Position numbers and translations under genes: made by a program
Part shown: one piece after another, positions 1 to 64,000 of the stretch
Position numbering within the stretch: the first letter of the stretch is position 1
Layout: every line of letters begins with the position of its first letter
The notes under the pieces: generated by a model
What the model saw: only the letters and a program-made list of their open reading frames with translations
Database searches by the model: none
What the model was told of the DNA's origin: nothing
NCBI GenBank assembly: GCA_002707025.1
Contig: PALG01000031.1
Coordinates: forward strand, 310,001-374,000
Length of the DNA: 64,000 nt
From: Flavobacteriaceae bacterium
GTDB lineage: Bacteria > Bacteroidota > Bacteroidia > Flavobacteriales > Flavobacteriaceae
Direction: 5' to 3'

Positions 1-655
1 TATGATTGACCTTTCCGAAGAGCCCTTGGAAGAGAATATTGAAATCTGTAAAGGCTATTTGGAGCGCATGAGCAAGATGAACATGACCCTGGAAATTGAA
101 TTGGGAATTACTGGAGGGGAAGAAGATGGCGTGGACAATACCGATGTAGATAGCTCAAAATTATATACCCAACCCGAAGAAGTAGCCTATGCGTACGAAG
201 AACTTAAAAAAGTAAGCGATCAATTTACGATTGCTGCGGCCTTCGGAAATGTGCACGGGGTGTACAAACCGGGAAATGTAAAACTGACACCAAAGATTTT
301 AAAGAATTCTCAGGAATACATTCAGAAAAACTACGGAACCGGATATAACCCTATCGACTTTGTATTCCACGGCGGAAGTGGTTCTACCCTAGAGGAAATT
401 AGGGAAGCGATTGGCTACGGAGTGGTAAAGATGAATATTGATACCGACCTTCAGTTTGCCTTTACGGAAGGCATTCGCGATTACATGGTCAATAATGTGG
501 ATTATTTACGTACGCAGATTGGAAACCCCGATGGTGCAGATATTCCGAATAAAAAATTCTACGATCCCCGAAAATGGTTACGTGAAGGAGAAGTAACCTT
601 TAAAAAACGATTGATTCAGGCTTTTGAAGACCTTAACAACGTAAACACCTTATAA
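1..655 (+). CDS. fbaA: Class II fructose-bisphosphate aldolase (5' end missing)
   Basis: This is the C-terminal 217 or so residues of a zinc-dependent class II aldolase, which splits fructose 1,6-bisphosphate into DHAP and glyceraldehyde 3-phosphate in cytosolic glycolysis and gluconeogenesis. The frame is open to the left edge. The first ATG, at base 2, aligns with an internal Met of the E. coli enzyme (about 359 residues), so about 140 residues lie outside the window. Visible motifs are GNVHGVYKPGNV and FVFHGGSGST, each with a metal-binding His, and the phosphate-binding stretch MNIDTD. The LEIELGITGGEEDGVDN segment marks the FbaA (class IIA) branch. accD follows after 21 bases, so the two are probably co-transcribed. 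Confidence 0.95.
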   Translation, partial: MIDLSEEPLEENIEICKGYLERMSKMNMTLEIELGITGGEEDGVDNTDVDSSKLYTQPEEVAYAYEELKKVSDQFTIAAAFGNVHGVYKPGNVKLTPKILKNSQEYIQKNYGTGYNPIDFVFHGGSGSTLEEIREAIGYGVVKMNIDTDLQFAFTEGIRDYMVNNVDYLRTQIGNPDGADIPNKKFYDPRKWLREGEVTFKKRLIQAFEDLNNVNTL

Positions 656-676
656 CACCAAACAAACCTATATACT

Positions 677-1546
677 ATGGCTTGGTTTAAAAGAACAAAA
701 AAAGGGATTCAAACCCCCACCGAACAGAAAAAGGATGTGCCTAAAGGACTTTGGTACAAATCCCCTACCGGAAAAATTGTCGATGCCGATGAGCTGGAAG
801 AAAATTTCTACGTGAGTCCGGAAGATGGCTACCACGTAAGGGTTGGAAGTAAAGAATACTTTGAAATCCTTTTTGATGATAATAAATTTAAGGAATTGGA
901 TAAAAATTTGGTTTCCAAAGACACCCTTAAATTTGAGGACAAAAAGAAATACACCGATCGTTTAAAAGATGCTCAAGATAAAACCGGGTTGAAGGATGCG
1001 GTACGGACTGCCGTAGGAAAATCCATGGGTGAAGACTTGGTGGTGGCCTGTATGGACTTCAGTTTTATTGGAGGTTCTATGGGAAGTGTGGTAGGTGAAA
1101 AAATTGCCCGCGCCGCAGAATATGCCTTAAAAAAGAAAGCTCCGTTTATGATCATTTCCAAAAGTGGAGGTGCCCGTATGATGGAAGCCGCTTTATCGTT
1201 AATGCAGTTAGCGAAGACCAGTTCCCGTTTGGCACAATTGGCCGATGCGAAGATTCCTTACATTTCATTATGTACCGACCCAACTACTGGAGGAACCACA
1301 GCATCTTTTGCCATGTTGGGCGATATCAACATTAGCGAACCTGGAGCCTTGATAGGTTTTGCAGGACCTCGTGTGGTAAGGGATACCACCGGAAAAGAAC
1401 TGCCCGACGGTTTCCAAACGGCAGAATTTGTTTTGGAACACGGTTTCCTAGACTTTATTAGTCACCGAAAAGACTTAAAAAGAAAAGTAAATCTCTATTT
1501 GGACCTGGTATTAAACCGACCTTTACGGGAAAAACAACTTGCTTAA
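677..1546 (+). CDS. accD: Acetyl-CoA carboxylase carboxyltransferase subunit beta, without zinc ribbon cysteines
   Basis: This is the beta subunit of the carboxyltransferase that moves the carboxyl group from carboxybiotin to acetyl-CoA, giving malonyl-CoA for fatty acid synthesis. It is 289 residues, near the normal length. The crotonase-like core is intact ([12 protein letters not shown] around residues 160-172, [29 protein letters not shown]). The N-terminal region that normally holds a four-cysteine zinc ribbon is present in outline, but no cysteine remains: the equivalent positions are about Ser29, Thr31, Ser47 and Asp50. I believe this loss is shared across Flavobacteriaceae. A strong terminator follows the stop codon. 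Confidence 0.95.
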
Positions 1547-1551
1547 AAAAT

Positions 1552-1582
1552 AAAAAACCCCGCCACTTGGCGGGGTTTTTTT
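1552..1582. terminator. Bidirectional terminator between accD and the lipoprotein gene
   Basis: The arms AAAAAACCCCGCC and GGCGGGGTTTTTT pair around a four-base ACTT loop, with A and T tracts on the two sides. It can end both accD (+) and the convergent lipoprotein gene (-). Confidence 0.9.
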
Positions 1583-1601
1583 CAACTAACTTATTGTTTT
1601 A

Positions 1602-2438
1602 TTACAAACCGAGAACTACCGGATATTCGTTCCCATTAAAAATAATGGTCGCAATGGCATCGCAATCCCCATCCCCGAAATCCAAAGTACCCGTAAGGCC
1701 TTCTTGGGTAACCTCAATACGGCCGCTCACCAAATACAAACAACTTAACTTTCGTACCAAGGTTTCGGTAACCACACCCGTACGCTCAAAACCATTACTC
1801 AAATTGGTTTGCCAGTTCCCATCAATAAAATAAACATTGTCGGCCCATATACCACTCCCTACTCCATCAACCCACTCGGCAATACGTTGCCCTGTTCGGG
1901 TGGCGGTAACCGGAGTATCTGGAAAACTCACTTCAATCGATTCGTTTACGGTAGACTCTGGATTGCCATTACCGTTGGCTACTTTTCGAAGAATGGTTCC
2001 CCCACCCGTTACACTATTTCCATTATAGGTATAATCTACATAATTATAAGTGATGTTTCTTTGACCCGCTACCAACGGCCCGTATTCCAAATCAATAGAC
2101 CCTGTTACAAAAGCTCCATTGGCCAATTCGCAACCGTCTCCAAAATCGATCACAATGGTACCCCCATTATTACCCCCACCAGAAATGGTAAAAGAGGTAC
2201 ACTCTGGAAAGATATCGTTCCCAGACATACGCCCTGGCTCTTCAATTCTTACATAACCGCCTTCTACAATATTTTGGGTACCTTCTACAATATTGTCGGT
2301 CTTAGCGACCAAGGCCGTGTCTTCAGCAGAAAAATTAACCTCTTCTGGGTCTTCCGCATCGTCTTTGTTACAGGAAATGATTATTAAGCCCAAAGCCAAT
2401 AAAGGAAGCAGGGCCATTTTCTTTAGGATGGTTTTCAT
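1602..2438 (-). CDS. Predicted secreted lipoprotein of unknown function
   Basis: The protein has 278 residues. It starts with a lipoprotein signal peptide: two Lys, a hydrophobic stretch, then IISC with the lipidated Cys at residue 23, followed by an Asp/Glu-rich linker. The mature part is rich in Gly, Thr, Asn and aromatic residues, as in a beta-sandwich. It contains two similar DFGDG-C motifs, one near the N-terminal third and one close to the C-terminus, suggesting an internal duplication. Similar surface lipoproteins are common in Flavobacteriaceae, but I do not recognise a named family. It is monocistronic and convergent with accD across a shared terminator. Confidence 0.8.
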   Translation of the reverse strand: MKTILKKMALLPLLALGLIIISCNKDDAEDPEEVNFSAEDTALVAKTDNIVEGTQNIVEGGYVRIEEPGRMSGNDIFPECTSFTISGGGNNGGTIVIDFGDGCELANGAFVTGSIDLEYGPLVAGQRNITYNYVDYTYNGNSVTGGGTILRKVANGNGNPESTVNESIEVSFPDTPVTATRTGQRIAEWVDGVGSGIWADNVYFIDGNWQTNLSNGFERTGVVTETLVRKLSCLYLVSGRIEVTQEGLTGTLDFGDGDCDAIATIIFNGNEYPVVLGL

Positions 2439-2554
2439 AATTTGGGTTTTTAAATGTTATAACACTATGACTAAAAAAACGTCTCATAGTTTGATTACGT
2501 ATTTTCAGTAATAAATATTTATACAATACTACCTTTTTTTTCAATACGATTTTG

Positions 2555-2562
2555 TATTTTTG
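2555..2562 (+). promoter_or_regulatory. -7 promoter element for rpsO
   Basis: TATTTTTG matches the Bacteroidota -7 consensus TAnnTTTG exactly and lies 57 bases before the rpsO start. No clear -33 TTG is visible. Confidence 0.6.
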
Positions 2563-2619
2563 CCGCTCGGTAATCAAAAGGTTATCAACATACATAAAAA
2601 TCATTTAAATAATATTGGC

Positions 2620-2889
2620 ATGTATCTAACATCAGAAAAGAAAAAAGAAATTTTCAAAAAACACGGAAAGAACGAGAACGATTCTGGTTCTGCAGAAGGA
2701 CAAATTGCATTGTTCACACACCGTATCGAACACTTAACACAGCACCTTAAACAAAACCACAAAGACTACAACACAGAGCGTTCTTTGGTAAAAATGGTTG
2801 GTAAGCGTCGTTCTTTGTTAAACTATTTAATGAAGAAAGATATTACCCGTTACCGTGCTATTGTAAAAGAATTAGGACTACGTAAGTAA
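2620..2889 (+). CDS. rpsO: 30S ribosomal protein S15
   Basis: S15 binds 16S rRNA early in assembly of the small subunit and helps form an intersubunit bridge. Starting at ATG 2620 gives 89 residues, exactly the family length, beginning MYLTSEKK. The frame stays open for 20 more codons upstream, but that part lies over the promoter and is not homologous to S15. Conserved signatures are GSAEGQIALFTHRIEHLTQHLKQ-type helices and a VGKRRSLLNYL core. The order rpsO-pnp is the widespread bacterial arrangement, although here each gene seems to have its own signals. Confidence 0.97.
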   Translation: MYLTSEKKKEIFKKHGKNENDSGSAEGQIALFTHRIEHLTQHLKQNHKDYNTERSLVKMVGKRRSLLNYLMKKDITRYRAIVKELGLRK

Positions 2890-2897
2890 TCTATACC

Positions 2898-2926
2898 AAG
2901 GGACACTTTTGTGTCCCTTTTTATTT
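2898..2926 (+). terminator. rpsO terminator
   Basis: AAGGGACAC and GTGTCCCTT form a 9-bp stem around a TTTT loop. A T-rich tract follows, 8 bases after the rpsO stop. Confidence 0.9.
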
Positions 2927-3008
2927 TTCAGGATACTTTCTGAAAACTCTTTGAAATAAAAAAGCTACCCTAAGTTTTTCATTGGTCCCACCACAACAAC
3001 ACAACCTT

Positions 3009-3058
3009 TGACTGATAACCAGTCAGTGACCATTAAAAACCGTCTGCCTATGGCAGAC
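3009..3058 (+). promoter_or_regulatory. Two tandem hairpins in the pnp leader
   Basis: TGACTG and CAGTCA (3009-3025) form a 6-bp stem. GTCTGCC and GGCAGAC (3042-3058) form a perfect 7-bp stem with a TAT loop. The second hairpin ends only 4 bases before the first possible pnp start codon. In E. coli, pnp is autoregulated through a structured leader cut by RNase III; a similar role here is inference. Confidence 0.5.
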
Positions 3059-3062
3059 AAGA

Positions 3063-5282
3063 ATGAAGAACAAAATGATACCAAAAACTTTTAATGAGGT
3101 TATAGACCTTGGAGACGGTAGGGAAATCTCTATCGAAACTGGAAAATTGGCGAAACAAGCCGATGGTTCTGTGGTAGTAAGAATGGGAGATGCTATGTTG
3201 CTTTGCACCATTGTAAGCAACAAAGAAGCAAGTCCCGTAGACTTTTTACCCCTTACGGTAGATTACCGTGAAAAATTTGCCGCTGCAGGGCGTTACCCTG
3301 GCGGCTTCTTTAAAAGGGAAGCAAGACCCAGCACCGAGGAAGTTCTTACCATGCGATTGGTAGACCGTTGCTTACGCCCACTTTTCCCAAAAGATTATCA
3401 CGCGGAAACCCAAGTGATGATTCAATTAATGTCTCACGATGACAATGTTATGCCCGATGCTTTGGCTGGTTTGGCGGCTTCGGCAGCCATTCAGTTAAGT
3501 GATATTCCTTTTGAATGTCCTATTTCTGAAGCACGTGTCGCCCGTATCAATGGCGAATTTGTTATCAACCCAAGCTATGAAGCGCTTCAGGAAGCAGATA
3601 TCGATATCATGGTAGGTGCTTCAGAAGATAGCGTGATGATGGTAGAAGGCGAGATGAAGGAATGTAGCGAAGAGGAAATGGCTGAAGCTATTAAATTTGC
3701 ACACGAAGCCATCAAAGTACAGTGTCAAGCGCAGGTAAGACTCGCTGAAAAAGTAGGTAAAAAAGAAACCCGTACTTATGAAGGAGAACGGGAAGACGAA
3801 GCCCTTCAGCAAAAAGTATACGAAGCTTCATATAGCAAATGCTATGACATTGCCAAGCAAGGAAGCACCAAACAAGAGCGCGGTGAAGCTTTTGCTAATG
3901 TAAAAGAAGAAGTGAAAGCCTTGTTCAGTGAGGAAGAACTTGAAGAAAATGGAGACTTGATTTCCAAATACTTTAAAATTGCCCATAAAGAAGCCGTACG
4001 CGACGTAGTGCTAAAAGAAGGAATCCGTCTGGACGGAAGAAAGACCACCGACATCCGACCTATCTGGTGTGAAGTGAATTACCTTCCATCCACACATGGT
4101 TCGGCGATCTTTACCCGTGGGGAAACGCAAGCCTTGGCAACCGTAACCCTAGGAACTTCCAGAGAAGCCAATGTAATCGACTTACCTACCCTTCAAGGGG
4201 AAGAGACTTTCTATTTGCATTATAACTTCCCTCCTTTCTCAACTGGGGAAGCCAGACCTATTCGTGGAACTTCACGTCGTGAGATTGGACACGGAAACTT
4301 GGCACAAAGAGCTCTAAAAGGAATGGTACCAGACGACTGTCCTTACACCGTTCGTGTGGTAAGTGAAGTACTGGAAAGTAACGGTTCTTCTTCGATGGCA
4401 ACCGTATGTAGCGGTACCATGGCATTGATGGATGCAGGGATTCAATTAACAAAACCGGTAAGTGGAATCGCTATGGGATTGATTACCGACGGAAAAGACT
4501 TTGCGGTTTTAAGTGATATCCTTGGAGATGAAGATCACCTAGGGGATATGGACTTTAAAGTAACCGGAACAGAAGACGGAATCACCGCTTGCCAAATGGA
4601 TATTAAAATCAAAGGTTTAAGCTATGAAATTTTAGTTAAAGCCTTAAAGCAAGCCCGTGACGGAAGACTTCATATCTTGGAGAAATTAACCGATACCATT
4701 GCGACGCCAAACGAAAATGTGAAAGCGCACGCACCTAAGATTGTATACACCGAAATGCCTGAAGATTGCATTGGCGCCTTTATTGGACCCGGTGGAAAGA
4801 ACATTCAGGAGCTTCAAAAAACAACCGAAACTACCATCGTGATCAATGAAGCCGATGGAAAAGGAATCGTGGAGATTTTAGGAACCAACCAAGAAGGAAT
4901 TGAAAAAGTATTGAAAGCTGTGGAAGCCCTTACTTTTAAACCTGAGGTAGGTAGTGTATACGAGGTGAAAGTAATCAAGCTTTTAGACTTTGGAGCTGTA
5001 GTGGAATACATGGATGCCCCTGGCAAAGAAACCTTATTACACGTTTCTGAATTAGCTTGGGAACGCACCGAAAATGTCACCGATGTGGTAAACATGGGGG
5101 ATGTCTTGGATGTGAAGTACTTCGGTATTGATCCTAGAACCAAAAAGGAAAAAGTTTCCAGAAAAGCGTTACTTCCAAAACCGGAAAGTTATAAGGAACG
5201 CCCTAAACGTGATGACAAACGTAGTGGAGGTCGTGACAATCGTGGTCGCGACAACCGTAATCGAGATAAGAACAGAGACTAA
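3063..5282 (+). CDS. pnp: Polyribonucleotide nucleotidyltransferase (PNPase)
   Basis: PNPase degrades RNA 3' to 5' using phosphate and can also add tails, acting as a trimer in mRNA turnover. The 739 residues show the full layout: first RNase PH domain (about 10-150), helical domain, second RNase PH domain (about 325-560, with [17 protein letters not shown] and [16 protein letters not shown]), KH domain with GPGG (about 570-630), and S1 domain (about 635-705). A short Arg/Asp/Lys-rich tail follows. ATG 3063 is the longest ATG start. ATG 3075 ([15 protein letters not shown]) is equally plausible because the homologs I remember begin MIP. A terminator follows. Confidence 0.96.
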
Positions 5283-5310
5283 ATAGGTTTCCAAACTTAT
5301 AGATCCGAAA

Positions 5311-5342
5311 ACGCCTTTCAGCAATGAAGGGCGTTTTTTTTT
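5311..5342 (+). terminator. pnp terminator
   Basis: A ten-base-pair stem (ACGCCTTTCA with TGAAGGGCGT, one G-U pair) and GCAA loop are followed by a run of T. Confidence 0.88.
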
Positions 5343-5351
5343 GTAATGGAC

Positions 5352-5389
5352 GCAACTTTTTTTCAGAATACAGACTAGCGTATAGAAGC
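5352..5389 (+). promoter_or_regulatory. Possible ECF-type promoter of the 5431-8359 operon
   Basis: GCAAC followed by seven T, then GACTAGCG and TATAGAAGCA, resembles the segment in front of the second ECF sigma gene in this window: CAACC plus eight T, CGTCTATA, ATAGAAGCA. No TAnnTTTG box is seen here. The similarity suggests that both operons are read by related ECF sigma factors, perhaps autogenously. Confidence 0.35.
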
Positions 5390-5430
5390 AGGCTTGCAGG
5401 AATTGCATTATTCACTTAAATAAAAATTTT

Positions 5431-7128
5431 ATGAAGACCTTTATTCAAATCATCTTAATTCTTGTGACAACCACATATAGTATTGCCCAACAACAGGATT
5501 GGTCTGTTCATTTTGGTGGAGAGGATTACGAAGCTCCTATAAATATAAAGGAAGATGGACAAGGAAACGTCTATGTTCTAGGGTATTTTTTAGGAACTAC
5601 AGACTTTGATCCCGGACCAGAAGTTGTTGAGATTACAGCCAATGATGGTGCGGTTTATGTAGCCAAATATACCGAAGCAGGCAATTTTGTCTGGGTTAAA
5701 ACCATACATGCCACCGAAAATATTGAAAGTGACCATATGACTGTAGATCAAAACGGAAATCTTGTGCTCTCATTATTTTATAGAGGGGATATCGACTTAG
5801 ATCCCAACGCAGGGGAATTACTATTTACAAGCTCGGGAACAGATATGGCCATTGTAAAACTAACACCCAATGGAGAACTCCTCTGGGGGCAGTCCCTTGG
5901 GAGCGCTGAAGATGATTATGCAAACGAACTTATTACCACCCAAGATAATGGTATTATCCTTAGTGGGATTTTTCAAAGCAGTATGGATTTTGATTTTTCA
6001 AATGGAAATACCACCTTAACTCCACAAGGTGAATGGGACTCCTTTTTATTGAAACTTTCCCAGGAAGGTACTTTTGAATGGGTTAAACAGCTAGGGGGCA
6101 GCAATGGCTGGGTCTCTGCCTACAACCTTTCTGTATCTCAAGACAGATTACTTGTTACTGGCCATTTTCAAGGTATGGTAGATGTAGACCCTAGCAACGC
6201 TACTTTCCAGCTATCTAGTACTTTGCCCGACAGAAGAGCCGTTTTTAATGCTTCGTTTGATGATAATGGAAACTTTCTATGGGCCCATAAACTGGAAGCA
6301 GAAGACCCTACTTCTTTTGTAAGTATTACAAGTAATCATGCCAGTGCCAACGGTGAATTCTTTATTGGCGGGGGATTTAGCAGCACAGTGGATTTTGATC
6401 CAGGAATTGGGACCGATATCATCGAACCAATCTACCAGGACGCATTTATCCTAAAATTGGATCTACAAGGCAACTACCTTTGGGCAGCCACTTTTGGAGG
6501 GGCCGATGCATGGTTCAATCTAACCTCTAAAATTGTGACGGACGCTAACAATAATGTAATTGGCACTGGAAGGTTTTTGGCCACAACCGATTTTAACCCA
6601 GATCCTAACGCTACCAACCAACTCACGTCCAATGGAGAAAAAGATGCTTTTTTAGTGAAGCTGGATGAAAACGGAAGCTTTATTCATGCCAGTAGCATAG
6701 GCGGAAGCGGTAGGGATGTTGGTACGGCATTGAGTATTGATGCTTCAGATAACATTTACCTAACCAGTACTTTTAGGGAAACTGCCGATCTGCAATTTGG
6801 CCCTGAAGAAAATTGGGTCACCTCCCAAGGAGATGCCGACTGCTTTATGACAAAATTGAGCAGTACTTCGTTAGGCGTTTCCAGTAATGCATTGACAAAT
6901 ACCCTATTCAAAATATATCCCAATCCTGTGAAAACCATTCTAAATTTTCAAGGCATCGAAGAACCCATCCGTGCAATTTCAATCTATACCTCACTAGGAA
7001 ATCTTGTGTTACAAGAAAAGCCCCTTATTGGTAGTAACGTTGATGTTTCCTCATTATCTTCAGGAAGTTATATTATTCAAATACGTACTGAAAAAGGATT
7101 TTCAACAAGAAAATTCATAAAAAAATGA
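5431..7128 (+). CDS. T9SS-secreted beta-propeller protein with SBBP-type repeats
   Basis: The protein has 565 residues: a signal peptide (about 1-19, ending SIAQQ), then roughly six repeats built around phrases such as DFDPG, W(V/A)K-Q-GG and D-NGN-Y-TG-F, as in SBBP-type beta-propellers. It ends in a type A T9SS sorting domain from about residue 490 (IYPNPVKTILNF, then SSLSSGSYIIQI and RKFIKK). It should be exported by Sec, crossed through the outer membrane by T9SS and attached to or released from the surface. Ligand and role are unknown. Its stop lies 6 bases before an ECF sigma gene, so it probably belongs to that operon and could report on, or be controlled by, that sigma pathway. Confidence 0.85.
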   Translation: MKTFIQIILILVTTTYSIAQQQDWSVHFGGEDYEAPINIKEDGQGNVYVLGYFLGTTDFDPGPEVVEITANDGAVYVAKYTEAGNFVWVKTIHATENIESDHMTVDQNGNLVLSLFYRGDIDLDPNAGELLFTSSGTDMAIVKLTPNGELLWGQSLGSAEDDYANELITTQDNGIILSGIFQSSMDFDFSNGNTTLTPQGEWDSFLLKLSQEGTFEWVKQLGGSNGWVSAYNLSVSQDRLLVTGHFQGMVDVDPSNATFQLSSTLPDRRAVFNASFDDNGNFLWAHKLEAEDPTSFVSITSNHASANGEFFIGGGFSSTVDFDPGIGTDIIEPIYQDAFILKLDLQGNYLWAATFGGADAWFNLTSKIVTDANNNVIGTGRFLATTDFNPDPNATNQLTSNGEKDAFLVKLDENGSFIHASSIGGSGRDVGTALSIDASDNIYLTSTFRETADLQFGPEENWVTSQGDADCFMTKLSSTSLGVSSNALTNTLFKIYPNPVKTILNFQGIEEPIRAISIYTSLGNLVLQEKPLIGSNVDVSSLSSGSYIIQIRTEKGFSTRKFIKK

Positions 7129-7134
7129 TTACTA

Positions 7135-7713
7135 TTGAAGCCATTAGCTGTGAATAGCCACTCTTTAGAACATATCATTTCAGAATGCCAAAAAAATAAA
7201 AGGAAGGCACAAAATGAACTTTTTACGAAGTATAAAGACACCCTCTACTTCCTTTCCTTGAAATACTGCAGGAACGAAGCCGATGCGGAGGACAACCTTC
7301 AGGAATCTTTCATGACCATTTTCGAAAAAATAAAAACCTATAAAGGGAAGGGTTCTTTTGAAGGCTGGATGAAACGGATAACCATTTACAAGGCCATAGA
7401 CCGATATAAGAAACAAAAGGAGTTTCCCACCGAAGAATTCCCCAGTTTAGAAGATACCAGTATCGAAAAAGAGCTCACCAAAATCCCCTTAGGTACATTA
7501 TTAGGATTTGTTCAGGAATTACCCGATCAATACCGGTTGGTGTTTAATTTATTTCAGTTAGATGGCTATTCGCATAGAGAAGTATCGCAAATGCTCTCTA
7601 TTTCTGAAAGTACTTCTAAGTCCAATTACCATAGGGCCAAACTTATATTAAAACAAAAAATAACCGACTACCATTTGGAAGTCCAAAAAAATAAACCAAG
7701 TTATGGATCGTAA
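7135..7713 (+). CDS. ECF-type RNA polymerase sigma factor
   Basis: This small sigma-70 family protein (192 residues from TTG 7135) has region 2 (about 15-85: RNEADAEDNLQESFMTIFEKI, then GSFEGWMKRI) and region 4 (about 125-180: LPDQYRLVFNLFQLDGYSHREVSQMLSISESTSKSNYHRAK). There is no ATG in frame before region 2. The only early starts are TTG 7135 and GTG 7150, and the nearby ATG 7125 is in another frame that closes after ten codons. The T9SS propeller gene is 6 bases upstream. The next gene starts inside the end of this one (11-base overlap) and encodes a membrane protein of the kind that holds ECF factors inactive. Confidence 0.88.
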   Translation: MKPLAVNSHSLEHIISECQKNKRKAQNELFTKYKDTLYFLSLKYCRNEADAEDNLQESFMTIFEKIKTYKGKGSFEGWMKRITIYKAIDRYKKQKEFPTEEFPSLEDTSIEKELTKIPLGTLLGFVQELPDQYRLVFNLFQLDGYSHREVSQMLSISESTSKSNYHRAKLILKQKITDYHLEVQKNKPSYGS

Positions 7714-8359
7714 AGAAGATATCGGAAAGCTTTTTGAAGAAAAGCTACAGCAAGGCAACGCTTCTCCCCAGACGACCTCTTGGGACACCCTGAAAGATTC
7801 CCTGGATGAAAAGGATCGAAAAAAGAAAAAACGCCTATTCTTTTTATGGCTCACGGGAGCAAGTACCGCACTCCTCCTATTATACCTTTTGGCCGCTTCA
7901 GTTTCTAAAAAGAATTCCCCTAACAGCCTTCAAGAAGATATTACAGTATGGGAATTGGATAGTCTTTCCAACAAAACCGATAGCACCCCAACCTATCGTG
8001 AAACGGAAGAAGTTTTTAAAATTGTAACCAAGGACCGCTTAAAGTCTTCAGAAAAAGGGGGAAGCCCTTCTGCTACTGAAAGCGCCGTTTCAGAAACTTC
8101 AGATAACAAGAAGAAATCTTCCGAAGAAAGCCTAAAGGATGCCACAAATACTACCTTAAAAGAGGAAGTTTCAGAAAAGAAAACTTCAGGAACCCAAAAA
8201 AGTGATCATACGCTTTGGACCGAGAAAAGCGATCAAGTAAAAACGAAGTATTATTACTACAACGATTCCACCAAACAGAACATGGTCATTGAAGATCCAA
8301 AAGTAATCGACAGTATTTTAAAAAACACCCAGAAAACCAAGGATTCCATAAACGAATAA
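7703..8359 (+). CDS. Predicted membrane anti-sigma factor
   Basis: The protein has 218 residues: a cytoplasmic N-terminal segment of about 45 residues (EEKLQ, W-x2-L-x3-LDEKD), one transmembrane helix (about 46-66, after KKKKRLFFLWL) and a long polar periplasmic part rich in Ser, Thr, Lys and Glu. The same plan, including the P-x4/5-W-x2-L-x3-LD motif before the helix, is seen in the protein next to the second ECF sigma factor at 40546-41325. Overlap with the sigma gene implies translational coupling. Assignment as anti-sigma factor is from context and architecture; no zinc-binding HxxxCxxC motif is present. Confidence 0.65.
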   Translation: MDRKEDIGKLFEEKLQQGNASPQTTSWDTLKDSLDEKDRKKKKRLFFLWLTGASTALLLLYLLAASVSKKNSPNSLQEDITVWELDSLSNKTDSTPTYRETEEVFKIVTKDRLKSSEKGGSPSATESAVSETSDNKKKSSEESLKDATNTTLKEEVSEKKTSGTQKSDHTLWTEKSDQVKTKYYYYNDSTKQNMVIEDPKVIDSILKNTQKTKDSINE

Positions 8360-8385
8360 GGATTTATTTAACAGAAAATATTTTA

Positions 8386-8433
8386 GCATCCCTTAAAAGG
8401 AAAAAAGACAAATTCACTACCTTTAAGGAATGC
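8386..8433. repeat. Imperfect inverted repeat between the anti-sigma gene and 8490
   Basis: GCATCCCTTAAAAGG (8386-8400) is nearly complementary to CCTTTAAGGAATGC (8420-8433), with a 19-base spacer. It could be a weak terminator of the sigma operon or an operator. No T tract of note follows. Confidence 0.35.
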
Positions 8434-8489
8434 TTTGGGCTTCCAATAAAAGCCTTCAGCTAAATTGACAAATAAAAACACAAAGTCAA

Positions 8490-8816
8490 ATGAGCACCCA
8501 TTGGAATAAAGAAGAATTAAAAATCTATTTATTAATCTATTGCGCTCAAGCCAATTTTAATGAGACTCCGCAAGAGATTGACTATATAAAAGCGAAGGCG
8601 CAGCACACGGATTTTGAGAAGATTCATGCCGAATTTGAAAAAGACAACGATTACCAAAGTCTTGAAAAAATTGAAGCCGCTATAGAGGCTCATGGTTTAT
8701 CCAGCACCGAAATTGATCATTTGTTTGACGATATTAAAACCCTATTTCTCAAAGATGGGGATTACGACATTTTAGAGCAAAACCTCTATCGAGGTTTACA
8801 GCATTTATTGAAGTAG
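8490..8816 (+). CDS. Conserved hypothetical protein, all-helical
   Basis: The protein has 108 residues and no signal peptide. It is acidic and predicted helical throughout, beginning MSTHWNKEELKIYLLIYCAQAN. The layout, with paired helices carrying E-I-D-(Y/H)-I/L patterns, is reminiscent of TerB-like helical bundles, but this is only a resemblance. It stands alone between the ECF operon and rpoD. I do not recognise a function. Confidence 0.6.
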   Translation: MSTHWNKEELKIYLLIYCAQANFNETPQEIDYIKAKAQHTDFEKIHAEFEKDNDYQSLEKIEAAIEAHGLSSTEIDHLFDDIKTLFLKDGDYDILEQNLYRGLQHLLK

Positions 8817-8939
8817 TTGTAATGAATAATGTACCCTATCTTAAAATAAAAACCACTTTTTTGTAACATTTTGGTTTCTTTTTACGTATAACCCAATACG
8901 AAAGGAAAATTTAATTAAAAAAGTTAGGAGAACCCCTTA

Positions 8940-9803
8940 ATGAGACAACTTAAAATTACCAAGCAGGTTACCAACAGGGAAACCGCTTCATTGGACAAGT
9001 ATCTACAAGAAATTGGTAAAGTTGACTTAATCACCGCAGACGAAGAAGTAGAATTGGCACAACGCATTAAAGCGGGTGACCAGCGCGCTTTGGAAAAATT
9101 GACCAAGGCCAATCTTCGTTTCGTTGTTTCGGTTGCAAAACAGTACCAGAACCAAGGTTTAACCCTTCCCGATTTGATCAACGAAGGAAACCTAGGGCTT
9201 ATAAAAGCCGCACAACGTTTTGACGAAACCCGTGGGTTTAAGTTCATCTCTTATGCCGTATGGTGGATCCGCCAATCCATTCTTCAGGCATTAGCAGAAC
9301 AATCCCGTATTGTACGACTTCCTTTGAATAAAATTGGAAGCATCAATAAAATAAACAAGACGTTCGCATTTTTGGAGCAATCGCACGAGCGCCCACCTTC
9401 TGCGGAAGAAATTGCCAAGGAATTGGACATGACCATCAACGATGTAAAAGAGTCTATGAAAAACTCTGGTCGTCATGTCTCTATGGATGCGCCTTTGGTA
9501 GAAGGGGAAGATTCCAACCTCTACGATGTTTTACGTAGTGGCGAATCGCCCAATCCAGACCGTACTTTATTGCACGAGTCCCTACGCACTGAAATTGAGC
9601 GTGCTTTGGAAACACTTACCCCACGTGAAGCAGATGTAATTCGTCTGTACTTTGGGTTAGGAAACCAGCACCCCATGACCTTGGAAGAAATTGGTGAAAC
9701 CTTCGACCTTACCCGTGAAAGGGTACGCCAGATTAAGGAAAAAGCCATTAGAAGACTCAAGCATACTTCTAGAAGCAAAATCCTTAAAACCTATTTGGGC
9801 TAA
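8940..9803 (+). CDS. rpoD: Primary sigma factor RpoD/SigA, short Bacteroidota form
   Basis: This is the housekeeping sigma factor that directs RNA polymerase to TAnnTTTG/TTTG promoters. It has 287 residues, lacking region 1.1 and the non-conserved region found in E. coli RpoD, as is normal in Bacteroidota. Region 1.2 is [21 protein letters not shown]. Region 2 includes [29 protein letters not shown]. Regions 3 and 4 end with [24 protein letters not shown], the helix-turn-helix that contacts the -33 box. AGGAG at 8926-8930, 9 bases before the ATG, is a good Shine-Dalgarno match, which is uncommon in this phylum. Two terminators in tandem follow. Confidence 0.97.
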
Positions 9804-9818
9804 GACCCTGAAAGCAAC

Positions 9819-9846
9819 AACAGTTAAAAAAATAACTGTTCGTTTT
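9819..9846 (+). terminator. rpoD terminator 1
   Basis: AACAGTTA and TAACTGTT pair across six A residues, followed by CGTTTTTT. Confidence 0.75.
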
Positions 9847-9860
9847 TTGATTGATGAATG

Positions 9861-9889
9861 ACCTCCGGCTGATTACCGGAGGTTTTTTT
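9861..9889 (+). terminator. rpoD terminator 2
   Basis: ACCTCCGG and CCGGAGGT pair around a 7-base loop, followed by seven T. It follows directly after the first hairpin, giving a tandem stop. Confidence 0.9.
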
Positions 9890-9946
9890 GTTTAACATTT
9901 AACTTTTAAGAAGTGTTAAAAATTCCCCGTCATTACTAAGTTTTTT

Positions 9947-9954
9947 TATATTTA
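9947..9954 (+). promoter_or_regulatory. Possible -7 element for the BLUF gene
   Basis: TATATTTA differs from TAnnTTTG only at the last base and lies 30 bases before the BLUF start codon. Confidence 0.35.
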
Positions 9955-9984
9955 GCAAAATATATCGTTAAACAAAAAATTAGA

Positions 9985-10383
9985 ATGCCACACTCTATTT
10001 GCTATGTAAGCAATTCTGCGGAAGGATTGAATAAAGAACAACTAGAAGCAATTTTGAACAAAACCTACACTAACAATTCCTTAAAAGAGATTTCAGGAAT
10101 CCTATTGCACTCTATGGGACATTTTTTTCAGGTCATTGAAGGGGATGAAGATGAAATTTTATCCCTTTATGAAAAAATTAAAGTAGATAATAGACACCAC
10201 AATATATTCGAGGTAATGAACAAGCCCCGTGAAAAACGTTTTTTTGAAGGGTACGCTACCGATTTTAAAATAATTAGAACATCGCAACAATTAAAGGATA
10301 TTCTTCTGTATCTTGAAGGCCTAAAAGAAAGTTCTACCGCAGATAAACTGCACCGACTTTTACAACCTTTTATTATTGATTAA
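9985..10383 (+). CDS. Stand-alone BLUF-domain blue-light sensor
   Basis: The protein has 132 residues, almost all BLUF domain: a flavin-binding fold that senses blue light through a hydrogen-bond switch around FAD. The key residues are present: the Tyr of the first strand (Tyr7 in ICYVS), Asn30-Asn31, and the Gln of FFQVIEG (Gln49). The phrase DNRHHNIFEVMN is typical of the family. The semi-conserved Trp and Met of strand 5 are replaced (FEGYATDF: Tyr90 and Thr92). No output domain is fused, so it must signal to a partner protein. It ends 1 base before rpe, so the two are probably co-transcribed. Confidence in the domain is high; the output is unknown. Confidence 0.88.
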   Translation: MPHSICYVSNSAEGLNKEQLEAILNKTYTNNSLKEISGILLHSMGHFFQVIEGDEDEILSLYEKIKVDNRHHNIFEVMNKPREKRFFEGYATDFKIIRTSQQLKDILLYLEGLKESSTADKLHRLLQPFIID

Positions 10384-10384
10384 A

Positions 10385-11044
10385 ATGAGTAAGACCCTGA
10401 TTGCTCCTTCCATCTTAGCGGCCGATTTTGCCAATTTACAACGGGATATAGAAATGGTTAATGAAAGTGAAGCCGATTGGTTCCACATCGATATTATGGA
10501 TGGTGTATTTGTTCCCAATATTTCCTTCGGAATGCCGGTTTTGGAAGCCATCTCCAAACATGCCAAAAAAACCATCGATGTACATTTAATGATCGTAGAC
10601 CCCGATCGCTATATCAACACCTTTGCAGCACTTGGAGCTACTATTCTCACTGTTCATTATGAAGCCTGTACCCACTTACACAGAACCCTTCAAGCTATTA
10701 AGTCAGCAGGTATGCAGGCAGGTGTTGCACTTAACCCGCATACACCCGTTTCACTTCTGGAAGACACCATTCAAGATATTGATTTGGTATGCATGATGAG
10801 TGTTAATCCTGGGTTTGGAGGACAAAGTTTTATTGAGAATACTTACCATAAAGTAAAAACGCTAAAACAACTGATTACAGCTAAAGGCGCTTCCACTAAA
10901 ATAGAAATTGACGGAGGGGTCACCAGTAAAAATGCCCAACAACTTAAAGAAGCGGGAGCAGATGTGTTGGTGGCAGGGAGTTTTGTATTTCGCTCTGAAA
11001 ACCCAACCAAGACCATTTCAGAATTAAAGAAGCTTACTTCTTAA
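10385..11044 (+). CDS. rpe: Ribulose-phosphate 3-epimerase
   Basis: This TIM-barrel enzyme interconverts ribulose 5-phosphate and xylulose 5-phosphate in the pentose phosphate pathway. It has 219 residues from ATG 10385; an upstream TTG in frame overlaps the end of the BLUF gene and is less likely. Motifs are APSILAADFANL, HIDIMDGVFVPNISFG (metal-binding His and catalytic Asp), VHLMI, MSVNPGFGGQSFI and IEIDGGV with the second catalytic Asp, then ADVLVAGSFVF for phosphate binding. Confidence 0.96.
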   Translation: MSKTLIAPSILAADFANLQRDIEMVNESEADWFHIDIMDGVFVPNISFGMPVLEAISKHAKKTIDVHLMIVDPDRYINTFAALGATILTVHYEACTHLHRTLQAIKSAGMQAGVALNPHTPVSLLEDTIQDIDLVCMMSVNPGFGGQSFIENTYHKVKTLKQLITAKGASTKIEIDGGVTSKNAQQLKEAGADVLVAGSFVFRSENPTKTISELKKLTS

Positions 11045-11111
11045 TTGCCAAGATTTATAAATTTAGATTCCTAGAAAGGGAATGCCTTACCTAAAATAGC
11101 TACTTTTAAGC

Positions 11112-12215
11112 ATGCAGGGAGCACCTTCTTTCGATTCTTGGACCATTCTTTTTTTATTTGCCATTGGATTAGGCTTATTTTTATCCAGCATAATCGGTAC
11201 AAGCAAGAATAGAAATAACCTTCCTATTGCCTTTTTATTACTGGGGTTTTCAATTATTCTGATACAGTATGTATTATACTGGACAAAACATACAACCTTA
11301 TTTCCTTATCTCGGAATGCTTCCGCATGTTTGCTATTATAGTACAGGGCCACTACTATATTTATATTTTCAAAAGATTTACCATAAAAAGCCTTCGCTTT
11401 CCTATTCCCCTCATTTTATTCCGGCCCTTTTGGTTTTATTCACCTACGCTTCTTTACTTATTAATCGTTTAGGAGGGGACTTGGAGATTCCGTGGCTTTG
11501 GTTTTCTAGAAACCCTTGGTTTATAGCACTCCATTTAAGTATTTATTTTATACTCTGCCTAAAATTGAAGCTTGCTCAAAAAAGTGCTACCCAATACGAT
11601 CAATTAAGAGCAAAATGGTCTAAAGCACTATTGTTTCTTTATGGTACTTTTACCTTAGCATATAGTTCGTATTATATCCTCGTACGTTTTCCTTTCTTTA
11701 ATAACGAATGGGATTATGCCATCTCTATTGTAATGTCATTTTCCATCTACACTATTGGGTATTTTGTGATCAAGGAACCCCAAATATTTAATGGTGAATT
11801 TTTTTCCGAAGTATTTCTTCCTAAAAAACAAATTGCTTCCGAAGAAGACGTCATGGAAGAAAGCCTCTACGAAAAATTAATCCGATGTATGGAAAATGAA
11901 AAACCCTATACCAATAATGAACTTCGTATGGTACAACTAGCCGATCAATTAGGGTTTTCGGCACACTTTCTTTCAAAAGTAATTAATGAAAAGTCTGGAA
12001 AAAACTTTAATCAGTTTGTGAATGATTACAGACTGGAAGAAGCCCAACAATTACTATTGGAACTTCCGAATGAACCTATCAAAACTATTTACTTCGAAGT
12101 AGGATTCAATAATAAAGCTACGTTCTACAATGCCTTTAAGGAGAAATACAAATGCACTCCCTCGCAGTTCAGGAAAACACATATTTCTTCCCAAATTCAT
12201 AAAACTGGAGTTTAG
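11112..12215 (+). CDS. Membrane-bound AraC-family transcriptional regulator
   Basis: The protein has 367 residues. The N-terminal part (to about residue 225) has six or seven hydrophobic helices, beginning TILFLFAIGLGLFL. The C-terminal 100 residues form an AraC-type double helix-turn-helix: LADQLGFSAHFLSKVINEKSGKNFNQFVNDYRLEEAQ, then FEVGFNNKATFYNAFKEKYKCTPSQFRK. Such fusions are common in Bacteroidota and presumably link a membrane signal to transcription. A T9SS propeller gene starts 70 bases downstream and may be a target or operon partner. Ligand and regulon are unknown. Confidence 0.87.
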   Translation: MQGAPSFDSWTILFLFAIGLGLFLSSIIGTSKNRNNLPIAFLLLGFSIILIQYVLYWTKHTTLFPYLGMLPHVCYYSTGPLLYLYFQKIYHKKPSLSYSPHFIPALLVLFTYASLLINRLGGDLEIPWLWFSRNPWFIALHLSIYFILCLKLKLAQKSATQYDQLRAKWSKALLFLYGTFTLAYSSYYILVRFPFFNNEWDYAISIVMSFSIYTIGYFVIKEPQIFNGEFFSEVFLPKKQIASEEDVMEESLYEKLIRCMENEKPYTNNELRMVQLADQLGFSAHFLSKVINEKSGKNFNQFVNDYRLEEAQQLLLELPNEPIKTIYFEVGFNNKATFYNAFKEKYKCTPSQFRKTHISSQIHKTGV

Positions 12216-12285
12216 AATCATAATTCTAAACTACTTTACAATAGAGTTTGATCAATTTAGTGGATGTAACCAAAAAACATACACT

Positions 12286-13422
12286 ATGAAATTACTTAAA
12301 CTTTTATCGATTTGCTTGATCTTTTTCACATGTTGGAACCTATCGGCTCAAAATGACTACTATATTTATGTTAGTGATGCTGGAGGCTTTAATGTAGATG
12401 GCCCTTGGCAGATAATTCGCTACGACTTGGATGGGAGCAACCCATTGGTGTTAGTGGATGATACTTTTTTTGAATCTGAAAACATTGGCTGGCCACAAGA
12501 TATCCTCTTCTTGGAAGATCAAAACGTAATGTTGGTATCTTGCCTCGTTGGAAACCGAATCACAAAACACAATGCACAAACAGGTGCTTACATTGAAGAT
12601 TTTGCTTCAGTCCCAGGGGGACCTACACGAATGAAGTTGGGAGATGACGGCTTTATTTATGTAGTTCAATGGAGCAATACAGATAACAAAATTTTACGCT
12701 TCCAAGAAGATGGCACTTTAGAGGGTGCCTATACCAATATTGGAGTAGGTACCGGCATTGGTATCGACTGGGATTCTACGGGAAACCTTTATATCACTTC
12801 GTATGGCGGAAACGCAGTAAAACAATTTGATGATACAGGAGTAAGTCAAGGAGATTTTATTGATAGCAATCTCAATGGTCCTACAAATGTTCATGTTGAA
12901 GACAACGGGAATTTCCTGGTACTCAATTGGGGAGGTGGAGATGTTGTAAGGTTTGATAGCTCCGGGAACTTTCTGGAAATCTTTACCAATGCTGTTTCCC
13001 AACCCGAAGGAATAGCCCCCCACCCTTCTGGTGGATATCTTATTGGAAATGGCGGAAATGCCAGTATCGATTTATTTATGGAAGATGGGACCTTTGTGGA
13101 TAACGTAGTGGAAAGTGGAAGCAGCGGACTCGTACAACCCAATGCTGTAGTACTTCGGGATGCAACCCTTGGGGTGGGAGCGGTTAAAAAAGACAAAAAA
13201 ATAATTGTCATTCCTTCCGTAGGAACTTTTTTTCAGTTACACACACAACATTCGCTGTCCATTGAGTCGCTAGAGCTCTTTAACCTACAGGGACAAAAAG
13301 TAGCCTCCCTACCTTTGGAAAAAAACACATGGGATGCAAGTAACCTTCAAGAAGGAGTCTATTTCCTAAAAGGAACCTCTTCCGAAGATACCTATTTACA
13401 AAAAATTGTCGTGAAAAAGTAA
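12286..13422 (+). CDS. Secreted NHL-type beta-propeller protein with T9SS sorting tail
   Basis: The protein has 378 residues from ATG 12286, which is followed by a clear signal peptide (KLLKLLSICLIFF, ending NLSAQ). The open frame continues 52 codons upstream into the AraC gene, but that part is not a plausible start. The middle is a six-bladed propeller-like repeat (W-ngD-iL-F; GNLYITSYGGNAVKQFDDTG; GNFLVLNWGGGDVVRFDSSGN), as in NHL and SMP-30-like proteins. The last 75 residues look like a T9SS sorting domain (ESLELFNLQGQKVASLPL, LQEGVYFLKG, QKIVVKK), although the usual PNP motif is degenerate. A terminator follows. Confidence 0.82.
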   Translation: MKLLKLLSICLIFFTCWNLSAQNDYYIYVSDAGGFNVDGPWQIIRYDLDGSNPLVLVDDTFFESENIGWPQDILFLEDQNVMLVSCLVGNRITKHNAQTGAYIEDFASVPGGPTRMKLGDDGFIYVVQWSNTDNKILRFQEDGTLEGAYTNIGVGTGIGIDWDSTGNLYITSYGGNAVKQFDDTGVSQGDFIDSNLNGPTNVHVEDNGNFLVLNWGGGDVVRFDSSGNFLEIFTNAVSQPEGIAPHPSGGYLIGNGGNASIDLFMEDGTFVDNVVESGSSGLVQPNAVVLRDATLGVGAVKKDKKIIVIPSVGTFFQLHTQHSLSIESLELFNLQGQKVASLPLEKNTWDASNLQEGVYFLKGTSSEDTYLQKIVVKK

Positions 13423-13443
13423 GTTTTCCAAGTATTCAAGAAT

Positions 13444-13472
13444 GCCTGCTTCCTTCATGAAGCAGGCTTTTT
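13444..13472 (+). terminator. Terminator after the NHL-type gene
   Basis: GCCTGCTTC and GAAGCAGGC form a 9-bp stem around a 6-base loop, followed by TTTTT. The next promoter box begins two bases later. Confidence 0.88.
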
Positions 13473-13473
13473 C

Positions 13474-13481
13474 TATCTTTG
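13474..13481 (+). promoter_or_regulatory. -7 promoter element for the YpdA-type gene
   Basis: TATCTTTG is a perfect TAnnTTTG match directly behind the preceding terminator. It overlaps an in-frame TTG at 13479 and so excludes that codon as the start. Confidence 0.65.
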
Positions 13482-13496
13482 CACAAAAGAATACCC

Positions 13497-14468
13497 TTGA
13501 ATACCAAAAAAGATGTCGTCATTATTGGCGGAGGCCCTATAGGAATTGCCTGTGCCCTAGAATGCAAAAAAAGAAACCTCGATTACTTGGTTCTTGAAAA
13601 AGGAGCGCTTGTCAATTCGCTCTACAACTACCCCTTGAATATGACCTTTTTTTCTACTTCAGATAAGTTGGAAATTGGCGGTATTCCCTTTATCACCAAA
13701 CACCCCAAACCCCATCGCGATGACGCCTTGGAATATTACCGAAGGGTGGCTACTTCTTATGAATTGAAGATCCATTTATACGAAAAGGTAAGTTCGGTTA
13801 AAAAAAATGAGGATACCTTTTTGGTCACTACGGAAAAAGCGAAGTATACTACCCTAAATATCGTTATTGCCACAGGTTTTTATGACATTCCTAACCTGCT
13901 GAAAGTCCCTGGGGAAGAACTTCCCAAAGTGCAACACTATTTTAAAGAGGCACATCCATTTGTGATGCAAAAAACGGCTGTGGTTGGCGCTAGCAACTCT
14001 TCGGTAGACGCCGCTCTGGAAATTTGGCAAAAAGGAGGGGAAGTTACGATGATTGTTCGTGGTCCCAGTATTGGGGAACGCGTAAAATATTGGGTGAAAC
14101 CGAATATTGAAAACCGCATTGAAGAGGGGAGCATCCAAGCGTATTTCAATTCTGAAATCAAGGAAATTAAACCTCATGAACTAGTAATTCAAACTCCCGA
14201 AGGGGAAAAGATACTGGAAAACGATTTTGTCGTGGCCTTGACAGGCTATCAACCCAACCTATCCTTTTTAAGGAGTTTGGGCATACAACTGTCGGAAGAT
14301 GGTAAGTACCTTCCGCAATACAATCAAGACACCATGGAAACCAATGTCCCTGGAATTTATTTAGCGGGCGTTATTTGCGGTGGGATGGAAACCCATAAAT
14401 GGTTTATTGAAAACTCCCGAATCCATTCAGAATTGATTGCAAAAGCGATTGCCAAAAAACTTCAATAA
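13497..14468 (+). CDS. YpdA-family FAD/NADPH thiol-disulfide reductase (putative bacillithiol disulfide reductase)
   Basis: The thioredoxin-reductase-like fold has an FAD-binding GGGPIGIACALECKKR near the N-terminus, an NADPH-binding GASNSSVDAALEIWQKGGEVTMIVRG in the middle and the C-terminal FAD contact GIYLAGVICGG. There is no CxxC redox motif, as expected for YpdA/Bdr, which recycles bacillithiol disulfide. No ATG is available: TTG 13497 (MNTKKDVVIIGGG) gives 323 residues, the usual length, and lies 15 bases after a perfect -7 box. The earlier TTG 13479 lies inside that box. The gene overlaps the end of the convergent peptidase gene by 7 bases. Confidence 0.85.
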   Translation: MNTKKDVVIIGGGPIGIACALECKKRNLDYLVLEKGALVNSLYNYPLNMTFFSTSDKLEIGGIPFITKHPKPHRDDALEYYRRVATSYELKIHLYEKVSSVKKNEDTFLVTTEKAKYTTLNIVIATGFYDIPNLLKVPGEELPKVQHYFKEAHPFVMQKTAVVGASNSSVDAALEIWQKGGEVTMIVRGPSIGERVKYWVKPNIENRIEEGSIQAYFNSEIKEIKPHELVIQTPEGEKILENDFVVALTGYQPNLSFLRSLGIQLSEDGKYLPQYNQDTMETNVPGIYLAGVICGGMETHKWFIENSRIHSELIAKAIAKKLQ

Positions 14469-15298
14469 CCTGCAAAGCGGAAATTTAGCATCTTCTGTGT
14501 CGCAGTATAAATTTCTGGAAAGTGCTCTTTTAAATCCTTTGGAGATTCAAAAAAATACTCCGCCAAAACGGCCATAAACTCATATTGATTGGTAAAAGCA
14601 TATTCCCTAAAAAAACGCGTCTCATCCAGCTTATCCTTTACCTCCTGGTGGGTCAACCTTTTTAAGATATTCTGAAATTGCTTGGTAAATCGTGTTGCAT
14701 CAATGTCCCGACTCCGTTTAGCTTCCAGTTGCATGGCATGCATAAACTCGTGAATCCCTAAGTTGAGATTATCATTGGTAATTTGATAGCCCTGCTCAAA
14801 ATCTTTCCAAGATAGCACCAACGCCTTTTCCCGGGGATTGAATTCCCCTTTGTGATAACTTTCATTTAAGTTACTGTAAAACTCATCTGGATAAATCAAT
14901 ACAAAATCGATTAAACTATACTCATAGTTTTTTCTTCCAAAGGAAAGCATACATCCAACAGCAGCAATAAGCACTTTCATTCGTTCGGTCACCGTAAGTA
15001 CGCCACGTCCTACAAACTTTTTTTCGGAAAGAAACATGGCCACCCGATGCTGAAATTGCCGTTTTTCCCGCTTTGAAAGCATGTGGTAGAAATCTAATTC
15101 CGACTCTAAAATAGCAAGCTGACCCTTAGTCAGTTTTTTGTATACAAAATAATGACGATAAAAGGGCTTATCGTATTTGTCGGCATACCAGTTTTCAAAA
15201 ACCCTAAAGAGAAACAGCCCGAAACCCAATAAGACAATTGCATAGGCATAAGGCGCCATCCAGCTTATCTCTTCGTTAGGTTGTAATAATAGCATCAT
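14462..15298 (-). CDS. MtfA/DgsA-family zinc peptidase with N-terminal membrane anchor
   Basis: The protein has 278 residues. A zinc-peptidase motif GIHEFMHAMQ (HExxH) lies near residue 182, and the third ligand is expected in NQYEFMAVLAEYFFESPKDLKEHFPEIY, both typical of MtfA. E. coli MtfA is soluble and acts on the Mlc repressor. Here a hydrophobic segment (about 15-35, APYAYAIVLLGFGLFLF) should anchor the enzyme in the inner membrane, so the substrate is likely different. The gene overlaps the convergent YpdA-type gene at its 3' end. Confidence 0.82.
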   Translation of the reverse strand: MMLLLQPNEEISWMAPYAYAIVLLGFGLFLFRVFENWYADKYDKPFYRHYFVYKKLTKGQLAILESELDFYHMLSKREKRQFQHRVAMFLSEKKFVGRGVLTVTERMKVLIAAVGCMLSFGRKNYEYSLIDFVLIYPDEFYSNLNESYHKGEFNPREKALVLSWKDFEQGYQITNDNLNLGIHEFMHAMQLEAKRSRDIDATRFTKQFQNILKRLTHQEVKDKLDETRFFREYAFTNQYEFMAVLAEYFFESPKDLKEHFPEIYTATQKMLNFRFAGY

Positions 15299-15373
15299 AC
15301 AGATTTGGGATGGGTAAGATAATGATAATTTGCAAAACCCTAATTATCTGTATAAAACGTCAAAAAAGGATGT

Positions 15374-15910
15374 TTATTTTTTACTACTATCGCCTTTAAA
15401 CTGTTGCGAATTATTTTTGAACAGCACGTTAAAAGTAGTTAAAGACCCATAACATCGCGTAATGTACTGCTGAAGATCCACTTTATCTTGATCGTCCAAG
15501 CCGGAATGGGAATTGATTTTTTGCTCCATAACCCTTAAACGGTCACGAAGCATGACAATTTTATGGAAAAACGTTTCCATAGGAAGCTCTTTATTGGCAA
15601 GATTGACGTCCTTTGGTTGCAAGATTAGGGTACCGCCTTTATACTTATCGGCAATAGGTACAATTTCACTAGCGTCACTCCATTTTTTTAAGATTTCCCG
15701 CAGCGTTCGCTCTACTTCATAAAAACTCACAGTATCCAAATCATCTTCAGAAGCTTCAATCACCTCAAAATCGTCATCTAATGGAATGGTCTCAAGACCA
15801 TTGTCTATAAAAGTCACCCAATACATTCGGGAGTCTACGTTGGTAATTACCCCTTTTCCAAATTCGGGATGGTTAATTCGGGAACCGATAGCTAATAATT
15901 GATACATCAT
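15374..15910 (-). CDS. Conserved hypothetical protein with Tudor/SH3-like N-terminus
   Basis: The protein has 178 residues and no signal peptide. Residues about 8-48 (IGSRINHPEFGKGVITNVDSRMYWVTF) resemble the small Tudor-like barrel found at the end of UvrD-type helicases, which binds nucleic acid or polymerase. The rest is predicted helical with a coiled-coil stretch (METFFHKIVMLRDRLRVMEQKINSH). The start may be the first or second of two adjacent Met codons. I do not recognise a function. Confidence 0.65.
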   Translation of the reverse strand: MMYQLLAIGSRINHPEFGKGVITNVDSRMYWVTFIDNGLETIPLDDDFEVIEASEDDLDTVSFYEVERTLREILKKWSDASEIVPIADKYKGGTLILQPKDVNLANKELPMETFFHKIVMLRDRLRVMEQKINSHSGLDDQDKVDLQQYITRCYGSLTTFNVLFKNNSQQFKGDSSKK

Positions 15911-16027
15911 ATTTTTTATTTCAGAATAGTAAAAATAACAAGTTTACATTTCAGATAAAAGCGAAATGATTTTCATTTATTTTTAATGTTGAATTTATGT
16001 ATCTTCGCATCCTGAAATAGAAGCACA

Positions 16028-16477
16028 ATGAGTTTACAGAAAAATATCATGGATGCCATGAAAACTGCCATGAAGGAAAAAAATGCTACAGCATTGGAGT
16101 CCTTACGCGCCGTAAAATCGGCGTTACTTTTAGCACAAACCGAGAATGGTGCTAAAGCAGAAATTTCTGAAACTGAAGAAATAAAAATCTTACAGAAGCT
16201 TGTAAAACAAAGAAAGGATAGCGCTGCTATTTATAAAGAGCAAGGTCGGGAAGATCTGGCGCAACCCGAGTTGGATCAAGCAGAAGTAATTGCCCAGTTC
16301 TTGCCTGCGCAAATGAGTGCGTCGGAAATTGAGAAAGTGGTGGAAGATATCATTGCAAAGACTGGGGCTAACTCTATGGCAGACATGGGCAAAGTAATGG
16401 GAATGGCCAGTAACCAATTGGCTGGAAAAGCCGATGGCAAGACTATTTCAAACATAGTAAAAGCTAAATTGTCTTAA
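16028..16477 (+). CDS. GatB/YqeY domain-containing protein
   Basis: The protein has 149 residues and matches the YqeY family: MSLQKNIMDAMKTAMKEKNATALESLRAVKSAL at the N-terminus and MADMGKVMGMASNQLAGKADGKTISNIVKAKL at the end, resembling the tRNA-binding tail of GatB. YqeY is suggested to act on tRNA charging but its role is not settled. A box TATCTTCG at 16000-16007 resembles the -7 element with one mismatch. The gene converges on ftsZ across the tRNA and repeat region. In several flavobacteria I recall yqeY lying directly behind ftsZ in the same direction. Confidence 0.92.
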   Translation: MSLQKNIMDAMKTAMKEKNATALESLRAVKSALLLAQTENGAKAEISETEEIKILQKLVKQRKDSAAIYKEQGREDLAQPELDQAEVIAQFLPAQMSASEIEKVVEDIIAKTGANSMADMGKVMGMASNQLAGKADGKTISNIVKAKLS

Positions 16478-16490
16478 GTAAAAGATTAAG

Positions 16491-16510
16491 ATTCCTGCCT
16501 TCGCAGGAAT
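16491..16510. repeat. Perfect palindromic hairpin (REP-like)
   Basis: ATTCCTGC and GCAGGAAT pair around CTTC, 13 bases after the yqeY-type gene. It may work as its terminator (only ATTT follows) or be a REP-like repeat. It borders the tRNA-derived repeat array. Confidence 0.65.
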
Positions 16511-16512
16511 TT

Positions 16513-16687
16513 GGCCGCGTAGTTCAACTGCCCTTTGGGGATTTGTCGAACCACGCAGGCAAAAAATAAAGGCCGCGTAGTTCAACTGCCCTTTGGGGAT
16601 TTGTCGAACCACGCAGGCAAAAAAATAAAGGCCGCGTAGTTCAACTGCCCTTTGGGGATTTGTCGAACCACGCAGGCAAAAAATAAA
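16513..16687 (+). repeat. Three tandem 58-59 bp units, each starting with the first 18 bases of tRNA-Arg
   Basis: Units start at 16513, 16571 and 16630 (58, 59 and 58 bp). They are identical apart from one A in the A-rich end. Each begins GGCCGCGTAGTTCAACTG, the exact first 18 bases of the tRNA-Arg at 16688. It continues with CCCTTTGGGGATTTGTCG and AACCACGCAGGC, then an A/T linker. The second half is nearly complementary to the first (GCGTaGTTCaAC against GTcGAACcACGC), so each unit can fold as a hairpin. The fourth repeat start is the functional tRNA. There are no variable spacers, so this is not a CRISPR array. Confidence 0.9.
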
Positions 16688-16761
16688 GGCCGCGTAGTTC
16701 AACTGGATAGAATATCAGATTTCGGCTCTGAGGGTTGAGGGTTCGAATCCTTCCGCGGTCA
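16688..16761 (+). tRNA. tRNA-Arg, anticodon TCG
   Basis: A complete cloverleaf can be drawn by hand: acceptor GGCCGCG/CGCGGTC (one G-U), D arm GTTC/GAAT, anticodon stem TCAGA/TCTGA with loop TTTCGGC (anticodon TCG, reading CGA and wobble partners), variable loop GGGTT, T arm GAGGG/CCTTC with TTCGAAT, and discriminator A. The length is 74 bases. CCA is not encoded, so it must be added. A terminator follows at 16773. Confidence 0.92.
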
Positions 16762-16772
16762 CTACACTCAAG

Positions 16773-16800
16773 AAACCACACTTTAGCAGTGTGGTTTTCT
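16773..16800 (+). terminator. tRNA-Arg terminator
   Basis: AAACCACAC and GTGTGGTTT pair around TTTAGCA and are followed by TCT. It starts 11 bases after the tRNA end. Confidence 0.75.
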
Positions 16801-16853
16801 GTTTTCAAGTGTTTAAAAGGCTTTGCTTTTGTAAACCAAGGGAAACAGAAAAC
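16794..16853. repeat. Nested inverted repeat downstream of tRNA-Arg
   Basis: GTTTTCTGTTTTC (16794-16806) pairs with GAAACAGAAAAC (16842-16853). Inside it GTTTA pairs with TAAAC and AAAG with CTTT. The left arm shares bases with the T tract of the tRNA terminator, so the two structures compete. Function unknown. Confidence 0.4.
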
Positions 16854-16917
16854 AAGTAGCGCCCTTGCCGATACGCGGTTTCTTATTTGCAACCTTGAGC
16901 TTGAAAGGAAATCCAAC

Positions 16918-16931
16918 CCTTCCGCGGTCAC
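16918..16931 (+). repeat. Copy of the tRNA-Arg 3' end
   Basis: CCTTCCGCGGTCAC repeats exactly the tRNA-Arg 3' end plus one flanking base (16749-16762), 169 bases downstream. A short direct repeat of a tRNA 3' end is what a past integration event at the tRNA would leave. No integrase gene or cargo lies between the copies. Confidence 0.6.
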
Positions 16932-16939
16932 GAATAAAT

Positions 16940-16993
16940 AAAAAGCCTAGACGTCAAATCAAGCTTGCTTGAATTTGTAAGTTTGGGCTTTTT
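16940..16993. terminator. Long hairpin with A and T flanks
   Basis: AAAAAGCC and GGCTTTTT form the outer stem and CAAGC/GCTTG the inner one, with A and T tracts at the ends. It has the shape of a bidirectional terminator but no gene ends directly at it. Confidence 0.45.
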
Positions 16994-17010
16994 ATTTTCA
17001 AAGCGTAGCT

Positions 17011-17229
17011 TTGAAGGAACTTCGAAGCAAGGCGAGAAGAATCCCTTGAATAAGCAAAGCCTGAAGGAACCTCGAAGCAAGGCGAGAAGAATCCCTTGAA
17101 TAAGCAAAGCCTGAAGGAACCTCGAAGCAAGGCGAGAAGAATCCCTTCAATAAGCAAAACCTGAAAGAACTCTGAGTAAGGCGAGAAGAATCCCTTCAAT
17201 AAGCAAAACCTGAAGGAACTTCGAAACAA
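17011..17229. repeat. 50-bp tandem repeat, about 4.4 copies
   Basis: Units start at 17011, 17061, 17111, 17161 and (partial) 17210. The core is GAAGGAACCTCGAAGCAAGG followed by CGAGAAGAATCCCTTGAATA and AGCAAAGC. Copies diverge slightly to the right. A perfect palindrome TTCAAAGC-GTA-GCTTTGAA (16997-17015) overlaps the left end. The stretch 16762-17317 holds no gene: only the terminator, repeats and hairpins described here. Confidence 0.88.
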
Positions 17230-17260
17230 ACTGGGTAGAAGGTAAATTACGAATCATAAA

Positions 17261-17288
17261 AAAAAGCCTCCCAAACAGGAGGCTTTTT
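17261..17288 (-). terminator. ftsZ terminator
   Basis: AAAAAGCCTCC and GGAGGCTTTTT pair around CAAACA, about 30 bases beyond the ftsZ stop. It marks the end of the dcw transcript. Confidence 0.9.
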
Positions 17289-17317
17289 CAGATTAATTAG
17301 GGAGGCAAAAAAAGGCA

Positions 17318-19363
17318 TTAATCCACATTATCGTGTAAAAAGGAATTATTGGAGCGTAAATCAATATCGTCATCCTCTGTATTTACGGAAGTCCGAGACA
17401 ACTTAGTATCGTCACTCTTGGTTTCGTCCAAATCGATTCCCATACGCTTATAAGCCGGTTGCTTTTCAATTTCATCAATCTTGGAAGCACTGTTCCTGAA
17501 TTTATAATTAAACTCCTTCATCTTTCGTTTCCTTTCCTCTGCACGATCACTTAACAGCTTCGAAATTGGCGAATTTAAAGGGTCGGCTGCTTCTTCAGAA
17601 TCTTTTTCTGTATCGGGAGCTTCAATGGTTTTCTTTTCAAACTGAAGTTCTTCAGAGAGTACCTCTTCTTTCTTTGCGGAAGGTTTTGCATTCAGCAGTT
17701 CCTCTTCCTTCTCTTCATAATCGTCCAAACTGTACCGTTTCATTCCTTTTTCTGAAAACTCAGTTACAGGAACTACTTCCACAGCTTTCACTTCAATATC
17801 TTCCAAATCCCTTATCAAAAGCTCTGGTTCGTCCTCTTCTTCTTTAGAAGCTTCTGCCGCTACCTTGGAAGGGGTGCTTTTTGAAACCTCATTAATAGGC
17901 ATATCGAACATAAGCATCTGATCTTGATTGTCCGTTATTTCAACCTGAGGAGAGGCTGCAGGTCCTTTTTCATCCTTAGGGGCCAAAATGATAAAGTCGT
18001 TCACATCAATTTCATTGATATGTAGTTGCTCAAATTCGGCGATGTAATGAATATCTACCACAGAAGCATCTACCGGAAGGTTCTTAATTAGTTCAGTAGT
18101 TTCAATATACCCTTCAAAAGGAAGCGCTTTTTCAGAAATGTTTGTTGCTGGTTTTACAGCAGGTACTTCGTCTTCTAAATCATCTTCAAAAAGGGTATGT
18201 TTAATTACTTTTTGCTCTTCTTTCGGGTTTTCTTTCGGGGTTTCCTTTATGGTTTCTTCGGAAAGGACATCCATGGCTTTTGCCGAAGGCTTTGACAATA
18301 ATTCCTGTTCTGCCTTTTGCTCTTCTTCTAAAGTATGAATAATTTTTTTGGCTTCCGTATTTACGATCTCATTTTGTTGCTCGGCATTAAATCCTGTAGC
18401 AATTACGGTAATTGCAATAGCTCCTTCCAAAGATTCGTCTTCTCCCACTCCCATGATGATGTTGGCACTATGACCTGCTTCTTCTTGAATGTGATCACTA
18501 ATTTCCCCAATTTCATCAATAGTAATTTCTTCGGTACCGGAAACAATGAGCAATAGTACATTTTGAGCTCCTTTTATTTTATTGTCATTTAACAATGGAG
18601 AATCCAACGCTTTGGTAATAGCTTCCCGCGAACGGTTTGCCCCGGTAGCCATAGAGCTACCCATAATTGCAGTTCCACTATTGGCCAATACGGTTTTCGC
18701 ATCGCGAAGGTCAATATTTTGCGTGTAATGATGCGTAATAACCTCGGCTATTCCCCGGGCGGCAGTCGCCAAAACCTCATCGGCTTTTGAAAAACCTGCC
18801 TTAAACCCTAAGTTACCATATACCTCACGTAATTTATTATTGTTGATAACAATTAAGGAATCGACATTTTGACGCAGCTTTTCTACTCCAATATGAGCTT
18901 GATCGTTTCTTATTTTACCTTCAAATTGAAAAGGAATCGTAACAATACCTACTGTTAACACATCCATTTCCTTAGCCATTCGAGCTATAATAGGAGCCGC
19001 ACCCGTACCTGTACCACCACCCATTCCAGCAGTGATAAAAATCATTTTGGTGTTGGTAGATAGCATTTCCTTAATTTCATCCATGCTTTCTACGGCTGCC
19101 TGTTCTCCAATTTTAGGATTGGCTCCCGCGCCTAAACCTTCTGTAAGGGAGACCCCTAACTGAATTTTAATAGGCACCGGACTATTTTCGAGGGCTTGTG
19201 AATCGGTGTTACAAATCACAAAGTCTACGCCTTTAATTCCCTGACTGAACATGTGATTGATTGCATTGCTACCGCCACCACCGACTCCAATTACCTTAAT
19301 TACATTAGATTGGTTTTTGGGCAGATCGAACGAAATGTTATCAAATTCTGTGGTACTGCTCAT
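17318..19363 (-). CDS. ftsZ: Cell division protein FtsZ with long linker and tail
   Basis: FtsZ is the tubulin-like GTPase that forms the division ring. The globular core (about 20-335) carries VIGVGGGGSNAINHM, the tubulin signature GGGTGTGAAP, and NNDKL-type contacts (here INNNKLREVYG). At 681 residues it is much longer than E. coli FtsZ (383). The extra length is an acidic, low-complexity linker (about 340-630). The conserved C-terminal peptide that binds FtsA is probably KQPAYKRMGIDLD (about 634-646), and a polar tail of roughly 35 residues follows it. ftsA lies 35 bases upstream. It is the last gene of the cluster. Confidence 0.97.
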   Translation of the reverse strand: MSSTTEFDNISFDLPKNQSNVIKVIGVGGGGSNAINHMFSQGIKGVDFVICNTDSQALENSPVPIKIQLGVSLTEGLGAGANPKIGEQAAVESMDEIKEMLSTNTKMIFITAGMGGGTGTGAAPIIARMAKEMDVLTVGIVTIPFQFEGKIRNDQAHIGVEKLRQNVDSLIVINNNKLREVYGNLGFKAGFSKADEVLATAARGIAEVITHHYTQNIDLRDAKTVLANSGTAIMGSSMATGANRSREAITKALDSPLLNDNKIKGAQNVLLLIVSGTEEITIDEIGEISDHIQEEAGHSANIIMGVGEDESLEGAIAITVIATGFNAEQQNEIVNTEAKKIIHTLEEEQKAEQELLSKPSAKAMDVLSEETIKETPKENPKEEQKVIKHTLFEDDLEDEVPAVKPATNISEKALPFEGYIETTELIKNLPVDASVVDIHYIAEFEQLHINEIDVNDFIILAPKDEKGPAASPQVEITDNQDQMLMFDMPINEVSKSTPSKVAAEASKEEEDEPELLIRDLEDIEVKAVEVVPVTEFSEKGMKRYSLDDYEEKEEELLNAKPSAKKEEVLSEELQFEKKTIEAPDTEKDSEEAADPLNSPISKLLSDRAEERKRKMKEFNYKFRNSASKIDEIEKQPAYKRMGIDLDETKSDDTKLSRTSVNTEDDDIDLRSNNSFLHDNVD

Positions 19364-19398
19364 ATACTATTTTTTTTTGTGAGGTTGTTATGTTTCAA

Positions 19399-20739
19399 TT
19401 ATTCTGCGTTATCTAAAAATTCCTTGAACTTTTCAGCCCATTTGTCAAAAAACCTTTTCCCGCCTTTATTTCTAGCGTTCTTTTCGGTTTCGATTTCGCT
19501 TTCAGCAGGTGCTTCCACTTCATCTTCCGTACTGCTTTCAGCTTCATCTTCTACAACAATTTTAGGAGCTGCTTTTGATTTGGCATTCAAACTATTTAAT
19601 ACCAAACCTACGGCCGTAGCATACATAGGGCTTGTTGTTTCAGTATCACTATCACCAGCTAAATGTTCGTTGGGGTATCCTATTCGGGTATCCATACCGG
19701 TGATGTATTCGACCAATTGCTTTAAATGACGAAGTTGCGCTCCACCACCTGTTAGGACAATCCCAGCAATTAATTTCTTTTTTTGTTCTTCATGACCATA
19801 ATTCTTGATTTCCAAGTATACCTGTTCAATAATTTCTACCACTCTTGCGTGAATGATCTTGGAAAGGTTTTTTAGGGTAATTTCTTTAGGTTCACGGCCA
19901 CGTAATCCTGGAATAGATACAATCTCATTGTCTTTATTCTCTCCAGGCCAAGCCGAACCAAATTTGATTTTCAGAAGTTCTGCTTGCTTTTCTATGATAG
20001 AACAGCCTTCTTTTATATCTTCCGTAATCACATTTCCGCCAAAAGGAATCACAGCGGTATGCCGAATGATCCCATCTTTAAAAATGGCTAAATCGGTGGT
20101 TCCGCCTCCTATGTCAATTAAGGCAACACCTGCTTCTTTCTCCTCCTGACTCAAAACTGCATTGGCCGAAGCCAAAGGCTCCAGTGTAATTCCAGAAAGT
20201 TCCAAGCCGGCGCTCTTTACACAACGTCCTATGTTTCGGATAGAGGAAACCTGGCCTACTACCACGTGGAAATTAGCTTCCAATCTTCCGCCATACATCC
20301 CAATAGGCTCTTTAATTTCGGCTTGCCCATCTACTTTGAAATCCTGAGGCAACACATGAATAATTTCTTCCCCAGGTAGCATCACGAGCTTATGTACTTG
20401 ATTGCACAAACGGTCGATATCTTCTTCATCAATAACTTCATCGCTATTATTTCGGGTAATATAATCACTGTGCTGAAGGCTACGAATATGTTGTCCGGCA
20501 ATGCCTACTACCACTTCAGAAATTTTCATTCCAGAAGAAGTCTCGGCGTCCTGTACCGCTTGTTGAATAGACTGAATGGTTTGAGTGATATTGTTCACCA
20601 CTCCACGATGCACCCCTAAACTCTTGGATTTCCCAATGCCTAATATTTCCATCTTGCCATAATCATTTTTACGGCCCATCATCGCCACAATCTTTGTGGT
20701 TCCTATATCCAATCCTACGGCAATGTTATTATTTTCCAT
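19399..20739 (-). CDS. ftsA: Cell division protein FtsA
   Basis: FtsA is the actin-like ATPase that ties FtsZ filaments to the membrane. It has 446 residues. Phosphate-binding motifs are VGLDIGTTKI (about 8-17) and LIDIGGGTTDLAIF (about 208-221), with adenosine contact GIVLTGGGAQL near 330. The 1C domain lies between the first two. After an acidic spacer, the C-terminus ends in an amphipathic helix (KRFFDKWAEKFKEFLDN) that should insert in the inner membrane. The gene is 3 bases after ftsQ, in the dcw operon. Confidence 0.96.
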   Translation of the reverse strand: MENNNIAVGLDIGTTKIVAMMGRKNDYGKMEILGIGKSKSLGVHRGVVNNITQTIQSIQQAVQDAETSSGMKISEVVVGIAGQHIRSLQHSDYITRNNSDEVIDEEDIDRLCNQVHKLVMLPGEEIIHVLPQDFKVDGQAEIKEPIGMYGGRLEANFHVVVGQVSSIRNIGRCVKSAGLELSGITLEPLASANAVLSQEEKEAGVALIDIGGGTTDLAIFKDGIIRHTAVIPFGGNVITEDIKEGCSIIEKQAELLKIKFGSAWPGENKDNEIVSIPGLRGREPKEITLKNLSKIIHARVVEIIEQVYLEIKNYGHEEQKKKLIAGIVLTGGGAQLRHLKQLVEYITGMDTRIGYPNEHLAGDSDTETTSPMYATAVGLVLNSLNAKSKAAPKIVVEDEAESSTEDEVEAPAESEIETEKNARNKGGKRFFDKWAEKFKEFLDNAE

Positions 20740-20742
20740 GTT

Positions 20743-21459
20743 TTATCTTTTTGTGGCCACTACTTGGCTCCCAAATTGTAAATCTACCAAGCGATACGCC
20801 GAAAGCAGGGTATCTTTTTGGGCCTTTTGGTAAAAGGCTTTAAAATTTTGAAACTTTTTCTGAATGTTTTCCGGCTTTCCGAACATCACTTTAAAATTTT
20901 GTTTCCGAAGGGCAAATAAAAGTTTGCCGTCCTTTCTTTGATGGATCCCCGTGACCACTTGATTCATAAAATCATCATTCCGTAATTGCAACAACAACGA
21001 GGTTAATTCCGTGAAATCACTTTCCGAATACCCTGTTAACAAGGGAACCCTAGCTGAATAAACCGAAGAAAGCGGCATTTTTTTACCATCCTCATCGATA
21101 TAAAAATTCACTGTCCCAGTCACTCGAGCGATGGGATTACGTTGCTCTATGGTTGCCCCTAGCGTTCCATCGATAGTTACAAAAACCTGAGCCTCACGTA
21201 CCATAGGGTTTTGCAACAGCCTAAACTCCATCTCTTTCAAAACTAAAGTTTCTTTGGCGATGCTCGTAACGGTGTCGTTATTTTGTATTAACAATTTATT
21301 AACCGCTGTAAGGGTTATAAATGGATCATTGTTATCGGTAAATTCTACGGAAACTTCCGTAAGGTTTCTAGCATTATTCCGCTTTTGGGAAAAACCGAAC
21401 AACACCCCCGTAAGAGTTAGCGCCAACAATAATTTTATGAAGGTCCAACGCATCTTCAT
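20743..21459 (-). CDS. ftsQ: Cell division protein FtsQ
   Basis: This bitopic divisome protein has 238 residues: short cytoplasmic N-terminus, one membrane helix (about 7-24), then a POTRA-like and beta domain outside the inner membrane. Sequence similarity to E. coli FtsQ is weak, and the call rests on size, topology, phrases such as NPMVREAQVFVTIDGTLGATIEQRNPIAR, and position between murC and ftsA. It overlaps murC by 4 bases. Confidence 0.9.
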   Translation of the reverse strand: MKMRWTFIKLLLALTLTGVLFGFSQKRNNARNLTEVSVEFTDNNDPFITLTAVNKLLIQNNDTVTSIAKETLVLKEMEFRLLQNPMVREAQVFVTIDGTLGATIEQRNPIARVTGTVNFYIDEDGKKMPLSSVYSARVPLLTGYSESDFTELTSLLLQLRNDDFMNQVVTGIHQRKDGKLLFALRKQNFKVMFGKPENIQKKFQNFKAFYQKAQKDTLLSAYRLVDLQFGSQVVATKR

Positions 21460-22805
21460 TGTTTTAAAAATTGAGTTACTTTTTCTACCTCAGCACCAAT
21501 ATCGCCTGCTCCTACGAGCAATTTTACCCTAGCTCTACTTTGCTTTATTTTAGCAGGCAAATCTTCTCTAGATACAAGACTTTTATTGGGGTTTGAAATT
21601 TTATTTAGCAACCATTCCGAAGTGATTCCAGGTACAGGCTCCTCTCTAGCGGGATAAATATCCATGAGAAGTATGCTATCAAATTTGGAAAGACTTTCCG
21701 AAAAACCCTCTACAAAATCTTTGGTTCTACTGAAAAGATGTGGCTGAAACACAATCAATTTTTGATCTTCTGGATACAATTCAGAAACAGCTTGATATAA
21801 CGCATCTATTTCTGTGGGATGGTGTGCGTAATCATCGATTAGCACCAGGTTTTCACTATTGATTTTATATGAAAACCTACGTTCCACGCCCCTAAAAGTA
21901 GCTAAGGCATGAGTCAGTTTTTTGGAAGGGGCCCCTGCCAAAAGCGCCATTCCCAAGGCCGTTATGGCATTGTATAGATTATGATGCCCAGGAAGTAAGA
22001 ATCGCAACCCTAGGAGATTCTCTTTCGGGGTTTTTAAATCGAAGACATAAGCCCCATGCTCAATTCGAACATTTTGTGCTTCATAATCGGCCGATTCCCC
22101 AATGGCAACCGTACGACCCGTTAAAGGCAAGCCTTTCTTAAATAACAAATTGGAAGGGTCTGTGACCAATTTTGAAAAATCGGAAAACGAATTTTCAAGG
22201 GTTTCTGAATTTCCATAAATATCCAAATGGTCCGCATCCATAGAAGTTACACAAGCAATATCGGGGCGCAATTGAAGGAAAGACCGATCAAATTCATCGG
22301 CCTCCACAACGGTAATTTCAGTCCCCCTCGAAATGAAATTAGATTGGTAGTTTTCTGCAATCCCACCCAAAAATGCGGTTACGGGCATGTCACATGCTGC
22401 CAATAAATGTCCCAAAATAGCCGAAGTCGTTGTTTTTCCATGGGTTCCAGCCACCGCCAAACACAAGGTATTCCGTGTAACCTCCCCTAACAATTGCGAG
22501 CGTTTTACCACCTCAAAACCTTTTTCCCTGAAAGCATTTAGAATTTGATTATTTTTTGGGATCGCAGGCGTGTATACTACTAAAGAACTTTCAGGGTTGA
22601 AAACCTGGAAATCAATTTCCGTAGCGGCATCCCTAAACGTAATATCCATGCCCTCCTTACTCAAAAGCGTCGTAAGATTTGTAGTTGTTTTATCGTACCC
22701 TGAAACCTTTTTGTTTAATTTTTTGCAATACCGTGCTAAGGCACTCATTCCAATACCACCAATTCCTACAAAGTAAAAAGCCGATATGTGCTCTAAAGAT
22801 TTCAA
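21456..22805 (-). CDS. murC: UDP-N-acetylmuramate--L-alanine ligase
   Basis: MurC adds L-Ala to UDP-MurNAc using ATP, the first step of the wall peptide. It has 449 residues. The N-terminal Rossmann motif is [16 protein letters not shown], the ATP loop is [17 protein letters not shown] (about 117-133), and the Mur ligase metal and substrate residues occur in [12 protein letters not shown] and [15 protein letters not shown]. Start and stop overlap murG and ftsQ by 4 bases each, so translation is coupled. Confidence 0.97.
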
Positions 22806-23899
22806 ATGGTTTTTTTTAATAATTGTTCTATTTCGTCAACAATGGCCTTTGTGGCATTAGGTTTAGCCATTTTCTTGATATTTTCCGAAAGACTTTTTTG
22901 CTGCTCGGAGTTTTTTAGCAATTTTGAGAATAACGGCTCAAACTCACTTTCCAATTCAGATTCTTTCAACATTAGCGCGGCCTTTTCCTGCACCATGGCC
23001 ATCGCATTTTTGGTTTGATGGTCTTCTGCTACGTTGGGAGAAGGAATAAATACTACCGGTTTTCCCACTAGACATAATTCTGAAACGGAAAGCGCTCCCG
23101 CGCGGGAAATGATAAAGTCGGCTGCTGCATACGCCAAATCCATACGGTTTAAAAAAGCATGCACCTGTACATTCTTGGAAGCACTGTCTTTATACGTTTC
23201 GAAATAGTATTTACCACATTGCCATATAAGCTGAAGGTTCTTTTCCTCAAAAAAAGGAAGCGCTTCTTCAATTAACGTATTGACACGCTTGGCTCCCAAG
23301 CTTCCACCTAAAACCAATAGCGTCTTCTTATTTTTGTTTAGATTGAAATACGCTTGCGCTTCATCTTTCTTGGATGCGATTTCCAATAAATCCTGACGAA
23401 CCGGGTTACCCGTAAACACCAGTTTATCCTTCGGAAAGAATTGCTCCATCCCCTTATAAGCCACACATATTTTTTGAACCTTTTTACTGAGCCATTTATT
23501 GGTGATTCCGGCATGGCTATTCTGCTCCTGAATCAAGCAAGGAATACGTCTTTGTGACGCCACGCGTAGCAATGGCGCACTCGCATAGCCACCCGTACCA
23601 ATGGCTGCATCGGGCTGAAAGTTTTTAATAATACTTTTTGAGCGAAGTAAGCTAGAGGCTAACTTGAAAGGAAATGCCAAGTTTTGCACTTTCAAATTTC
23701 GTTGTAATCCCGAAATCCAGAGTCCTTCAATTCTATACCCTGCTTGTGGAACCTTTTCCATCTCCATACGATCTTTGGCTCCTACAAACAAGAATTCTGC
23801 TTGCGGATAACGCTCTTTAAGGGCATCGGCAATAGCTATGGCGGGATAGATATGTCCTCCCGTTCCCCCTCCTGATATGATGAATTTATAAGGCTTCAC
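22802..23899 (-). CDS. murG: UDP-GlcNAc:lipid I N-acetylglucosaminyltransferase
   Basis: MurG transfers GlcNAc to lipid I, giving lipid II on the cytoplasmic face of the membrane. It has 365 residues. The N-terminal [18 protein letters not shown] and the C-terminal UDP-GlcNAc motif [36 protein letters not shown] are clear. It overlaps ftsW by 14 bases and murC by 4. Confidence 0.97.
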
Positions 23900-25076
23900 T
23901 TAAAATATCTAACGGATTTTCTTCTTCTTTTTCTTTTAACTCTACTTCCCTTTTGGCACTTACGCTTAAAATCATTCCTAAGGCCAAGCAAGTCATCCAA
24001 ATGGAAGTTCCTCCACTACTGATTAAGGGTAGCGTTTGCCCAGTGACCGGGAATAATTCTACTGCAACGCCCATATTAATCAAGGCCTGAAAAATAATGG
24101 GCAATCCTACTCCTACAACTAATAACTTTCCGAAGAGCGAAGTACTTTTATGTACTACAATAACCAAACGGAATAGCAGTAAGAGATACAACAGTAATAA
24201 AACAGAAGAGCCTACTAAACCAAATTCTTCGGCTATTACGGCATATATAAAATCGGAAGAAGACTGTGGCAAAAAGTTTTTCTGAACGCTCTTTCCCGGC
24301 CCTAACCCTACTACTTCCCCAGAAGCAATGGCTATTTTGGCTTTTTCAATTTGGTAATCGGCTTCGGTATCTTCATTATCGGCAAAGTTTTCAATTCGGC
24401 TTATCCAGGTATCTACCCTGTTGGGGAAGACTCCAGGAAATGCCTTTGCGGTAAGTACAAAGAGCGTTAGCATGACCAATCCAGCTCCTAGGACAATCCC
24501 TAAGTAACGAATGGGATAACCGCCAATGAAAACCAACACTACTACCATGGCAAAAATAATAGCTGTGGTGGAGAAGTTGGCAGGAAGAATCAATGCCAGC
24601 ACCAAGAATACCGGAAGCCACAGTGGCAATAAAGTTTCTTTGAAGGTAACCTCTTTGTCCTTGATTCTTGACAAATACCGTGCAACATAGGTCATTAGCA
24701 CCACAGCGGCCAAAGCAGAGGTTTGAAAAGTAACGCCTACAAAAGGAACGCGAATCCAACGACTAGCATTAGCACCCTCTATGGTATTCCCTTGCGCCAA
24801 AGTAATGAGCAATAAAAGCACCACTACTGGTAAGGCAATAATGGAAAGCCCCCTAAAATAATGATATGGAATTTTATGCACTCCATACAAAATGGCAAAA
24901 CCCAATAGTAAATGAGCAAGGTGTTTTAATAAAAATTTGAGTGTATTTCCATCCCCGTACAGATACGCCAAGTTGCTACTGGCGCTATATACCGGTAAAA
25001 ATGAGAAAAGGGCCAAAAGGGCCACCACTGCCCAAATCGCTCGATCCCCTTTTATGTTATGGAAAAACGTTTTCAT
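23886..25076 (-). CDS. ftsW: Lipid II polymerase FtsW (SEDS family)
   Basis: FtsW is the division-specific glycan polymerase working with the class B PBP. It has 396 residues with about ten membrane helices. SEDS signatures are [22 protein letters not shown], the extracellular loop with [33 protein letters not shown], and [15 protein letters not shown] near the C-terminus. A short charged tail follows ([13 protein letters not shown]). It starts immediately after the murD stop. Confidence 0.95.
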
Positions 25077-26414
25077 TTATAGGTTTCTTACAGCTTCTTT
25101 AAATTGTCTTCCCCGATCTTCATAATTTTCAAACAAATCAAAACTTGCACAAGCAGGGGAAAGCAATACAGTGTCACCTCTTTCAGAAAGTCGGTAGGCA
25201 ACCTCTACCGCATCCTTCATACTTTCAGTTTCTACCAACATATCGACCACATTGCCAAAGGACTTAATGATTTTTTCATTATCCACACCCAAACAAATTA
25301 TCGCCTTCACTTTTTCATTAACCAAAGGAAGCAGTTCTGTGTAATCATTTCCTTTATCCACACCTCCCACAATCCAAACGGTAGGCGTATCCATACTTTC
25401 CAAGGCGTAGAAAGCAGCGTTTACATTGGTGGCCTTAGAATCGTTGATGTAATTCACATTATTAATTTTCAGGACGTTTTCCAAACGATGCTCGACCCCA
25501 TGAAAATGCTCTAAGGATTGACGAATGGTCTCTTTTCTTATTTTTAATAAAGTAGCTACGGTAGAGGCAGCCATCGCATTTTTTAGGTTATGATTTCCTG
25601 ATAATTGCAAACTTGTTATAGGCATGGTAATGAATTTATGTTCGGTTTTTATGACAATATTTTTTTCTTCTATATAGGCTCCTTTCTCCAACTTTTTCTG
25701 AAGGGAAAAAGGCATTTTATTTGAGGCAATTTGATGGGTATTTATCCATTTGTCAATCACTGGGTCATCGGCATCGTAAATGAAAAAATCCTCGTTTGTC
25801 TGATTCATGACAATCCGAAACTTGGCAGCGATATACTTATTGAAATCATAGTCGTATCGATCCAAATGATCGGGGGTTATGTTCGTCAACACCGCAATAT
25901 GCGGACGAAAGGTTTCGATCCCATCCAATTGAAAACTGCTTAATTCGAGGGCAAAACTCTCAAACTGATCCTGTGCGACCGATGCGGCAAAGGATTTTCC
26001 TATGTTCCCTCCCAAAGCAATATTCAATCCGCCATCTTTCAGTAAGTGATGGGTTAACCGCGTGGTGGTGGTTTTTCCATTACTACCCGTAATGCCCACC
26101 AATGTGGCTTGGGTATACGGAAATGCAAACTCAATTTCAGAAACAATCTTCACGCCTGCTTCTTTCAGCTTTACTACCATTGGAGCCGTATCGGGAATTC
26201 CTGGACTTTTCATGACGATATCGGCATTCAAAATCTTGGATTCGGTGTGTCCCGCTTCCTCCCAGTCTACCTCAATATTTTTCAGAACGTTTTTATAGTT
26301 TTCCTTTATTTTTCCGAAGTCGGAAACAAAAACTTCGTAATCTTTCTTCTTACCCAAAATCGCAGTTCCCACGCCACTTTCACCTGCACCCAATACGACC
26401 AATCGTTTCTTCAT
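25077..26414 (-). CDS. murD: UDP-N-acetylmuramoyl-L-alanine--D-glutamate ligase
   Basis: MurD adds D-Glu to UDP-MurNAc-L-Ala. It has 445 residues from ATG 26414 (MKKRLVVLGAGESGVGTA). A GTG one codon earlier shares a base with the mraY stop and is less likely. The ATP loop is GITGSNGKTTTTRLTHHLL (about 110-128). Also visible are the ALELSSFQLDGIETF segment and NDSKATNVNAAFYAL, followed by GGVDKGNDY. It is tightly packed between mraY and ftsW. Confidence 0.97.
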   Translation of the reverse strand: MKKRLVVLGAGESGVGTAILGKKKDYEVFVSDFGKIKENYKNVLKNIEVDWEEAGHTESKILNADIVMKSPGIPDTAPMVVKLKEAGVKIVSEIEFAFPYTQATLVGITGSNGKTTTTRLTHHLLKDGGLNIALGGNIGKSFAASVAQDQFESFALELSSFQLDGIETFRPHIAVLTNITPDHLDRYDYDFNKYIAAKFRIVMNQTNEDFFIYDADDPVIDKWINTHQIASNKMPFSLQKKLEKGAYIEEKNIVIKTEHKFITMPITSLQLSGNHNLKNAMAASTVATLLKIRKETIRQSLEHFHGVEHRLENVLKINNVNYINDSKATNVNAAFYALESMDTPTVWIVGGVDKGNDYTELLPLVNEKVKAIICLGVDNEKIIKSFGNVVDMLVETESMKDAVEVAYRLSERGDTVLLSPACASFDLFENYEDRGRQFKEAVRNL

Positions 26415-26416
26415 CA

Positions 26417-27652
26417 CTATCTAATTTTTAAGGTCACAATGGTTATTACAGCGAGTACGATACCCACAATCCAAAAGCGGGTTACAATCTTACTTTCATG
26501 ATAGCCTTTCACTTGGTAGTGGTGGTGCAAGGGTGACATTCTAAAAATTCGACGGCCTTCACCATATTTCTTTTTGGTATACTTAAACCAGCTCACCTGC
26601 ATGACAACCGAAAGGTTTTCCATTAAGAAAATTCCGCAGAGAATAGGAATCAACCATTCTTTGCGAATAGCGATGGCGATCACTGCGATAATTCCTCCAA
26701 TGGTCAAACTTCCCGTATCCCCCATAAATACTTGCGCTGGATAGGTGTTATACCAAAGAAATCCTATCAATGCCCCTACAAAGGCCATGATAAAAATGGT
26801 AAGCTCTCCCGTATTTGGGATGTACATGATATTCAAGTAATCTGAAAAAATGACGTTTCCAGAGACCCAAGCGAAAATGGCCAAGGTTACCCCAATAATG
26901 GCAGAAGAACCTGCCGCGAGACCATCGATGCCATCGGTAAGATTGGCTCCGTTCGAAACGGCAGTAATAATAAAAATGACAATAGGAATAAAAATGATCC
27001 ATGCATATTTTTTATAATCCTCCCCCATCCAAGTGACCAATTTTTCATAATTAATTTCGTTATCCTTGACGAAGGGAAGCGTGGTCAATAAAGTTTTTTC
27101 CTCTTCATAAAAGTCTTGGGAAGCTTCTGAAGTCTGCACCAATTCCTGGGTTTCCATCACGTTGGCTTTCTCCCTTCGCACCGTGACATCGGGGTGAAAA
27201 TACATCGTGGCACCAATGATAATCCCTAATCCTACTTGCCCAAACACTTTGAATTTACCAGGAAGACCAGCTTTATCTTTTTTAAATTTTTTGATGTAAT
27301 CGTCAATAAACCCAATCACCCCCATCCAAATAGTGGTAATTAATAACATGATGACATAAATGTTTTCCAGTTTTGCAAAAAGCAATACCGGGACGATGGT
27401 CGCCAAAATGATGATAACTCCACCCATGGTTGGCGTTCCGGCTTTTTCATTTTGACCGTCCAACCCGAGGTTTCGTATGGTTTCCCCAACTTGCTTCTTT
27501 TGAAGCAGCAAAATTATTTTCTTACCATACACTGTCGCTATGACCAAGGAAAGAATCACCGCTAGTGCTGCCCTAAAAGTGATGAACCGGAATAGGCCCG
27601 CCCCAGGGATGTTGTATGTTCTTTCCAAAAAGTCGAATAAGTAATACAGCAT
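26417..27652 (-). CDS. mraY: Phospho-N-acetylmuramoyl-pentapeptide transferase
   Basis: MraY makes lipid I from UDP-MurNAc-pentapeptide and undecaprenyl phosphate. It has 411 residues and about ten membrane helices. Motifs: [19 protein letters not shown] with the catalytic Asp pair, [24 protein letters not shown] and [11 protein letters not shown]. It is about 50 residues longer than E. coli MraY because of a charged insertion (about 154-217, after [12 protein letters not shown]) in a loop that should face the periplasm. I believe this insertion is general in Bacteroidota. Confidence 0.97.
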
Positions 27653-27654
27653 AT

Positions 27655-29118
27655 TTATTTTTCTAAGTGGGTTAGCATTTCGTTTACGATTTTAAAATCA
27701 TCAAAGTCCTTTCGCTCTCCTTTAATTTCCTGATAGGTTTCATGTCCTTTTCCCGCAATAAGAATAATATCCCCTTCGGAAGCCAATAAACAGGCTGTTT
27801 TTATGGCTTGTTTTCTATCGGTTACTGAAGTGGTTTTCTTGAAATGCTCTGCCGGCACCCCTTTTTCAATTTGAGCGATAATGGCATCGGGATCTTCGTT
27901 CCGCGGATTGTCACTGGTAAATATTACTTTGGTACTTAAACTGGCTGCGATTTGCCCCATCTTGGGGCGTTTCTCTGCATCCCGATTGCCGCCACAACCT
28001 ACTACCGTAATCAACGCTTCATTCCCCGTACGGATAGCGTTGATGGTTTCCAAAATATTCTTCAAAGCATCAGGTGTATGGGCATAATCGACAATGGCAG
28101 TGATTTTGCCTTTTGAAATGGTATACTGAAACCTTCCGTTCACGCTTTCCAAAGTGCTCATTAACTGAAGGGTCTCCATAGTTTCCAGCCCCAACAAATC
28201 GGCCGTAGCATAAATGGCCAATAAATTATAGGCATTGAAATTTCCAATAAGTTTTACCCATAACTCGTGAGAATCAATCTTCAGCAACAAACCCGTAAAC
28301 TGATTTTCGAGAATCTGGGCTTTGTAATCGGCATAATTCTGCAAGCCATAGCTAAGCTTCCTTGCTTGGGTATTTTGCAACATCACCGAACCATTTTTAT
28401 CGTCAACATTGGTAAGGGCGAAAGCCGATTTCGGCAATTGATCGAAAAAGGATTTTTTCACATCCCTGTATTCTTTAAAAGAGCTGTGATAATCTAAATG
28501 ATCATGGGAAAGATTCGTAAAAATACCTCCTTGAAAATGCAATCCTTCCGTTCTTTTTTGATGGATGCCATGCGAACTCACTTCCATAAAGCAATATTCC
28601 ACTCCAGCCTGCACCATTTTGGCTAAATAATTGTTGATAGTCAAGGAGTCTGGTGTGGTATGGGTTGCAGGATATTCTTTAGCGCCAATCATTACTTTCA
28701 CCGTGGAAAGTAGCCCCACCTCAAAACCAGCCTTGGTAAACAGTTGATAAAGCAACGTTGCAATAGTGGTCTTTCCATTGGTTCCCGTGACTCCTACTAA
28801 TTTTATCGCTTCCGAAGGGTTTTCATGGAAATTGGCTGCCATATAAGCCAAAGCTCTTTGCGAATCGGTTACTTGCACATAGGTAATACCATTGATTATG
28901 GTTTCCGGAAGCGTTTCACACACAATGGCAATTGCCCCTTGATCTGCTGCATTTTTGATATACTCATGCCCATCTGAAACAGTTCCTTTAATCGCTACAA
29001 ACACATCGTTCAAACCTACGTTACGGGAATCGAATTCAATATTCGAAATTGCTACCGAAGTATTTCCCACCACTTTTTCAAGATTCACTCGATACAATAT
29101 GTCTTTTAATACAATCAC
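27655..29118 (-). CDS. murE: UDP-MurNAc-tripeptide synthetase, meso-diaminopimelate type
   Basis: MurE adds the third residue of the wall peptide. It has 487 residues. The ATP loop is [18 protein letters not shown] (about 109-126), with [15 protein letters not shown] and [18 protein letters not shown] in the middle. The specificity loop reads SDNPRNEDP: the DNPR form means meso-diaminopimelate rather than lysine, as expected for a Gram-negative wall. It overlaps ftsI by 4 bases and precedes mraY by 2. Confidence 0.97.
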
Positions 29119-31109
29119 GATAATTTCAGTGTAATTTTTTGTCCCCTTTTCAATGTTTCCCCAGAAGCAATAGACTGTTTCACCACAGTTCCATTGCCTT
29201 CAGAAATCACTTTAAGCCCCATATTCTCCAGTAAGGAAATCGCGTCCATCCCAGACATTCCCACCACATTAGGTATTTTATTACCTCCTTTTTGGGCCTT
29301 GGCGTAATACGCTTTAAAGTCTTCAGAAATTAATTTCCCTTCGGGATTTCCGTCTTTTACCTCATCGATCAAAGGACTATCTGTAAAAATCTTTTGAGCA
29401 ATTCGCTTAAACACAGGCCCCGTAACATCGGCACCGTAGTATCCTTTTTTGGTACTGGGTTTATGAATTACAACAATGCAGGAATATTTTGGATTTTCAG
29501 CTGGGAAATAACCCGCAAAAGAGGAAATGTACTTTCGGTCCTTTTCCCAACCCGGAAGCCAATATTCGGTACGGGCCGTTCCTGTTTTTCCCGCCATGGA
29601 AAAATTTTCGGAATAGAGCTTTTGACCTGTTCCGCGAATCACAATGTTTTTAAGAATGTCCCGTACTTTTGCTAAGGTTTCGTCGGAACAGATTTTAGGG
29701 TTAACCACTTCCGTTTCGAAAGATTCCACCTCCTGATTCATTTTCCGGATTTCCTTTATAAATCGCGGTTTTACCATCACACCATTATTTGCAATGGCAT
29801 TATAGAAACTTAAGGTTTGTAAAGGTGTCATCTCCAAGTTATAGCCATACGCCATAGAAGGCAATGCATTTCGGGACCATAACTTGTGACCTGGTTCTGG
29901 AATGGAAGGTATTCCCTCTCCTTCAATAGGAATTCCTATTTTTTCATTAAGGTGCCAGTCTTTTAAATATTTGATAAATCGTTCGGGCTTATCGGCATAG
30001 TGATCGTCAATCAAGGAAGCCAACCCAATATTGGAGGAAACCTCCAAGGCTTTTGCCGCCGAAATCTTTCCGTGCCCCTTGGTGTCGGTGATCATTCTTC
30101 CGTAGAAAGCTTTGCTCCCCAACTTGGTATCCACCACAGTAGCCGTATCAATTACCTTGTCTTCCAAAGCAGCCGTAAAAGCCACTACCTTAAACGTAGA
30201 TCCTGGCTCATGGCTCTCTCCTACTGCGTAGTTTAATTTTTCATAATAACGCCCCGAACTGGTTCGCCCTAAATTGGAAACTGCTTTTATTTCACCTGTT
30301 TTCACCTCCATGACAATCACACTCCCATGATCGGCTTCATAATATTCCATTTGCTTTAATAATGCATGGTGTGCGATATCCTGAATGTTTACATTAATGG
30401 TCGTCACAATATCAAAACCATCCTGTGGCTCAATCTCATTTTCATCAGATACCGGTTTCCACTGCCCTTGTGCAATTTTTTGCTTTAAACGCCTTCCGTT
30501 CTTTCCTTTCAGAAAATCATCAAAAGCCCCTTCAAACCCTACTTCGTACACTCCTGGGTTGTCACGTCTTTGGTTACCCACCAATCGTTCGCCAATCTTT
30601 CCCAACGGGTGTTCGCGCACCGTTTTCTGCTCTACAATTATTCCGCCGCGATACGGCCCTTTATTGAACAGGGGCATGCTTTTTACGCGTATATAGTCTG
30701 AATACCCCAACCCTTTCGCCACCAATAAGTAGCGGTTTTTATTGGAACGTGCCTTTCTGAAAACATTTTGGTAATAGGAAGCAGGTTTGTGAAACATTTT
30801 TCCCAAGGCTTCGGAAAGCGGCACTAAATTTTTCTTGAAATCTTCTGAAGTAACCGTCACCGCATCAAAACGTATGTCGTATTTAGGAACTGAGGTAGCC
30901 AATAAACTGCCGTCGTCTGCATAGACATTTCCGCGATTGGCGGCAATGGTAAAATTTTTGGTGGTATTTTCATGGGCCAGTTGACGGTATTTATCGCCTT
31001 CCACAAACTGAATACTCACCAATTTAAACAGGATCAACCCCGCGAAGATGAACATACCTCCGGCGACAAAGTAGAAACGGTTTAATATGTTCTTTTCGGT
31101 TACCGGCAC
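29115..31109 (-). CDS. ftsI: Division-specific penicillin-binding protein (class B transpeptidase)
   Basis: This monofunctional transpeptidase cross-links septal wall with FtsW. It has 664 residues: one membrane helix (about 13-34), N-terminal pedestal domain, then a transpeptidase domain with GSTFK (catalytic Ser near 303), SSN (EVSSNIGLASL) and KTGTAR. A C-terminal PASTA domain occupies about 605-664 (IPNVVGMSGMDAISLLENMGL). PASTA is absent from E. coli FtsI but common in Bacteroidota. Confidence 0.95.
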   Translation of the reverse strand: MPVTEKNILNRFYFVAGGMFIFAGLILFKLVSIQFVEGDKYRQLAHENTTKNFTIAANRGNVYADDGSLLATSVPKYDIRFDAVTVTSEDFKKNLVPLSEALGKMFHKPASYYQNVFRKARSNKNRYLLVAKGLGYSDYIRVKSMPLFNKGPYRGGIIVEQKTVREHPLGKIGERLVGNQRRDNPGVYEVGFEGAFDDFLKGKNGRRLKQKIAQGQWKPVSDENEIEPQDGFDIVTTINVNIQDIAHHALLKQMEYYEADHGSVIVMEVKTGEIKAVSNLGRTSSGRYYEKLNYAVGESHEPGSTFKVVAFTAALEDKVIDTATVVDTKLGSKAFYGRMITDTKGHGKISAAKALEVSSNIGLASLIDDHYADKPERFIKYLKDWHLNEKIGIPIEGEGIPSIPEPGHKLWSRNALPSMAYGYNLEMTPLQTLSFYNAIANNGVMVKPRFIKEIRKMNQEVESFETEVVNPKICSDETLAKVRDILKNIVIRGTGQKLYSENFSMAGKTGTARTEYWLPGWEKDRKYISSFAGYFPAENPKYSCIVVIHKPSTKKGYYGADVTGPVFKRIAQKIFTDSPLIDEVKDGNPEGKLISEDFKAYYAKAQKGGNKIPNVVGMSGMDAISLLENMGLKVISEGNGTVVKQSIASGETLKRGQKITLKLS

Positions 31110-31110
31110 T

Positions 31111-31428
31111 TTATTCGCTTTTTTTGATAATCACTTTTTGCGGTGGAATCTCGGAAGGGAACAACCCACGATTTTCCATGGCTTTAATAATTTTAGTTTC
31201 CATTTTGGACTGCATCAATTGCATCCGCACATCGACATATTCACTTTTTAGTTCTTTCACCTCATTGCTTAGCCGTGCAATTTCATGAACTTTTTTATCG
31301 GCCTGATGCGAACTGGCAATCATGATGATGGCCAACAACGAAAGAAAAATGATGAACCGCCAATTCTTGAAAGCATCATCGCTTACCAAAAACTTTCCTT
31401 TCACGATATCGTAAAAACTTTTCTTCAT
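31111..31428 (-). CDS. ftsL: FtsL-like divisome protein
   Basis: The protein has 105 residues with a cytoplasmic N-terminus of about 22 residues, one membrane helix (about 23-42, WRFIIFLSLLAIIMIASS) and a periplasmic coiled coil (VHEIARLSNEVKELKSEYVDVRMQLMQ). Topology, size and position between rsmH and ftsI fit FtsL, which bridges FtsQ and the FtsWI synthase. Sequence alone would not prove it. It is 1 base from both neighbours. Confidence 0.85.
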   Translation of the reverse strand: MKKSFYDIVKGKFLVSDDAFKNWRFIIFLSLLAIIMIASSHQADKKVHEIARLSNEVKELKSEYVDVRMQLMQSKMETKIIKAMENRGLFPSEIPPQKVIIKKSE

Positions 31429-32325
31429 TTATATTTTTTCAGCAATTCGAAGTTTGGCACTTCGCGCCCTATTATTTTGTGCTATTTCAGCTTCAGACGG
31501 AATGATAAATTTTCCAACAGGTTTAAAAGGGACCTCCACCCGACCAAACACATCTTTTTCCGGCTCTCCTTCAAATAGTCCATTCCGCATAAAACGCTTC
31601 ACCAAACGGTCTTCCAAAGAATGATAGGAAATCAAACTTAAGCGCCCTCCTACGGTTAAGACCTCCGAAGTCTGCATCAAAAACTCCTTCAACACTTCCA
31701 GTTCTTGATTCACCTCAATCCTAATAGCCTGAAAGATCTGCGCCAGTATTTTGTTTTCCTTGTTTCGGGGTATGAATCGCGCCAACACTTGCTTCAACTC
31801 TTCACTGGAAGTGATGGGCTTTTTAACCCGATGCTCGACCATAAGCCTTGCCATCCCAGCCGCAGCCCGTAATTCTCCGTATTTGGAAAGAATTCTCCGC
31901 AATTCCTTTTCGTCATATTCATTGACTACTTGGTATGCCGAAAGTGGGCTCTCCTGATTCATTCGCATGTCTAATTGTGCATCAAACCGAATAGAAAATC
32001 CACGCTCTGGCGCATCGAACTGATGCGAGGAAACCCCAAAATCACCTAATATTCCATCTATTTCGGTGTGTCCATAAAAACGGAGAAATCGTTTGAGGTA
32101 CCTAAAATTTTCATTGATGAGCGTAAAGCGTGGATCATCGATAGCATTTTTAAGAGCGTCTTTATCTTGATCGAAAGCCAACAGCTTTCCGTGATCCCCT
32201 AAGTGTTTTAAAATTTCCCGGGAGTGCCCGCCGCCGCCAAAGGTAACATCCACATAAACGCCATTGGGCTGGATGTTAAGACCTGCCACGGTCTCTTTAA
32301 GCAAAACCGGATTATGATATTCCAT
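31429..32325 (-). CDS. rsmH: 16S rRNA (cytosine-1402-N4)-methyltransferase
   Basis: RsmH (MraW) methylates C1402 in the decoding centre using SAM. It has 298 residues. The SAM motif is YVDVTFGGGGHSREIL (about 24-39), followed by AFDQDKDAL. GILGDFGVSSHQFDAPERGFSIRFDAQLDMRM and SYHSLEDRLVKRFM are hallmarks of the family. It overlaps mraZ by 14 bases. Confidence 0.97.
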   Translation of the reverse strand: MEYHNPVLLKETVAGLNIQPNGVYVDVTFGGGGHSREILKHLGDHGKLLAFDQDKDALKNAIDDPRFTLINENFRYLKRFLRFYGHTEIDGILGDFGVSSHQFDAPERGFSIRFDAQLDMRMNQESPLSAYQVVNEYDEKELRRILSKYGELRAAAGMARLMVEHRVKKPITSSEELKQVLARFIPRNKENKILAQIFQAIRIEVNQELEVLKEFLMQTSEVLTVGGRLSLISYHSLEDRLVKRFMRNGLFEGEPEKDVFGRVEVPFKPVGKFIIPSEAEIAQNNRARSAKLRIAEKI

Positions 32326-32785
32326 CCTCTATTTCATTGGCACCACCCATGACTTCCTCTGCCAAATCGGCAAAGTCGTCGGCAGCATCATCGATCGCTT
32401 TTTCATATTTTTCTTTGTCCCAGATTTCCACGATGTTAATCGCGGAAGAGACCACAATTTCTTTTTCAATTCCTGCAAAGGCCATTAAATCCCTAGGAAT
32501 GTTCAACCTTCCCGCAGCATCCATCTCTACAGTTCTCACTCCTGCGGTAAAACGACGAATGAAATCGTTGTTCTTTCTACTGAAGCGATTTAAAGCACTT
32601 ACTTTTTGCATTAATTTTTGCCATTCTTCCATCGGGTACAATTCCAAGCAAGACTGAAAGACCGCCCTTTTGATCACAAAACCAGAAGCCGCCACCGGCG
32701 CCAATTGTTTTTTTAAATCGGACGGAATCATCACTCTTCCCTTCGTGTCTGCCTTACAATTGTATGTCCCTATGAGATTTAGCAT
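32312..32785 (-). CDS. mraZ: Transcriptional regulator MraZ
   Basis: MraZ is a double SpoVT/AbrB-like DNA-binding protein that controls the dcw cluster and forms a ring. ATG 32785 (MLNLIGTYNCKADTKGRVMIPSDLKK) gives 157 residues, close to the usual length. The frame is open for 20 more codons, but that part lies next to the promoter and does not resemble MraZ. The two half domains contain DTKGRVMIPSDL and DAAGRLNIPRDL, the paired loops with the conserved Gly-Arg that read DNA. Its presumed operator lies 46 bases upstream. Confidence 0.94.
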   Translation of the reverse strand: MLNLIGTYNCKADTKGRVMIPSDLKKQLAPVAASGFVIKRAVFQSCLELYPMEEWQKLMQKVSALNRFSRKNNDFIRRFTAGVRTVEMDAAGRLNIPRDLMAFAGIEKEIVVSSAINIVEIWDKEKYEKAIDDAADDFADLAEEVMGGANEIEDGIS

Positions 32786-32812
32786 TCTTGCCTTTTCACT
32801 TACTATTGGAAT

Positions 32813-32820
32813 CAAATATA
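32813..32820 (-). promoter_or_regulatory. -7 promoter element of the dcw cluster
   Basis: On the minus strand this reads TATATTTG, a perfect TAnnTTTG match, 27 bases before the mraZ ATG. Confidence 0.7.
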
Positions 32821-32830
32821 AATGAATTTT

Positions 32831-32860
32831 ACCACTTTTTACCACTTTTTACCACTTTGT
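32831..32860 (-). promoter_or_regulatory. Three MraZ-type binding boxes
   Basis: Read on the minus strand, AAAGTGG occurs three times with exact 10-base period (TAA spacers between boxes). Three direct repeats with this period are the known form of MraZ operators: TGGGN boxes in E. coli and, as I recall, AAAGTG(T/G) boxes in Mollicutes. The boxes begin 10 bases upstream of the -7 element and cover the -33 region, so binding should block RNA polymerase. Confidence 0.78.
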
Positions 32861-32997
32861 TGATAAGTTTTCCCACCACCAGAACCAAATACCAAGGTTA
32901 AGAAGTTATCCCTTCTGATTTTCAATGGGTTATTTAAAAGAATAGGTTTGAAGTTTTCAACAGAAAAAAGAGACCTTAGGTTTCTGTAAAATTTGCT

Positions 32998-33005
32998 TAC
33001 TTTTG
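32998..33005 (+). promoter_or_regulatory. -7 promoter element for the hydrolase gene
   Basis: TACTTTTG matches TAnnTTTG perfectly, 21 bases before ATG 33027. It excludes the in-frame TTG at 33003, which lies inside it. Confidence 0.6.
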
Positions 33006-33026
33006 TGTTTAGTTTTAATAAACCGT

Positions 33027-33791
33027 ATGGCCTATCCGCTAAAAAAAGAAGGAAAGTATACCTATTTGGAAATCGGCGAAGGAACGCCCATTATCATCAT
33101 GCACGGACTTATGGGAGGTTTGAGCAATTTTGATGGGGTAGTCGATTTTTTTCCAGAAAAAGGGTATAAAGTAGTGATTCCCGAACTACCCATTTATAGC
33201 ATGCCTATCTTAAAAACCAATGTAAAGAACATTGCTAATTTTGTGGCAAAGTTCATCGACCACAAAGGGTACGACCAAGTTATTTTACTTGGAAACTCTC
33301 TAGGAGGCCACATTGGCTTAATGGTCACTAAACTTTTTCCTGAAAAAGTGAAAGCCTTAGTCATCACGGGAAGCTCTGGTCTTTACGAAAGTGCTATGGG
33401 CGAAACCTATCCAAAACGTGGGGACTACGAATATATTAAGCAAAAAGCGGAAAATGTGTTTTACGACCCTTCCGTTGCAAGTAAAGAAATAGTTGATGAG
33501 GTCTATGCCAGTGTCAACGACCGCAACAAACTCATTCGTACGCTTTCTATCGCAAAAAGTGCCATTCGCCATAACATGGCAAAAGACCTTCCGCATATGA
33601 AAAACCCCACCTGTATTATTTGGGGTAAAAATGATACCGTTACCCCTCCCGAGGTAGCAGATGAGTTTCACGAATTGCTTCCAGATTCCGATCTTTTCTG
33701 GATTGACAAATGCGGACATGCAGCGATGATGGAACATCCCGACACTTTTAATGAAATTCTCTACAGCTGGTTACAAGATAGAGGATATTAA
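33027..33791 (+). CDS. Alpha/beta hydrolase
   Basis: The protein has 254 residues and no signal peptide. It shows the alpha/beta-hydrolase set: oxyanion HGLMGG near residue 26, nucleophile elbow GNSLGG with Ser91, acid in WGKNDTVTPPEVAD, and His in CGHAAMMEHPDTF near the C-terminus. The substrate cannot be told from sequence. Esterase or meta-cleavage-type activity is possible. engB begins 10 bases later, so they may be co-transcribed. It is divergent from the dcw cluster. Confidence 0.88.
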   Translation: MAYPLKKEGKYTYLEIGEGTPIIIMHGLMGGLSNFDGVVDFFPEKGYKVVIPELPIYSMPILKTNVKNIANFVAKFIDHKGYDQVILLGNSLGGHIGLMVTKLFPEKVKALVITGSSGLYESAMGETYPKRGDYEYIKQKAENVFYDPSVASKEIVDEVYASVNDRNKLIRTLSIAKSAIRHNMAKDLPHMKNPTCIIWGKNDTVTPPEVADEFHELLPDSDLFWIDKCGHAAMMEHPDTFNEILYSWLQDRGY

Positions 33792-33801
33792 TCTCTAGTT
33801 T

Positions 33802-34413
33802 ATGAAGATTTCTTCAGCAGAATTCGTAATGAGCAATAGTGATGTTGCCAAATGCCCCAATACGCATATTCCAGAATATGCTTTTATAGGACGTTCCAAT
33901 GTAGGAAAGTCTTCCCTTATCAACATGTTGATGCAGCGAAAAAGTTTGGCTAAAACCAGTGGAAAGCCTGGTAAAACCCAACTTATCAATCATTTTTTAA
34001 TCAATAAGAATTGGCATCTAGTGGATTTGCCCGGCTATGGTTATGCACGGGTATCGAAAAAAGACAAAAAAACCTTTCAGAAATTCATTACCCAATACTT
34101 CTCCAAAAGGCAGCAATTGGTTTTAGGTTTTGTATTGATTGATTGTCGACATGAACCCCAGCCCATTGATTTGGAATTTATGCAATGGCTAGGCGAAAAC
34201 CAACTGCCTTTCCACATTATTTTTACTAAAGCCGACAAGTTGAAACCCCAAGCATTAGAGCGAAACATCCAGGCTTACAAAGCTAAAATGTTGGAATTTT
34301 GGGAAGAAATGCCTGCCTATTTTATCACCTCAGCTTCCAACAATACAGGGCGCGAAGAGGTTTTGGAATATATCGATCAATTGAATCAGCAATTAAACGC
34401 TGAAGGATTTTAA
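33802..34413 (+). CDS. engB: Ribosome biogenesis GTPase YsxC/EngB
   Basis: This is a GTPase needed for late assembly of the large ribosomal subunit. It has 203 residues with all five G motifs: GRSNVGKSSLIN (G1), GKTQLINHF (G2 Thr), DLPGYGYARV (G3), FTKADKL (G4) and TSASNNTG (G5). It ends exactly where the convergent gldC ends, with no base between the stop codons. Confidence 0.95.
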   Translation: MKISSAEFVMSNSDVAKCPNTHIPEYAFIGRSNVGKSSLINMLMQRKSLAKTSGKPGKTQLINHFLINKNWHLVDLPGYGYARVSKKDKKTFQKFITQYFSKRQQLVLGFVLIDCRHEPQPIDLEFMQWLGENQLPFHIIFTKADKLKPQALERNIQAYKAKMLEFWEEMPAYFITSASNNTGREEVLEYIDQLNQQLNAEGF

Positions 34414-34746
34414 CTACTTTTTTAACTCTAGTTTTTCAGCAAAATAATCACAGAAATCCCTCATGGTCGCGCTCATTTTATCATCTCCCGTGGCACGTTG
34501 GTAGGTGTTGGTCATAGCTGTAAGGGTCTGGTGAAAGAATACTTTCATTTCATCCAAAGGCATGTCCTTGGTCCACAAATCGATACGAAGGGCCTCTTGG
34601 GCTTTATGGTCCCAAACCGAAAGCAACATGGCTTTGGTTTCCATATTTTCTACGCCACCATCGGGGGCCGTCCAATGTAGTTTTTCAGGAATTCGATTTT
34701 CATCCATTCCTACGGTTAACTTTATTTCTGAAGTTACTTTACTCAT
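34414..34746 (-). CDS. gldC: Gliding motility protein GldC
   Basis: The protein has 110 residues and no signal peptide, matching GldC of Flavobacterium closely: PEKLHWTAPDGGVENMETKAMLLSVWD, then DLWTKDMPLDEMKVFFHQTL and MRDFCDYFAEKLELKK. Its exact biochemical role in gliding and T9SS is unclear. It overlaps gldB by 4 bases, the same gene pair as in F. johnsoniae. Confidence 0.93.
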   Translation of the reverse strand: MSKVTSEIKLTVGMDENRIPEKLHWTAPDGGVENMETKAMLLSVWDHKAQEALRIDLWTKDMPLDEMKVFFHQTLTAMTNTYQRATGDDKMSATMRDFCDYFAEKLELKK

Positions 34747-35723
34747 TTTTTAGGTTTGTAATTAGCATTTTTATAAATCTCATCGGCGCTCTTGCTTAGT
34801 AATTGAGACACCGAAACTGGGTTTTTATCCATATACGAACGCACCATTTGCCAACCCATCCAACGCCCAATCATCCCCGGAGAGTCATTATCTATCGATA
34901 AATTAAATTTTGAAAAGGGAGCTGGGACAATAAACCGCAAGGGAAGCTTTGGGTTGGTACTGAACAACAATTCGTTTTCGATAAAATATTGCCAAATCTC
35001 TACTTCGTTATCTTTGGCCCACTGCAGTTCTTCTGGGGTATAGCCAATCTTTTCTGAATCCGTAACATTTGGCAACCATAAATCTTTTAAATAAAGCTCT
35101 TTTCCGTAATACACCATTTGCGCAAGTAACGACCGATCATTGGGAGGCGGTATAAACTTATGTGCATATACGGCAGCTACGTCTGGAAATACCTGACTTT
35201 CCTTTAAGTTCTTGGAAATATACTTTGAAATACCCTCATAAAAGGGATGTGAACTTCCCAAGTAGTTGTCCAATTCAATAATTAGGATACTATCTGTAGC
35301 AATCACCCTTGTTTTATAATCCACATCTGAAGTTGTGGTAAATACTTTAGGGGTTTCAAATTCAGGAAAATAATACGTTATATGCTGAAAAAGGGAATGC
35401 AAGCCATCTTCTAAAGTCGTTTTATCGGGAAACTGCCCCAAAACCGCTTCATTTAGCTGTTGCTGAAGCGTATCCCGTAGTTTAAATTCCCAAAGACTAT
35501 CCGGATATTGCTCGGGGAAAAACTGGGGATAGGTGTTTTTTAGTTGTGGGAGATCTTCTACTGAAGCATTTGCAAAATCCTTGTCAAATCGATGTATTTC
35601 AACAGTTATGGGAATCTTTTCTATCTCGGCTGCTACTTTCGATTTAGAATCACAAGACAACACCAATAAAACTAAGGCAAAAACCCCAAAAAGAGTCGTT
35701 GTAATGGCTTTCATTTGATTCAT
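34743..35723 (-). CDS. gldB: Gliding motility lipoprotein GldB
   Basis: GldB is an essential lipoprotein of the gliding and T9SS machinery. From ATG 35723 it has 326 residues, or 323 from ATG 35714. A TTG at 35738 is also in frame but less likely. The signal peptide ends LLVLSC with the lipidated Cys near residue 24. The body contains IHRFDKDFA, TYPQFFPEQYPDSLW and a C-terminal PGMIGRWMGWQMVRSYMDKN, which match GldB (also seen as a zinc-protease-like fold without clear catalytic motif). gldC follows with a 4-base overlap. nadE is divergent. Confidence 0.93.
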   Translation of the reverse strand: MNQMKAITTTLFGVFALVLLVLSCDSKSKVAAEIEKIPITVEIHRFDKDFANASVEDLPQLKNTYPQFFPEQYPDSLWEFKLRDTLQQQLNEAVLGQFPDKTTLEDGLHSLFQHITYYFPEFETPKVFTTTSDVDYKTRVIATDSILIIELDNYLGSSHPFYEGISKYISKNLKESQVFPDVAAVYAHKFIPPPNDRSLLAQMVYYGKELYLKDLWLPNVTDSEKIGYTPEELQWAKDNEVEIWQYFIENELLFSTNPKLPLRFIVPAPFSKFNLSIDNDSPGMIGRWMGWQMVRSYMDKNPVSVSQLLSKSADEIYKNANYKPKK

Positions 35724-35756
35724 AACGATATTCCGCAAATTAAATTTTGTTTTCCC

Positions 35757-35764
35757 TATTTTTG
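35757..35764 (+). promoter_or_regulatory. -7 promoter element for nadE
   Basis: TATTTTTG matches TAnnTTTG perfectly, 41 bases before the nadE ATG. Confidence 0.6.
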
Positions 35765-35805
35765 TGTGGCAAAGGTATCATTAATCTTCTATAAAATTGC
35801 GTAAA

Positions 35806-36597
35806 ATGAAAACAGAAAAAGTCACTGCACATATTGTAAATTGGTTAAAGGAATACGCCACAAATGCAAAAATGGAAGGATTTGTAGTAGGCGTAAGTGG
35901 CGGAATAGACTCTGCTACCACTTCTACCCTATGTGCCATGACCGGAATGCGCACCCTTTGTGTGGAAATGCCCATACACCAAGCCCCTTCACAAGTAACA
36001 AGAGCTCAAGAGCATATTGAACAATTAAAGAAACGCTTTGCCAATGTGAGTGACGTAAAGGTAGACCTTACCCCTGTTTTTGAAGAATTCAAAAAACAAG
36101 TTCCCCAAACCAATGAAGATACTTTTTTAGATCTCAGCCTAGCAAATACCCGAGCTCGTTTACGCATGAGTACGTTATATTATTTTGCAGGATTGCATCG
36201 GTATTTGGTAGCAGGTACCGGAAATAAAGTTGAGGATTTTGGAGTTGGTTTTTACACCAAATATGGCGATGGTGGTGTAGATGTAAGCCCTATTGCCGAT
36301 TTAATGAAAAGCGAAGTATACCTTGTAGGAGAACATGTGGGGGTCCCAGATTCCATCATGAAAGCAGCTCCCACCGATGGTTTGTTTGGCGATAGCCGAA
36401 CCGACGAGGACCAATTAGGAGCCAGTTATGACGAATTGGAATGGGCCATGAAAATGCAAGAAGAAGGAAAAACCCCTCACGATTTCCACGGAAGGGAAAA
36501 GCAGGTCTTGGAAACCTATCTGCACCTCAATAAAGCTAACCAACACAAAATGAAGCCCATCCCTGTCTGTGAAATACCACTACAACTCAAGTTCTAA
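35806..36597 (+). CDS. nadE: Ammonia-dependent NAD+ synthetase
   Basis: NadE converts nicotinic acid adenine dinucleotide to NAD+ with ATP and ammonia. ATG 35806 gives 263 residues; a TTG three codons earlier is less likely. The ATP pyrophosphatase loop GVSGGIDSATTS is near residue 29, GTGNKVEDFGVGFYTKYGDGGVDVSPIADL is the family signature, and DGLFGDSRTDEDQLGASYDELE follows. No glutaminase domain is fused, so nitrogen comes from free ammonia or a separate subunit. Confidence 0.95.
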   Translation: MKTEKVTAHIVNWLKEYATNAKMEGFVVGVSGGIDSATTSTLCAMTGMRTLCVEMPIHQAPSQVTRAQEHIEQLKKRFANVSDVKVDLTPVFEEFKKQVPQTNEDTFLDLSLANTRARLRMSTLYYFAGLHRYLVAGTGNKVEDFGVGFYTKYGDGGVDVSPIADLMKSEVYLVGEHVGVPDSIMKAAPTDGLFGDSRTDEDQLGASYDELEWAMKMQEEGKTPHDFHGREKQVLETYLHLNKANQHKMKPIPVCEIPLQLKF

Positions 36598-36660
36598 CCG
36601 TTATTGAACGAATTTCCGTGTTGTTGGACGAAAAATGAAATGGACTCAATTTCTTTTTTA

Positions 36661-36668
36661 TAGTTTTG
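36661..36668 (+). promoter_or_regulatory. -7 promoter element for the response regulator gene
   Basis: TAGTTTTG matches TAnnTTTG perfectly and would give an untranslated leader of about 80 bases before ATG 36755. Confidence 0.5.
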
Positions 36669-36699
36669 ATTTTGTAGTATAAATATTACAAATAACCTC

Positions 36700-36738
36700 A
36701 CACTTATTTCCTGATCCCCAGTAGTAAGTGTTTTCTTT
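36700..36738 (+). promoter_or_regulatory. Hairpin in the response regulator leader
   Basis: ACACTTA (36700-36706) pairs with TAAGTGT (36725-36731), with a small inner CTG/CAG stem, followed by TTTTCTTT. It looks like a weak terminator inside the 5' leader and could provide premature termination control. This is a hand-drawn structure. Confidence 0.35.
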
Positions 36739-36754
36739 AACAAAACAACGCTAA

Positions 36755-37387
36755 ATGAAGAAAATAGTTATTGCAGACCATCACCCTGTCATTAGAAAAG
36801 GGATTAGCTGTATGCTTAAAAAGGCAACCGACTATGACATTGTAGGAAAAGCTAACAATGGCGATGAGCTTTTTAAACATCTAGAAAATAATCAACCCGA
36901 CATTCTCATTATGGAAATTGACATGCCGCAACTTAGTGGCATCAATGTTTTGAGAACCATTAAAACCGATTACCCCGACACAAGGGTAATGATTTTTTCG
37001 ACCCACCCAGAAGAAATCTACGCCTTGCGTTCCATAAAATCCGGAGCAGCTGCTTATGTTCCCAAAACAGCTTCCAACAAAGTATTCCTAAAGGCCCTTA
37101 AGAAAGTGGCGAAAGGTGGAATTTTCCTAAATGAAGAGCTTACAACTACTTTTACTAGCCGAAACGTAGGAGAATCCAGTGCCTTAAGCCGTTACAAAAA
37201 ACTTTCTTCAAGAGAGATTGAAGTATTGAACCTGCTTTCCAGCGGTAAAAGAAACAAAGACATCGCAAATGCCTTAAATATCAATGAAAAAACGGTGAGC
37301 ACCTATAAAACAAGGTTACTGAAAAAACTTAAAGTGGATAATCTAGCCGATTTAATCCATCAGTCCCGAATGTTTCAATTTGGGTAA
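36755..37387 (+). CDS. NarL/FixJ-type response regulator with Glu at the phospho-acceptor site
   Basis: The protein has 210 residues: receiver domain (1-120) and LuxR-type helix-turn-helix (about 148-200, LSSREIEVLNLLSSGKRNKDIANALNINEKTVSTYKTRLLKKL). The usual PDxxxxDxxMP reads PDILIMEIDMPQLSG, so the phosphorylated Asp is Glu54. The acidic pair DD before HP is Asp8-His9. The Ser/Thr (FST, 82-83) and Lys104 remain. The protein may therefore act in a permanently active state or respond to something other than phosphate. No histidine kinase is nearby. The gene ends directly against dnaG. Confidence 0.9.
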   Translation: MKKIVIADHHPVIRKGISCMLKKATDYDIVGKANNGDELFKHLENNQPDILIMEIDMPQLSGINVLRTIKTDYPDTRVMIFSTHPEEIYALRSIKSGAAAYVPKTASNKVFLKALKKVAKGGIFLNEELTTTFTSRNVGESSALSRYKKLSSREIEVLNLLSSGKRNKDIANALNINEKTVSTYKTRLLKKLKVDNLADLIHQSRMFQFG

Positions 37388-39352
37388 TTACAAAACTCGA
37401 TTCAGTTTTTCTGAAAGAATTTTTTTAAGGGAAATGTAATCCATAATATCTTGGAGACTTTCCCTTTTTTTATGGTCTTCGCCTTCCTCTTTCACCAACT
37501 CACTCATATCGGCAATTTTCATCGCTACCAAATGGCGGCGAAGATTTAAAATGGTTTCACTTACAATTTGTGAAACCCCATGTTTTTTTTCCTTTACAAA
37601 AATATCCTTGCGTTCCCAATCATGTAATTGGTGTTTCTCTTCATCCATTAACACATGGGTAGCAATTTGGGCAGGTTCTGAAGGAAGGGAGTTCACAAAC
37701 TGATCGATTTTTAAACTGCCCGATTGATTATATTCATTAATAATTGCATAATACAATTCCTTAAAGCCTTCATTCGAAAATTCAATTTCATCTTCTTGTA
37801 AGTCCAAGTAGATTTTCTCGAACACCTTGGATTTACTCCATTCGGGTTTAAAGACTATTTTTCCCTCTTCGGAAGTCTCCAAAATCAATTCTTCAAAATC
37901 TTCTTCTACCTCCCCATACAACAATAAAAGCTCTATAATTTTTTGTTCCAACTCCAATAGGGTATCTACCTTCTCTACCACTTCTTTTTCGGAAGGCACT
38001 ACCTGCATTTGCGGTGTATCCTGTGGTTTCTTTTTGGAAGCTTCCCTTTGGTTTTTCTGAAGTAGTTGTGCCAATGTACTAAACAAAACGTCTTCCCCTA
38101 TATCCATAATCCGGGAACATTCCTTCAAATACACTTCCTGCTTAATGGTATCGGGAATCTTCGAGATACTGGTCACCATATCCCGAATGGTCTCCGCTTT
38201 TTTAATGGGATCGTTTTTCGCTTCCGAAGCCAATAGCGAAGCTTTAAAACTGATAAAATCTTTCGCATTTTCCTGCAAATACTCGCGCAGTTCGTCCAAG
38301 GAATTATTCTTGGCAAAACTGTCGGGGTCCTCCCCCTCTGGAAAAGTGCAAATGCGAACATTCATCCCTTGCTCCAAAATAAGATCTACTCCGCGAAGAG
38401 AAGCCCTTAATCCGGCAGCATCCCCATCAAAAAGCAAGGTGATGTTTTGCGTTAAGCGATGGATCAACCGAATTTGCTCAGAGGTCAATGCCGTTCCAGA
38501 CGATGAAACCACGTTTTCAATCCCCGTTTGGTGAAATTGAATCACATCGGTATAGCCTTCTACCAAATAACAATTGTCTTCCCTGGCGATCGCCTGTTTG
38601 GCAAAATAAATTCCATAGAGCACCTTACTCTTGTGATATACTTCACTTTCGGGCGAATTTAGGTACTTGGCCGCTTTTTTATCGTTGGTTAAAATACGGC
38701 CCCCAAACCCAAGCACCCGACCGCTTAAACTATGGATGGGAAATAGCACCCTTCCTTTAAATCGATCAAATTGCTTTTCGCCCTTTACAATGGAAAGCCC
38801 TGTTTTCTCAAGGTAACTTAGCTTATATCCATTTTTCAAGGCTTCTTGGGTAAAGGCATCCCACTCATCTGGGGAATACCCCAATTGAAATTTTTTGATG
38901 GTTTCTACCGAAAACCCCCGCTCCTTGAAATAGGTAGCCCCAATGGCTTTTCCACTTTCGGTTTCCCATAAGGTTTTCTGAAAATAGTCCCGTGCAAACT
39001 CATTGATTAAATACAAGCTTTCCCTTTCGTTGGCTTGTTCCTTTTGCTCTTCGGTTTGTTCGGTTTCCTCTATTTCAATTCCGTATTTCTTTGCCAGGTA
39101 TTTAATGGCTTCCGGATAAGTGAAATGTTCATGCTCCATTAAAAAAGCCACGACATTACCCCCTTTTCCACTGGAAAAATCCTTCCAGATCTGCTTCACT
39201 GGTGACACCATAAAACTCGGCGTACGCTCATCGGTAAAAGGGCTTAACCCTTTAAAATTACTGCCCGATTTTTTCAACTGTACAAAATCACCAATTACCT
39301 CCTCTACGCGGGCGGTATCAAATACTTGGTCAATGGTGAGTTTTGAAATCAA
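37388..39352 (-). CDS. dnaG: DNA primase lacking the CHC2 zinc ligands
   Basis: DnaG lays RNA primers at the replication fork. It has 654 residues. The N-terminal domain keeps the shape of a CHC2 zinc ribbon (NFKGLSPFTDERTPSFMVSP, then KQIWKDFSSGKGGN), but the four ligands are replaced: Ser37, Thr40, Asp58 and Ser61 against Cys, His, Cys, Cys in E. coli. The TOPRIM core is intact with EGYTDVI (about 266-272) and LFDGDAAGLRA (about 310-320). The C-terminal part should bind the DnaB helicase. I recall the same substitutions in other Flavobacteriaceae, so this is a lineage trait rather than damage. Confidence 0.95.
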   Translation of the reverse strand: MISKLTIDQVFDTARVEEVIGDFVQLKKSGSNFKGLSPFTDERTPSFMVSPVKQIWKDFSSGKGGNVVAFLMEHEHFTYPEAIKYLAKKYGIEIEETEQTEEQKEQANERESLYLINEFARDYFQKTLWETESGKAIGATYFKERGFSVETIKKFQLGYSPDEWDAFTQEALKNGYKLSYLEKTGLSIVKGEKQFDRFKGRVLFPIHSLSGRVLGFGGRILTNDKKAAKYLNSPESEVYHKSKVLYGIYFAKQAIAREDNCYLVEGYTDVIQFHQTGIENVVSSSGTALTSEQIRLIHRLTQNITLLFDGDAAGLRASLRGVDLILEQGMNVRICTFPEGEDPDSFAKNNSLDELREYLQENAKDFISFKASLLASEAKNDPIKKAETIRDMVTSISKIPDTIKQEVYLKECSRIMDIGEDVLFSTLAQLLQKNQREASKKKPQDTPQMQVVPSEKEVVEKVDTLLELEQKIIELLLLYGEVEEDFEELILETSEEGKIVFKPEWSKSKVFEKIYLDLQEDEIEFSNEGFKELYYAIINEYNQSGSLKIDQFVNSLPSEPAQIATHVLMDEEKHQLHDWERKDIFVKEKKHGVSQIVSETILNLRRHLVAMKIADMSELVKEEGEDHKKRESLQDIMDYISLKKILSEKLNRVL

Positions 39353-39394
39353 ATGCTTAAAAATTACAAAAAGTAAAAATACGATTTTAAACGG

Positions 39395-39426
39395 AAAAAG
39401 GCGCTCTGTTTTAGGAGCGCCTTTTT
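39395..39426 (-). terminator. Terminator of the ECF sigma operon
   Basis: AAAAAGGCGCTC and GAGCGCCTTTTT form a 12-bp stem with an 8-base loop and T tract on the minus strand, after the outer-membrane protein gene. Confidence 0.92.
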
Positions 39427-39448
39427 CTGCATGGCCAATTCAAAAAAA

Positions 39449-40495
39449 TTAATCCCAATCCCAACGAAGCCCAAGGGATACGTTATGGATATCGGTCGTA
39501 TTATTTTTGAAAATAGGGTTTAGATCGTATTTACAGTACAGCGAAAGATCACTGAAACCTACATAAGCCGAGAGGCCGTACACAAAATTACTGGTGTTGT
39601 AATCTGCCTTCAGTTTTTGCTTTACATCTTCCCCGTTTTCTTCAAACTTTAATTTTTGGCGGCTCCCCAGGTTGAGTCCGGCGTACCCCCCGAGACCCAT
39701 TTTAAATTTGTTGTGGGTGGAATAGCGAAAATAGTTTTCCTTTTCAATTTTCTTGGAAGGGCCAAATTCAACATGAATAGGCACTACTAGGTTATCCATT
39801 CGGAATTTCGATTTATCCAAATCGGTTGGAAACACCTGCAGTTCGGTTTGATCCCCCGTATCTACAAAGTAGCGGTTATCGGTAGGCTTGAGTCCATTAA
39901 ATTGAAATGAGATTCCGTACAAAATCCGCAACCAATTACTGTTGTCGAACACCCGGGTTTTCCATGCCAAGCCAATTTCGGCGTAACGGCTCCCTCCTAC
40001 TTTAAAGTCGCTATCGTCTAGGCTTTGCCCATCGCCAATGGCATTGTTGAGTCCGAAGGAAAACACCAAATGACTTTTCGTACGGCGGTCGTATTTAGGG
40101 GTTTTATACTTTTTTCCCAAATACACTACCCCTTCGTCGCTATCGCCCAAGGAAAACTTCAAATAGGAACGATTCTCGTCATCAATCACTTCCACATCTT
40201 TGTTGCGTTCCAGCAGTGCAATTTTATTGTCCACAATGGCCAAGCGGTTTTCAATATTCAGGGCATGCTTTTCGGCTACTTCCTGTTTTAATTGTTCTGC
40301 TTCCTCTTGGGTGATTTCCTGATTTTGTAACTGCTCATTGATTTTTTCCACAGCCATTTTCAACAGGTCTTTTTCTTCATTAATTATAGCGGTTTTGGAA
40401 GTTTCCAAAATTTCGATGGTGGTCTCCTGCGCGTGACAAAAGCACATAGCCATAAGCCATACCGCCAAGGCGGCACTTAAGTTGATAATTCTCAT
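39449..40495 (-). CDS. Outer-membrane beta-barrel protein with periplasmic coiled coil
   Basis: The protein has 348 residues. A signal peptide (about 1-22, ending FCHAQ) is followed by a Glu/Lys/Gln-rich coiled-coil region (about 30-97). The last 230 residues alternate polar and hydrophobic residues with many aromatics and end LGLRWDWD, as in PorT-like eight-stranded barrels. It is the third gene of the sigma/anti-sigma operon (50 bases after the anti-sigma gene), so it could be a sensor or target of that pathway. Function is not known. Confidence 0.75.
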   Translation of the reverse strand: MRIINLSAALAVWLMAMCFCHAQETTIEILETSKTAIINEEKDLLKMAVEKINEQLQNQEITQEEAEQLKQEVAEKHALNIENRLAIVDNKIALLERNKDVEVIDDENRSYLKFSLGDSDEGVVYLGKKYKTPKYDRRTKSHLVFSFGLNNAIGDGQSLDDSDFKVGGSRYAEIGLAWKTRVFDNSNWLRILYGISFQFNGLKPTDNRYFVDTGDQTELQVFPTDLDKSKFRMDNLVVPIHVEFGPSKKIEKENYFRYSTHNKFKMGLGGYAGLNLGSRQKLKFEENGEDVKQKLKADYNTSNFVYGLSAYVGFSDLSLYCKYDLNPIFKNNTTDIHNVSLGLRWDWD

Positions 40496-40545
40496 AATGT
40501 TCGTGATTTAGGGTTTCCGAATCCCGGAAACCGATTGATGAATAG

Positions 40546-41325
40546 TTAATTGTTACGTTCTATCACTGCCGTTCGAATTCTATTGAATCCATCTCCCAAA
40601 GCTTCAAACACTTTATCGCGGAAACTCCGCTCGAGTTCGGTTTCCACATCCCTAAGTAGTGCCGTCGCATCTACTTTGTCCGTGTTGGAGTTTAAGATCC
40701 TATTGTTGGCAATATCCCGTTGCGCTTTGGCCAATAGCGCATCGATTTCGTCTGGCGTGACTTCATTCTTCGTATTTTGTAGTTCCTGTACGGCAACGAC
40801 CACCTCCCCTACTTTTTGATCGATAAAAAGTTCTTCTTCCGACTTTTTGATCGATGGTTTTTCAACATTTTGGGCCATTGTTTTTTCTTCGGAAGGAATT
40901 ACGATTTCCTGAATTTTCCCGGAAACCTTTGGCGTAACCTTAGGCTTTTCCGAAGCGATTTGTGGCGTTTCCTTCGCCACTATTTCTTCTTGTGGAATGG
41001 GTTCCTCCTGAAGGGTTTCCTCGGGTAATTCTTCGGAAGCGATTACAGTGGTATTCCTAACGGAACGATTCTCGTCTTGCACCTCCACTGGATTTTGCTC
41101 TACCATTTTAGGAGCAACCTGATCTTTCTGAAATAGCCAGGTACTGAGTAGCAATACCCCTATAAAACTGGCCGCGACAGCAACCCAAACAAACGAACGG
41201 TTTCGTTTTTGGGGTACTTCCTTATCGAGCTTTCCAGCCAATTTTTCCCAAGCGGCCTGTGAAGGCTGCAACTCCCTTTCCTGAAGTTTTTCACGGATGG
41301 TATCTTCTAGTTTATTGGGTGCCAT
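40546..41325 (-). CDS. Predicted membrane anti-sigma factor
   Basis: The protein has 259 residues: cytoplasmic N-terminus of about 43 residues with REKLQERELQPSQAAWEKLAGKLDKE, one membrane helix (about 45-65, FVWVAVAASFIGVLLLSTWLF) and a long Glu/Pro/Lys-rich periplasmic part ending in a helical section (DATALLRDVETELERSFRDKVFEALGDGFNRIR). The same plan and the W-x2-L-x3-LD motif occur in 7703-8359. It overlaps its sigma gene by 14 bases. The anti-sigma role is inferred. Confidence 0.65.
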   Translation of the reverse strand: MAPNKLEDTIREKLQERELQPSQAAWEKLAGKLDKEVPQKRNRSFVWVAVAASFIGVLLLSTWLFQKDQVAPKMVEQNPVEVQDENRSVRNTTVIASEELPEETLQEEPIPQEEIVAKETPQIASEKPKVTPKVSGKIQEIVIPSEEKTMAQNVEKPSIKKSEEELFIDQKVGEVVVAVQELQNTKNEVTPDEIDALLAKAQRDIANNRILNSNTDKVDATALLRDVETELERSFRDKVFEALGDGFNRIRTAVIERNN

Positions 41326-41878
41326 ACTGTTGTTTATTTTCTTGGTTCACTAATTTTTGAAGTATTTTTCGCGCCTTGAAAAGCTGGGTTTTGGAGGTGT
41401 TTTCTGAAATATTGAGCAACTCGGCAATTTCACTGTGTTTATAGCCTTCCACGGCGTACAGCACAAAAACGGTTTTGTAACCATCGGGCAGGGAATCGAT
41501 CAATCTTTGAATTTCTGCTACTTCCAAATCGGTTTCCAGATAAGAAGCATGCTCTTGCGAATACTCCAATACTTCTTCGTCTTCAAAATAAAGGTCCTTC
41601 TCCCGGCGTAGTTGTGAAATGGATTCGTTGACCATAATGCGACGGACCCAGCCTTCAAAACTTCCTTCAAACTTATAGGAGGACAAATGCACAAAGACTT
41701 TCAAAAAACCGTTTAGCATGACTTCTTCCGCAATTTCATCCTGCTTTACATACTGTCGGCAAACACTTAGCATCTTCGGCGCAAAAAGTTCGTACAGCTC
41801 GTGTTGGGCCTTTCGGTTTCCATCACTGGCTTTGGCAATGACTTTCCTATAATTTTTATGTAAGGAGATAATGCGCAT
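41312..41878 (-). CDS. ECF-type RNA polymerase sigma factor
   Basis: The protein has 188 residues: region 2 (about 20-90: KQDEIAEEVMLNGFLKVFVHLSSYKFEGSFEGWVRRIMVNE) and region 4 (about 125-178: IDSLPDGYKTVFVLYAVEGYKHSEIAELLNISENTSKTQLFKARKIL). It heads an operon with an anti-sigma-like membrane protein and an outer-membrane protein. A promoter with CAACC, a T tract and CGTCTATA lies just upstream, of the sort ECF factors use on their own genes. Confidence 0.9.
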   Translation of the reverse strand: MRIISLHKNYRKVIAKASDGNRKAQHELYELFAPKMLSVCRQYVKQDEIAEEVMLNGFLKVFVHLSSYKFEGSFEGWVRRIMVNESISQLRREKDLYFEDEEVLEYSQEHASYLETDLEVAEIQRLIDSLPDGYKTVFVLYAVEGYKHSEIAELLNISENTSKTQLFKARKILQKLVNQENKQQYGTQ

Positions 41879-41901
41879 ACAAACTCTTTGTGATTGCTTC
41901 T

Positions 41902-41935
41902 ATTTATATAGACGCAGGTTTCAAAAAAAAGGTTG
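41902..41935 (-). promoter_or_regulatory. ECF-type promoter before the sigma operon
   Basis: On the minus strand: CAACC (41935-41931), eight T, GAAACCTG, then CGTCTATA (41914-41907) and AATAGAAG. The AACC and CGTC elements are 16 bases apart, the usual spacing for ECF promoters. No TAnnTTTG box is present. Autoregulation is inference. Confidence 0.5.
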
Positions 41936-41952
41936 TCTGAAGTTTAAAAAAA

Positions 41953-42930
41953 TTATTTTTTTCGGTCAATTACGTAATTTACCATTAATTCCAGAGAGTC
42001 TTTGTAGGGAGACTCCGGATAGTCCTGAAGTAGTGATAACGCTTGTTGTTGATAAGCTTTCATTTTCTGAATGGCATACTCCAAGCCCCCAACTTCCTTC
42101 ACATAGGCAATAACTTCTTTTACCCGTACCTTATCTTTATTATGATTTTTCACGGAGTTGATGAGCCACTTTCGTTTTTCCTTCGAAGCATGGTTGATAG
42201 CGTAGATTAACGGAAGGGTCATTTTCTGTTCCTTGATATCGATCCCGGTAGGCTTCCCAATGACCTCATCCCCATAATCGAAAAGATCGTCTTTAATCTG
42301 GAAGGCAATCCCGATAAGTTCGCCAAACTTCCGCATTTGGGTTACCCTTTCTTCAGGAGCATTAATGGATTGGGCCCCCATGGCACAACAAGCAGCGATT
42401 AAAGTGGCTGTTTTTTGACGGATGATATCAAAATACACTTCCTCGGTGATATCCAATCGGCGAGCTTTTTCAATCTGCAGCAATTCACCTTCGCTCATTT
42501 CGCGTACCGCTACGGAAATAATCTTCAGCAGGTCAAAATCGTCATTATCGATAGAAAGCAATAATCCTTTCGACAACAAGTAATCCCCTACCAAAACAGC
42601 GATTTTATTTTTCCACAAGGCATTAATGGAAAAGAAGCCGCGGCGGCGGTTACTATCATCTACCACATCGTCATGCACCAAAGTAGCCGTATGAATCAAC
42701 TCGATAACCGAAGCCCCGCGATAGGTACGTTCGTTCACTTCCCCGTCGTTGCACATCTTGGCAATAAGGAACACAAACATAGGACGCATTTGTTTCCCTT
42801 TTCGGTTGACCACATAATGCATGATACGGTTTAAAAGCGCCACCCTTGTAGACATGGATTGAGAGAACTTTTTTTCAAAAAGTTCCATTTCGGCCTCGAT
42901 GGGTGCTTTTATTTGGGAAACGATTTTCAT
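41953..42930 (-). CDS. Long-chain polyprenyl diphosphate synthase
   Basis: This trans-prenyltransferase has 325 residues and makes the side chain of menaquinone. The first Asp-rich motif is LVHDDVVDDSNRRRG (about 88-102), the second QIKDDLFDYGDEVIGKPTGIDIKEQKMTLPL. GKQMRPMFVFLIAKM is the substrate-binding stretch. The small residues before the first motif (IHTATL) suit a long product. IspB-type octaprenyl or a similar length is likely; exact chain length cannot be read. Confidence 0.92.
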   Translation of the reverse strand: MKIVSQIKAPIEAEMELFEKKFSQSMSTRVALLNRIMHYVVNRKGKQMRPMFVFLIAKMCNDGEVNERTYRGASVIELIHTATLVHDDVVDDSNRRRGFFSINALWKNKIAVLVGDYLLSKGLLLSIDNDDFDLLKIISVAVREMSEGELLQIEKARRLDITEEVYFDIIRQKTATLIAACCAMGAQSINAPEERVTQMRKFGELIGIAFQIKDDLFDYGDEVIGKPTGIDIKEQKMTLPLIYAINHASKEKRKWLINSVKNHNKDKVRVKEVIAYVKEVGGLEYAIQKMKAYQQQALSLLQDYPESPYKDSLELMVNYVIDRKK

Positions 42931-42972
42931 GTATCGTTCAAAGATATTTAAAACTATTAAAATGGAAGGAAC

Positions 42973-42999
42973 AAAAAAGCGGCTTAGAGCCGCTTTTTT
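42973..42999 (-). terminator. Terminator of the phosphodiesterase-sulfotransferase gene
   Basis: AAAAAAGCGGC and GCCGCTTTTTT pair around TTAGA. It lies a few bases after the stop at 43003. Confidence 0.9.
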
Positions 43000-43002
43000 T
43001 AA

Positions 43003-45546
43003 TTAAGAATTTTGTTTTTCCTTTACTTTATTTCGATATAAGGACAAATCCACACAGCCCTCCATGGCTTTGGTATCCAGCTTTTTGCCTATAAATTTTT
43101 GAACCTTATTGACCATCTTTTCAGTTTCAAATAAAACATCCTTATAATCTATAAAAATAAGCTCAACTCCTGGTTCCTTTTCTTTCCAAGTTTCAATTTG
43201 CTCCAATTGCTCATGATAAGAATTATATAATTTTACAGGGATAGTCTCTGGATCCTTACCAATCATAGTCTGCTGGCTTTTCACTACTTCATCCAAATCC
43301 CGTTTCATAAAAATGATCTTATAACGGTATTCTGGAGAAACATGCTTTAACAAAGGAGCTACTACTTTTAATGATTTATTCTGAGCTTTTTTCAACCAAG
43401 AGTTATCCTTATGAATAGACATTACAGGCTCATATTCAAAATAACCTTTAGGATTCGATTTATCTGCTTTTCTTTTTCCATCGGTAAGTGCTTCAACCCC
43501 TCCTTTAACCATCATTTGCATCATTAAACTAGTCCCAGATCTTGGCAAACCAGACACAATGACAATTTGATCATCAAAATACTTGTAATTGGATTTATCA
43601 TTTAAACTTAAAGGTCTAGAGATTTTCTCCTTTACATTCTCTAGTGCCTTTTCTGCCCTATGGAATTTTTTAGGTTTTAATTTAGCAGCGGTCTCGTAGG
43701 CGATTTTTGCATTCTCAAGATCCCCAAGTTTTTCTAGAGCCTCCCCTAGAGTATAGTGTGCTTCCGGAAAGTATTTAACCAGTTCGATACTGGTTAAGGC
43801 TGAATCGGCAGCTTCTTCAAATTCTCCTAGCCTTAAATAAACTTCAGCCACTGCCCTATGGTATTTTGCTTTATCAGTTTCCATAGATATAGCCCTTTCA
43901 AAAAACTCCTTAGCCTTTTCAAGCTCCCCTAATCGCCTATGGATTTTACCAATTTGGAAGTAAACTTCAGGGGAAGGTTTTCTATTTCCAGCAGCATGAA
44001 GAACCTCTAAAGCCTTTTTTGATTTACCCTTTCCGACTAAAATTTGAGATTCAGTAAAATGAGTTGAAAAATTAAATTCTTCATCTTTACTTCTTAAATA
44101 CAGTAAATACTCCTCAGCTTTATCAAAATCCTCTTCTTTCAAGCTTATGGACATTAAATCCATATAATAAGGTATCGTATTTACGGGTTCCTCTTCCTTA
44201 ATTAATTCCAATAGAATCTCTTTTGCTGCAGAAATATCCTTTTTACCCATATAAACACGAGCTAGATTATGCTTAATATCACACTTGGTTTTTAGCACCT
44301 GAGTTTCTATGTTTTCATCAGGACGATCTATGTAACCCAAATCAATAAGTTGCTGCATGGTTTCCTGCTCAGTAACTGAGTCCACTTTTACAGAATCGTC
44401 AATCTCTCCAAAATCACCTTCAACATCTTCCCAAGAATCAATATATTTTGGAGCTGCGGGCTTTTTAAAGATATCCAGAGCAGGCTTACCATCCATATCT
44501 TTTCCAATTGGAAGATTGAAGTGAGTTAGTATAGTTGGGGCGATATCGATTAATCCTAAACCAAAAATCTTTTCATTCTTTTTAATATTTGGACCTTTAG
44601 CAACAAATATTCCAAACTGTCTATGATCCAAAGAGGGTGCTGCTGGATACTTTGGCATTTTTAAAATACGTTTCCTTCCTGATTCAAAGCCATGATCGGA
44701 CATGATGACTAAGGTTGTATCATCGTCTATTAACTGCAATACTCTTCCTAGCATCATATCTTGAAAACGGTAGGCACCTTCTACCCCCCCTTTATAGGTT
44801 TCATAAAGTTTAGGTGGTATTCCTGGAATATATGGAGGGTGGTATTTCATATAGGCATGGCAAAAGTGATCAATCAAATCATAGTACACTGCCATAAAAT
44901 CCCATTCTGTTGTTCTCAATAAGTTGGTCGCCGCATTATGAACTGAAACATTTTCTGACAAAAGTTTTGAAAACACACCAATCCCTTTGTCTTTTTCTTG
45001 ATCTACTTCAGCTGCTTTTGGGAAGAATGGTAATACATGTGCCTCAGTAACCTCATAAGGTCTCATTCTTAAATCGGCCAGTTCTTTGGATAAAGGTTGT
45101 GGATGAATAGTTCCTACCCTAATTGGATTTTTCTTTTTGGGATCTGGATTCATTTTCTGAAATCTATCAGAAACCACCACTCCATTAATAGGTTCTGCAG
45201 GAAAGCTAGGCCACCAACCCACAACATTACTTTTCATTCCTTGATTATGAAAAATATTCCAAAGTGCTCTAGATTTTCTCGAGGCAGTAGTAACCGGTCT
45301 TACTCCTTTCAAGTCAGGAGCAATTTCAATAAAATTTAAGACGCCATGTTTGTCTGGTGTTTTTCCGGTGGCTACTGTAGACCACAACATTGGGCTTAAT
45401 GGAGGGTTCATTGTACTTAAATTCCCATGAACACCCTCTTTAATAACACTTTGTAAATGAGGCATTAAACCTCTTGCCATTAGGGGGCCAATCACCTTCC
45501 AGTCTGCCGCGTCCCAACCTAAAAGTAATAATTTATTCTTCTTCAT
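43003..45546 (-). CDS. Fusion of type I phosphodiesterase, TPR repeats and sulfotransferase
   Basis: The protein has 847 residues, three parts and no signal peptide. Residues 1-400 match the type I phosphodiesterase/nucleotide pyrophosphatase branch of the alkaline phosphatase superfamily: GWDAADW (metal Asp), PPLSPMLWSTVATGKTPDKHGVLNF (probable nucleophile Ser51 or nearby), YYDLIDHFCHAY, MSDHGFESG and a late His (SLDHRQFG). Residues about 430-650 hold TPR repeats (YFQIGKIHRRLGELEKAKEFFERAI and similar). Residues about 660-847 are a PAPS-type sulfotransferase with 5'-phosphosulfate loop GLPRSGTSLM (about 666-675) and RDLDEVVKSQ for the 3' phosphate. A 49-codon gene overlaps its start. By eye, base composition is more AT-rich than the neighbours. 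Confidence 0.82.
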   Translation of the reverse strand: MKKNKLLLLGWDAADWKVIGPLMARGLMPHLQSVIKEGVHGNLSTMNPPLSPMLWSTVATGKTPDKHGVLNFIEIAPDLKGVRPVTTASRKSRALWNIFHNQGMKSNVVGWWPSFPAEPINGVVVSDRFQKMNPDPKKKNPIRVGTIHPQPLSKELADLRMRPYEVTEAHVLPFFPKAAEVDQEKDKGIGVFSKLLSENVSVHNAATNLLRTTEWDFMAVYYDLIDHFCHAYMKYHPPYIPGIPPKLYETYKGGVEGAYRFQDMMLGRVLQLIDDDTTLVIMSDHGFESGRKRILKMPKYPAAPSLDHRQFGIFVAKGPNIKKNEKIFGLGLIDIAPTILTHFNLPIGKDMDGKPALDIFKKPAAPKYIDSWEDVEGDFGEIDDSVKVDSVTEQETMQQLIDLGYIDRPDENIETQVLKTKCDIKHNLARVYMGKKDISAAKEILLELIKEEEPVNTIPYYMDLMSISLKEEDFDKAEEYLLYLRSKDEEFNFSTHFTESQILVGKGKSKKALEVLHAAGNRKPSPEVYFQIGKIHRRLGELEKAKEFFERAISMETDKAKYHRAVAEVYLRLGEFEEAADSALTSIELVKYFPEAHYTLGEALEKLGDLENAKIAYETAAKLKPKKFHRAEKALENVKEKISRPLSLNDKSNYKYFDDQIVIVSGLPRSGTSLMMQMMVKGGVEALTDGKRKADKSNPKGYFEYEPVMSIHKDNSWLKKAQNKSLKVVAPLLKHVSPEYRYKIIFMKRDLDEVVKSQQTMIGKDPETIPVKLYNSYHEQLEQIETWKEKEPGVELIFIDYKDVLFETEKMVNKVQKFIGKKLDTKAMEGCVDLSLYRNKVKEKQNS

Positions 45547-45682
45547 ATGTGCCTTTCTTTTTTGCTTCTTCTTTAGCTTTCTTTTTTACGTTTCGCCATA
45601 CCCTAAAAGCCTCATCTCCATAAGCTAAAACTCCAAGAGAACCTTCAGGTGTGACTTGATATATTTTCGTTTCTTGTTTCAT
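45533..45682 (-). CDS. Small 49-residue protein overlapping the fusion gene
   Basis: ATG at 45682 opens a 49-codon frame that ends TAA at 45533, 14 bases inside the start of the phosphodiesterase-sulfotransferase gene. The N-terminal half (MKQETKIYQVTPEGSLGVLA, then YGDEAFRVWRNV) looks folded. The C-terminal part is a Lys/Glu-rich helix. It is the only gene between the fusion and the divergent promoter region and is likely translated in the same operon. I do not recognise the family; coding is inferred from its position, composition and overlap. Confidence 0.65.
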   Translation of the reverse strand: MKQETKIYQVTPEGSLGVLAYGDEAFRVWRNVKKKAKEEAKKKGTYEEE

Positions 45683-45710
45683 TAAAATTAGTGGTTAAAA
45701 AAAAATTCTT

Positions 45711-45718
45711 ATATTTAG
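45711..45718 (+). promoter_or_regulatory. Possible -7 element for the T9SS gene
   Basis: TATATTTA differs from TAnnTTTG in the last base and lies about 55 bases before ATG 45773 in the divergent intergenic region. Confidence 0.35.
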
Positions 45719-45772
45719 GGGCAAGTTAATAAAAATTGACAGTAATTAAATTCTAATCTTTAATTCATATTT

Positions 45773-46582
45773 ATGAAAAAATCTACTTCAAAAAATTTAT
45801 CGAAGAAGCTCGCTAAGTATGGTGCTATGTCACTAGCTATTGCAGGAGTTTCTAATGCTATGGGACAAGTGGTTTATACGGATATCGATCCAGACGAAAC
45901 TATCGATGACACTTCGTATGACGTTGACTTTAACAATGATGGAACAATCGACTTTACTATCACCAATTCTGGTGCGAGTGGAGCAGCCGTTCGTATGTAT
46001 AATACTCAATCCAACTCTGTACTTGGTGCTAATTTTGGGGGTAACTACAACTACCCTTATGTTTTAGTGAACAGTGCTCCTATTGCCTCGTCTGGTAACT
46101 TTACCGCGCACCCATACTACCAAACCCTTAACTGGAATGGATGTGCTTACACCAATAGTAACTGGTGTGGTGGTATTACGGATGCTTTTGTAGGTGTACG
46201 TTTTAATGTTGGCGCCGAGCAACATTATGGATGGATTCAGCTAGATGTACCTGCTGACGCAACTACCTTTACTATTAAAGGATTTGCTTTTGAAGCAACT
46301 CCCGATACTGAAATTCTTGCTGGTGACACTGGTCTTGGAATTGACCAAAACGCTTTTGAAGGATTCACGTACTTTATGGACGAGAACAGCAACCTAAACC
46401 TTAAAGCAGCTACTGCTATTGAAAGCGTATCTGTATTTAACGTATTAGGACAGAATGTCATCAACAAGTCGCTAAATGCTAACTCTGCTTTAGTAGCGAT
46501 GGACGGAATGACTTCTGGAGTATATATTGCTACCGTTACTATTGAAGGACAAAAGCAGTCTTTTAAAGTAATTAAAAAGTAA
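45773..46582 (+). CDS. T9SS-secreted protein of unknown function
   Basis: The protein has 269 residues. A signal peptide with a long basic start (MKKSTSKNLSKKLAKYG) ends around SNAMGQ. The middle is a beta-rich domain with DFNNDGTIDFTITNSG and two nearby Cys (GCAYTNSNWCGG), similar to proteins often described only as surface or choice-of-anchor proteins. The last 75 residues form a type A T9SS sorting domain (SVFNVLGQNVINKSL, SGVYIATVTIEGQKQSFKVIKK). Codons look strongly biased, suggesting high expression. Role unknown. Confidence 0.82.
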   Translation: MKKSTSKNLSKKLAKYGAMSLAIAGVSNAMGQVVYTDIDPDETIDDTSYDVDFNNDGTIDFTITNSGASGAAVRMYNTQSNSVLGANFGGNYNYPYVLVNSAPIASSGNFTAHPYYQTLNWNGCAYTNSNWCGGITDAFVGVRFNVGAEQHYGWIQLDVPADATTFTIKGFAFEATPDTEILAGDTGLGIDQNAFEGFTYFMDENSNLNLKAATAIESVSVFNVLGQNVINKSLNANSALVAMDGMTSGVYIATVTIEGQKQSFKVIKK

Positions 46583-46603
46583 TTTACTTTATCATATCAT
46601 TTG

Positions 46604-46631
46604 AAAAGGTGGCCTTTGAGCCACCTTTTTT
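46604..46631. terminator. Terminator between the T9SS gene and rlmN
   Basis: AAAAGGTGGC and GCCACCTTTT pair around CTTTGA and are followed by more T. It can serve both convergent genes. Confidence 0.9.
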
Positions 46632-46634
46632 TAT

Positions 46635-47675
46635 TTAATGCTTATTGGCCAGTTGGCCACACGCCGCATCAATATCTTTTCCGCGACTCCTCCTTACGGT
46701 CACAGGAATTCGGTTTCGTTCCAAATTTTGGATATACCGATCTAGAATCCCTTGTGAAGCCTGCTGAAAATCCCCATCGTCAATTGGGTTGTATTCTATT
46801 AAATTTACCTTACAAGGCACGTATTTGCAAAACCCGACCAAAGCATCAATATCTTCCTGCGTATCGTTAATGCCATTCCAAACTACATATTCGTAGGTAA
46901 TCTTACTCTTTGTTTGGGCATACCAATATTCCAAAGATTCGCGTAAATCGGTTAACGTAAAGCTTTTGGCAAAAGGCATGATTTGTTCCCTTTTCTCCTG
47001 AATCGCCGAATGCAGGGATACTGCCAATTTAAATTTTACCGCATCATCGGCCAGCTTCTTGATCATTTTTGGAACCCCGGAAGTAGATAACGTAATTCTT
47101 TTGGGCGACATGCCTAGTCCTTCATCGCTAGTAATCTTTTCAATGGATTCCAAAACATTTTTGTAATTCATCAATGGCTCTCCCATTCCCATAAAAACAA
47201 TATTGGAAAGTGGCCGGTCGTGATACAACAAGCTTTCTTTATGAATGGCCACCACCTGATCGTAGATTTCATCTGGGTTCAAATTCCGCATACGCTTCAG
47301 TTTGGCTGTGGCACAAAATTTACAATCCAAGCTGCAGCCTACCTGCGAAGATACGCAAGCGGTAGTTCTGGATTCCGTAGGGATTAAAACTGATTCGACA
47401 ATGAGTCCGTCGTGAAGCTTTACAGCATTCTTAATCGTTCCATCATTACTTTTCTGAAGACTGTCCACCTCGATGTGGTTGATCACAAAATGCGCATCCA
47501 AATGTGCTCTTGTCTCTTTGGAAAGATTGGTCATTTCCTCAAACGTATGTGCGCCTTTACTCCAAAGCCACTCATATACTTGGTTTCCACGAAATGCCTG
47601 GTCTCCTATGCTTTCAAAAAAAACGCGTAATTCTTCTTTGGAAAGCGCCCTAATATCCTTCTTTATTGTAGCCAT
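46635..47675 (-). CDS. rlmN: Dual-specificity 23S rRNA/tRNA adenine-C2 methyltransferase RlmN
   Basis: This radical SAM enzyme methylates A2503 of 23S rRNA and A37 of some tRNAs. It has 346 residues. The cluster motif is SQVGCSLDCKFCATAKLKRMRNL (CxxxCxxC), with GMGEPLMNYKNVL for SAM binding. A Cys in the N-terminal third is not evident, but the catalytic Cys near the end is present (RGKDIDAACGQLANKH). Its promoter box ends only 4 bases before the ATG, so the mRNA may be leaderless. Confidence 0.96.
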   Translation of the reverse strand: MATIKKDIRALSKEELRVFFESIGDQAFRGNQVYEWLWSKGAHTFEEMTNLSKETRAHLDAHFVINHIEVDSLQKSNDGTIKNAVKLHDGLIVESVLIPTESRTTACVSSQVGCSLDCKFCATAKLKRMRNLNPDEIYDQVVAIHKESLLYHDRPLSNIVFMGMGEPLMNYKNVLESIEKITSDEGLGMSPKRITLSTSGVPKMIKKLADDAVKFKLAVSLHSAIQEKREQIMPFAKSFTLTDLRESLEYWYAQTKSKITYEYVVWNGINDTQEDIDALVGFCKYVPCKVNLIEYNPIDDGDFQQASQGILDRYIQNLERNRIPVTVRRSRGKDIDAACGQLANKH

Positions 47676-47679
47676 GCCG

Positions 47680-47687
47680 CAAAGGTA
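47680..47687 (-). promoter_or_regulatory. -7 promoter element of rlmN, next to the start codon
   Basis: The minus strand reads TACCTTTG, a perfect TAnnTTTG match. Only GCGGC separates its last T from the ATG (47675). Confidence 0.6.
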
Positions 47688-47727
47688 TTACTATTTATGC
47701 GAGAAATAAAAGAAGCGAAAGGAATGA

Positions 47728-49383
47728 CTACCGACGGACAATGATCTTTTTTACAATGGTATTTTGCGTATCCTCATCTAATAATCGAAGAAAGTAGATA
47801 CCTGAAGCGTATGGAGTAACGTCCAATCGGTTTTCGGAATTCGACATACTCCCTCGCTGAATCACTTTTCCATTCACGTCCATGAATGCATACGTTAAGT
47901 TGGGATATTGCGTATTGACGATGGTCACGTAGCTGGAGACCGGGTTGGGGTAAATCATAAGTTGTGATTCCACCTCAACTTCCCCGATGCTCAAAGAGTT
48001 TTCCTTGGAGCTTAACTCCAATAAACCTAAGCCAGAAGGGTCCAACCAGTCCTTTAATCGGGACGAGCTATCCACTCCATCCCAAGAAGCGGCAAACCGT
48101 CCGTAAATGTCGAACTCGCGATTGTTTTCGGTACCATTGCATAAGGAAAGCCCTGCATACAACTGCCCGATAATTTTTCCTTTTTCGTTGAATAAGGGAG
48201 AGCCCGAGGAACCACTTTCGGTCGTGCCAAAATCCCAACCGTCCCCACTTCCGGAGGAAAGCCCTTTAATAAGCCATACTTGGGTTCCATTGGCAACATC
48301 TTTTACCGCAGGATCATTATCCCTGCACACCTTCATCACATCCCCACTAGGCTGGTGAATGCCTATTTGGTACAATGGGTTTTCATCTTTTCGGTCCCAA
48401 CCGGCAAATACCACATCCCAAGAATCTGGAACAGGATTGTACAACTCTACCAAGGCAAAATCACTTTCCCAATTGTGTGCTCGAAGCAGAGCTCCGCTCA
48501 TCGTAAAATTGGCCTGAATATTATCGCTCTCGCCTTCATTTCCGCAGATAGGGTTTTGACTCATCCAATTGAAACGAACCGACCATAGGTTTGGGGAGGC
48601 TCCTTCAAGACAATGATTGGCCGTGAGTAAATAAGGGGTTTTATCTTGGCTGGTATTGTTTATAAGGGAAGCGGTACAAAGCTTTCCATTTCCTAGATTT
48701 AATAAGGCAACAGCTCTTTTCAGTAAGTTTTTCTTTTCTTCAAAATCGCTCCCTACCGAACAGTTCACATCGTAATTACAGTCTCCAGAGTCTTCTAGGC
48801 CCCGGTAGCCTTCTGCCCATTGGTGCACACGTCCCATCCTATATCCATGGATAATACTTCCAAGCTGTAGCTTTGCAGAAGCATTTACGCCTTTCGGCTG
48901 ATAATATTCCACAATCATTTCATCGCCTGAAACAAACCAAGAACCTAGCACCTGGGAGTCTCGATTGGTGGTTGCATTGTATACTTTGGATTGATCGGCA
49001 CGATCAACGTTATAAAATTGAAAATGTGCCCCTTCCGGAATGGAAAAGTTACTGAAGTTCAAACTTAGGTTTAAGGCGTTTTCCGAACGTATGATAATTC
49101 TCCACAATTTGTCCCCATTTGCCATTTGTATTTCCTGCCCTTGCTGAAGAACATTTAAGTTTAAGGGCCTTTCCATACCGTACCGCCAAGGCAAGGTTTT
49201 ATCTAAATCATTGATACGGTCTTCTGCAATAATAGCTGTTAAATCCAGTGGAGGTAGCGCCACGACAGGAACCCCATCTATATCCAATTGCCAACCTATA
49301 GGAGTTTCGTTTCCTATTTGTGAAAACAAAACCGCGGTTGCAGAGAAACAGAAGAGAAAAAGTAATTTTACCCTCAATAGCAT
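47728..49383 (-). CDS. T9SS-secreted trypsin-like serine protease (lysyl endopeptidase type)
   Basis: The protein has 551 residues: signal peptide (about 1-21), propeptide region, protease domain (about 205-450) and a type A T9SS sorting domain (about 478-551, IYPNPVSSYVTIV, ASGIYFLRLL, KKIIVRR). The triad is His257 (LLTANHCLEG), Asp308 (WESDFALVEL) and Ser393 (SGSSGSPLFN). Several Cys pairs suggest disulfides, as in Achromobacter lysyl endopeptidase. It should be a surface or extracellular protease. Specificity for Lys is a guess from family resemblance. Confidence 0.87.
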   Translation of the reverse strand: MLLRVKLLFLFCFSATAVLFSQIGNETPIGWQLDIDGVPVVALPPLDLTAIIAEDRINDLDKTLPWRYGMERPLNLNVLQQGQEIQMANGDKLWRIIIRSENALNLSLNFSNFSIPEGAHFQFYNVDRADQSKVYNATTNRDSQVLGSWFVSGDEMIVEYYQPKGVNASAKLQLGSIIHGYRMGRVHQWAEGYRGLEDSGDCNYDVNCSVGSDFEEKKNLLKRAVALLNLGNGKLCTASLINNTSQDKTPYLLTANHCLEGASPNLWSVRFNWMSQNPICGNEGESDNIQANFTMSGALLRAHNWESDFALVELYNPVPDSWDVVFAGWDRKDENPLYQIGIHQPSGDVMKVCRDNDPAVKDVANGTQVWLIKGLSSGSGDGWDFGTTESGSSGSPLFNEKGKIIGQLYAGLSLCNGTENNREFDIYGRFAASWDGVDSSSRLKDWLDPSGLGLLELSSKENSLSIGEVEVESQLMIYPNPVSSYVTIVNTQYPNLTYAFMDVNGKVIQRGSMSNSENRLDVTPYASGIYFLRLLDEDTQNTIVKKIIVRR

Positions 49384-49446
49384 GCCATTTGGTTTAACAA
49401 ACTCTAAGATAGGGTTTTATTTTAAATTTCAATACACACATAAAAA

Positions 49447-49473
49447 AAATCCCCAGTCGTAAACCGGGGATTT
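49447..49473 (-). terminator. queA terminator
   Basis: On the minus strand AAATCCCC and GGGGATTT form a stem with an 11-base loop, followed by TTTTTT. Confidence 0.8.
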
Positions 49474-49497
49474 CCTTTATATACTTAGTGCCTAGGA

Positions 49498-50553
49498 TTA
49501 AATAATCAACATGGCATCTCCATAGGTATAAAAACGGTATTTTTCCTTGACAGCTTCAGCATAGGCTTCTTTCACAAAATCGTGTCCTGCAAAAGCCGAA
49601 ATCATCATTAATAAGGTAGATTTTGGCGTATGGAAATTAGTGACCATACTATTGGCAATACTGAAATCGTAAGGAGGGAAAATAAATTTATTGGTCCACC
49701 CGGCATACGAATTAAGTGTCCCGTTGGAAGAAACCGAACTTTCCAGTGCGCGCATCACGGTAGTTCCTACCGCACAGATCCTTCTTTTTTCTGAAATTCC
49801 GGTATTGATGGTTTTCACGGCATCGGGTTTAATGATAATCTCTTCCGAATCCATTTTATGTTTGGACAAGTCTTCTACCTCTACTGGGCTAAAAGTTCCT
49901 AAACCAACGTGTAGGGTTACTTCCGCAAAATTAATTCCATTAATCTCCAAACGTTTCATAAGGTGTTTCGAAAAGTGCAATCCTGCCGTGGGAGCAGCTA
50001 CAGCACCTTCCTCCTTTGCAAAAATAGTTTGGTAGCGCTCTGCATCTTCCGGCTCCACCTCTCGCTTTATGTATTTGGGAAGCGGCGTCTCGCCCAGTTC
50101 GGTTAACTTGCTTCTGAATTCTTCGTAAGAACCATCAAAAAGGAAACGAAGGGTCCTTCCGCGGGAAGTGGTATTATCGATCACTTCAGCTACCAAAGAC
50201 TCATCTTCTCCAAAATAAAGCTTGTTTCCAATTCTAATTTTTCGTGCAGGATCTACCAAAACATCCCAAAGGCGGGTCTCTGGATTTAATTCCCGTAACA
50301 AGAACACCTCGATTCTTGCGCCAGTCTTTTCCTTATTTCCAAAAAGTCGGGCCGGAAAAACTTTTGTATTGTTTAATACCAGTACGTCATCCTCCTTGAA
50401 ATAATCGATTAAGTCCTTGAACATTTTGTGCTCGATGGTTTTTTCCTTTCGGTTAAGAACCATTAAACGCGCATCGTCCCGATTGGCGGCTGGATATTCG
50501 GCGAGTAATTCTTGTGGTAAGTCAAAGTTAAAATTGGATAATTTCATTCCCAT
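49498..50553 (-). CDS. queA: S-adenosylmethionine:tRNA ribosyltransferase-isomerase
   Basis: QueA moves the ribose of SAM onto preQ1 in tRNA, making epoxyqueuosine. It has 351 residues from ATG 50553; a second ATG at 50547 ([20 protein letters not shown]) is also possible. Motifs are [40 protein letters not shown] and [23 protein letters not shown]. It has its own promoter and terminator, separate from aroA. Confidence 0.96.
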
Positions 50554-50558
50554 AGTTA

Positions 50559-50579
50559 CAGCTTTATTTTAAGAAGCTG
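50559..50579 (-). promoter_or_regulatory. Hairpin in the queA leader
   Basis: CAGCTT and AAGCTG pair with a 9-base loop between the promoter and the queA start. Too small to be a known preQ1 riboswitch; function unclear. Confidence 0.3.
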
Positions 50580-50611
50580 CAAATATACAACCTCAACATA
50601 GGGGTTGTCAA
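50580..50611 (-). promoter_or_regulatory. queA promoter with palindrome in the spacer
   Basis: On the minus strand: TTG (50611-50609), a 21-base spacer, then TATATTTG (50587-50580), a perfect -7 box. The spacer is almost entirely an inverted repeat: ACAACCCC and GAGGTTGT around TATGTT. Confidence 0.55.
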
Positions 50612-50626
50612 GTAAATAGGCATTTA

Positions 50627-51859
50627 TTATTGAAGGGACACCGAAATCCCTATATTTTTTAAATCCTCCCAGAAGGTGGGAAATGATTTGGTCACCACCC
50701 TACAATCCTTAATGGCCAAGCTTGTTTTTAACGCCAAAGGAGCAAATGCCATGGCCATACGGTGATCGTTATAGGTATCTATATCTACATTGTTAAGAAT
50801 GTTCTTGGTAGGCGAAAGGTGTAAACTTTGGTCATCCACTTCAATCTTGGCGCCTAATTTTTGAAGCTCTGTTTTCAATGCTTCCAAGCGATCGGTTTCC
50901 TTAATTTTGAGGGTATGAAGCCCCGTAAGGTGGCATTCCATCCCTAAACCAAAACAAGTAACGGCAATGGTTTGTGCGATATCTGGGGTATCGACTAAGT
51001 TAAATGAAACCCTATTCTCAAGGGAATGATTACTCTTGGATAGAACCATAGCATTTTCCGCTTCAAGGAATTGGGTGGTCACCCCTAAGGGCTCATATAT
51101 TTTCACCAATGCGGCATCGCCCTGAAAACTCTCCTTTCGGTAATTTTTTAAGGTAACTTTCAATCCTTCCGAAAGCGCTACCAAACTATAAAAATAGGAC
51201 GCCGAACTCCAATCGGATTCTACCGTAACCGTGGTGTCTGCAATACGCTCTTGAGGTTCAACTACAATGGTTTTCTCCCGAAAGGAAGCCTTTACCCCAA
51301 TTTGTTTCAACAGGGAGAGTGTCATTTCGATATAGGGTACCGAGGTCAATGCTCCTTCTAGATAAATTGTAAGTCCGTTGGGAAGTTTAGGCGCTATAAG
51401 CATGAGTGCGGTAATATACTGGCTGCTCGTATTTCCGGCAATGGAAATAGTGTTTTCAGTAAGTATATTCCCGGTGATACGCAAAGGAGGAAAACCTTCC
51501 ATCTTTTCGAAAGAAATTTGCGCTCCCATTTGTTGTAAGGCTTCCACTAAAATGCCAATAGGACGTTCTTGCATTCGTGAACTTCCGGTTAAAACAACTT
51601 CCCTATTTCCCTGCGAGGCAAAATACGCCGTAAGAAAACGCATGGCAGTGCCTGCGTGATGAATGTCAATTGTTTTTTCTGAAGAATGGAGTGCTTTCTT
51701 TAGGTATACTGAATCATCACTTTCGGAAATATTATGGATGGTAAGGTTGGGGTACAAAGCCTGTAAAATCAACAGACGGTTCGATTCACTTTTAGAACCG
51801 GTAACCTGAACCATAAAAGAGTTATTCCCTAAGGAGCTATGTTTTAGATATGCCTTCAA
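50627..51859 (-). CDS. aroA: 3-phosphoshikimate 1-carboxyvinyltransferase (EPSP synthase)
   Basis: This is the sixth step of the shikimate pathway, making EPSP from shikimate 3-phosphate and PEP. It has 410 residues. Motifs: TGSKSESNRLLILQAL near the N-terminus, HAGTAMRFLTAYFASQGN (PEP site), SSQYITALMLIAPKL, and KETDRLEALKTELQKLGA near the C-terminus. It is the last gene of the packed eight-gene operon that begins with rsgA and starts immediately after the preceding stop codon. Confidence 0.96.
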   Translation of the reverse strand: MKAYLKHSSLGNNSFMVQVTGSKSESNRLLILQALYPNLTIHNISESDDSVYLKKALHSSEKTIDIHHAGTAMRFLTAYFASQGNREVVLTGSSRMQERPIGILVEALQQMGAQISFEKMEGFPPLRITGNILTENTISIAGNTSSQYITALMLIAPKLPNGLTIYLEGALTSVPYIEMTLSLLKQIGVKASFREKTIVVEPQERIADTTVTVESDWSSASYFYSLVALSEGLKVTLKNYRKESFQGDAALVKIYEPLGVTTQFLEAENAMVLSKSNHSLENRVSFNLVDTPDIAQTIAVTCFGLGMECHLTGLHTLKIKETDRLEALKTELQKLGAKIEVDDQSLHLSPTKNILNNVDIDTYNDHRMAMAFAPLALKTSLAIKDCRVVTKSFPTFWEDLKNIGISVSLQ

Positions 51860-52093
51860 TTATCGCTCTTTCAGCTTAACCCAAGTAATGATAAAATTGA
51901 CCAAAACACCTATAAAAATTCCAGATAAAATAAATAGCATCAGTTTTAAAATTGGTTGATCAATCTCTTTCAGAAATGCTGTTGAAAAGTTATGGGATGT
52001 CCATTGCACCAAAAATATAAATGCTGCGTATACAAATCCCATCCAAACGGATTTAATCCAAAATGATTTTTCTGAAAGTATTTTCCTGTACAT
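51860..52093 (-). CDS. Small two-helix membrane protein (paralog A)
   Basis: The protein has 77 residues with two membrane helices (about 16-34 and 47-70) and charged ends (MYRKILSEKSFWIKSVWMGF, ending VKLKER). It resembles the next upstream gene in length, order of helices and the F-S-FA/TAF-K/TEKD-type loop, so the two look like a tandem duplication. Function unknown. It abuts aroA. Confidence 0.75.
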   Translation of the reverse strand: MYRKILSEKSFWIKSVWMGFVYAAFIFLVQWTSHNFSTAFLKEIDQPILKLMLFILSGIFIGVLVNFIITWVKLKER

Positions 52094-52094
52094 A

Positions 52095-52331
52095 TTAGCG
52101 TTCTTTTTCCTTTAATTTTTTCCAAAACTTACCATAGGTAACAAAAAAGCCATACGCAAATCCACCTAATAGTACCGCTCCTAAAAACAGCCATGGGTCT
52201 TTTTCGGTAATAAAGGCAAAACTAAAGCCTTCCAAAATCCATTTAAACACTATAAAAAGGACTGCAAAAGCTACTCCTACCGAAACTACCCCTTTCCAAA
52301 AGCCCTCATGATTAATTACCCTTTTGAACAT
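52095..52331 (-). CDS. Small two-helix membrane protein (paralog B)
   Basis: The protein has 78 residues with two hydrophobic helices (about 13-33 and 46-66), starting MFKRVINHEGFWKGVVSVGV and ending WKKLKEKER. It is the likely duplicate of paralog A, 1 base away. Function unknown. Both sit between the MazG-like gene and aroA. Confidence 0.75.
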   Translation of the reverse strand: MFKRVINHEGFWKGVVSVGVAFAVLFIVFKWILEGFSFAFITEKDPWLFLGAVLLGGFAYGFFVTYGKFWKKLKEKER

Positions 52332-52333
52332 AT

Positions 52334-52660
52334 TTACTTTAATTTTTCATTATTATGATGCCGATCATGGTCCCTCTGGGTTTTCTTTTCCATTTTTTTA
52401 TCGAAAGCTTCTTGTAAATCGACTCCTGTTTGGTTTGCCAGGCAGAGGACCACAAAAACCACATCGGCCAATTCTTCTCCTAGATCTTTATCCTTATCAC
52501 TTTCTTTTTCACTCTGTTCGCCATAACGGCGCGCAATAATTCGAGCTACTTCTCCCACCTCCTCTGTAAGCTGGGCCATATTGGTTAATTCATTGAAGTA
52601 CCGAACCCCGTGTTCCTGAATCCAATCGTCTACTATTTTTTGGGCATGCTGTAAGTTCAT
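52334..52660 (-). CDS. MazG-like nucleotide pyrophosphohydrolase
   Basis: The protein has 108 residues and the all-alpha NTP pyrophosphatase fold: QLTEEVGEVARIIARRYGE, then LGEELADVVFVVLCLANQTGVDLQEAFDKKMEKK. The metal-binding EExxE and ExxD residues are present. Such proteins hydrolyse (deoxy)nucleoside triphosphates to monophosphates, often as house cleaning. It is one of the packed operon genes. Confidence 0.9.
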   Translation of the reverse strand: MNLQHAQKIVDDWIQEHGVRYFNELTNMAQLTEEVGEVARIIARRYGEQSEKESDKDKDLGEELADVVFVVLCLANQTGVDLQEAFDKKMEKKTQRDHDRHHNNEKLK

Positions 52661-52662
52661 AA

Positions 52663-54672
52663 TTATGCTTTAGCAAATACGATTTGCTCCTTTTCTTTAT
52701 CTACTAAATCTTGATAAAACTTTTTCACTTCGCTATACATAGATGGGTCGATAAGGTATTTATTTATCGTAAAATCTACCATTAGCTGTATGGTATTGCC
52801 TCTGTGACTTAACAAATATTTGAATATAAAAGCATTATCCCCTAAAATCATGCTGGCATTTTCTGGCATACTCTCAAGGGTATACCCGTCGGGCACTTCA
52901 ATATTAATAATATATCGGTGTTGCTTTGAAAAACCATAATCTATAGGGTATTTTCGATCGTTCATCTTAAATGGGTTTTCCTGCAATGCCATAAATAGCA
53001 TTGGGGAAAGGTAATATTTCCCATCAATTTCCTCTAAATAATCTGAAGAATGAAAGCTGAAATCCATCTTTATAGGTTCATAGGGATTTTTGGCATTTTC
53101 CAAATGGAAGTCATTAAAATCGGCATTCAACCCTTTTATCTTATTTTTAATTTCTTCAGAAGAAGCACCGCTAAAATCCTTCCGACGTTCCAGGGCTAGA
53201 TAATCGGTATATTGCCCTTTTGATTGCCCCTCAATTTCAGCATTCCCGTCAATCTTATAATTCACCATAAACATTTCCTGACTTGGCTTTTGGGACTGTA
53301 AGGCGATCCAGGTAGAACTTCCATCTTCCCGAATTAATCTTCCCTGCCAATTTAAGAGTTCTTCATCCAGGATATTTGGAGCACCAAATTTATCGCTAGC
53401 ATCCAATAAAATCACTTGTCCATTTTGCTCCAACCCTGCAATTACATAATTGAAACCATTTCGGGTAGGGAAGACCGGGACCCCATGGGATTTTGTGCTA
53501 ATTAAGATAGGGTTGGCGTTAATACCAACATAGCGCAACATAGACACTAGTAGTAAGTTAATATCGGCAACGTTCCCCACTTTCTCTTGATAGGCTTTTT
53601 TGAGTCCTTCCTGAGTGTACATTCCTATAAAACCGTTATGGTTCATAGTGCTTCTTACATACTCATAGATTTTCAGTGCCTTTTCATTTTGGGAAGTTAC
53701 CCCTTCCACCAAACGATCAACATCGTCTTTATAGTGTCTATCTTGGCCTAGTTGCCCTCCGAAACTTTCAGAACGATAAATCTTTTCAGAAACAGAGCCC
53801 CAATCGGTTGAATACATCTCTACCCCACCATTGGGAAATTTTGTATAAGCCAATTCGAACACCAAAGAAGACATATAGTTATTGATATTACCCGAATAGG
53901 CCTCTTTTTGCACTGGAGGTACATCGTCCATCGTTACTACATAACTATTTTCTTTAAAGGTAGCGGTCTCGGTGGTCGTATTCCCAATTGCCGACTTTGT
54001 TTGAACAAAGCTTGCTGTATGGCGATAATCCATGGATCGCTGCTTGTAATTAGTATCAATATTGAACGGAAGCCAGCCTCTCCTATGCGTATTATAGTTA
54101 AAATATTCGGGTGTCTCGAAAGTCAAGCTTACTTTATTTACGGGAATCTTTTCCTGAAAACGGTAAGGATTTATTGCAGAATAAAACGGGGATTTTACGC
54201 TGTATTCATATTCAATTACGCAGCCTGGCTTAAGAGAAGGCATGGTGAACTTTTCTACTTTATACATTTCACTTCTATCCTCTTCAAACATGCCATCCCT
54301 TCGAAGTTTCACATCCTCTACTTTGCCTTTTTCATTTAAAACATAGGTATAGGCCTTTAAACCTGATAACTCCTCCTTATATTTATTGGATTGCCGGTAC
54401 AGGGGGACTTCTTTAGTGGCCCATTCAAACCCATTTTCATTATAAATCTTAATGCGTTCGAAAACATCGGTAATCAAGTAAAATCCAATATCTTCAGAAT
54501 ACTCAAAATGAGTTCTTACTTCGCGATATAGTACCGCAGCATCTGCTTCTGGATACGAGGGATGCTCTTTTTGTTTGACTTCCTCTTCAGAGACTTTTCC
54601 AAATTTAAAATTTTGGGCCCATAGTGTAGAAGATGAAATGGTTAATAGGAGAAAAAATAATTTCAATTTCAT
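52663..54672 (-). CDS. Secreted DUF3857/transglutaminase-like protein, catalytic residues lost
   Basis: The protein has 669 residues: signal peptide (about 1-19, ending LWAQN), DUF3857 N-terminal region (about 40-250) and a transglutaminase-like core (about 320-440). Where its neighbour has GDCKG, this protein has GNVADINLLLVSMLRYVGI, so the catalytic Cys is missing. The His position reads FNYVIAGL instead of DHVIL. It is therefore likely a binding or structural relative without protease or transglutaminase chemistry. It is 3 bases downstream of its active-looking paralog. Confidence 0.85.
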   Translation of the reverse strand: MKLKLFFLLLTISSSTLWAQNFKFGKVSEEEVKQKEHPSYPEADAAVLYREVRTHFEYSEDIGFYLITDVFERIKIYNENGFEWATKEVPLYRQSNKYKEELSGLKAYTYVLNEKGKVEDVKLRRDGMFEEDRSEMYKVEKFTMPSLKPGCVIEYEYSVKSPFYSAINPYRFQEKIPVNKVSLTFETPEYFNYNTHRRGWLPFNIDTNYKQRSMDYRHTASFVQTKSAIGNTTTETATFKENSYVVTMDDVPPVQKEAYSGNINNYMSSLVFELAYTKFPNGGVEMYSTDWGSVSEKIYRSESFGGQLGQDRHYKDDVDRLVEGVTSQNEKALKIYEYVRSTMNHNGFIGMYTQEGLKKAYQEKVGNVADINLLLVSMLRYVGINANPILISTKSHGVPVFPTRNGFNYVIAGLEQNGQVILLDASDKFGAPNILDEELLNWQGRLIREDGSSTWIALQSQKPSQEMFMVNYKIDGNAEIEGQSKGQYTDYLALERRKDFSGASSEEIKNKIKGLNADFNDFHLENAKNPYEPIKMDFSFHSSDYLEEIDGKYYLSPMLFMALQENPFKMNDRKYPIDYGFSKQHRYIINIEVPDGYTLESMPENASMILGDNAFIFKYLLSHRGNTIQLMVDFTINKYLIDPSMYSEVKKFYQDLVDKEKEQIVFAKA

Positions 54673-54675
54673 AGG

Positions 54676-56571
54676 TTAGGATTTAATCTTTTTTAAAACG
54701 ATTTTCGATTTATCTTTTTTGTAAATGCTTTTTATGAACTCAACATATTCATTATATTTTTCCTTAGGCCAAGTCCCTTTTTGAAGCAGTAAATTTCTTG
54801 TATAAAGTAAGCCACCCTCCTTTTGCACCAAACGGGTTTCGTAAGTGCCAAATTCGGTTTCCATGGTGCTATTTTCGTAGGTTGAATTCATCCCATAACC
54901 TTCCGGCAATTGTATGAATATCTCATCCTGGTAGGCATAGCCACGTCGAATTTCCAGCGGTAGCTTTCTATCGCTATCTTTCTTGGGAGCCTCTGAAACC
55001 CGAGTAAATACGTTAGGGCATAAAAGTAACAGGTCTCCTGCCGAAGTGGTATAATTCTCGGAGGTAATGTTTAGTTTTTCTACAAAAGAAACTTCTTCTT
55101 TATGATTCTCCAAGAGCATTTCATGAATTTGCAGTCCGTTGTGGAAATCCCATTGTTCCTTATAGTGTTTTCGCTTTTGACTTTCGTCCAGTTTTTCTAG
55201 CCTATAAATCCTATTGTAGGCAAGGTTCTTAGAAGTGATTTCAACGGTTCCAGAAAGCTGTAATGTAGTATCAAAGCTTAGTTTAGCTTCCTTCTTGCAT
55301 AAATTTCCTTCAGCAGGATAATTTGGGGTATGGGCAAACTTACCTCCCTCGGGGGTAATCATCAACACTTTCCGGTCGTCGGTATGCGTTCCTAAAAATC
55401 CGAAGGGCAAATCCTGGCTGGTACATTCCAAAAACACCATCTCATCTTCAAAAGGAACCGACAATATAACATGATCCCCTTGCATACCAATATATTCTTC
55501 ATCCAAATCATCCCCCAAAGATTGGGAATCTACTATGGTATAATAAGACGGAATATTTTGAGAAGCCAAAAGCGCCTTGGTATAATTGGTTAAACCTTTA
55601 CAATCCCCATAGCCCAAGGCATCCACCTCTTTGGCAGGAGAGGGTTTCCAACCCCCGATCCCAATTTGCACACTAATGTAACGAGTTCTATCCTGCATGA
55701 ATTGGTAAATCACTTTTGCTTTTTCTTTAGGGTCCAATATGCCTTCCGTTAACATAGCAACTTTCTGAATGGTCTGTTCGGGCAACACATCTAGACCTTT
55801 TAGTAATTTTTGAGATTGCCATTTTCCAAAATCGTCCCAATCTTTTACAGTGGCCAAGACCCCTTGCAATTCAAAATGTTCTAGGTAAAATTTTCCTAAG
55901 GGGAGAAGTTTACTGAAAGAAGGTGCCTTTTTTTGCTGTGGCACAGGTTGAAGCTCCTTGGCTTCTATTAAAATTTCCCGATCGCTTTCTGTAACCTTAA
56001 TAGTATTTTCATCAAAATTGAGAAATTTTTTATGTAAAGGAATACCTTTTTTATTAACTAACTTAAAGGATGCCTTCTCGACGCTCATTCCTGAGTAAGG
56101 AATAGGCATAAACATTGGCATGAAGGCAGTATTAGAAGTTTTATAAGCATAGGTTAAGGCCACCGTACAAGGATAAAAAGTAGGTGTAAAATCCAACACC
56201 AAAGCCCTATTGTCTGTATAAAGATTGGTCCCAGAGGCACTAACATCCATGAAATCCCTTTTCTTGAATTTCTTTTGTTCCACTCCCAAAACATCATACA
56301 CCACCGCCTCATATTCCTTTACGGAATCATAAGAATCATAATAAATGACAAAATCTAAATCCTTTGCTGCCTTTTCATTTAAAATCGTGACCACCCACTC
56401 TCTTTCAAAAGTTAATGTATTGAAATCATCCAAGGTAACCACGGTACGATCTTCCCGAACAACTGCATTTACATTTTTTAGAAGATTCACGTTCATTTTT
56501 CCCAAAGCATATTGTTGTGCTATTAAGGGAAAGGATAAAAAAATCAAACCAACTAAATGTAACAACCTCAT
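54676..56571 (-). CDS. Secreted DUF3857 and transglutaminase-domain protein
   Basis: The protein has 631 residues: signal peptide (about 1-18, ending PLIAQQ), DUF3857 region, then a transglutaminase-like core with [26 protein letters not shown] (catalytic Cys near 316) and [22 protein letters not shown] (His). It should act in the periplasm or outside the cell, possibly as a cysteine peptidase or cross-linking enzyme. Substrate unknown. It overlaps dtd by 4 bases, and a paralog without catalytic residues follows. Confidence 0.88.
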
Positions 56572-57020
56572 TCCTTATTTTTTGTATCGATGATTAGGGT
56601 AACAGGCCCATCGTTTACCAAGGCAACATCCATCATAGCCCCAAACTCACCTGTTTTTATTTCTTGTTGACAATCGTTACCCAATTGCTTGATAAAAGCC
56701 TCATAAAGCGGTGTCGCTACTTCAGGACGGGCCGCTTTAATGAAAGAAGGCCGATTCCCTTTTTTGGTACTAGCGTGAAGTGTAAATTGACTTACTACCA
56801 ATACTTCCCCTTGTATATCGAGCAAAGATGTATTCATGAATCCATTATTGTCTGGAAAAACACGCAATTGGGAAATTTTTCTGCTTAGCCATAAAATATC
56901 CTCTTCTGTGTCTTCCGCTTCAATGCCGAGCAAGATAAGAAAACCCGTTTTAATCTCAGAAACTTTCTCCCCCTTAATGGTCACCGAAGCTTCTTTTACT
57001 CTTTGCAATACTGCTCTCAT
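56568..57020 (-). CDS. dtd: D-aminoacyl-tRNA deacylase
   Basis: Dtd removes D-amino acids (and Gly) mischarged on tRNA. It has 150 residues, the family length. Motifs: [15 protein letters not shown] at the N-terminus, [19 protein letters not shown] in the middle and [17 protein letters not shown] at the end; SQFTL and NDGPVT form the chiral proofreading site. It overlaps rsgA by 4 bases at its start. Confidence 0.96.
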
Positions 57021-57967
57021 TCATTTTGATAATTATCCTTTCGGTAGGTATCGTCCTCTCCCTCCAAAATTTGAAGGTAACTCTTGTAGCGCGACCACGG
57101 AATTTCATCATTTTCCAAGGCTTCTTTTACCGCACAATGGGGCTCCTGAAGATGCATGCAATTATTAAACTTACAATGTTCTTTTAAGGCAAAAAACTCA
57201 GGAAAATAATCTCCCAATTCCTCTTTTTCTATTTCCACAACACCAAACCCCTTGATACCAGGCGTGTCTATGATTTGTGCTTCAAATGAAAGGTCAAACA
57301 TCTCTGCAAAGGTAGTCGTATGCTGGCCTTGCATATGCTGTTCTGAAATTTCAGAGGTCTTTAAATTTAAATCGGGCTCTAGGGTATTGATCAAGGTCGA
57401 TTTACCCGTACCACTATGACCCGAAAACATGGAAACATTTCCTTTCATTAATGCTTTAACCTTTTCAACGTTTTTCCCTGTTTTTGCTGAAATTCCAATA
57501 CATTCATAACCCACCTCCCGATACAAAGCCGCCAAATATTTTACTTCCAAAAGCGCTTCTTCATCGTAGGTATCTATTTTATTGAAAAGCAAAACTGCTT
57601 TTACGTGATAGGCCTCCGCTGTTACTAGAAATCGGTCGATGAAGGTGGTAAAGGTGGTAGGATTGTTTAAGGTTACCAATAAAAAAGCAATATCTATATT
57701 GGCCGCAATAATGTGCGTTTGCTTTGAAAGGTTTACCGATTTACGAATGATATAATTTTCTCGGGGTTCGATTTCATAGATAACCCCAATGGTTTCATCT
57801 CCCTTGGTTTCCACTTCAAAAACTACCCGGTCACCCACAGCCACAGGGTTGGTACTTTTAATTCCTCCAATCCTAAACTTCCCCTTCAGACGGCACTCAT
57901 AAAAAGTTCCATTAAATGACTTTACCGTGTACCAACTTCCTGTAGATTTATATACCGTTCCTTTCAC
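57017..57967 (-). CDS. rsgA: Ribosome small subunit GTPase RsgA
   Basis: This is a circularly permuted GTPase for late maturation of the 30S subunit. It has 316 residues: N-terminal OB fold, then the G motifs in permuted order ([11 protein letters not shown], later [14 protein letters not shown], then [13 protein letters not shown]). The C-terminal zinc site is intact: [14 protein letters not shown] (C-x4-C-x-H-x5-C). It is the first gene of the eight-gene operon. Confidence 0.96.
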
Positions 57968-58012
57968 AGGTACAAAAATCCTAAAAAAAAGTTAATCTCT
58001 CATAGTTTATTT

Positions 58013-58020
58013 TATTTTTG
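58013..58020 (+). promoter_or_regulatory. -7 promoter element
   Basis: TATTTTTG is a perfect TAnnTTTG match, 30 bases before ATG 58051. Confidence 0.6.
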
Positions 58021-58050
58021 CCCAAGTAAAAACCATAATTAACACATAAC

Positions 58051-58701
58051 ATGAAATCAATCTTATCTTTATTTTTTGCATTTTTTATAATGAGTTTTTC
58101 ACAAGCTCAAACAAATCTTTATGAAAATCCAGATTTTGATGAAATTGCCAAAAATCATAAAATTATTGCCATAGTCCCTTTTAAAACCCAAGTCGTTTTA
58201 AGACCTAGACAATTGAAAAAACTAGGGGAAGGCGATCTTGAAAAAATGGAACGTAGCGAAGGAGAAAGCATACAAACAGCCATGTACTCCTGGTTCTTGA
58301 AAAGAAAAAAACGTGGAAAATTGGAAAACCTAGATTTGCAAGATCCCAAAAGAACCAATGCCCTTCTGAAAAAACAAGACATCGATTATGATAATCTTTA
58401 CGAATATACCAGCGACGAAATAGCACAGATCCTAGAGGTCGACGCCGTAATCATGGGCGACTACGAAACCAATAAACCTATGTCTGAAGGTGCTTCTGTG
58501 GCCCTTGGATTATTAATAGGGTTTTGGGGAACTACCAACTCGGCTACTATAAACATGAGTGTGCACAACGGAACAGATGGAGTATTACTTTGGAATTACA
58601 ATAAAAAAGTAAGAGGAAGTTTGGGAAGTTCTCCTGAAGACCTCATTAACATTTTAATGCGTAAAGCCTCGCGAAGGTTATCATACACTAAAAAGAGTTA
58701 A
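58051..58701 (+). CDS. Secreted protein of unknown function
   Basis: The protein has 216 residues with a signal peptide (about 1-19, ending FSQAQ). The mature part has IIAIVPFKTQVVL, an EYTSDEIAQILEVDAVIMGDYET stretch and a Gly-rich hydrophobic SEGASVALGLLIGFWGTT segment. The pattern (an IAI-PF strand, then a helix ending in VDAVI-G) recalls proteins of the CsgG/GNA1162 type that sense or build envelope structures, but I would not name it on that. It is monocistronic, with its own promoter and terminator. Confidence 0.75.
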   Translation: MKSILSLFFAFFIMSFSQAQTNLYENPDFDEIAKNHKIIAIVPFKTQVVLRPRQLKKLGEGDLEKMERSEGESIQTAMYSWFLKRKKRGKLENLDLQDPKRTNALLKKQDIDYDNLYEYTSDEIAQILEVDAVIMGDYETNKPMSEGASVALGLLIGFWGTTNSATINMSVHNGTDGVLLWNYNKKVRGSLGSSPEDLINILMRKASRRLSYTKKS

Positions 58702-58732
58702 AAAAAAGCCTGCATTATGCAGGCTTTTTTTT
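58701..58732. terminator. Terminator between 58051 gene and DAHP synthase
   Basis: GCCTGCAT and ATGCAGGC pair across one T, with A7 before and T8 after. It serves both convergent genes. Confidence 0.92.
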
Positions 58733-58733
58733 G

Positions 58734-59813
58734 TTAAGAAACAACTTTCTTTTGGTGATTAATGGATTCTTGGTGAATTGCCTTGTAAATACGAAGAATA
58801 AACTCTTCACTTAACTGATGCTCTTCTCCTTCCAAAATCATTTTGCCTAAAATTTCATTCCAGCGTTTGGATTGTAGGATGGCTACATTGTTGTCACGTT
58901 TCAGTTTACCAATAGCATCTGCGATACGCATACGCTTCCCTAAAATTTCCAGCAACTGATTATCTATCACATCTATCTTGGTTCGAAGGGTTGCAAGCTT
59001 GTTATTAAATTCTACGGCATCGCCTACAGCTTTACGAATCTTTAAATCGACCGTCATTTTATCTAAGGTTTCAGGAGTGATTTGTTGTTTCGCATCACTC
59101 CAAGCATTGTCAGGATCGAAATGGGTTTCGACCATTAACCCATCATAATTAAGATCCAATGCCGTTTGGCATAAATCAAAAATAATATCCCTTCTTCCCG
59201 CAATGTGAGACGGATCTAAAATAAGGGGTAAATCTGGGAAACGATTCTGCAAATCGATAGCAATCTGCCATTCGGGGTTGTTTCGGTATTTAGTCTTCTC
59301 ATAGGTAGAAAACCCTCTATGGATTACTCCCAGGTTGTGGATATCGGCACTGTAAAAACGCTCCACCGCACCTAACCATAATGCTAAATCGGGATTTACG
59401 GGGTTTTTAATAAGCACAGGTTTATCCGTGCCTTGAAGGGCATCTGCAATTTCCTGAACAATAAATGGAGACACCGTAGTCCGAGCCCCAATCCAAAGTA
59501 TATCAATATCGTGCTTTAAGGCCAAATCTACGTGATGGGCATTGGCTACTTCCGTTGTGGTAAGCATACCGGTTTCTTCTTTTGCCCTTTGCAGCCATTT
59601 TAATCCTAAAGCACCTACCCCTTCAAAATTTCCGGGTCGTGTTCGCGGTTTCCAGATTCCTGCCCGTAATACCGTGGCATCGGTATCTTTTAATTGATGG
59701 GCTATTTTTAATACTTGTTCTTCGGTTTCGGCACTACAGGGGCCTGCAATCACCAATGGGTGGGCAAGTTGCATGGCATCTAGCCAATTCCTTAATTCTT
59801 TCTTATTTTCCAT
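58734..59813 (-). CDS. Bifunctional DAHP synthase/chorismate mutase
   Basis: The protein has 359 residues. Residues about 1-255 are a type I-beta DAHP synthase (VIAGPCSAETEEQV, LRAGIWKPRTRPGNFEGVG, LDPSHIAGRRDII), the entry step of the shikimate pathway. Residues about 265-350 form an AroQ-type chorismate mutase (NNKLATLRTKIDVIDNQLLEILGKRMRIADAIGKLKRDNNVAILQSKRWNEIL). One polypeptide thus supplies both the first reaction and the branch reaction to prephenate. It overlaps pheA by 11 bases and lies under the phenylalanine attenuator. Confidence 0.95.
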   Translation of the reverse strand: MENKKELRNWLDAMQLAHPLVIAGPCSAETEEQVLKIAHQLKDTDATVLRAGIWKPRTRPGNFEGVGALGLKWLQRAKEETGMLTTTEVANAHHVDLALKHDIDILWIGARTTVSPFIVQEIADALQGTDKPVLIKNPVNPDLALWLGAVERFYSADIHNLGVIHRGFSTYEKTKYRNNPEWQIAIDLQNRFPDLPLILDPSHIAGRRDIIFDLCQTALDLNYDGLMVETHFDPDNAWSDAKQQITPETLDKMTVDLKIRKAVGDAVEFNNKLATLRTKIDVIDNQLLEILGKRMRIADAIGKLKRDNNVAILQSKRWNEILGKMILEGEEHQLSEEFILRIYKAIHQESINHQKKVVS

Positions 59814-60672
59814 GATTCAAAACCTGGCTTAAGTTACTAGGTTGGTTTTCCTTATTTTGCGCATAGGTTCCCAAAATTTTAAAGTTCTTAACATAGGGTT
59901 CCAAAGCAGCTACTGCTTGATAGAAATCTTCGCTTTCTGAAAAGGTCACGTCCACAAAAAAGGCGTATTTCCAAGGAGTTCCCAAAATAGGGAGTGATTG
60001 TATTTTGGTAAGATTGATATGATGGGAGGCCATCACTTCCAAAGCTTTACTTAAAGTACCTACTTCATGACCCAGCTGAAACTTGATAGAGGCCTTGTTA
60101 GGCGCTTTTTTACTCACGGCAGCCCCCCGATTTCCGAAGAGCACAAAACGGGTTTGATTTTCTTTGATATCCTGAATGTTGCTATCCAATATTTTTAACC
60201 CGAAGCGCTCTGCCACTTGTTTTCCAGCGATGGCAGCAACCCCCTGCAAGTTATTTTCCTTAATTCGCTTGGCTTCGCTTGCTGTATCCTTTCCTTCAAT
60301 GATTTTGAACTGTGGCGGAAACTTCCGAAGGTAATCCTTGCATTGCAGTAATGCTACTGGGTGCGAGTGTACCTCAAAAATATCGATAATCGATTCGGAT
60401 TCCAGTGCCATTAAATACATCTGTATATTTAAAAATACTTCATCAATGATTTCAAAATCGCCGGCTTCCACCAAATTGTAATTAGGAAGCAAAGAGCCCG
60501 TAAGGGTATTTTCAACGGCCATGACACCATAATCGGCTTTTCCTTTTTTAACGCTTTGGGTCACTCCATCAAAAGAGTCGCACATCACCAATTCCACAAC
60601 CAAATCTGGAAAGAGCTTTTGTACTGCTTCATCGTGGAAAGAACCTTCAATTCCTTGGATTGCTATTTTCAT
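59803..60672 (-). CDS. pheA: Prephenate dehydratase
   Basis: This enzyme turns prephenate into phenylpyruvate, the committed step to phenylalanine. It has 289 residues. The catalytic domain (1-180) has IQGIEGSFHDEAV, VMAVENTLTGSLLPNYNL and NQTRFVLFG with the conserved TRF. An ACT domain (about 195-275, SIKFQLGHEVGTLSKALEVMASHHINLTKIQSLPI) should bind Phe for feedback inhibition. No chorismate mutase is fused here; that activity sits in the next gene. It is preceded by a leader peptide and attenuator. Confidence 0.95.
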   Translation of the reverse strand: MKIAIQGIEGSFHDEAVQKLFPDLVVELVMCDSFDGVTQSVKKGKADYGVMAVENTLTGSLLPNYNLVEAGDFEIIDEVFLNIQMYLMALESESIIDIFEVHSHPVALLQCKDYLRKFPPQFKIIEGKDTASEAKRIKENNLQGVAAIAGKQVAERFGLKILDSNIQDIKENQTRFVLFGNRGAAVSKKAPNKASIKFQLGHEVGTLSKALEVMASHHINLTKIQSLPILGTPWKYAFFVDVTFSESEDFYQAVAALEPYVKNFKILGTYAQNKENQPSNLSQVLNHGK

Positions 60673-60701
60673 TTGCTTTATAATTTCAGTTTAAAACCCA
60701 T

Positions 60702-60732
60702 AAAAAAACCCGGAAGTTCGTTCCGGGTTTTT
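60702..60732 (-). terminator. Attenuator terminator before pheA
   Basis: On the minus strand AAAAACCCGGAA and TTCCGGGTTTTT form a 12-bp stem with a 5-base loop, followed by T residues, 30 bases before the pheA ATG and after the leader peptide stop. It can end transcription before pheA. Confidence 0.88.
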
Positions 60733-60751
60733 ATGATGCTATATATTTCAA

Positions 60752-60823
60752 TTACATGACAACCCGGTACTTTCCACCAAAGTAAAAAAACCAAAAGTTG
60801 AAATATGTAAAAAATGTGTTCAT
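60752..60823 (-). CDS. Phenylalanine-rich leader peptide of the pheA operon
   Basis: ATG at 60823 opens a 23-codon frame ending TAA at 60752. Phe occurs at positions 4, 5, 8, 10, 12, 13 and 15 (seven of the first 15 residues), Tyr at 7, 14 and 19, and Trp at 11. Segment CCGGGTT (60767-60761) inside the frame is perfectly complementary to AACCCGG (60729-60723), the 5' arm of the terminator, giving an antiterminator. A small hairpin TACTTT/AAAGTA (60784-60768) lies just before it. When charged tRNA-Phe is plentiful the ribosome reaches the stop codon, covers CCGGGTT and lets the terminator form; stalling leaves it free. Confidence 0.85.
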   Translation of the reverse strand: MNTFFTYFNFWFFYFGGKYRVVM

Positions 60824-60841
60824 TTGTTTGTATCGTTGTCG

Positions 60842-60872
60842 CTAAAGTACACATTACTTTATAACAACAAAA
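60842..60872 (-). promoter_or_regulatory. Promoter of the pheA operon
   Basis: On the minus strand: TTTTG (60872-60868), an 18-base spacer and TACTTTAG (60849-60842), one base off TAnnTTTG. It would start the transcript shortly before the leader peptide ATG. Confidence 0.5.
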
Positions 60873-60874
60873 TC

Positions 60875-60905
60875 TTTTTTGCGTTTTTTTATTTGTGTAG
60901 TTTTA
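60875..60905 (+). promoter_or_regulatory. Promoter of gldA
   Basis: TTTTTTG (60875-60881), a 16-base spacer and TAGTTTTA (60898-60905), one mismatch to TAnnTTTG, 15 bases before ATG 60921. It is divergent from the pheA promoter. Confidence 0.45.
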
Positions 60906-60920
60906 CATTTTACAACACCT

Positions 60921-61817
60921 ATGTCTATTGAAGTCCAAAATATTACTAAAACTTATGGTCCGCAAAAAGCGCTGGATGATGTAAGTTTTTCGATTCAGAA
61001 AGGGGAAATTGTAGGGTTCCTTGGCCCTAATGGCGCTGGAAAATCCACCATGATGAAAATCCTCACCACCTACCTTCCTGCTTCTGAAGGAGCTGCCTTT
61101 GTCAACAACCATAGTATTAAAAGTGAATCTTCAAAGGTTCAGAGAAGTATTGGATACCTCCCAGAGCACAATCCGTTGTATTTAGACATGTACGTAAAGG
61201 AGTATTTATCATTTAATGCCGAAGTATACGGAACCCCAAAGAGTAAAGTCTTGGATGTTATCGAGCAAACCGGATTATCACCTGAAGCCCATAAAAAAAT
61301 CCAACAGCTTTCGAAAGGCTATCGACAACGAGTAGGACTCGCCAATGCTTTATTGCACGATCCTGAAGTATTGATTCTAGACGAACCAACCACTGGGTTA
61401 GATCCCAATCAGTTGATTGAAATTCGAGAACTCATAAAAAGTGTAGGAAAAGAAAAAACGGTTTTACTCAGCACTCACATTATGCAGGAAGTTGAGGCCA
61501 TCTGCGACCGGGTCATTATCATCAACAAAGGAAAAATCGTGCTCGATAAATCGTTAAAGGAACTTTCCAAGGACAAACAGCAAATTATTGAAGTGGAATT
61601 TGGTTACCGTATTGAAGAAGTCGCGTTACAACAGATCGATTTTGTAAAGAAGGTAGAAAATACCATAGGATTTGTCTATCACCTACACTTTTCCACGCAA
61701 GAAGATATGCGTGCGAAGGTATTCGATTTTGCGCATGACAATGGTTTAAAGATTTTACAACTTCACCAAAAAAATACTTCTTTGGAGAAATTATTCATAG
61801 AACTTACTCAAAAATAA
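60921..61817 (+). CDS. gldA: Gliding motility-associated ABC transporter ATPase GldA
   Basis: The protein has 298 residues from ATG 60921; the open frame upstream begins with a TTG next to the promoter. It is an ABC ATPase: Walker A GPNGAGKSTMMKIL (about 35-48), Q loop (RSIGYLPEHNPLY), signature LSKGYRQRVGLANAL, Walker B VLILDEPTTGLDP, and switch His in LLSTHIMQEVEAICDR. The C-terminal 75 residues and the start MSIEVQNITKTYG match GldA of Flavobacterium, which works with GldF and GldG; those are not in this window. The 3' end overlaps the convergent GIN gene by 14 bases. Confidence 0.87.
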   Translation: MSIEVQNITKTYGPQKALDDVSFSIQKGEIVGFLGPNGAGKSTMMKILTTYLPASEGAAFVNNHSIKSESSKVQRSIGYLPEHNPLYLDMYVKEYLSFNAEVYGTPKSKVLDVIEQTGLSPEAHKKIQQLSKGYRQRVGLANALLHDPEVLILDEPTTGLDPNQLIEIRELIKSVGKEKTVLLSTHIMQEVEAICDRVIIINKGKIVLDKSLKELSKDKQQIIEVEFGYRIEEVALQQIDFVKKVENTIGFVYHLHFSTQEDMRAKVFDFAHDNGLKILQLHQKNTSLEKLFIELTQK

Positions 61818-62559
61818 GCTTTCCCGTAAAGAGCTCTTCCACATCTATGATGGGAGGTCTGTTTTTAGCAATGACATCCCCAGTACTAAAAATCCTTCCT
61901 TGAATTCTATTGATAGGGTTCACAATCATTTTATTGGTGCTCCGGTGAAAAATAAACAAATTGAAAACTTCCAATTCGGCAGCTTCTACACGTACATCGC
62001 CATCATACAATCCAAAATTTCCTGAAACTGCGTTTCCCTTCAGATAGAACTTTGAAATGCCATTGGCCTGAATCCCTAATTCCCCTACATCCAGATTGTC
62101 AAAACGAAAATCGCCGTCAATATGAAATTCGTCTTCTTGTTCCCTATCCTCAGAAATTAACACAAGGTTTTTAAATTCTATGGGCCCTACTCCAGTAACC
62201 GTTAAACCTGAACTATTCCTTATTTCCAAAGAATCCTTGTTAAAGGTAACGAACACCTTGGTTACGTCGTAATCCCGGGTATAGTTGCAACTATTTCGAT
62301 CGCTCACTTTGAGTATGCTATCCTCTACCCGCACCCTTACTTCGTTAATTAGGTTTTCGCCGGTTTCAATCACCACTTTTCTTTCATCCCCTTGGGAAAT
62401 AAATAATTGTACCCGGTTCCAAACAATAATTTTATTGAATCCGTCCAGCTCGTATTCCTGCTGAATGATATCCCCAGTAGTTTGAAAACAATCCCATGCA
62501 TTTTCAGAATTGCATCCAAAGAAAAGTGCGATAAGCGCTATGTATAAAAATTTCTTCAT
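61804..62559 (-). CDS. GIN-domain lipoprotein (head-GIN/DUF2807)
   Basis: The protein has 251 residues with a lipoprotein signal (MKKFLYIALIALFFGC, Cys16). The rest is a right-handed beta-helix-like GIN domain: FNKIIVWNRVQLFISQGDERKVVIETGENL, ..., ISKFYLKGNAVSGNFGLYDGDVRVEAAELEV, GDVIAKNRPPIIDVEELFTGKLIFE. Such proteins sit on the envelope; function is not established. It is clearly paralogous to the partial gene at the right edge, with the PagL-like gene between them. Confidence 0.85.
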   Translation of the reverse strand: MKKFLYIALIALFFGCNSENAWDCFQTTGDIIQQEYELDGFNKIIVWNRVQLFISQGDERKVVIETGENLINEVRVRVEDSILKVSDRNSCNYTRDYDVTKVFVTFNKDSLEIRNSSGLTVTGVGPIEFKNLVLISEDREQEDEFHIDGDFRFDNLDVGELGIQANGISKFYLKGNAVSGNFGLYDGDVRVEAAELEVFNLFIFHRSTNKMIVNPINRIQGRIFSTGDVIAKNRPPIIDVEELFTGKLIFE

Positions 62560-62560
62560 C

Positions 62561-63670
62561 CTATATTCTTACCCCTATTCCAAATTCAACGGCTTCAGCT
62601 TTCGCCCAGTGTGATTTCACATTCACGACCCCAAAAAACCGATCATTGAAAAAATAGCGTTTAATTCCCAATCGGTTATAAATTTGTTTTTCAAATTCAT
62701 AGGGCCAATATACATAATATCCCAATTGTGAGATAAAGGCAATCCGGTTAAACCGAAGCTCATGCCCTACAAAAACCCCTATTCTTCGATAGTCCAATCC
62801 TTCCTCCAAGTTATCGCCCGGAAAGGCAATTCTTCTGTAATTAATTAAATGAATTAAAAAATTAGAGAAAAAGAAATCGACCCCAGCCTGTAGCGTGCTT
62901 TTATAATTTATTCGTTTATCGGCGAAAAAGGAGAACACATAAAACGGGTATTGCCCTAAACCATTTACATCGGCTTCATTGATTCCTGTTCTAAATACGG
63001 CATTGTATTTAATTCTTTCAGCATAAAACTTACTGGGCCAAGTACCATGGGAAATTCTTGCAGGAAACCCCACTTCATTGAACTGATAACTTAAGCCCGC
63101 GCTAAAATAAAAGGTATTGGTACTGTTGTTTGGGGCTTTTAGATTAGCATTCGAATAATGAATCACTCCCATTCCCAAATGCGCTCCAAGCCCTTTGTAA
63201 ATATTTTCCTTTACAATTTCCCCTTTTAACAAAGTGGTACTTAGCAGTGTGCTTCCGTAGGCATTATTCTGAAAGTTGGTTTCAGGGTCGTAAGGATTTG
63301 AAGCATAAGCAACCCCTTGAGCCACCCCTACCCGAAGCATTCTATTTAAAAAATACCAATTGAAATGTCCGTAAAGTCCGAAATTTTGTCCCAAATAAGG
63401 ATTTTGCATATCCTGATAGGTAAAGGTAAATCCCCAATCAGGGAAATTATACCTACTTTCCCACTCATTATAGCCATAGGTCTTTCGGTTATAGCTAATT
63501 ACCAATCCTCTGGGGTGGCCGGTAATTAAATGGGAAATATCTGGATTGTGCTCTAAAATACTCCCATAAAAAGTAGAAACGTCTATAGACACTGGTTTTA
63601 GTTCATTTTGCTGTGCTTGCAAAATGGTTCCAACCATACAGACCGCGATCAGGGAAAAGAGATACTTCAT
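62561..63670 (-). CDS. Lipid A 3-O-deacylase (PagL/acyloxyacyl hydrolase type)
   Basis: The protein has 369 residues from ATG 63670 (signal peptide MKYLFSLIAVCMVGTILQAQ); a GTG nine codons earlier is less likely. It is an outer-membrane beta barrel with many aromatic strands. The PagL catalytic pair is present: His171 and Ser173 in IHYSNANLKAPN. PagL removes a 3-linked acyl chain from lipid A and lowers its stimulation of host TLR4. At 369 residues it is about twice the size of Pseudomonas PagL, with extra strands. It is 1 base from the downstream GIN gene. Confidence 0.8.
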   Translation of the reverse strand: MKYLFSLIAVCMVGTILQAQQNELKPVSIDVSTFYGSILEHNPDISHLITGHPRGLVISYNRKTYGYNEWESRYNFPDWGFTFTYQDMQNPYLGQNFGLYGHFNWYFLNRMLRVGVAQGVAYASNPYDPETNFQNNAYGSTLLSTTLLKGEIVKENIYKGLGAHLGMGVIHYSNANLKAPNNSTNTFYFSAGLSYQFNEVGFPARISHGTWPSKFYAERIKYNAVFRTGINEADVNGLGQYPFYVFSFFADKRINYKSTLQAGVDFFFSNFLIHLINYRRIAFPGDNLEEGLDYRRIGVFVGHELRFNRIAFISQLGYYVYWPYEFEKQIYNRLGIKRYFFNDRFFGVVNVKSHWAKAEAVEFGIGVRI

Positions 63671-63696
63671 AGTATTTGAGCGGCTGTAAATATACA

Positions 63697-64000
63697 CTAA
63701 TCTTCAAATAATAGTTGTCCTGTATAGTATTCTTCTACTTCTACAATTGGAGGTCTATTTACAGAGATCACATCTCCTGTTCCTCTAATGCTACCACGTA
63801 AACTTTCTACAGGATTAATAATCATGATATTGGCACTTCGTTGAAATATACGAACTTCATTCACTCTTAGATTTTCAGCTTCCAATCGAGGTACCTCATC
63901 CTGAAAAACAAAAGAAGCTTTTTCAGAAAATCCGTCAATATAAAAACCACTAAAACCATTGGCATCAATTTGAAAATTTTCACATTGTATCGTCAAAGTG
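63697..64000 (-). CDS. GIN-domain protein (5' end missing)
   Basis: This is the C-terminal 100 residues or so of a second GIN-domain protein, with the frame open to the right edge. The ending GDVISVNRPPIVEVEEYYTGQLLFED is nearly the same as that of the 61804-62559 protein (GDVIAKNRPPIIDVEELFTGKLIFE). RIFQRSANIMIINPVESLRGSIRGTG also aligns. The signal sequence is outside the window. It is the gene upstream of the PagL-like deacylase. Confidence 0.8.
   Translation of the reverse strand, partial: TLTIQCENFQIDANGFSGFYIDGFSEKASFVFQDEVPRLEAENLRVNEVRIFQRSANIMIINPVESLRGSIRGTGDVISVNRPPIVEVEEYYTGQLLFED

Follow-up and report, generated by a model that had tools for sequence, protein, structure and literature searches.

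The window, which is the whole 64,000-nucleotide stretch of DNA that was analysed, contains the gene pheA, encoding prephenate dehydratase, and a downstream gene encoding a fused DAHP synthase/chorismate mutase whose start overlaps the end of pheA. The ACT domain of the pheA product (PF01842) scored 25.5 bits, just below the Pfam cut-off of 27. A full attenuator set composed of a promoter, a leader, an antiterminator and a terminator was identified on the minus strand (60871-60699), between pheA and a divergent gene encoding an ABC-transporter ATPase. The features of this locus, in window coordinates, are as follows.

60921-61814, plus strand: ABC-transporter ATPase gene, divergent, upstream of pheA
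60868..60871, minus strand: -33 promoter element TTTG, seen in the sequence, 18 nt before the -7 box
60842..60849, minus strand: -7 promoter element TACTTTAG, of the Bacteroidota sigma-A type TAnnTTTG
about 60837, minus strand: predicted transcription start, about 14 nt before the leader ATG
60752..60823, minus strand: leader peptide ORF MNTFFTYFNFWFFYFGGKYRVVM, 23 codons with 7 Phe, 3 Tyr and 1 Trp, stop codon TAA at 60754-60752
60779..60814, minus strand: control-codon cluster, codons 4-15, with 7 Phe, 2 Tyr and 1 Trp, seen in the sequence
60766..60792, minus strand: 5' hairpin, from folding, in which the last aromatic codons pair with a purine-rich stretch 3' of them
60761..60767, minus strand: segment 2, CCGGGTT, the 5' arm of the antiterminator, in codons 19-21 and ending 6 nt before the stop codon TAA
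60723..60729, minus strand: segment 3, AACCCGG, common to antiterminator and terminator
60707..60713, minus strand: segment 4, CCGGGTT, the 3' arm of the terminator, pairing with segment 3
60702..60708, minus strand: T tract of seven T, seen in the sequence
60699..60735, minus strand: predicted intrinsic terminator hairpin (segments 3 and 4) with the T tract, -17.2 kcal/mol, z -5.4
59803..60672, minus strand: pheA, prephenate dehydratase (PF00800, 173 bits)
58734..59813, minus strand: DAHP synthase (type I)-chorismate mutase fusion (PF00793, 134 bits; PF01817, 82 bits)

The sequence-only reading of this DNA had described a 23-codon leader with seven Phe, three Tyr and one Trp codon, a CCGGGTT segment that a ribosome at the stop codon could cover and an antiterminator of seven perfect base pairs. 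All of these were recovered in place on the minus strand, including the seven CCGGGUU/AACCCGG pairs. The terminator with its T tract does lie just before pheA, between the leader and the first structural gene, but its fold differs slightly from the supposed 12-bp stem; the prediction has an 8-bp core with an A-T extension, giving 15 pairs with one 2-nt bulge. The whole leader folds at -34 kcal/mol (z -3.0), a stability reached by none of 200 shuffles. A generic scan of the locus gave a single weak sigma-70 match, below the number in shuffles, and did not detect a terminator. The sigma-70 scan is uninformative; the promoter is of the Bacteroidota type.

The adjoining upstream gene is divergent, and the closest upstream gene on the same strand has its end at a distance of almost 1 kb. 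No other client is thus obvious for the terminator, and the possibility that it serves an upstream gene was rejected. A divergent ABC-transporter ATPase gene is also found upstream of pheA in Meridianimaribacter (locus L112, 4819-5709, minus strand), where the operon order is pheA, aminotransferase, tyrA and DAHP synthase/chorismate mutase. This suggests that the neighbourhood is old, although the pheA genes of the window and of Meridianimaribacter belong to different clades. A gene for a DUF2807 (head GIN domain) protein is present at 61804-62559 (minus strand) of the window, and a partial open reading frame at the window end (63697-63999, minus strand) encodes a C-terminus that is very similar to it by eye, which suggests that the DUF2807 gene is repeated there. 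The window also contains an S15-Flavobacteria ribosomal protein leader (RF03161) at 2555-2622 on the plus strand, with 69.4 bits, above the cut-off.

Conservation of the element was examined in a family sample of 199 genomes searched with the window pheA, 178 of which matched; the 500 bases upstream of pheA were scanned in the 110 best-ranked of these. The leader criterion was an aromatic open reading frame (five aromatics in 12 codons) with a terminator 10-90 nt past its stop. The strict criteria were at least seven aromatics in 12 codons and at least six antiterminator pairs with three G-C pairs. An aromatic leader, a terminator and a complementary segment were found upstream of pheA in 103 of the 110 genomes. 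Among the controls, leader plus terminator occurred in 2 of the 1,100 dinucleotide-shuffled sequences and in 2 of the 110 antisense strands. The strict criteria were passed by 98 of the 110 loci, compared with 0/1,100 dinucleotide shuffles and 0/110 antisense strands. The count of five aromatics in 12 codons, taken alone, was also passed by 436 of the 1,100 shuffled sequences and has little meaning unless the hairpins are present. On real DNA away from pheA, the strict test was passed by none of 1,700 tiles from 40 of 80 named loci, while 22 of the 40 pheA upstream regions of those same loci passed, and within the 64 kb window it matched the pheA leader locus alone (2 overlapping tiles of 490). 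Chance T-richness was rejected as an explanation on the strict counts in shuffles and other tiles.

Neither leader nor terminator was detected in two of the 110 family loci (L042 and L061). Five others (L022, L028, L054, L055 and L084) fail the terminator test; an aromatic leader is present in them, with a weaker hairpin by eye. The named relatives are the best 80 of 593 loci from one contig scan, titled Flavobacteriaceae, its genera (Flavobacterium, Winogradskyella, Psychroserpens, Bizionia, Tenacibaculum and others) or unclassified Bacteroidia/Flavobacteriales bins. The automatic test was passed by 54 of the 80 and the strict test, which misses Flavobacterium-type hairpins, by 48. Among the 26 failing loci, 25 contain an aromatic open reading frame with no terminator at the settings used, and 20 of these 25 are Flavobacterium; L122 is the sole case with no aromatic open reading frame. 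Leader lengths in the family range from 16 to 28 codons. The peptide outside the aromatic cluster varies among relatives, and the aromatic residues and nucleotide segments are mostly kept. In some genomes the leader stops right after the cluster, and segment 2 then lies past the stop codon.

The Bacteroidota sigma-A -7 consensus is TAnnTTTG, placed at -12 to -5 (PMC9723704). A -7 box of the form TAnnTTnG was found no more than 70 nt before the leader start at 99 of 103 loci, compared with 145 of 1,650 control windows. A profile of these 99 promoters has a T-rich block ending in G at the distance of the -33 element of the window. Because the Bacteroidota box lies so near upstream in nearly all relatives, transcription probably starts before the leader.

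The spacing of the elements is also conserved. In 97 of the 103 relatives, 8-12 nt separate the last aromatic codon from segment 2, which is about the reach of a ribosome past its A site. Measured from the end of the stop codon, segment 2 starts 12-21 nt upstream in 92 of 103; in seven it starts nearer to the stop codon or after it. A ribosome at the stop codon would therefore cover segment 2, and one stalled on the cluster would not.

Covariation was scored on a MAFFT alignment that took 56 loci from the 103 that passed (those numbered up to L016 and the even-numbered ones); L008, with four N at -301 to -257, was left out, needlessly since these N lie outside the leader. In this alignment segment 3 is one column off in the AACCCGG-type sequences and the CGAGA-type sequences have a gap at column 53; all 56 rows were kept and counted as aligned. 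Of 368 cells, 82.6% form the antiterminator pairing of segments 2 and 3, and 36 have two-sided changes; the terminator pairing of segments 3 and 4 is formed in 95.9% of 392 cells, 28 of which have two-sided changes. The covariation score of each pairing, inflated by kinship among the sequences, exceeds all 500 shuffles and all six slides. Separate measures of the antiterminator are weaker: two-sided change in 5/7 pairs was reached by 21 of 500 shuffles and two slides, and its number of further pair types by 12 of 500 shuffles, and in 30 of 56 sequences the outer pair (54-105) does not form. Segments 2, 3 and 4 switch jointly, e.g., CGGG/CCCG/CGGG and CGAG/CTCG/CGAG.

When the RNA from segment 2 to segment 3 was folded with segment 4 absent, the minimum free energy structure paired the two segments in 101 of 103 relatives, a lenient count because segment 2 was chosen by complementarity; the mean energy was -13.9 kcal/mol, and that of the window -12.2. 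Shuffling the 3' part of the 5' hairpin lowers its stability (mean z of the native hairpin -1.17, s.e. 0.11, 101 leaders). In a fold that contained just two bases of segment 2, this hairpin ended before segment 2 in 63 of 101 leaders. Once all of segment 2 is in the fold, the hairpin of the window also pairs segment 2 (1:2 hairpin), and at least three of the 5-7 matched segment 2 bases pair upstream in 81 of 101 minimum free energy folds, a count made without a shuffle control. The view that this hairpin ends ahead of segment 2, leaving an untranslated leader to be read through, was rejected on this fuller fold (81/101), which suggests a design nearer to the classical one. Without translation of the leader, segment 2 would probably be sequestered and transcription would end, as with the classical 1:2 hairpin.

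The sequence-only reading had named the element a phenylalanine attenuator and had suggested that it may also sense the other aromatic residues. The codon content calls for a broader name, with Tyr as a regular component, and agrees with the suggestion: Phe and Tyr both occur in 103 of 103 family leaders and one Trp in 72, mostly 8-14 codons before segment 2, with totals of 556 Phe, 360 Tyr and 72 Trp. From the codons of the leader, the attenuator is thus predicted to be aromatic rather than phenylalanine-specific. A composite sensor would make sense because DAHP synthase serves all three aromatic amino acids.

The window pheA shares 57-85% identity with its counterparts in 13 sampled genomes and no more than 50% with the others listed. 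No match to tyrA (PF02153) was found in the window genome, which is 99.9% complete, and none of the 14 genomes of this pheA clade exceeded the PF02153 cut-off of 26.5, two of them scoring 22-23 bits. All 16 other genomes searched exceed it. The aromatic amino acid hydroxylase (PF00351) was found in 12 of the 14 clade genomes and in 9 of the 16 others; one of the two clade genomes without it is 64% complete. Tyrosine in the tyrA-less clade may come from phenylalanine or from uptake. The Tyr share of Phe and Tyr codons is 0.285 in this clade vs 0.412, a difference whose small p-value ignores common descent.

Aromatic leaders before pheA were also found outside the family, a wider range than the Flavobacteriaceae comparison proposed in the sequence-only reading. 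In a class sample of 246 genomes, 73 matched the pheA profile, and 40 of the 73 upstream regions were taken, 39 of them from outside Flavobacteriaceae. A leader with a terminator is present in 29 of the 40 regions, including 28 of the 39, and 25 of the 40 also have a complementary segment of at least five pairs; 400 shuffles yielded two cases of leader plus terminator and none with the complementary segment. The 28 positives represent 16 of the 21 other families sampled. Both Phe and Tyr occur in all 29 class leaders (127 Phe and 112 Tyr), and Trp in eight. The 11 regions outside Flavobacteriaceae that were negative for leader plus terminator are all three of family f12, three of four of f15, one of three of f29 (L208, with an aromatic leader and no terminator at the settings used) and single genomes of f2, f20, f22 and f66. 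Two successive aromatic leaders precede pheA in L221 and L230 (f45) and in L212 (f57). A terminator follows each leader in L221 and L212, and the second alone in L230 at the settings used. These three loci are candidate tandem attenuators.

Similar leaders precede other operons of the window genome. The Bacteroid-trp motif (RF01692) scores above the cut-off before trpE (PF04715, PF00425) on contig C14 at 6748-6866 (L234), where the leader MKMNKQHTWWWNNLRAIVVS contains three Trp codons and is accompanied by a terminator-like hairpin. A His-rich leader, MRNTQLHHHHFHTGYQASGE, with a terminator is located before hisG, upstream of position 173986 of contig C26 (L235). From these sequences, leader peptides seem to serve at least three operons in the window genome.

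The preferred reading, with a probability of about 0.9, is that the pheA element acts as a ribosome-mediated transcription attenuator and senses the charging of tRNA-Phe and tRNA-Tyr, and possibly of tRNA-Trp. In this model RNA polymerase would begin transcription some 14 nt upstream of the leader ATG. When charged aromatic tRNAs are plentiful, the ribosome would reach the stop codon and cover segment 2 (CCGGGUU), segments 3 and 4 would pair, and transcription would terminate at the T tract before pheA, with an efficiency that is likewise a prediction. When they are scarce, the ribosome would stall on the aromatic codons and leave segment 2 exposed to pair with segment 3; the terminator would then be blocked, and pheA and the DAHP synthase/chorismate mutase gene would be transcribed. 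The pheA operon would in this way be controlled by starvation. If the leader is left untranslated, segment 2 would fold onto the preceding codons as the 1:2 hairpin, favouring termination. The model assumes close coupling of transcription and translation in Bacteroidota. In the window genome without tyrA, the Tyr codons would report tyrosine that is probably made by phenylalanine hydroxylation or taken up. The coupled design proposed by the sequence-only reading is supported by the retention of aromatic codons and complementary segments in 103 of 110 genomes, by the covariation of both pairings and by the promoter box in 99 of 103, and on these counts it withstands the refuting conditions set in that reading. 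The Trp-rich and His-rich leaders of the window genome also speak for it; the low Phe_leader score, the loci that lack part of the set and the weaker antiterminator measures speak against it. A more tentative proposal, held at somewhat less than even odds, is that of an old, Bacteroidia-wide composite sensor, in which one leader integrates the charging of Phe, Tyr and often Trp tRNAs for aromatic entry and branch genes, the codon mix tracks the pathway (less Tyr without tyrA) and some lineages stack two leaders before pheA.

A leader that senses Phe only, with its Tyr and Trp codons tolerated because the 5' hairpin requires a T-rich stretch that happens to produce them, is unlikely. Phe is the commonest residue in the 103 leaders, the hairpin built from aromatic codons is more stable than counterparts shuffled in the 3' part, and the window operon makes Phe in a genome in which no tyrA was found. 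Against this, Tyr is present in every family and class leader and is nearly as frequent as Phe in the class, and a Trp codon, which as TGG does not arise from a run of T, is nevertheless present once in 72 of 103 leaders. The lower Tyr share in the tyrA-less clade would be expected if the Tyr codons are meaningful, though it comes from one clade.

A trans-acting regulator or ligand (an RNA-binding protein, a riboswitch or a T-box) might act on a terminator that merely adjoins a small open reading frame, since the terminator is a strong structure and translation of the leader is a prediction. This is very improbable: no T-box or riboswitch was among the Rfam matches at the locus, which led to the rejection of these two candidates, and the aromatic cluster, the 8-12 nt gap and the position of segment 2 at the stop are kept while other peptide positions vary. 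Still less credible is a functional small peptide whose gene ends in an ordinary terminator. The peptide is hydrophobic and is found in most family genomes examined, but its conservation lies mostly in aromatic residues and nucleotide segments, its length varies from 16 to 28 codons, and some leaders end right after the cluster with segment 2 past the stop codon; the constant place before pheA and the alternative antiterminator would be left unexplained.

The sequence-only reading knew of no described case for the Phe operon in Bacteroidota, a point that needs correction. In 2021 the region 5' of pheA in Flavobacterium psychrophilum was reported to contain a structured element that is shared with further genera of Flavobacteriaceae and has no Rfam hit, together with clues for leader-peptide attenuation at amino-acid operons (PMC9723704). 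It is very probably the same element as that of the window; F. psychrophilum is not among the named loci. The account in section 19 of that paper does not include the leader sequence, the Phe/Tyr/Trp content, the alternative pairing or the range beyond the family. Small open reading frames in long 5' UTRs of B. thetaiotaomicron have been described as reminiscent of leader peptides (PMC7366714), and the term "pheA" is absent from PMC7366714 and PMC4833913. Besides PMC9723704, no account of a Phe/Tyr leader in Bacteroidota was found in the literature searched; a 2010 survey by Lopatovskaya may list cases. The Phe and Tyr (and Trp) composition, the covarying alternative pairings, the class-wide reach and the tandem form appear to be new in that literature.

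The surprise is limited, as the mechanism class is textbook and the pheA 5' element had already been flagged in 2021. The element provides a concrete, sequence-defined attenuator family in bacteria that do not rely on Shine-Dalgarno sequences, as stated for flavobacteria (PMC9723704), and makes the closeness of transcription-translation coupling in Bacteroidota testable. It is a candidate RNA family without an Rfam match at threshold, and a natural record of how the leader codon mix may shift where tyrA is missing.

No Rfam family matched the pheA leader locus at the gathering threshold, and a known Rfam family was therefore rejected. Of the 17 Rfam matches listed for 601 bases, that to the Phe_leader model (RF01859) has the best score and E-value (29.7 bits against a cut-off of 55, E 0.0066) and spans the whole model. 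This is the family of the E. coli pheA leader (pheL), which resembles the window element in its Phe-rich leader, alternative antiterminator and terminator and target gene family; a 1:2 hairpin, as in the classical design, is a candidate feature of the window element from folding. The E. coli leader peptide has Phe alone as control residue, whereas that of the window contains Phe and Tyr (and Trp), and its promoter is of the Bacteroidota type. In the thr and ilvGMEDA leaders of E. coli, one peptide carries control codons for more than one amino acid from linked pathways; the window element is similar in having multiple control amino acids and differs in the amino acids, the operons and the phylum. 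Bacteroid-trp (RF01692) is an older cis-regulatory motif of Bacteroidetes (PMC2864571). It uses Trp codons before the trp operon, in contrast to the aromatic codons of the pheA element, and its model does not match at the pheA locus, its one match in the window genome being that before trpE. The mechanism class is already known; the element, alike in anatomy, has an unusual set of control codons and a wide range in Bacteroidia, for which few published accounts were found.
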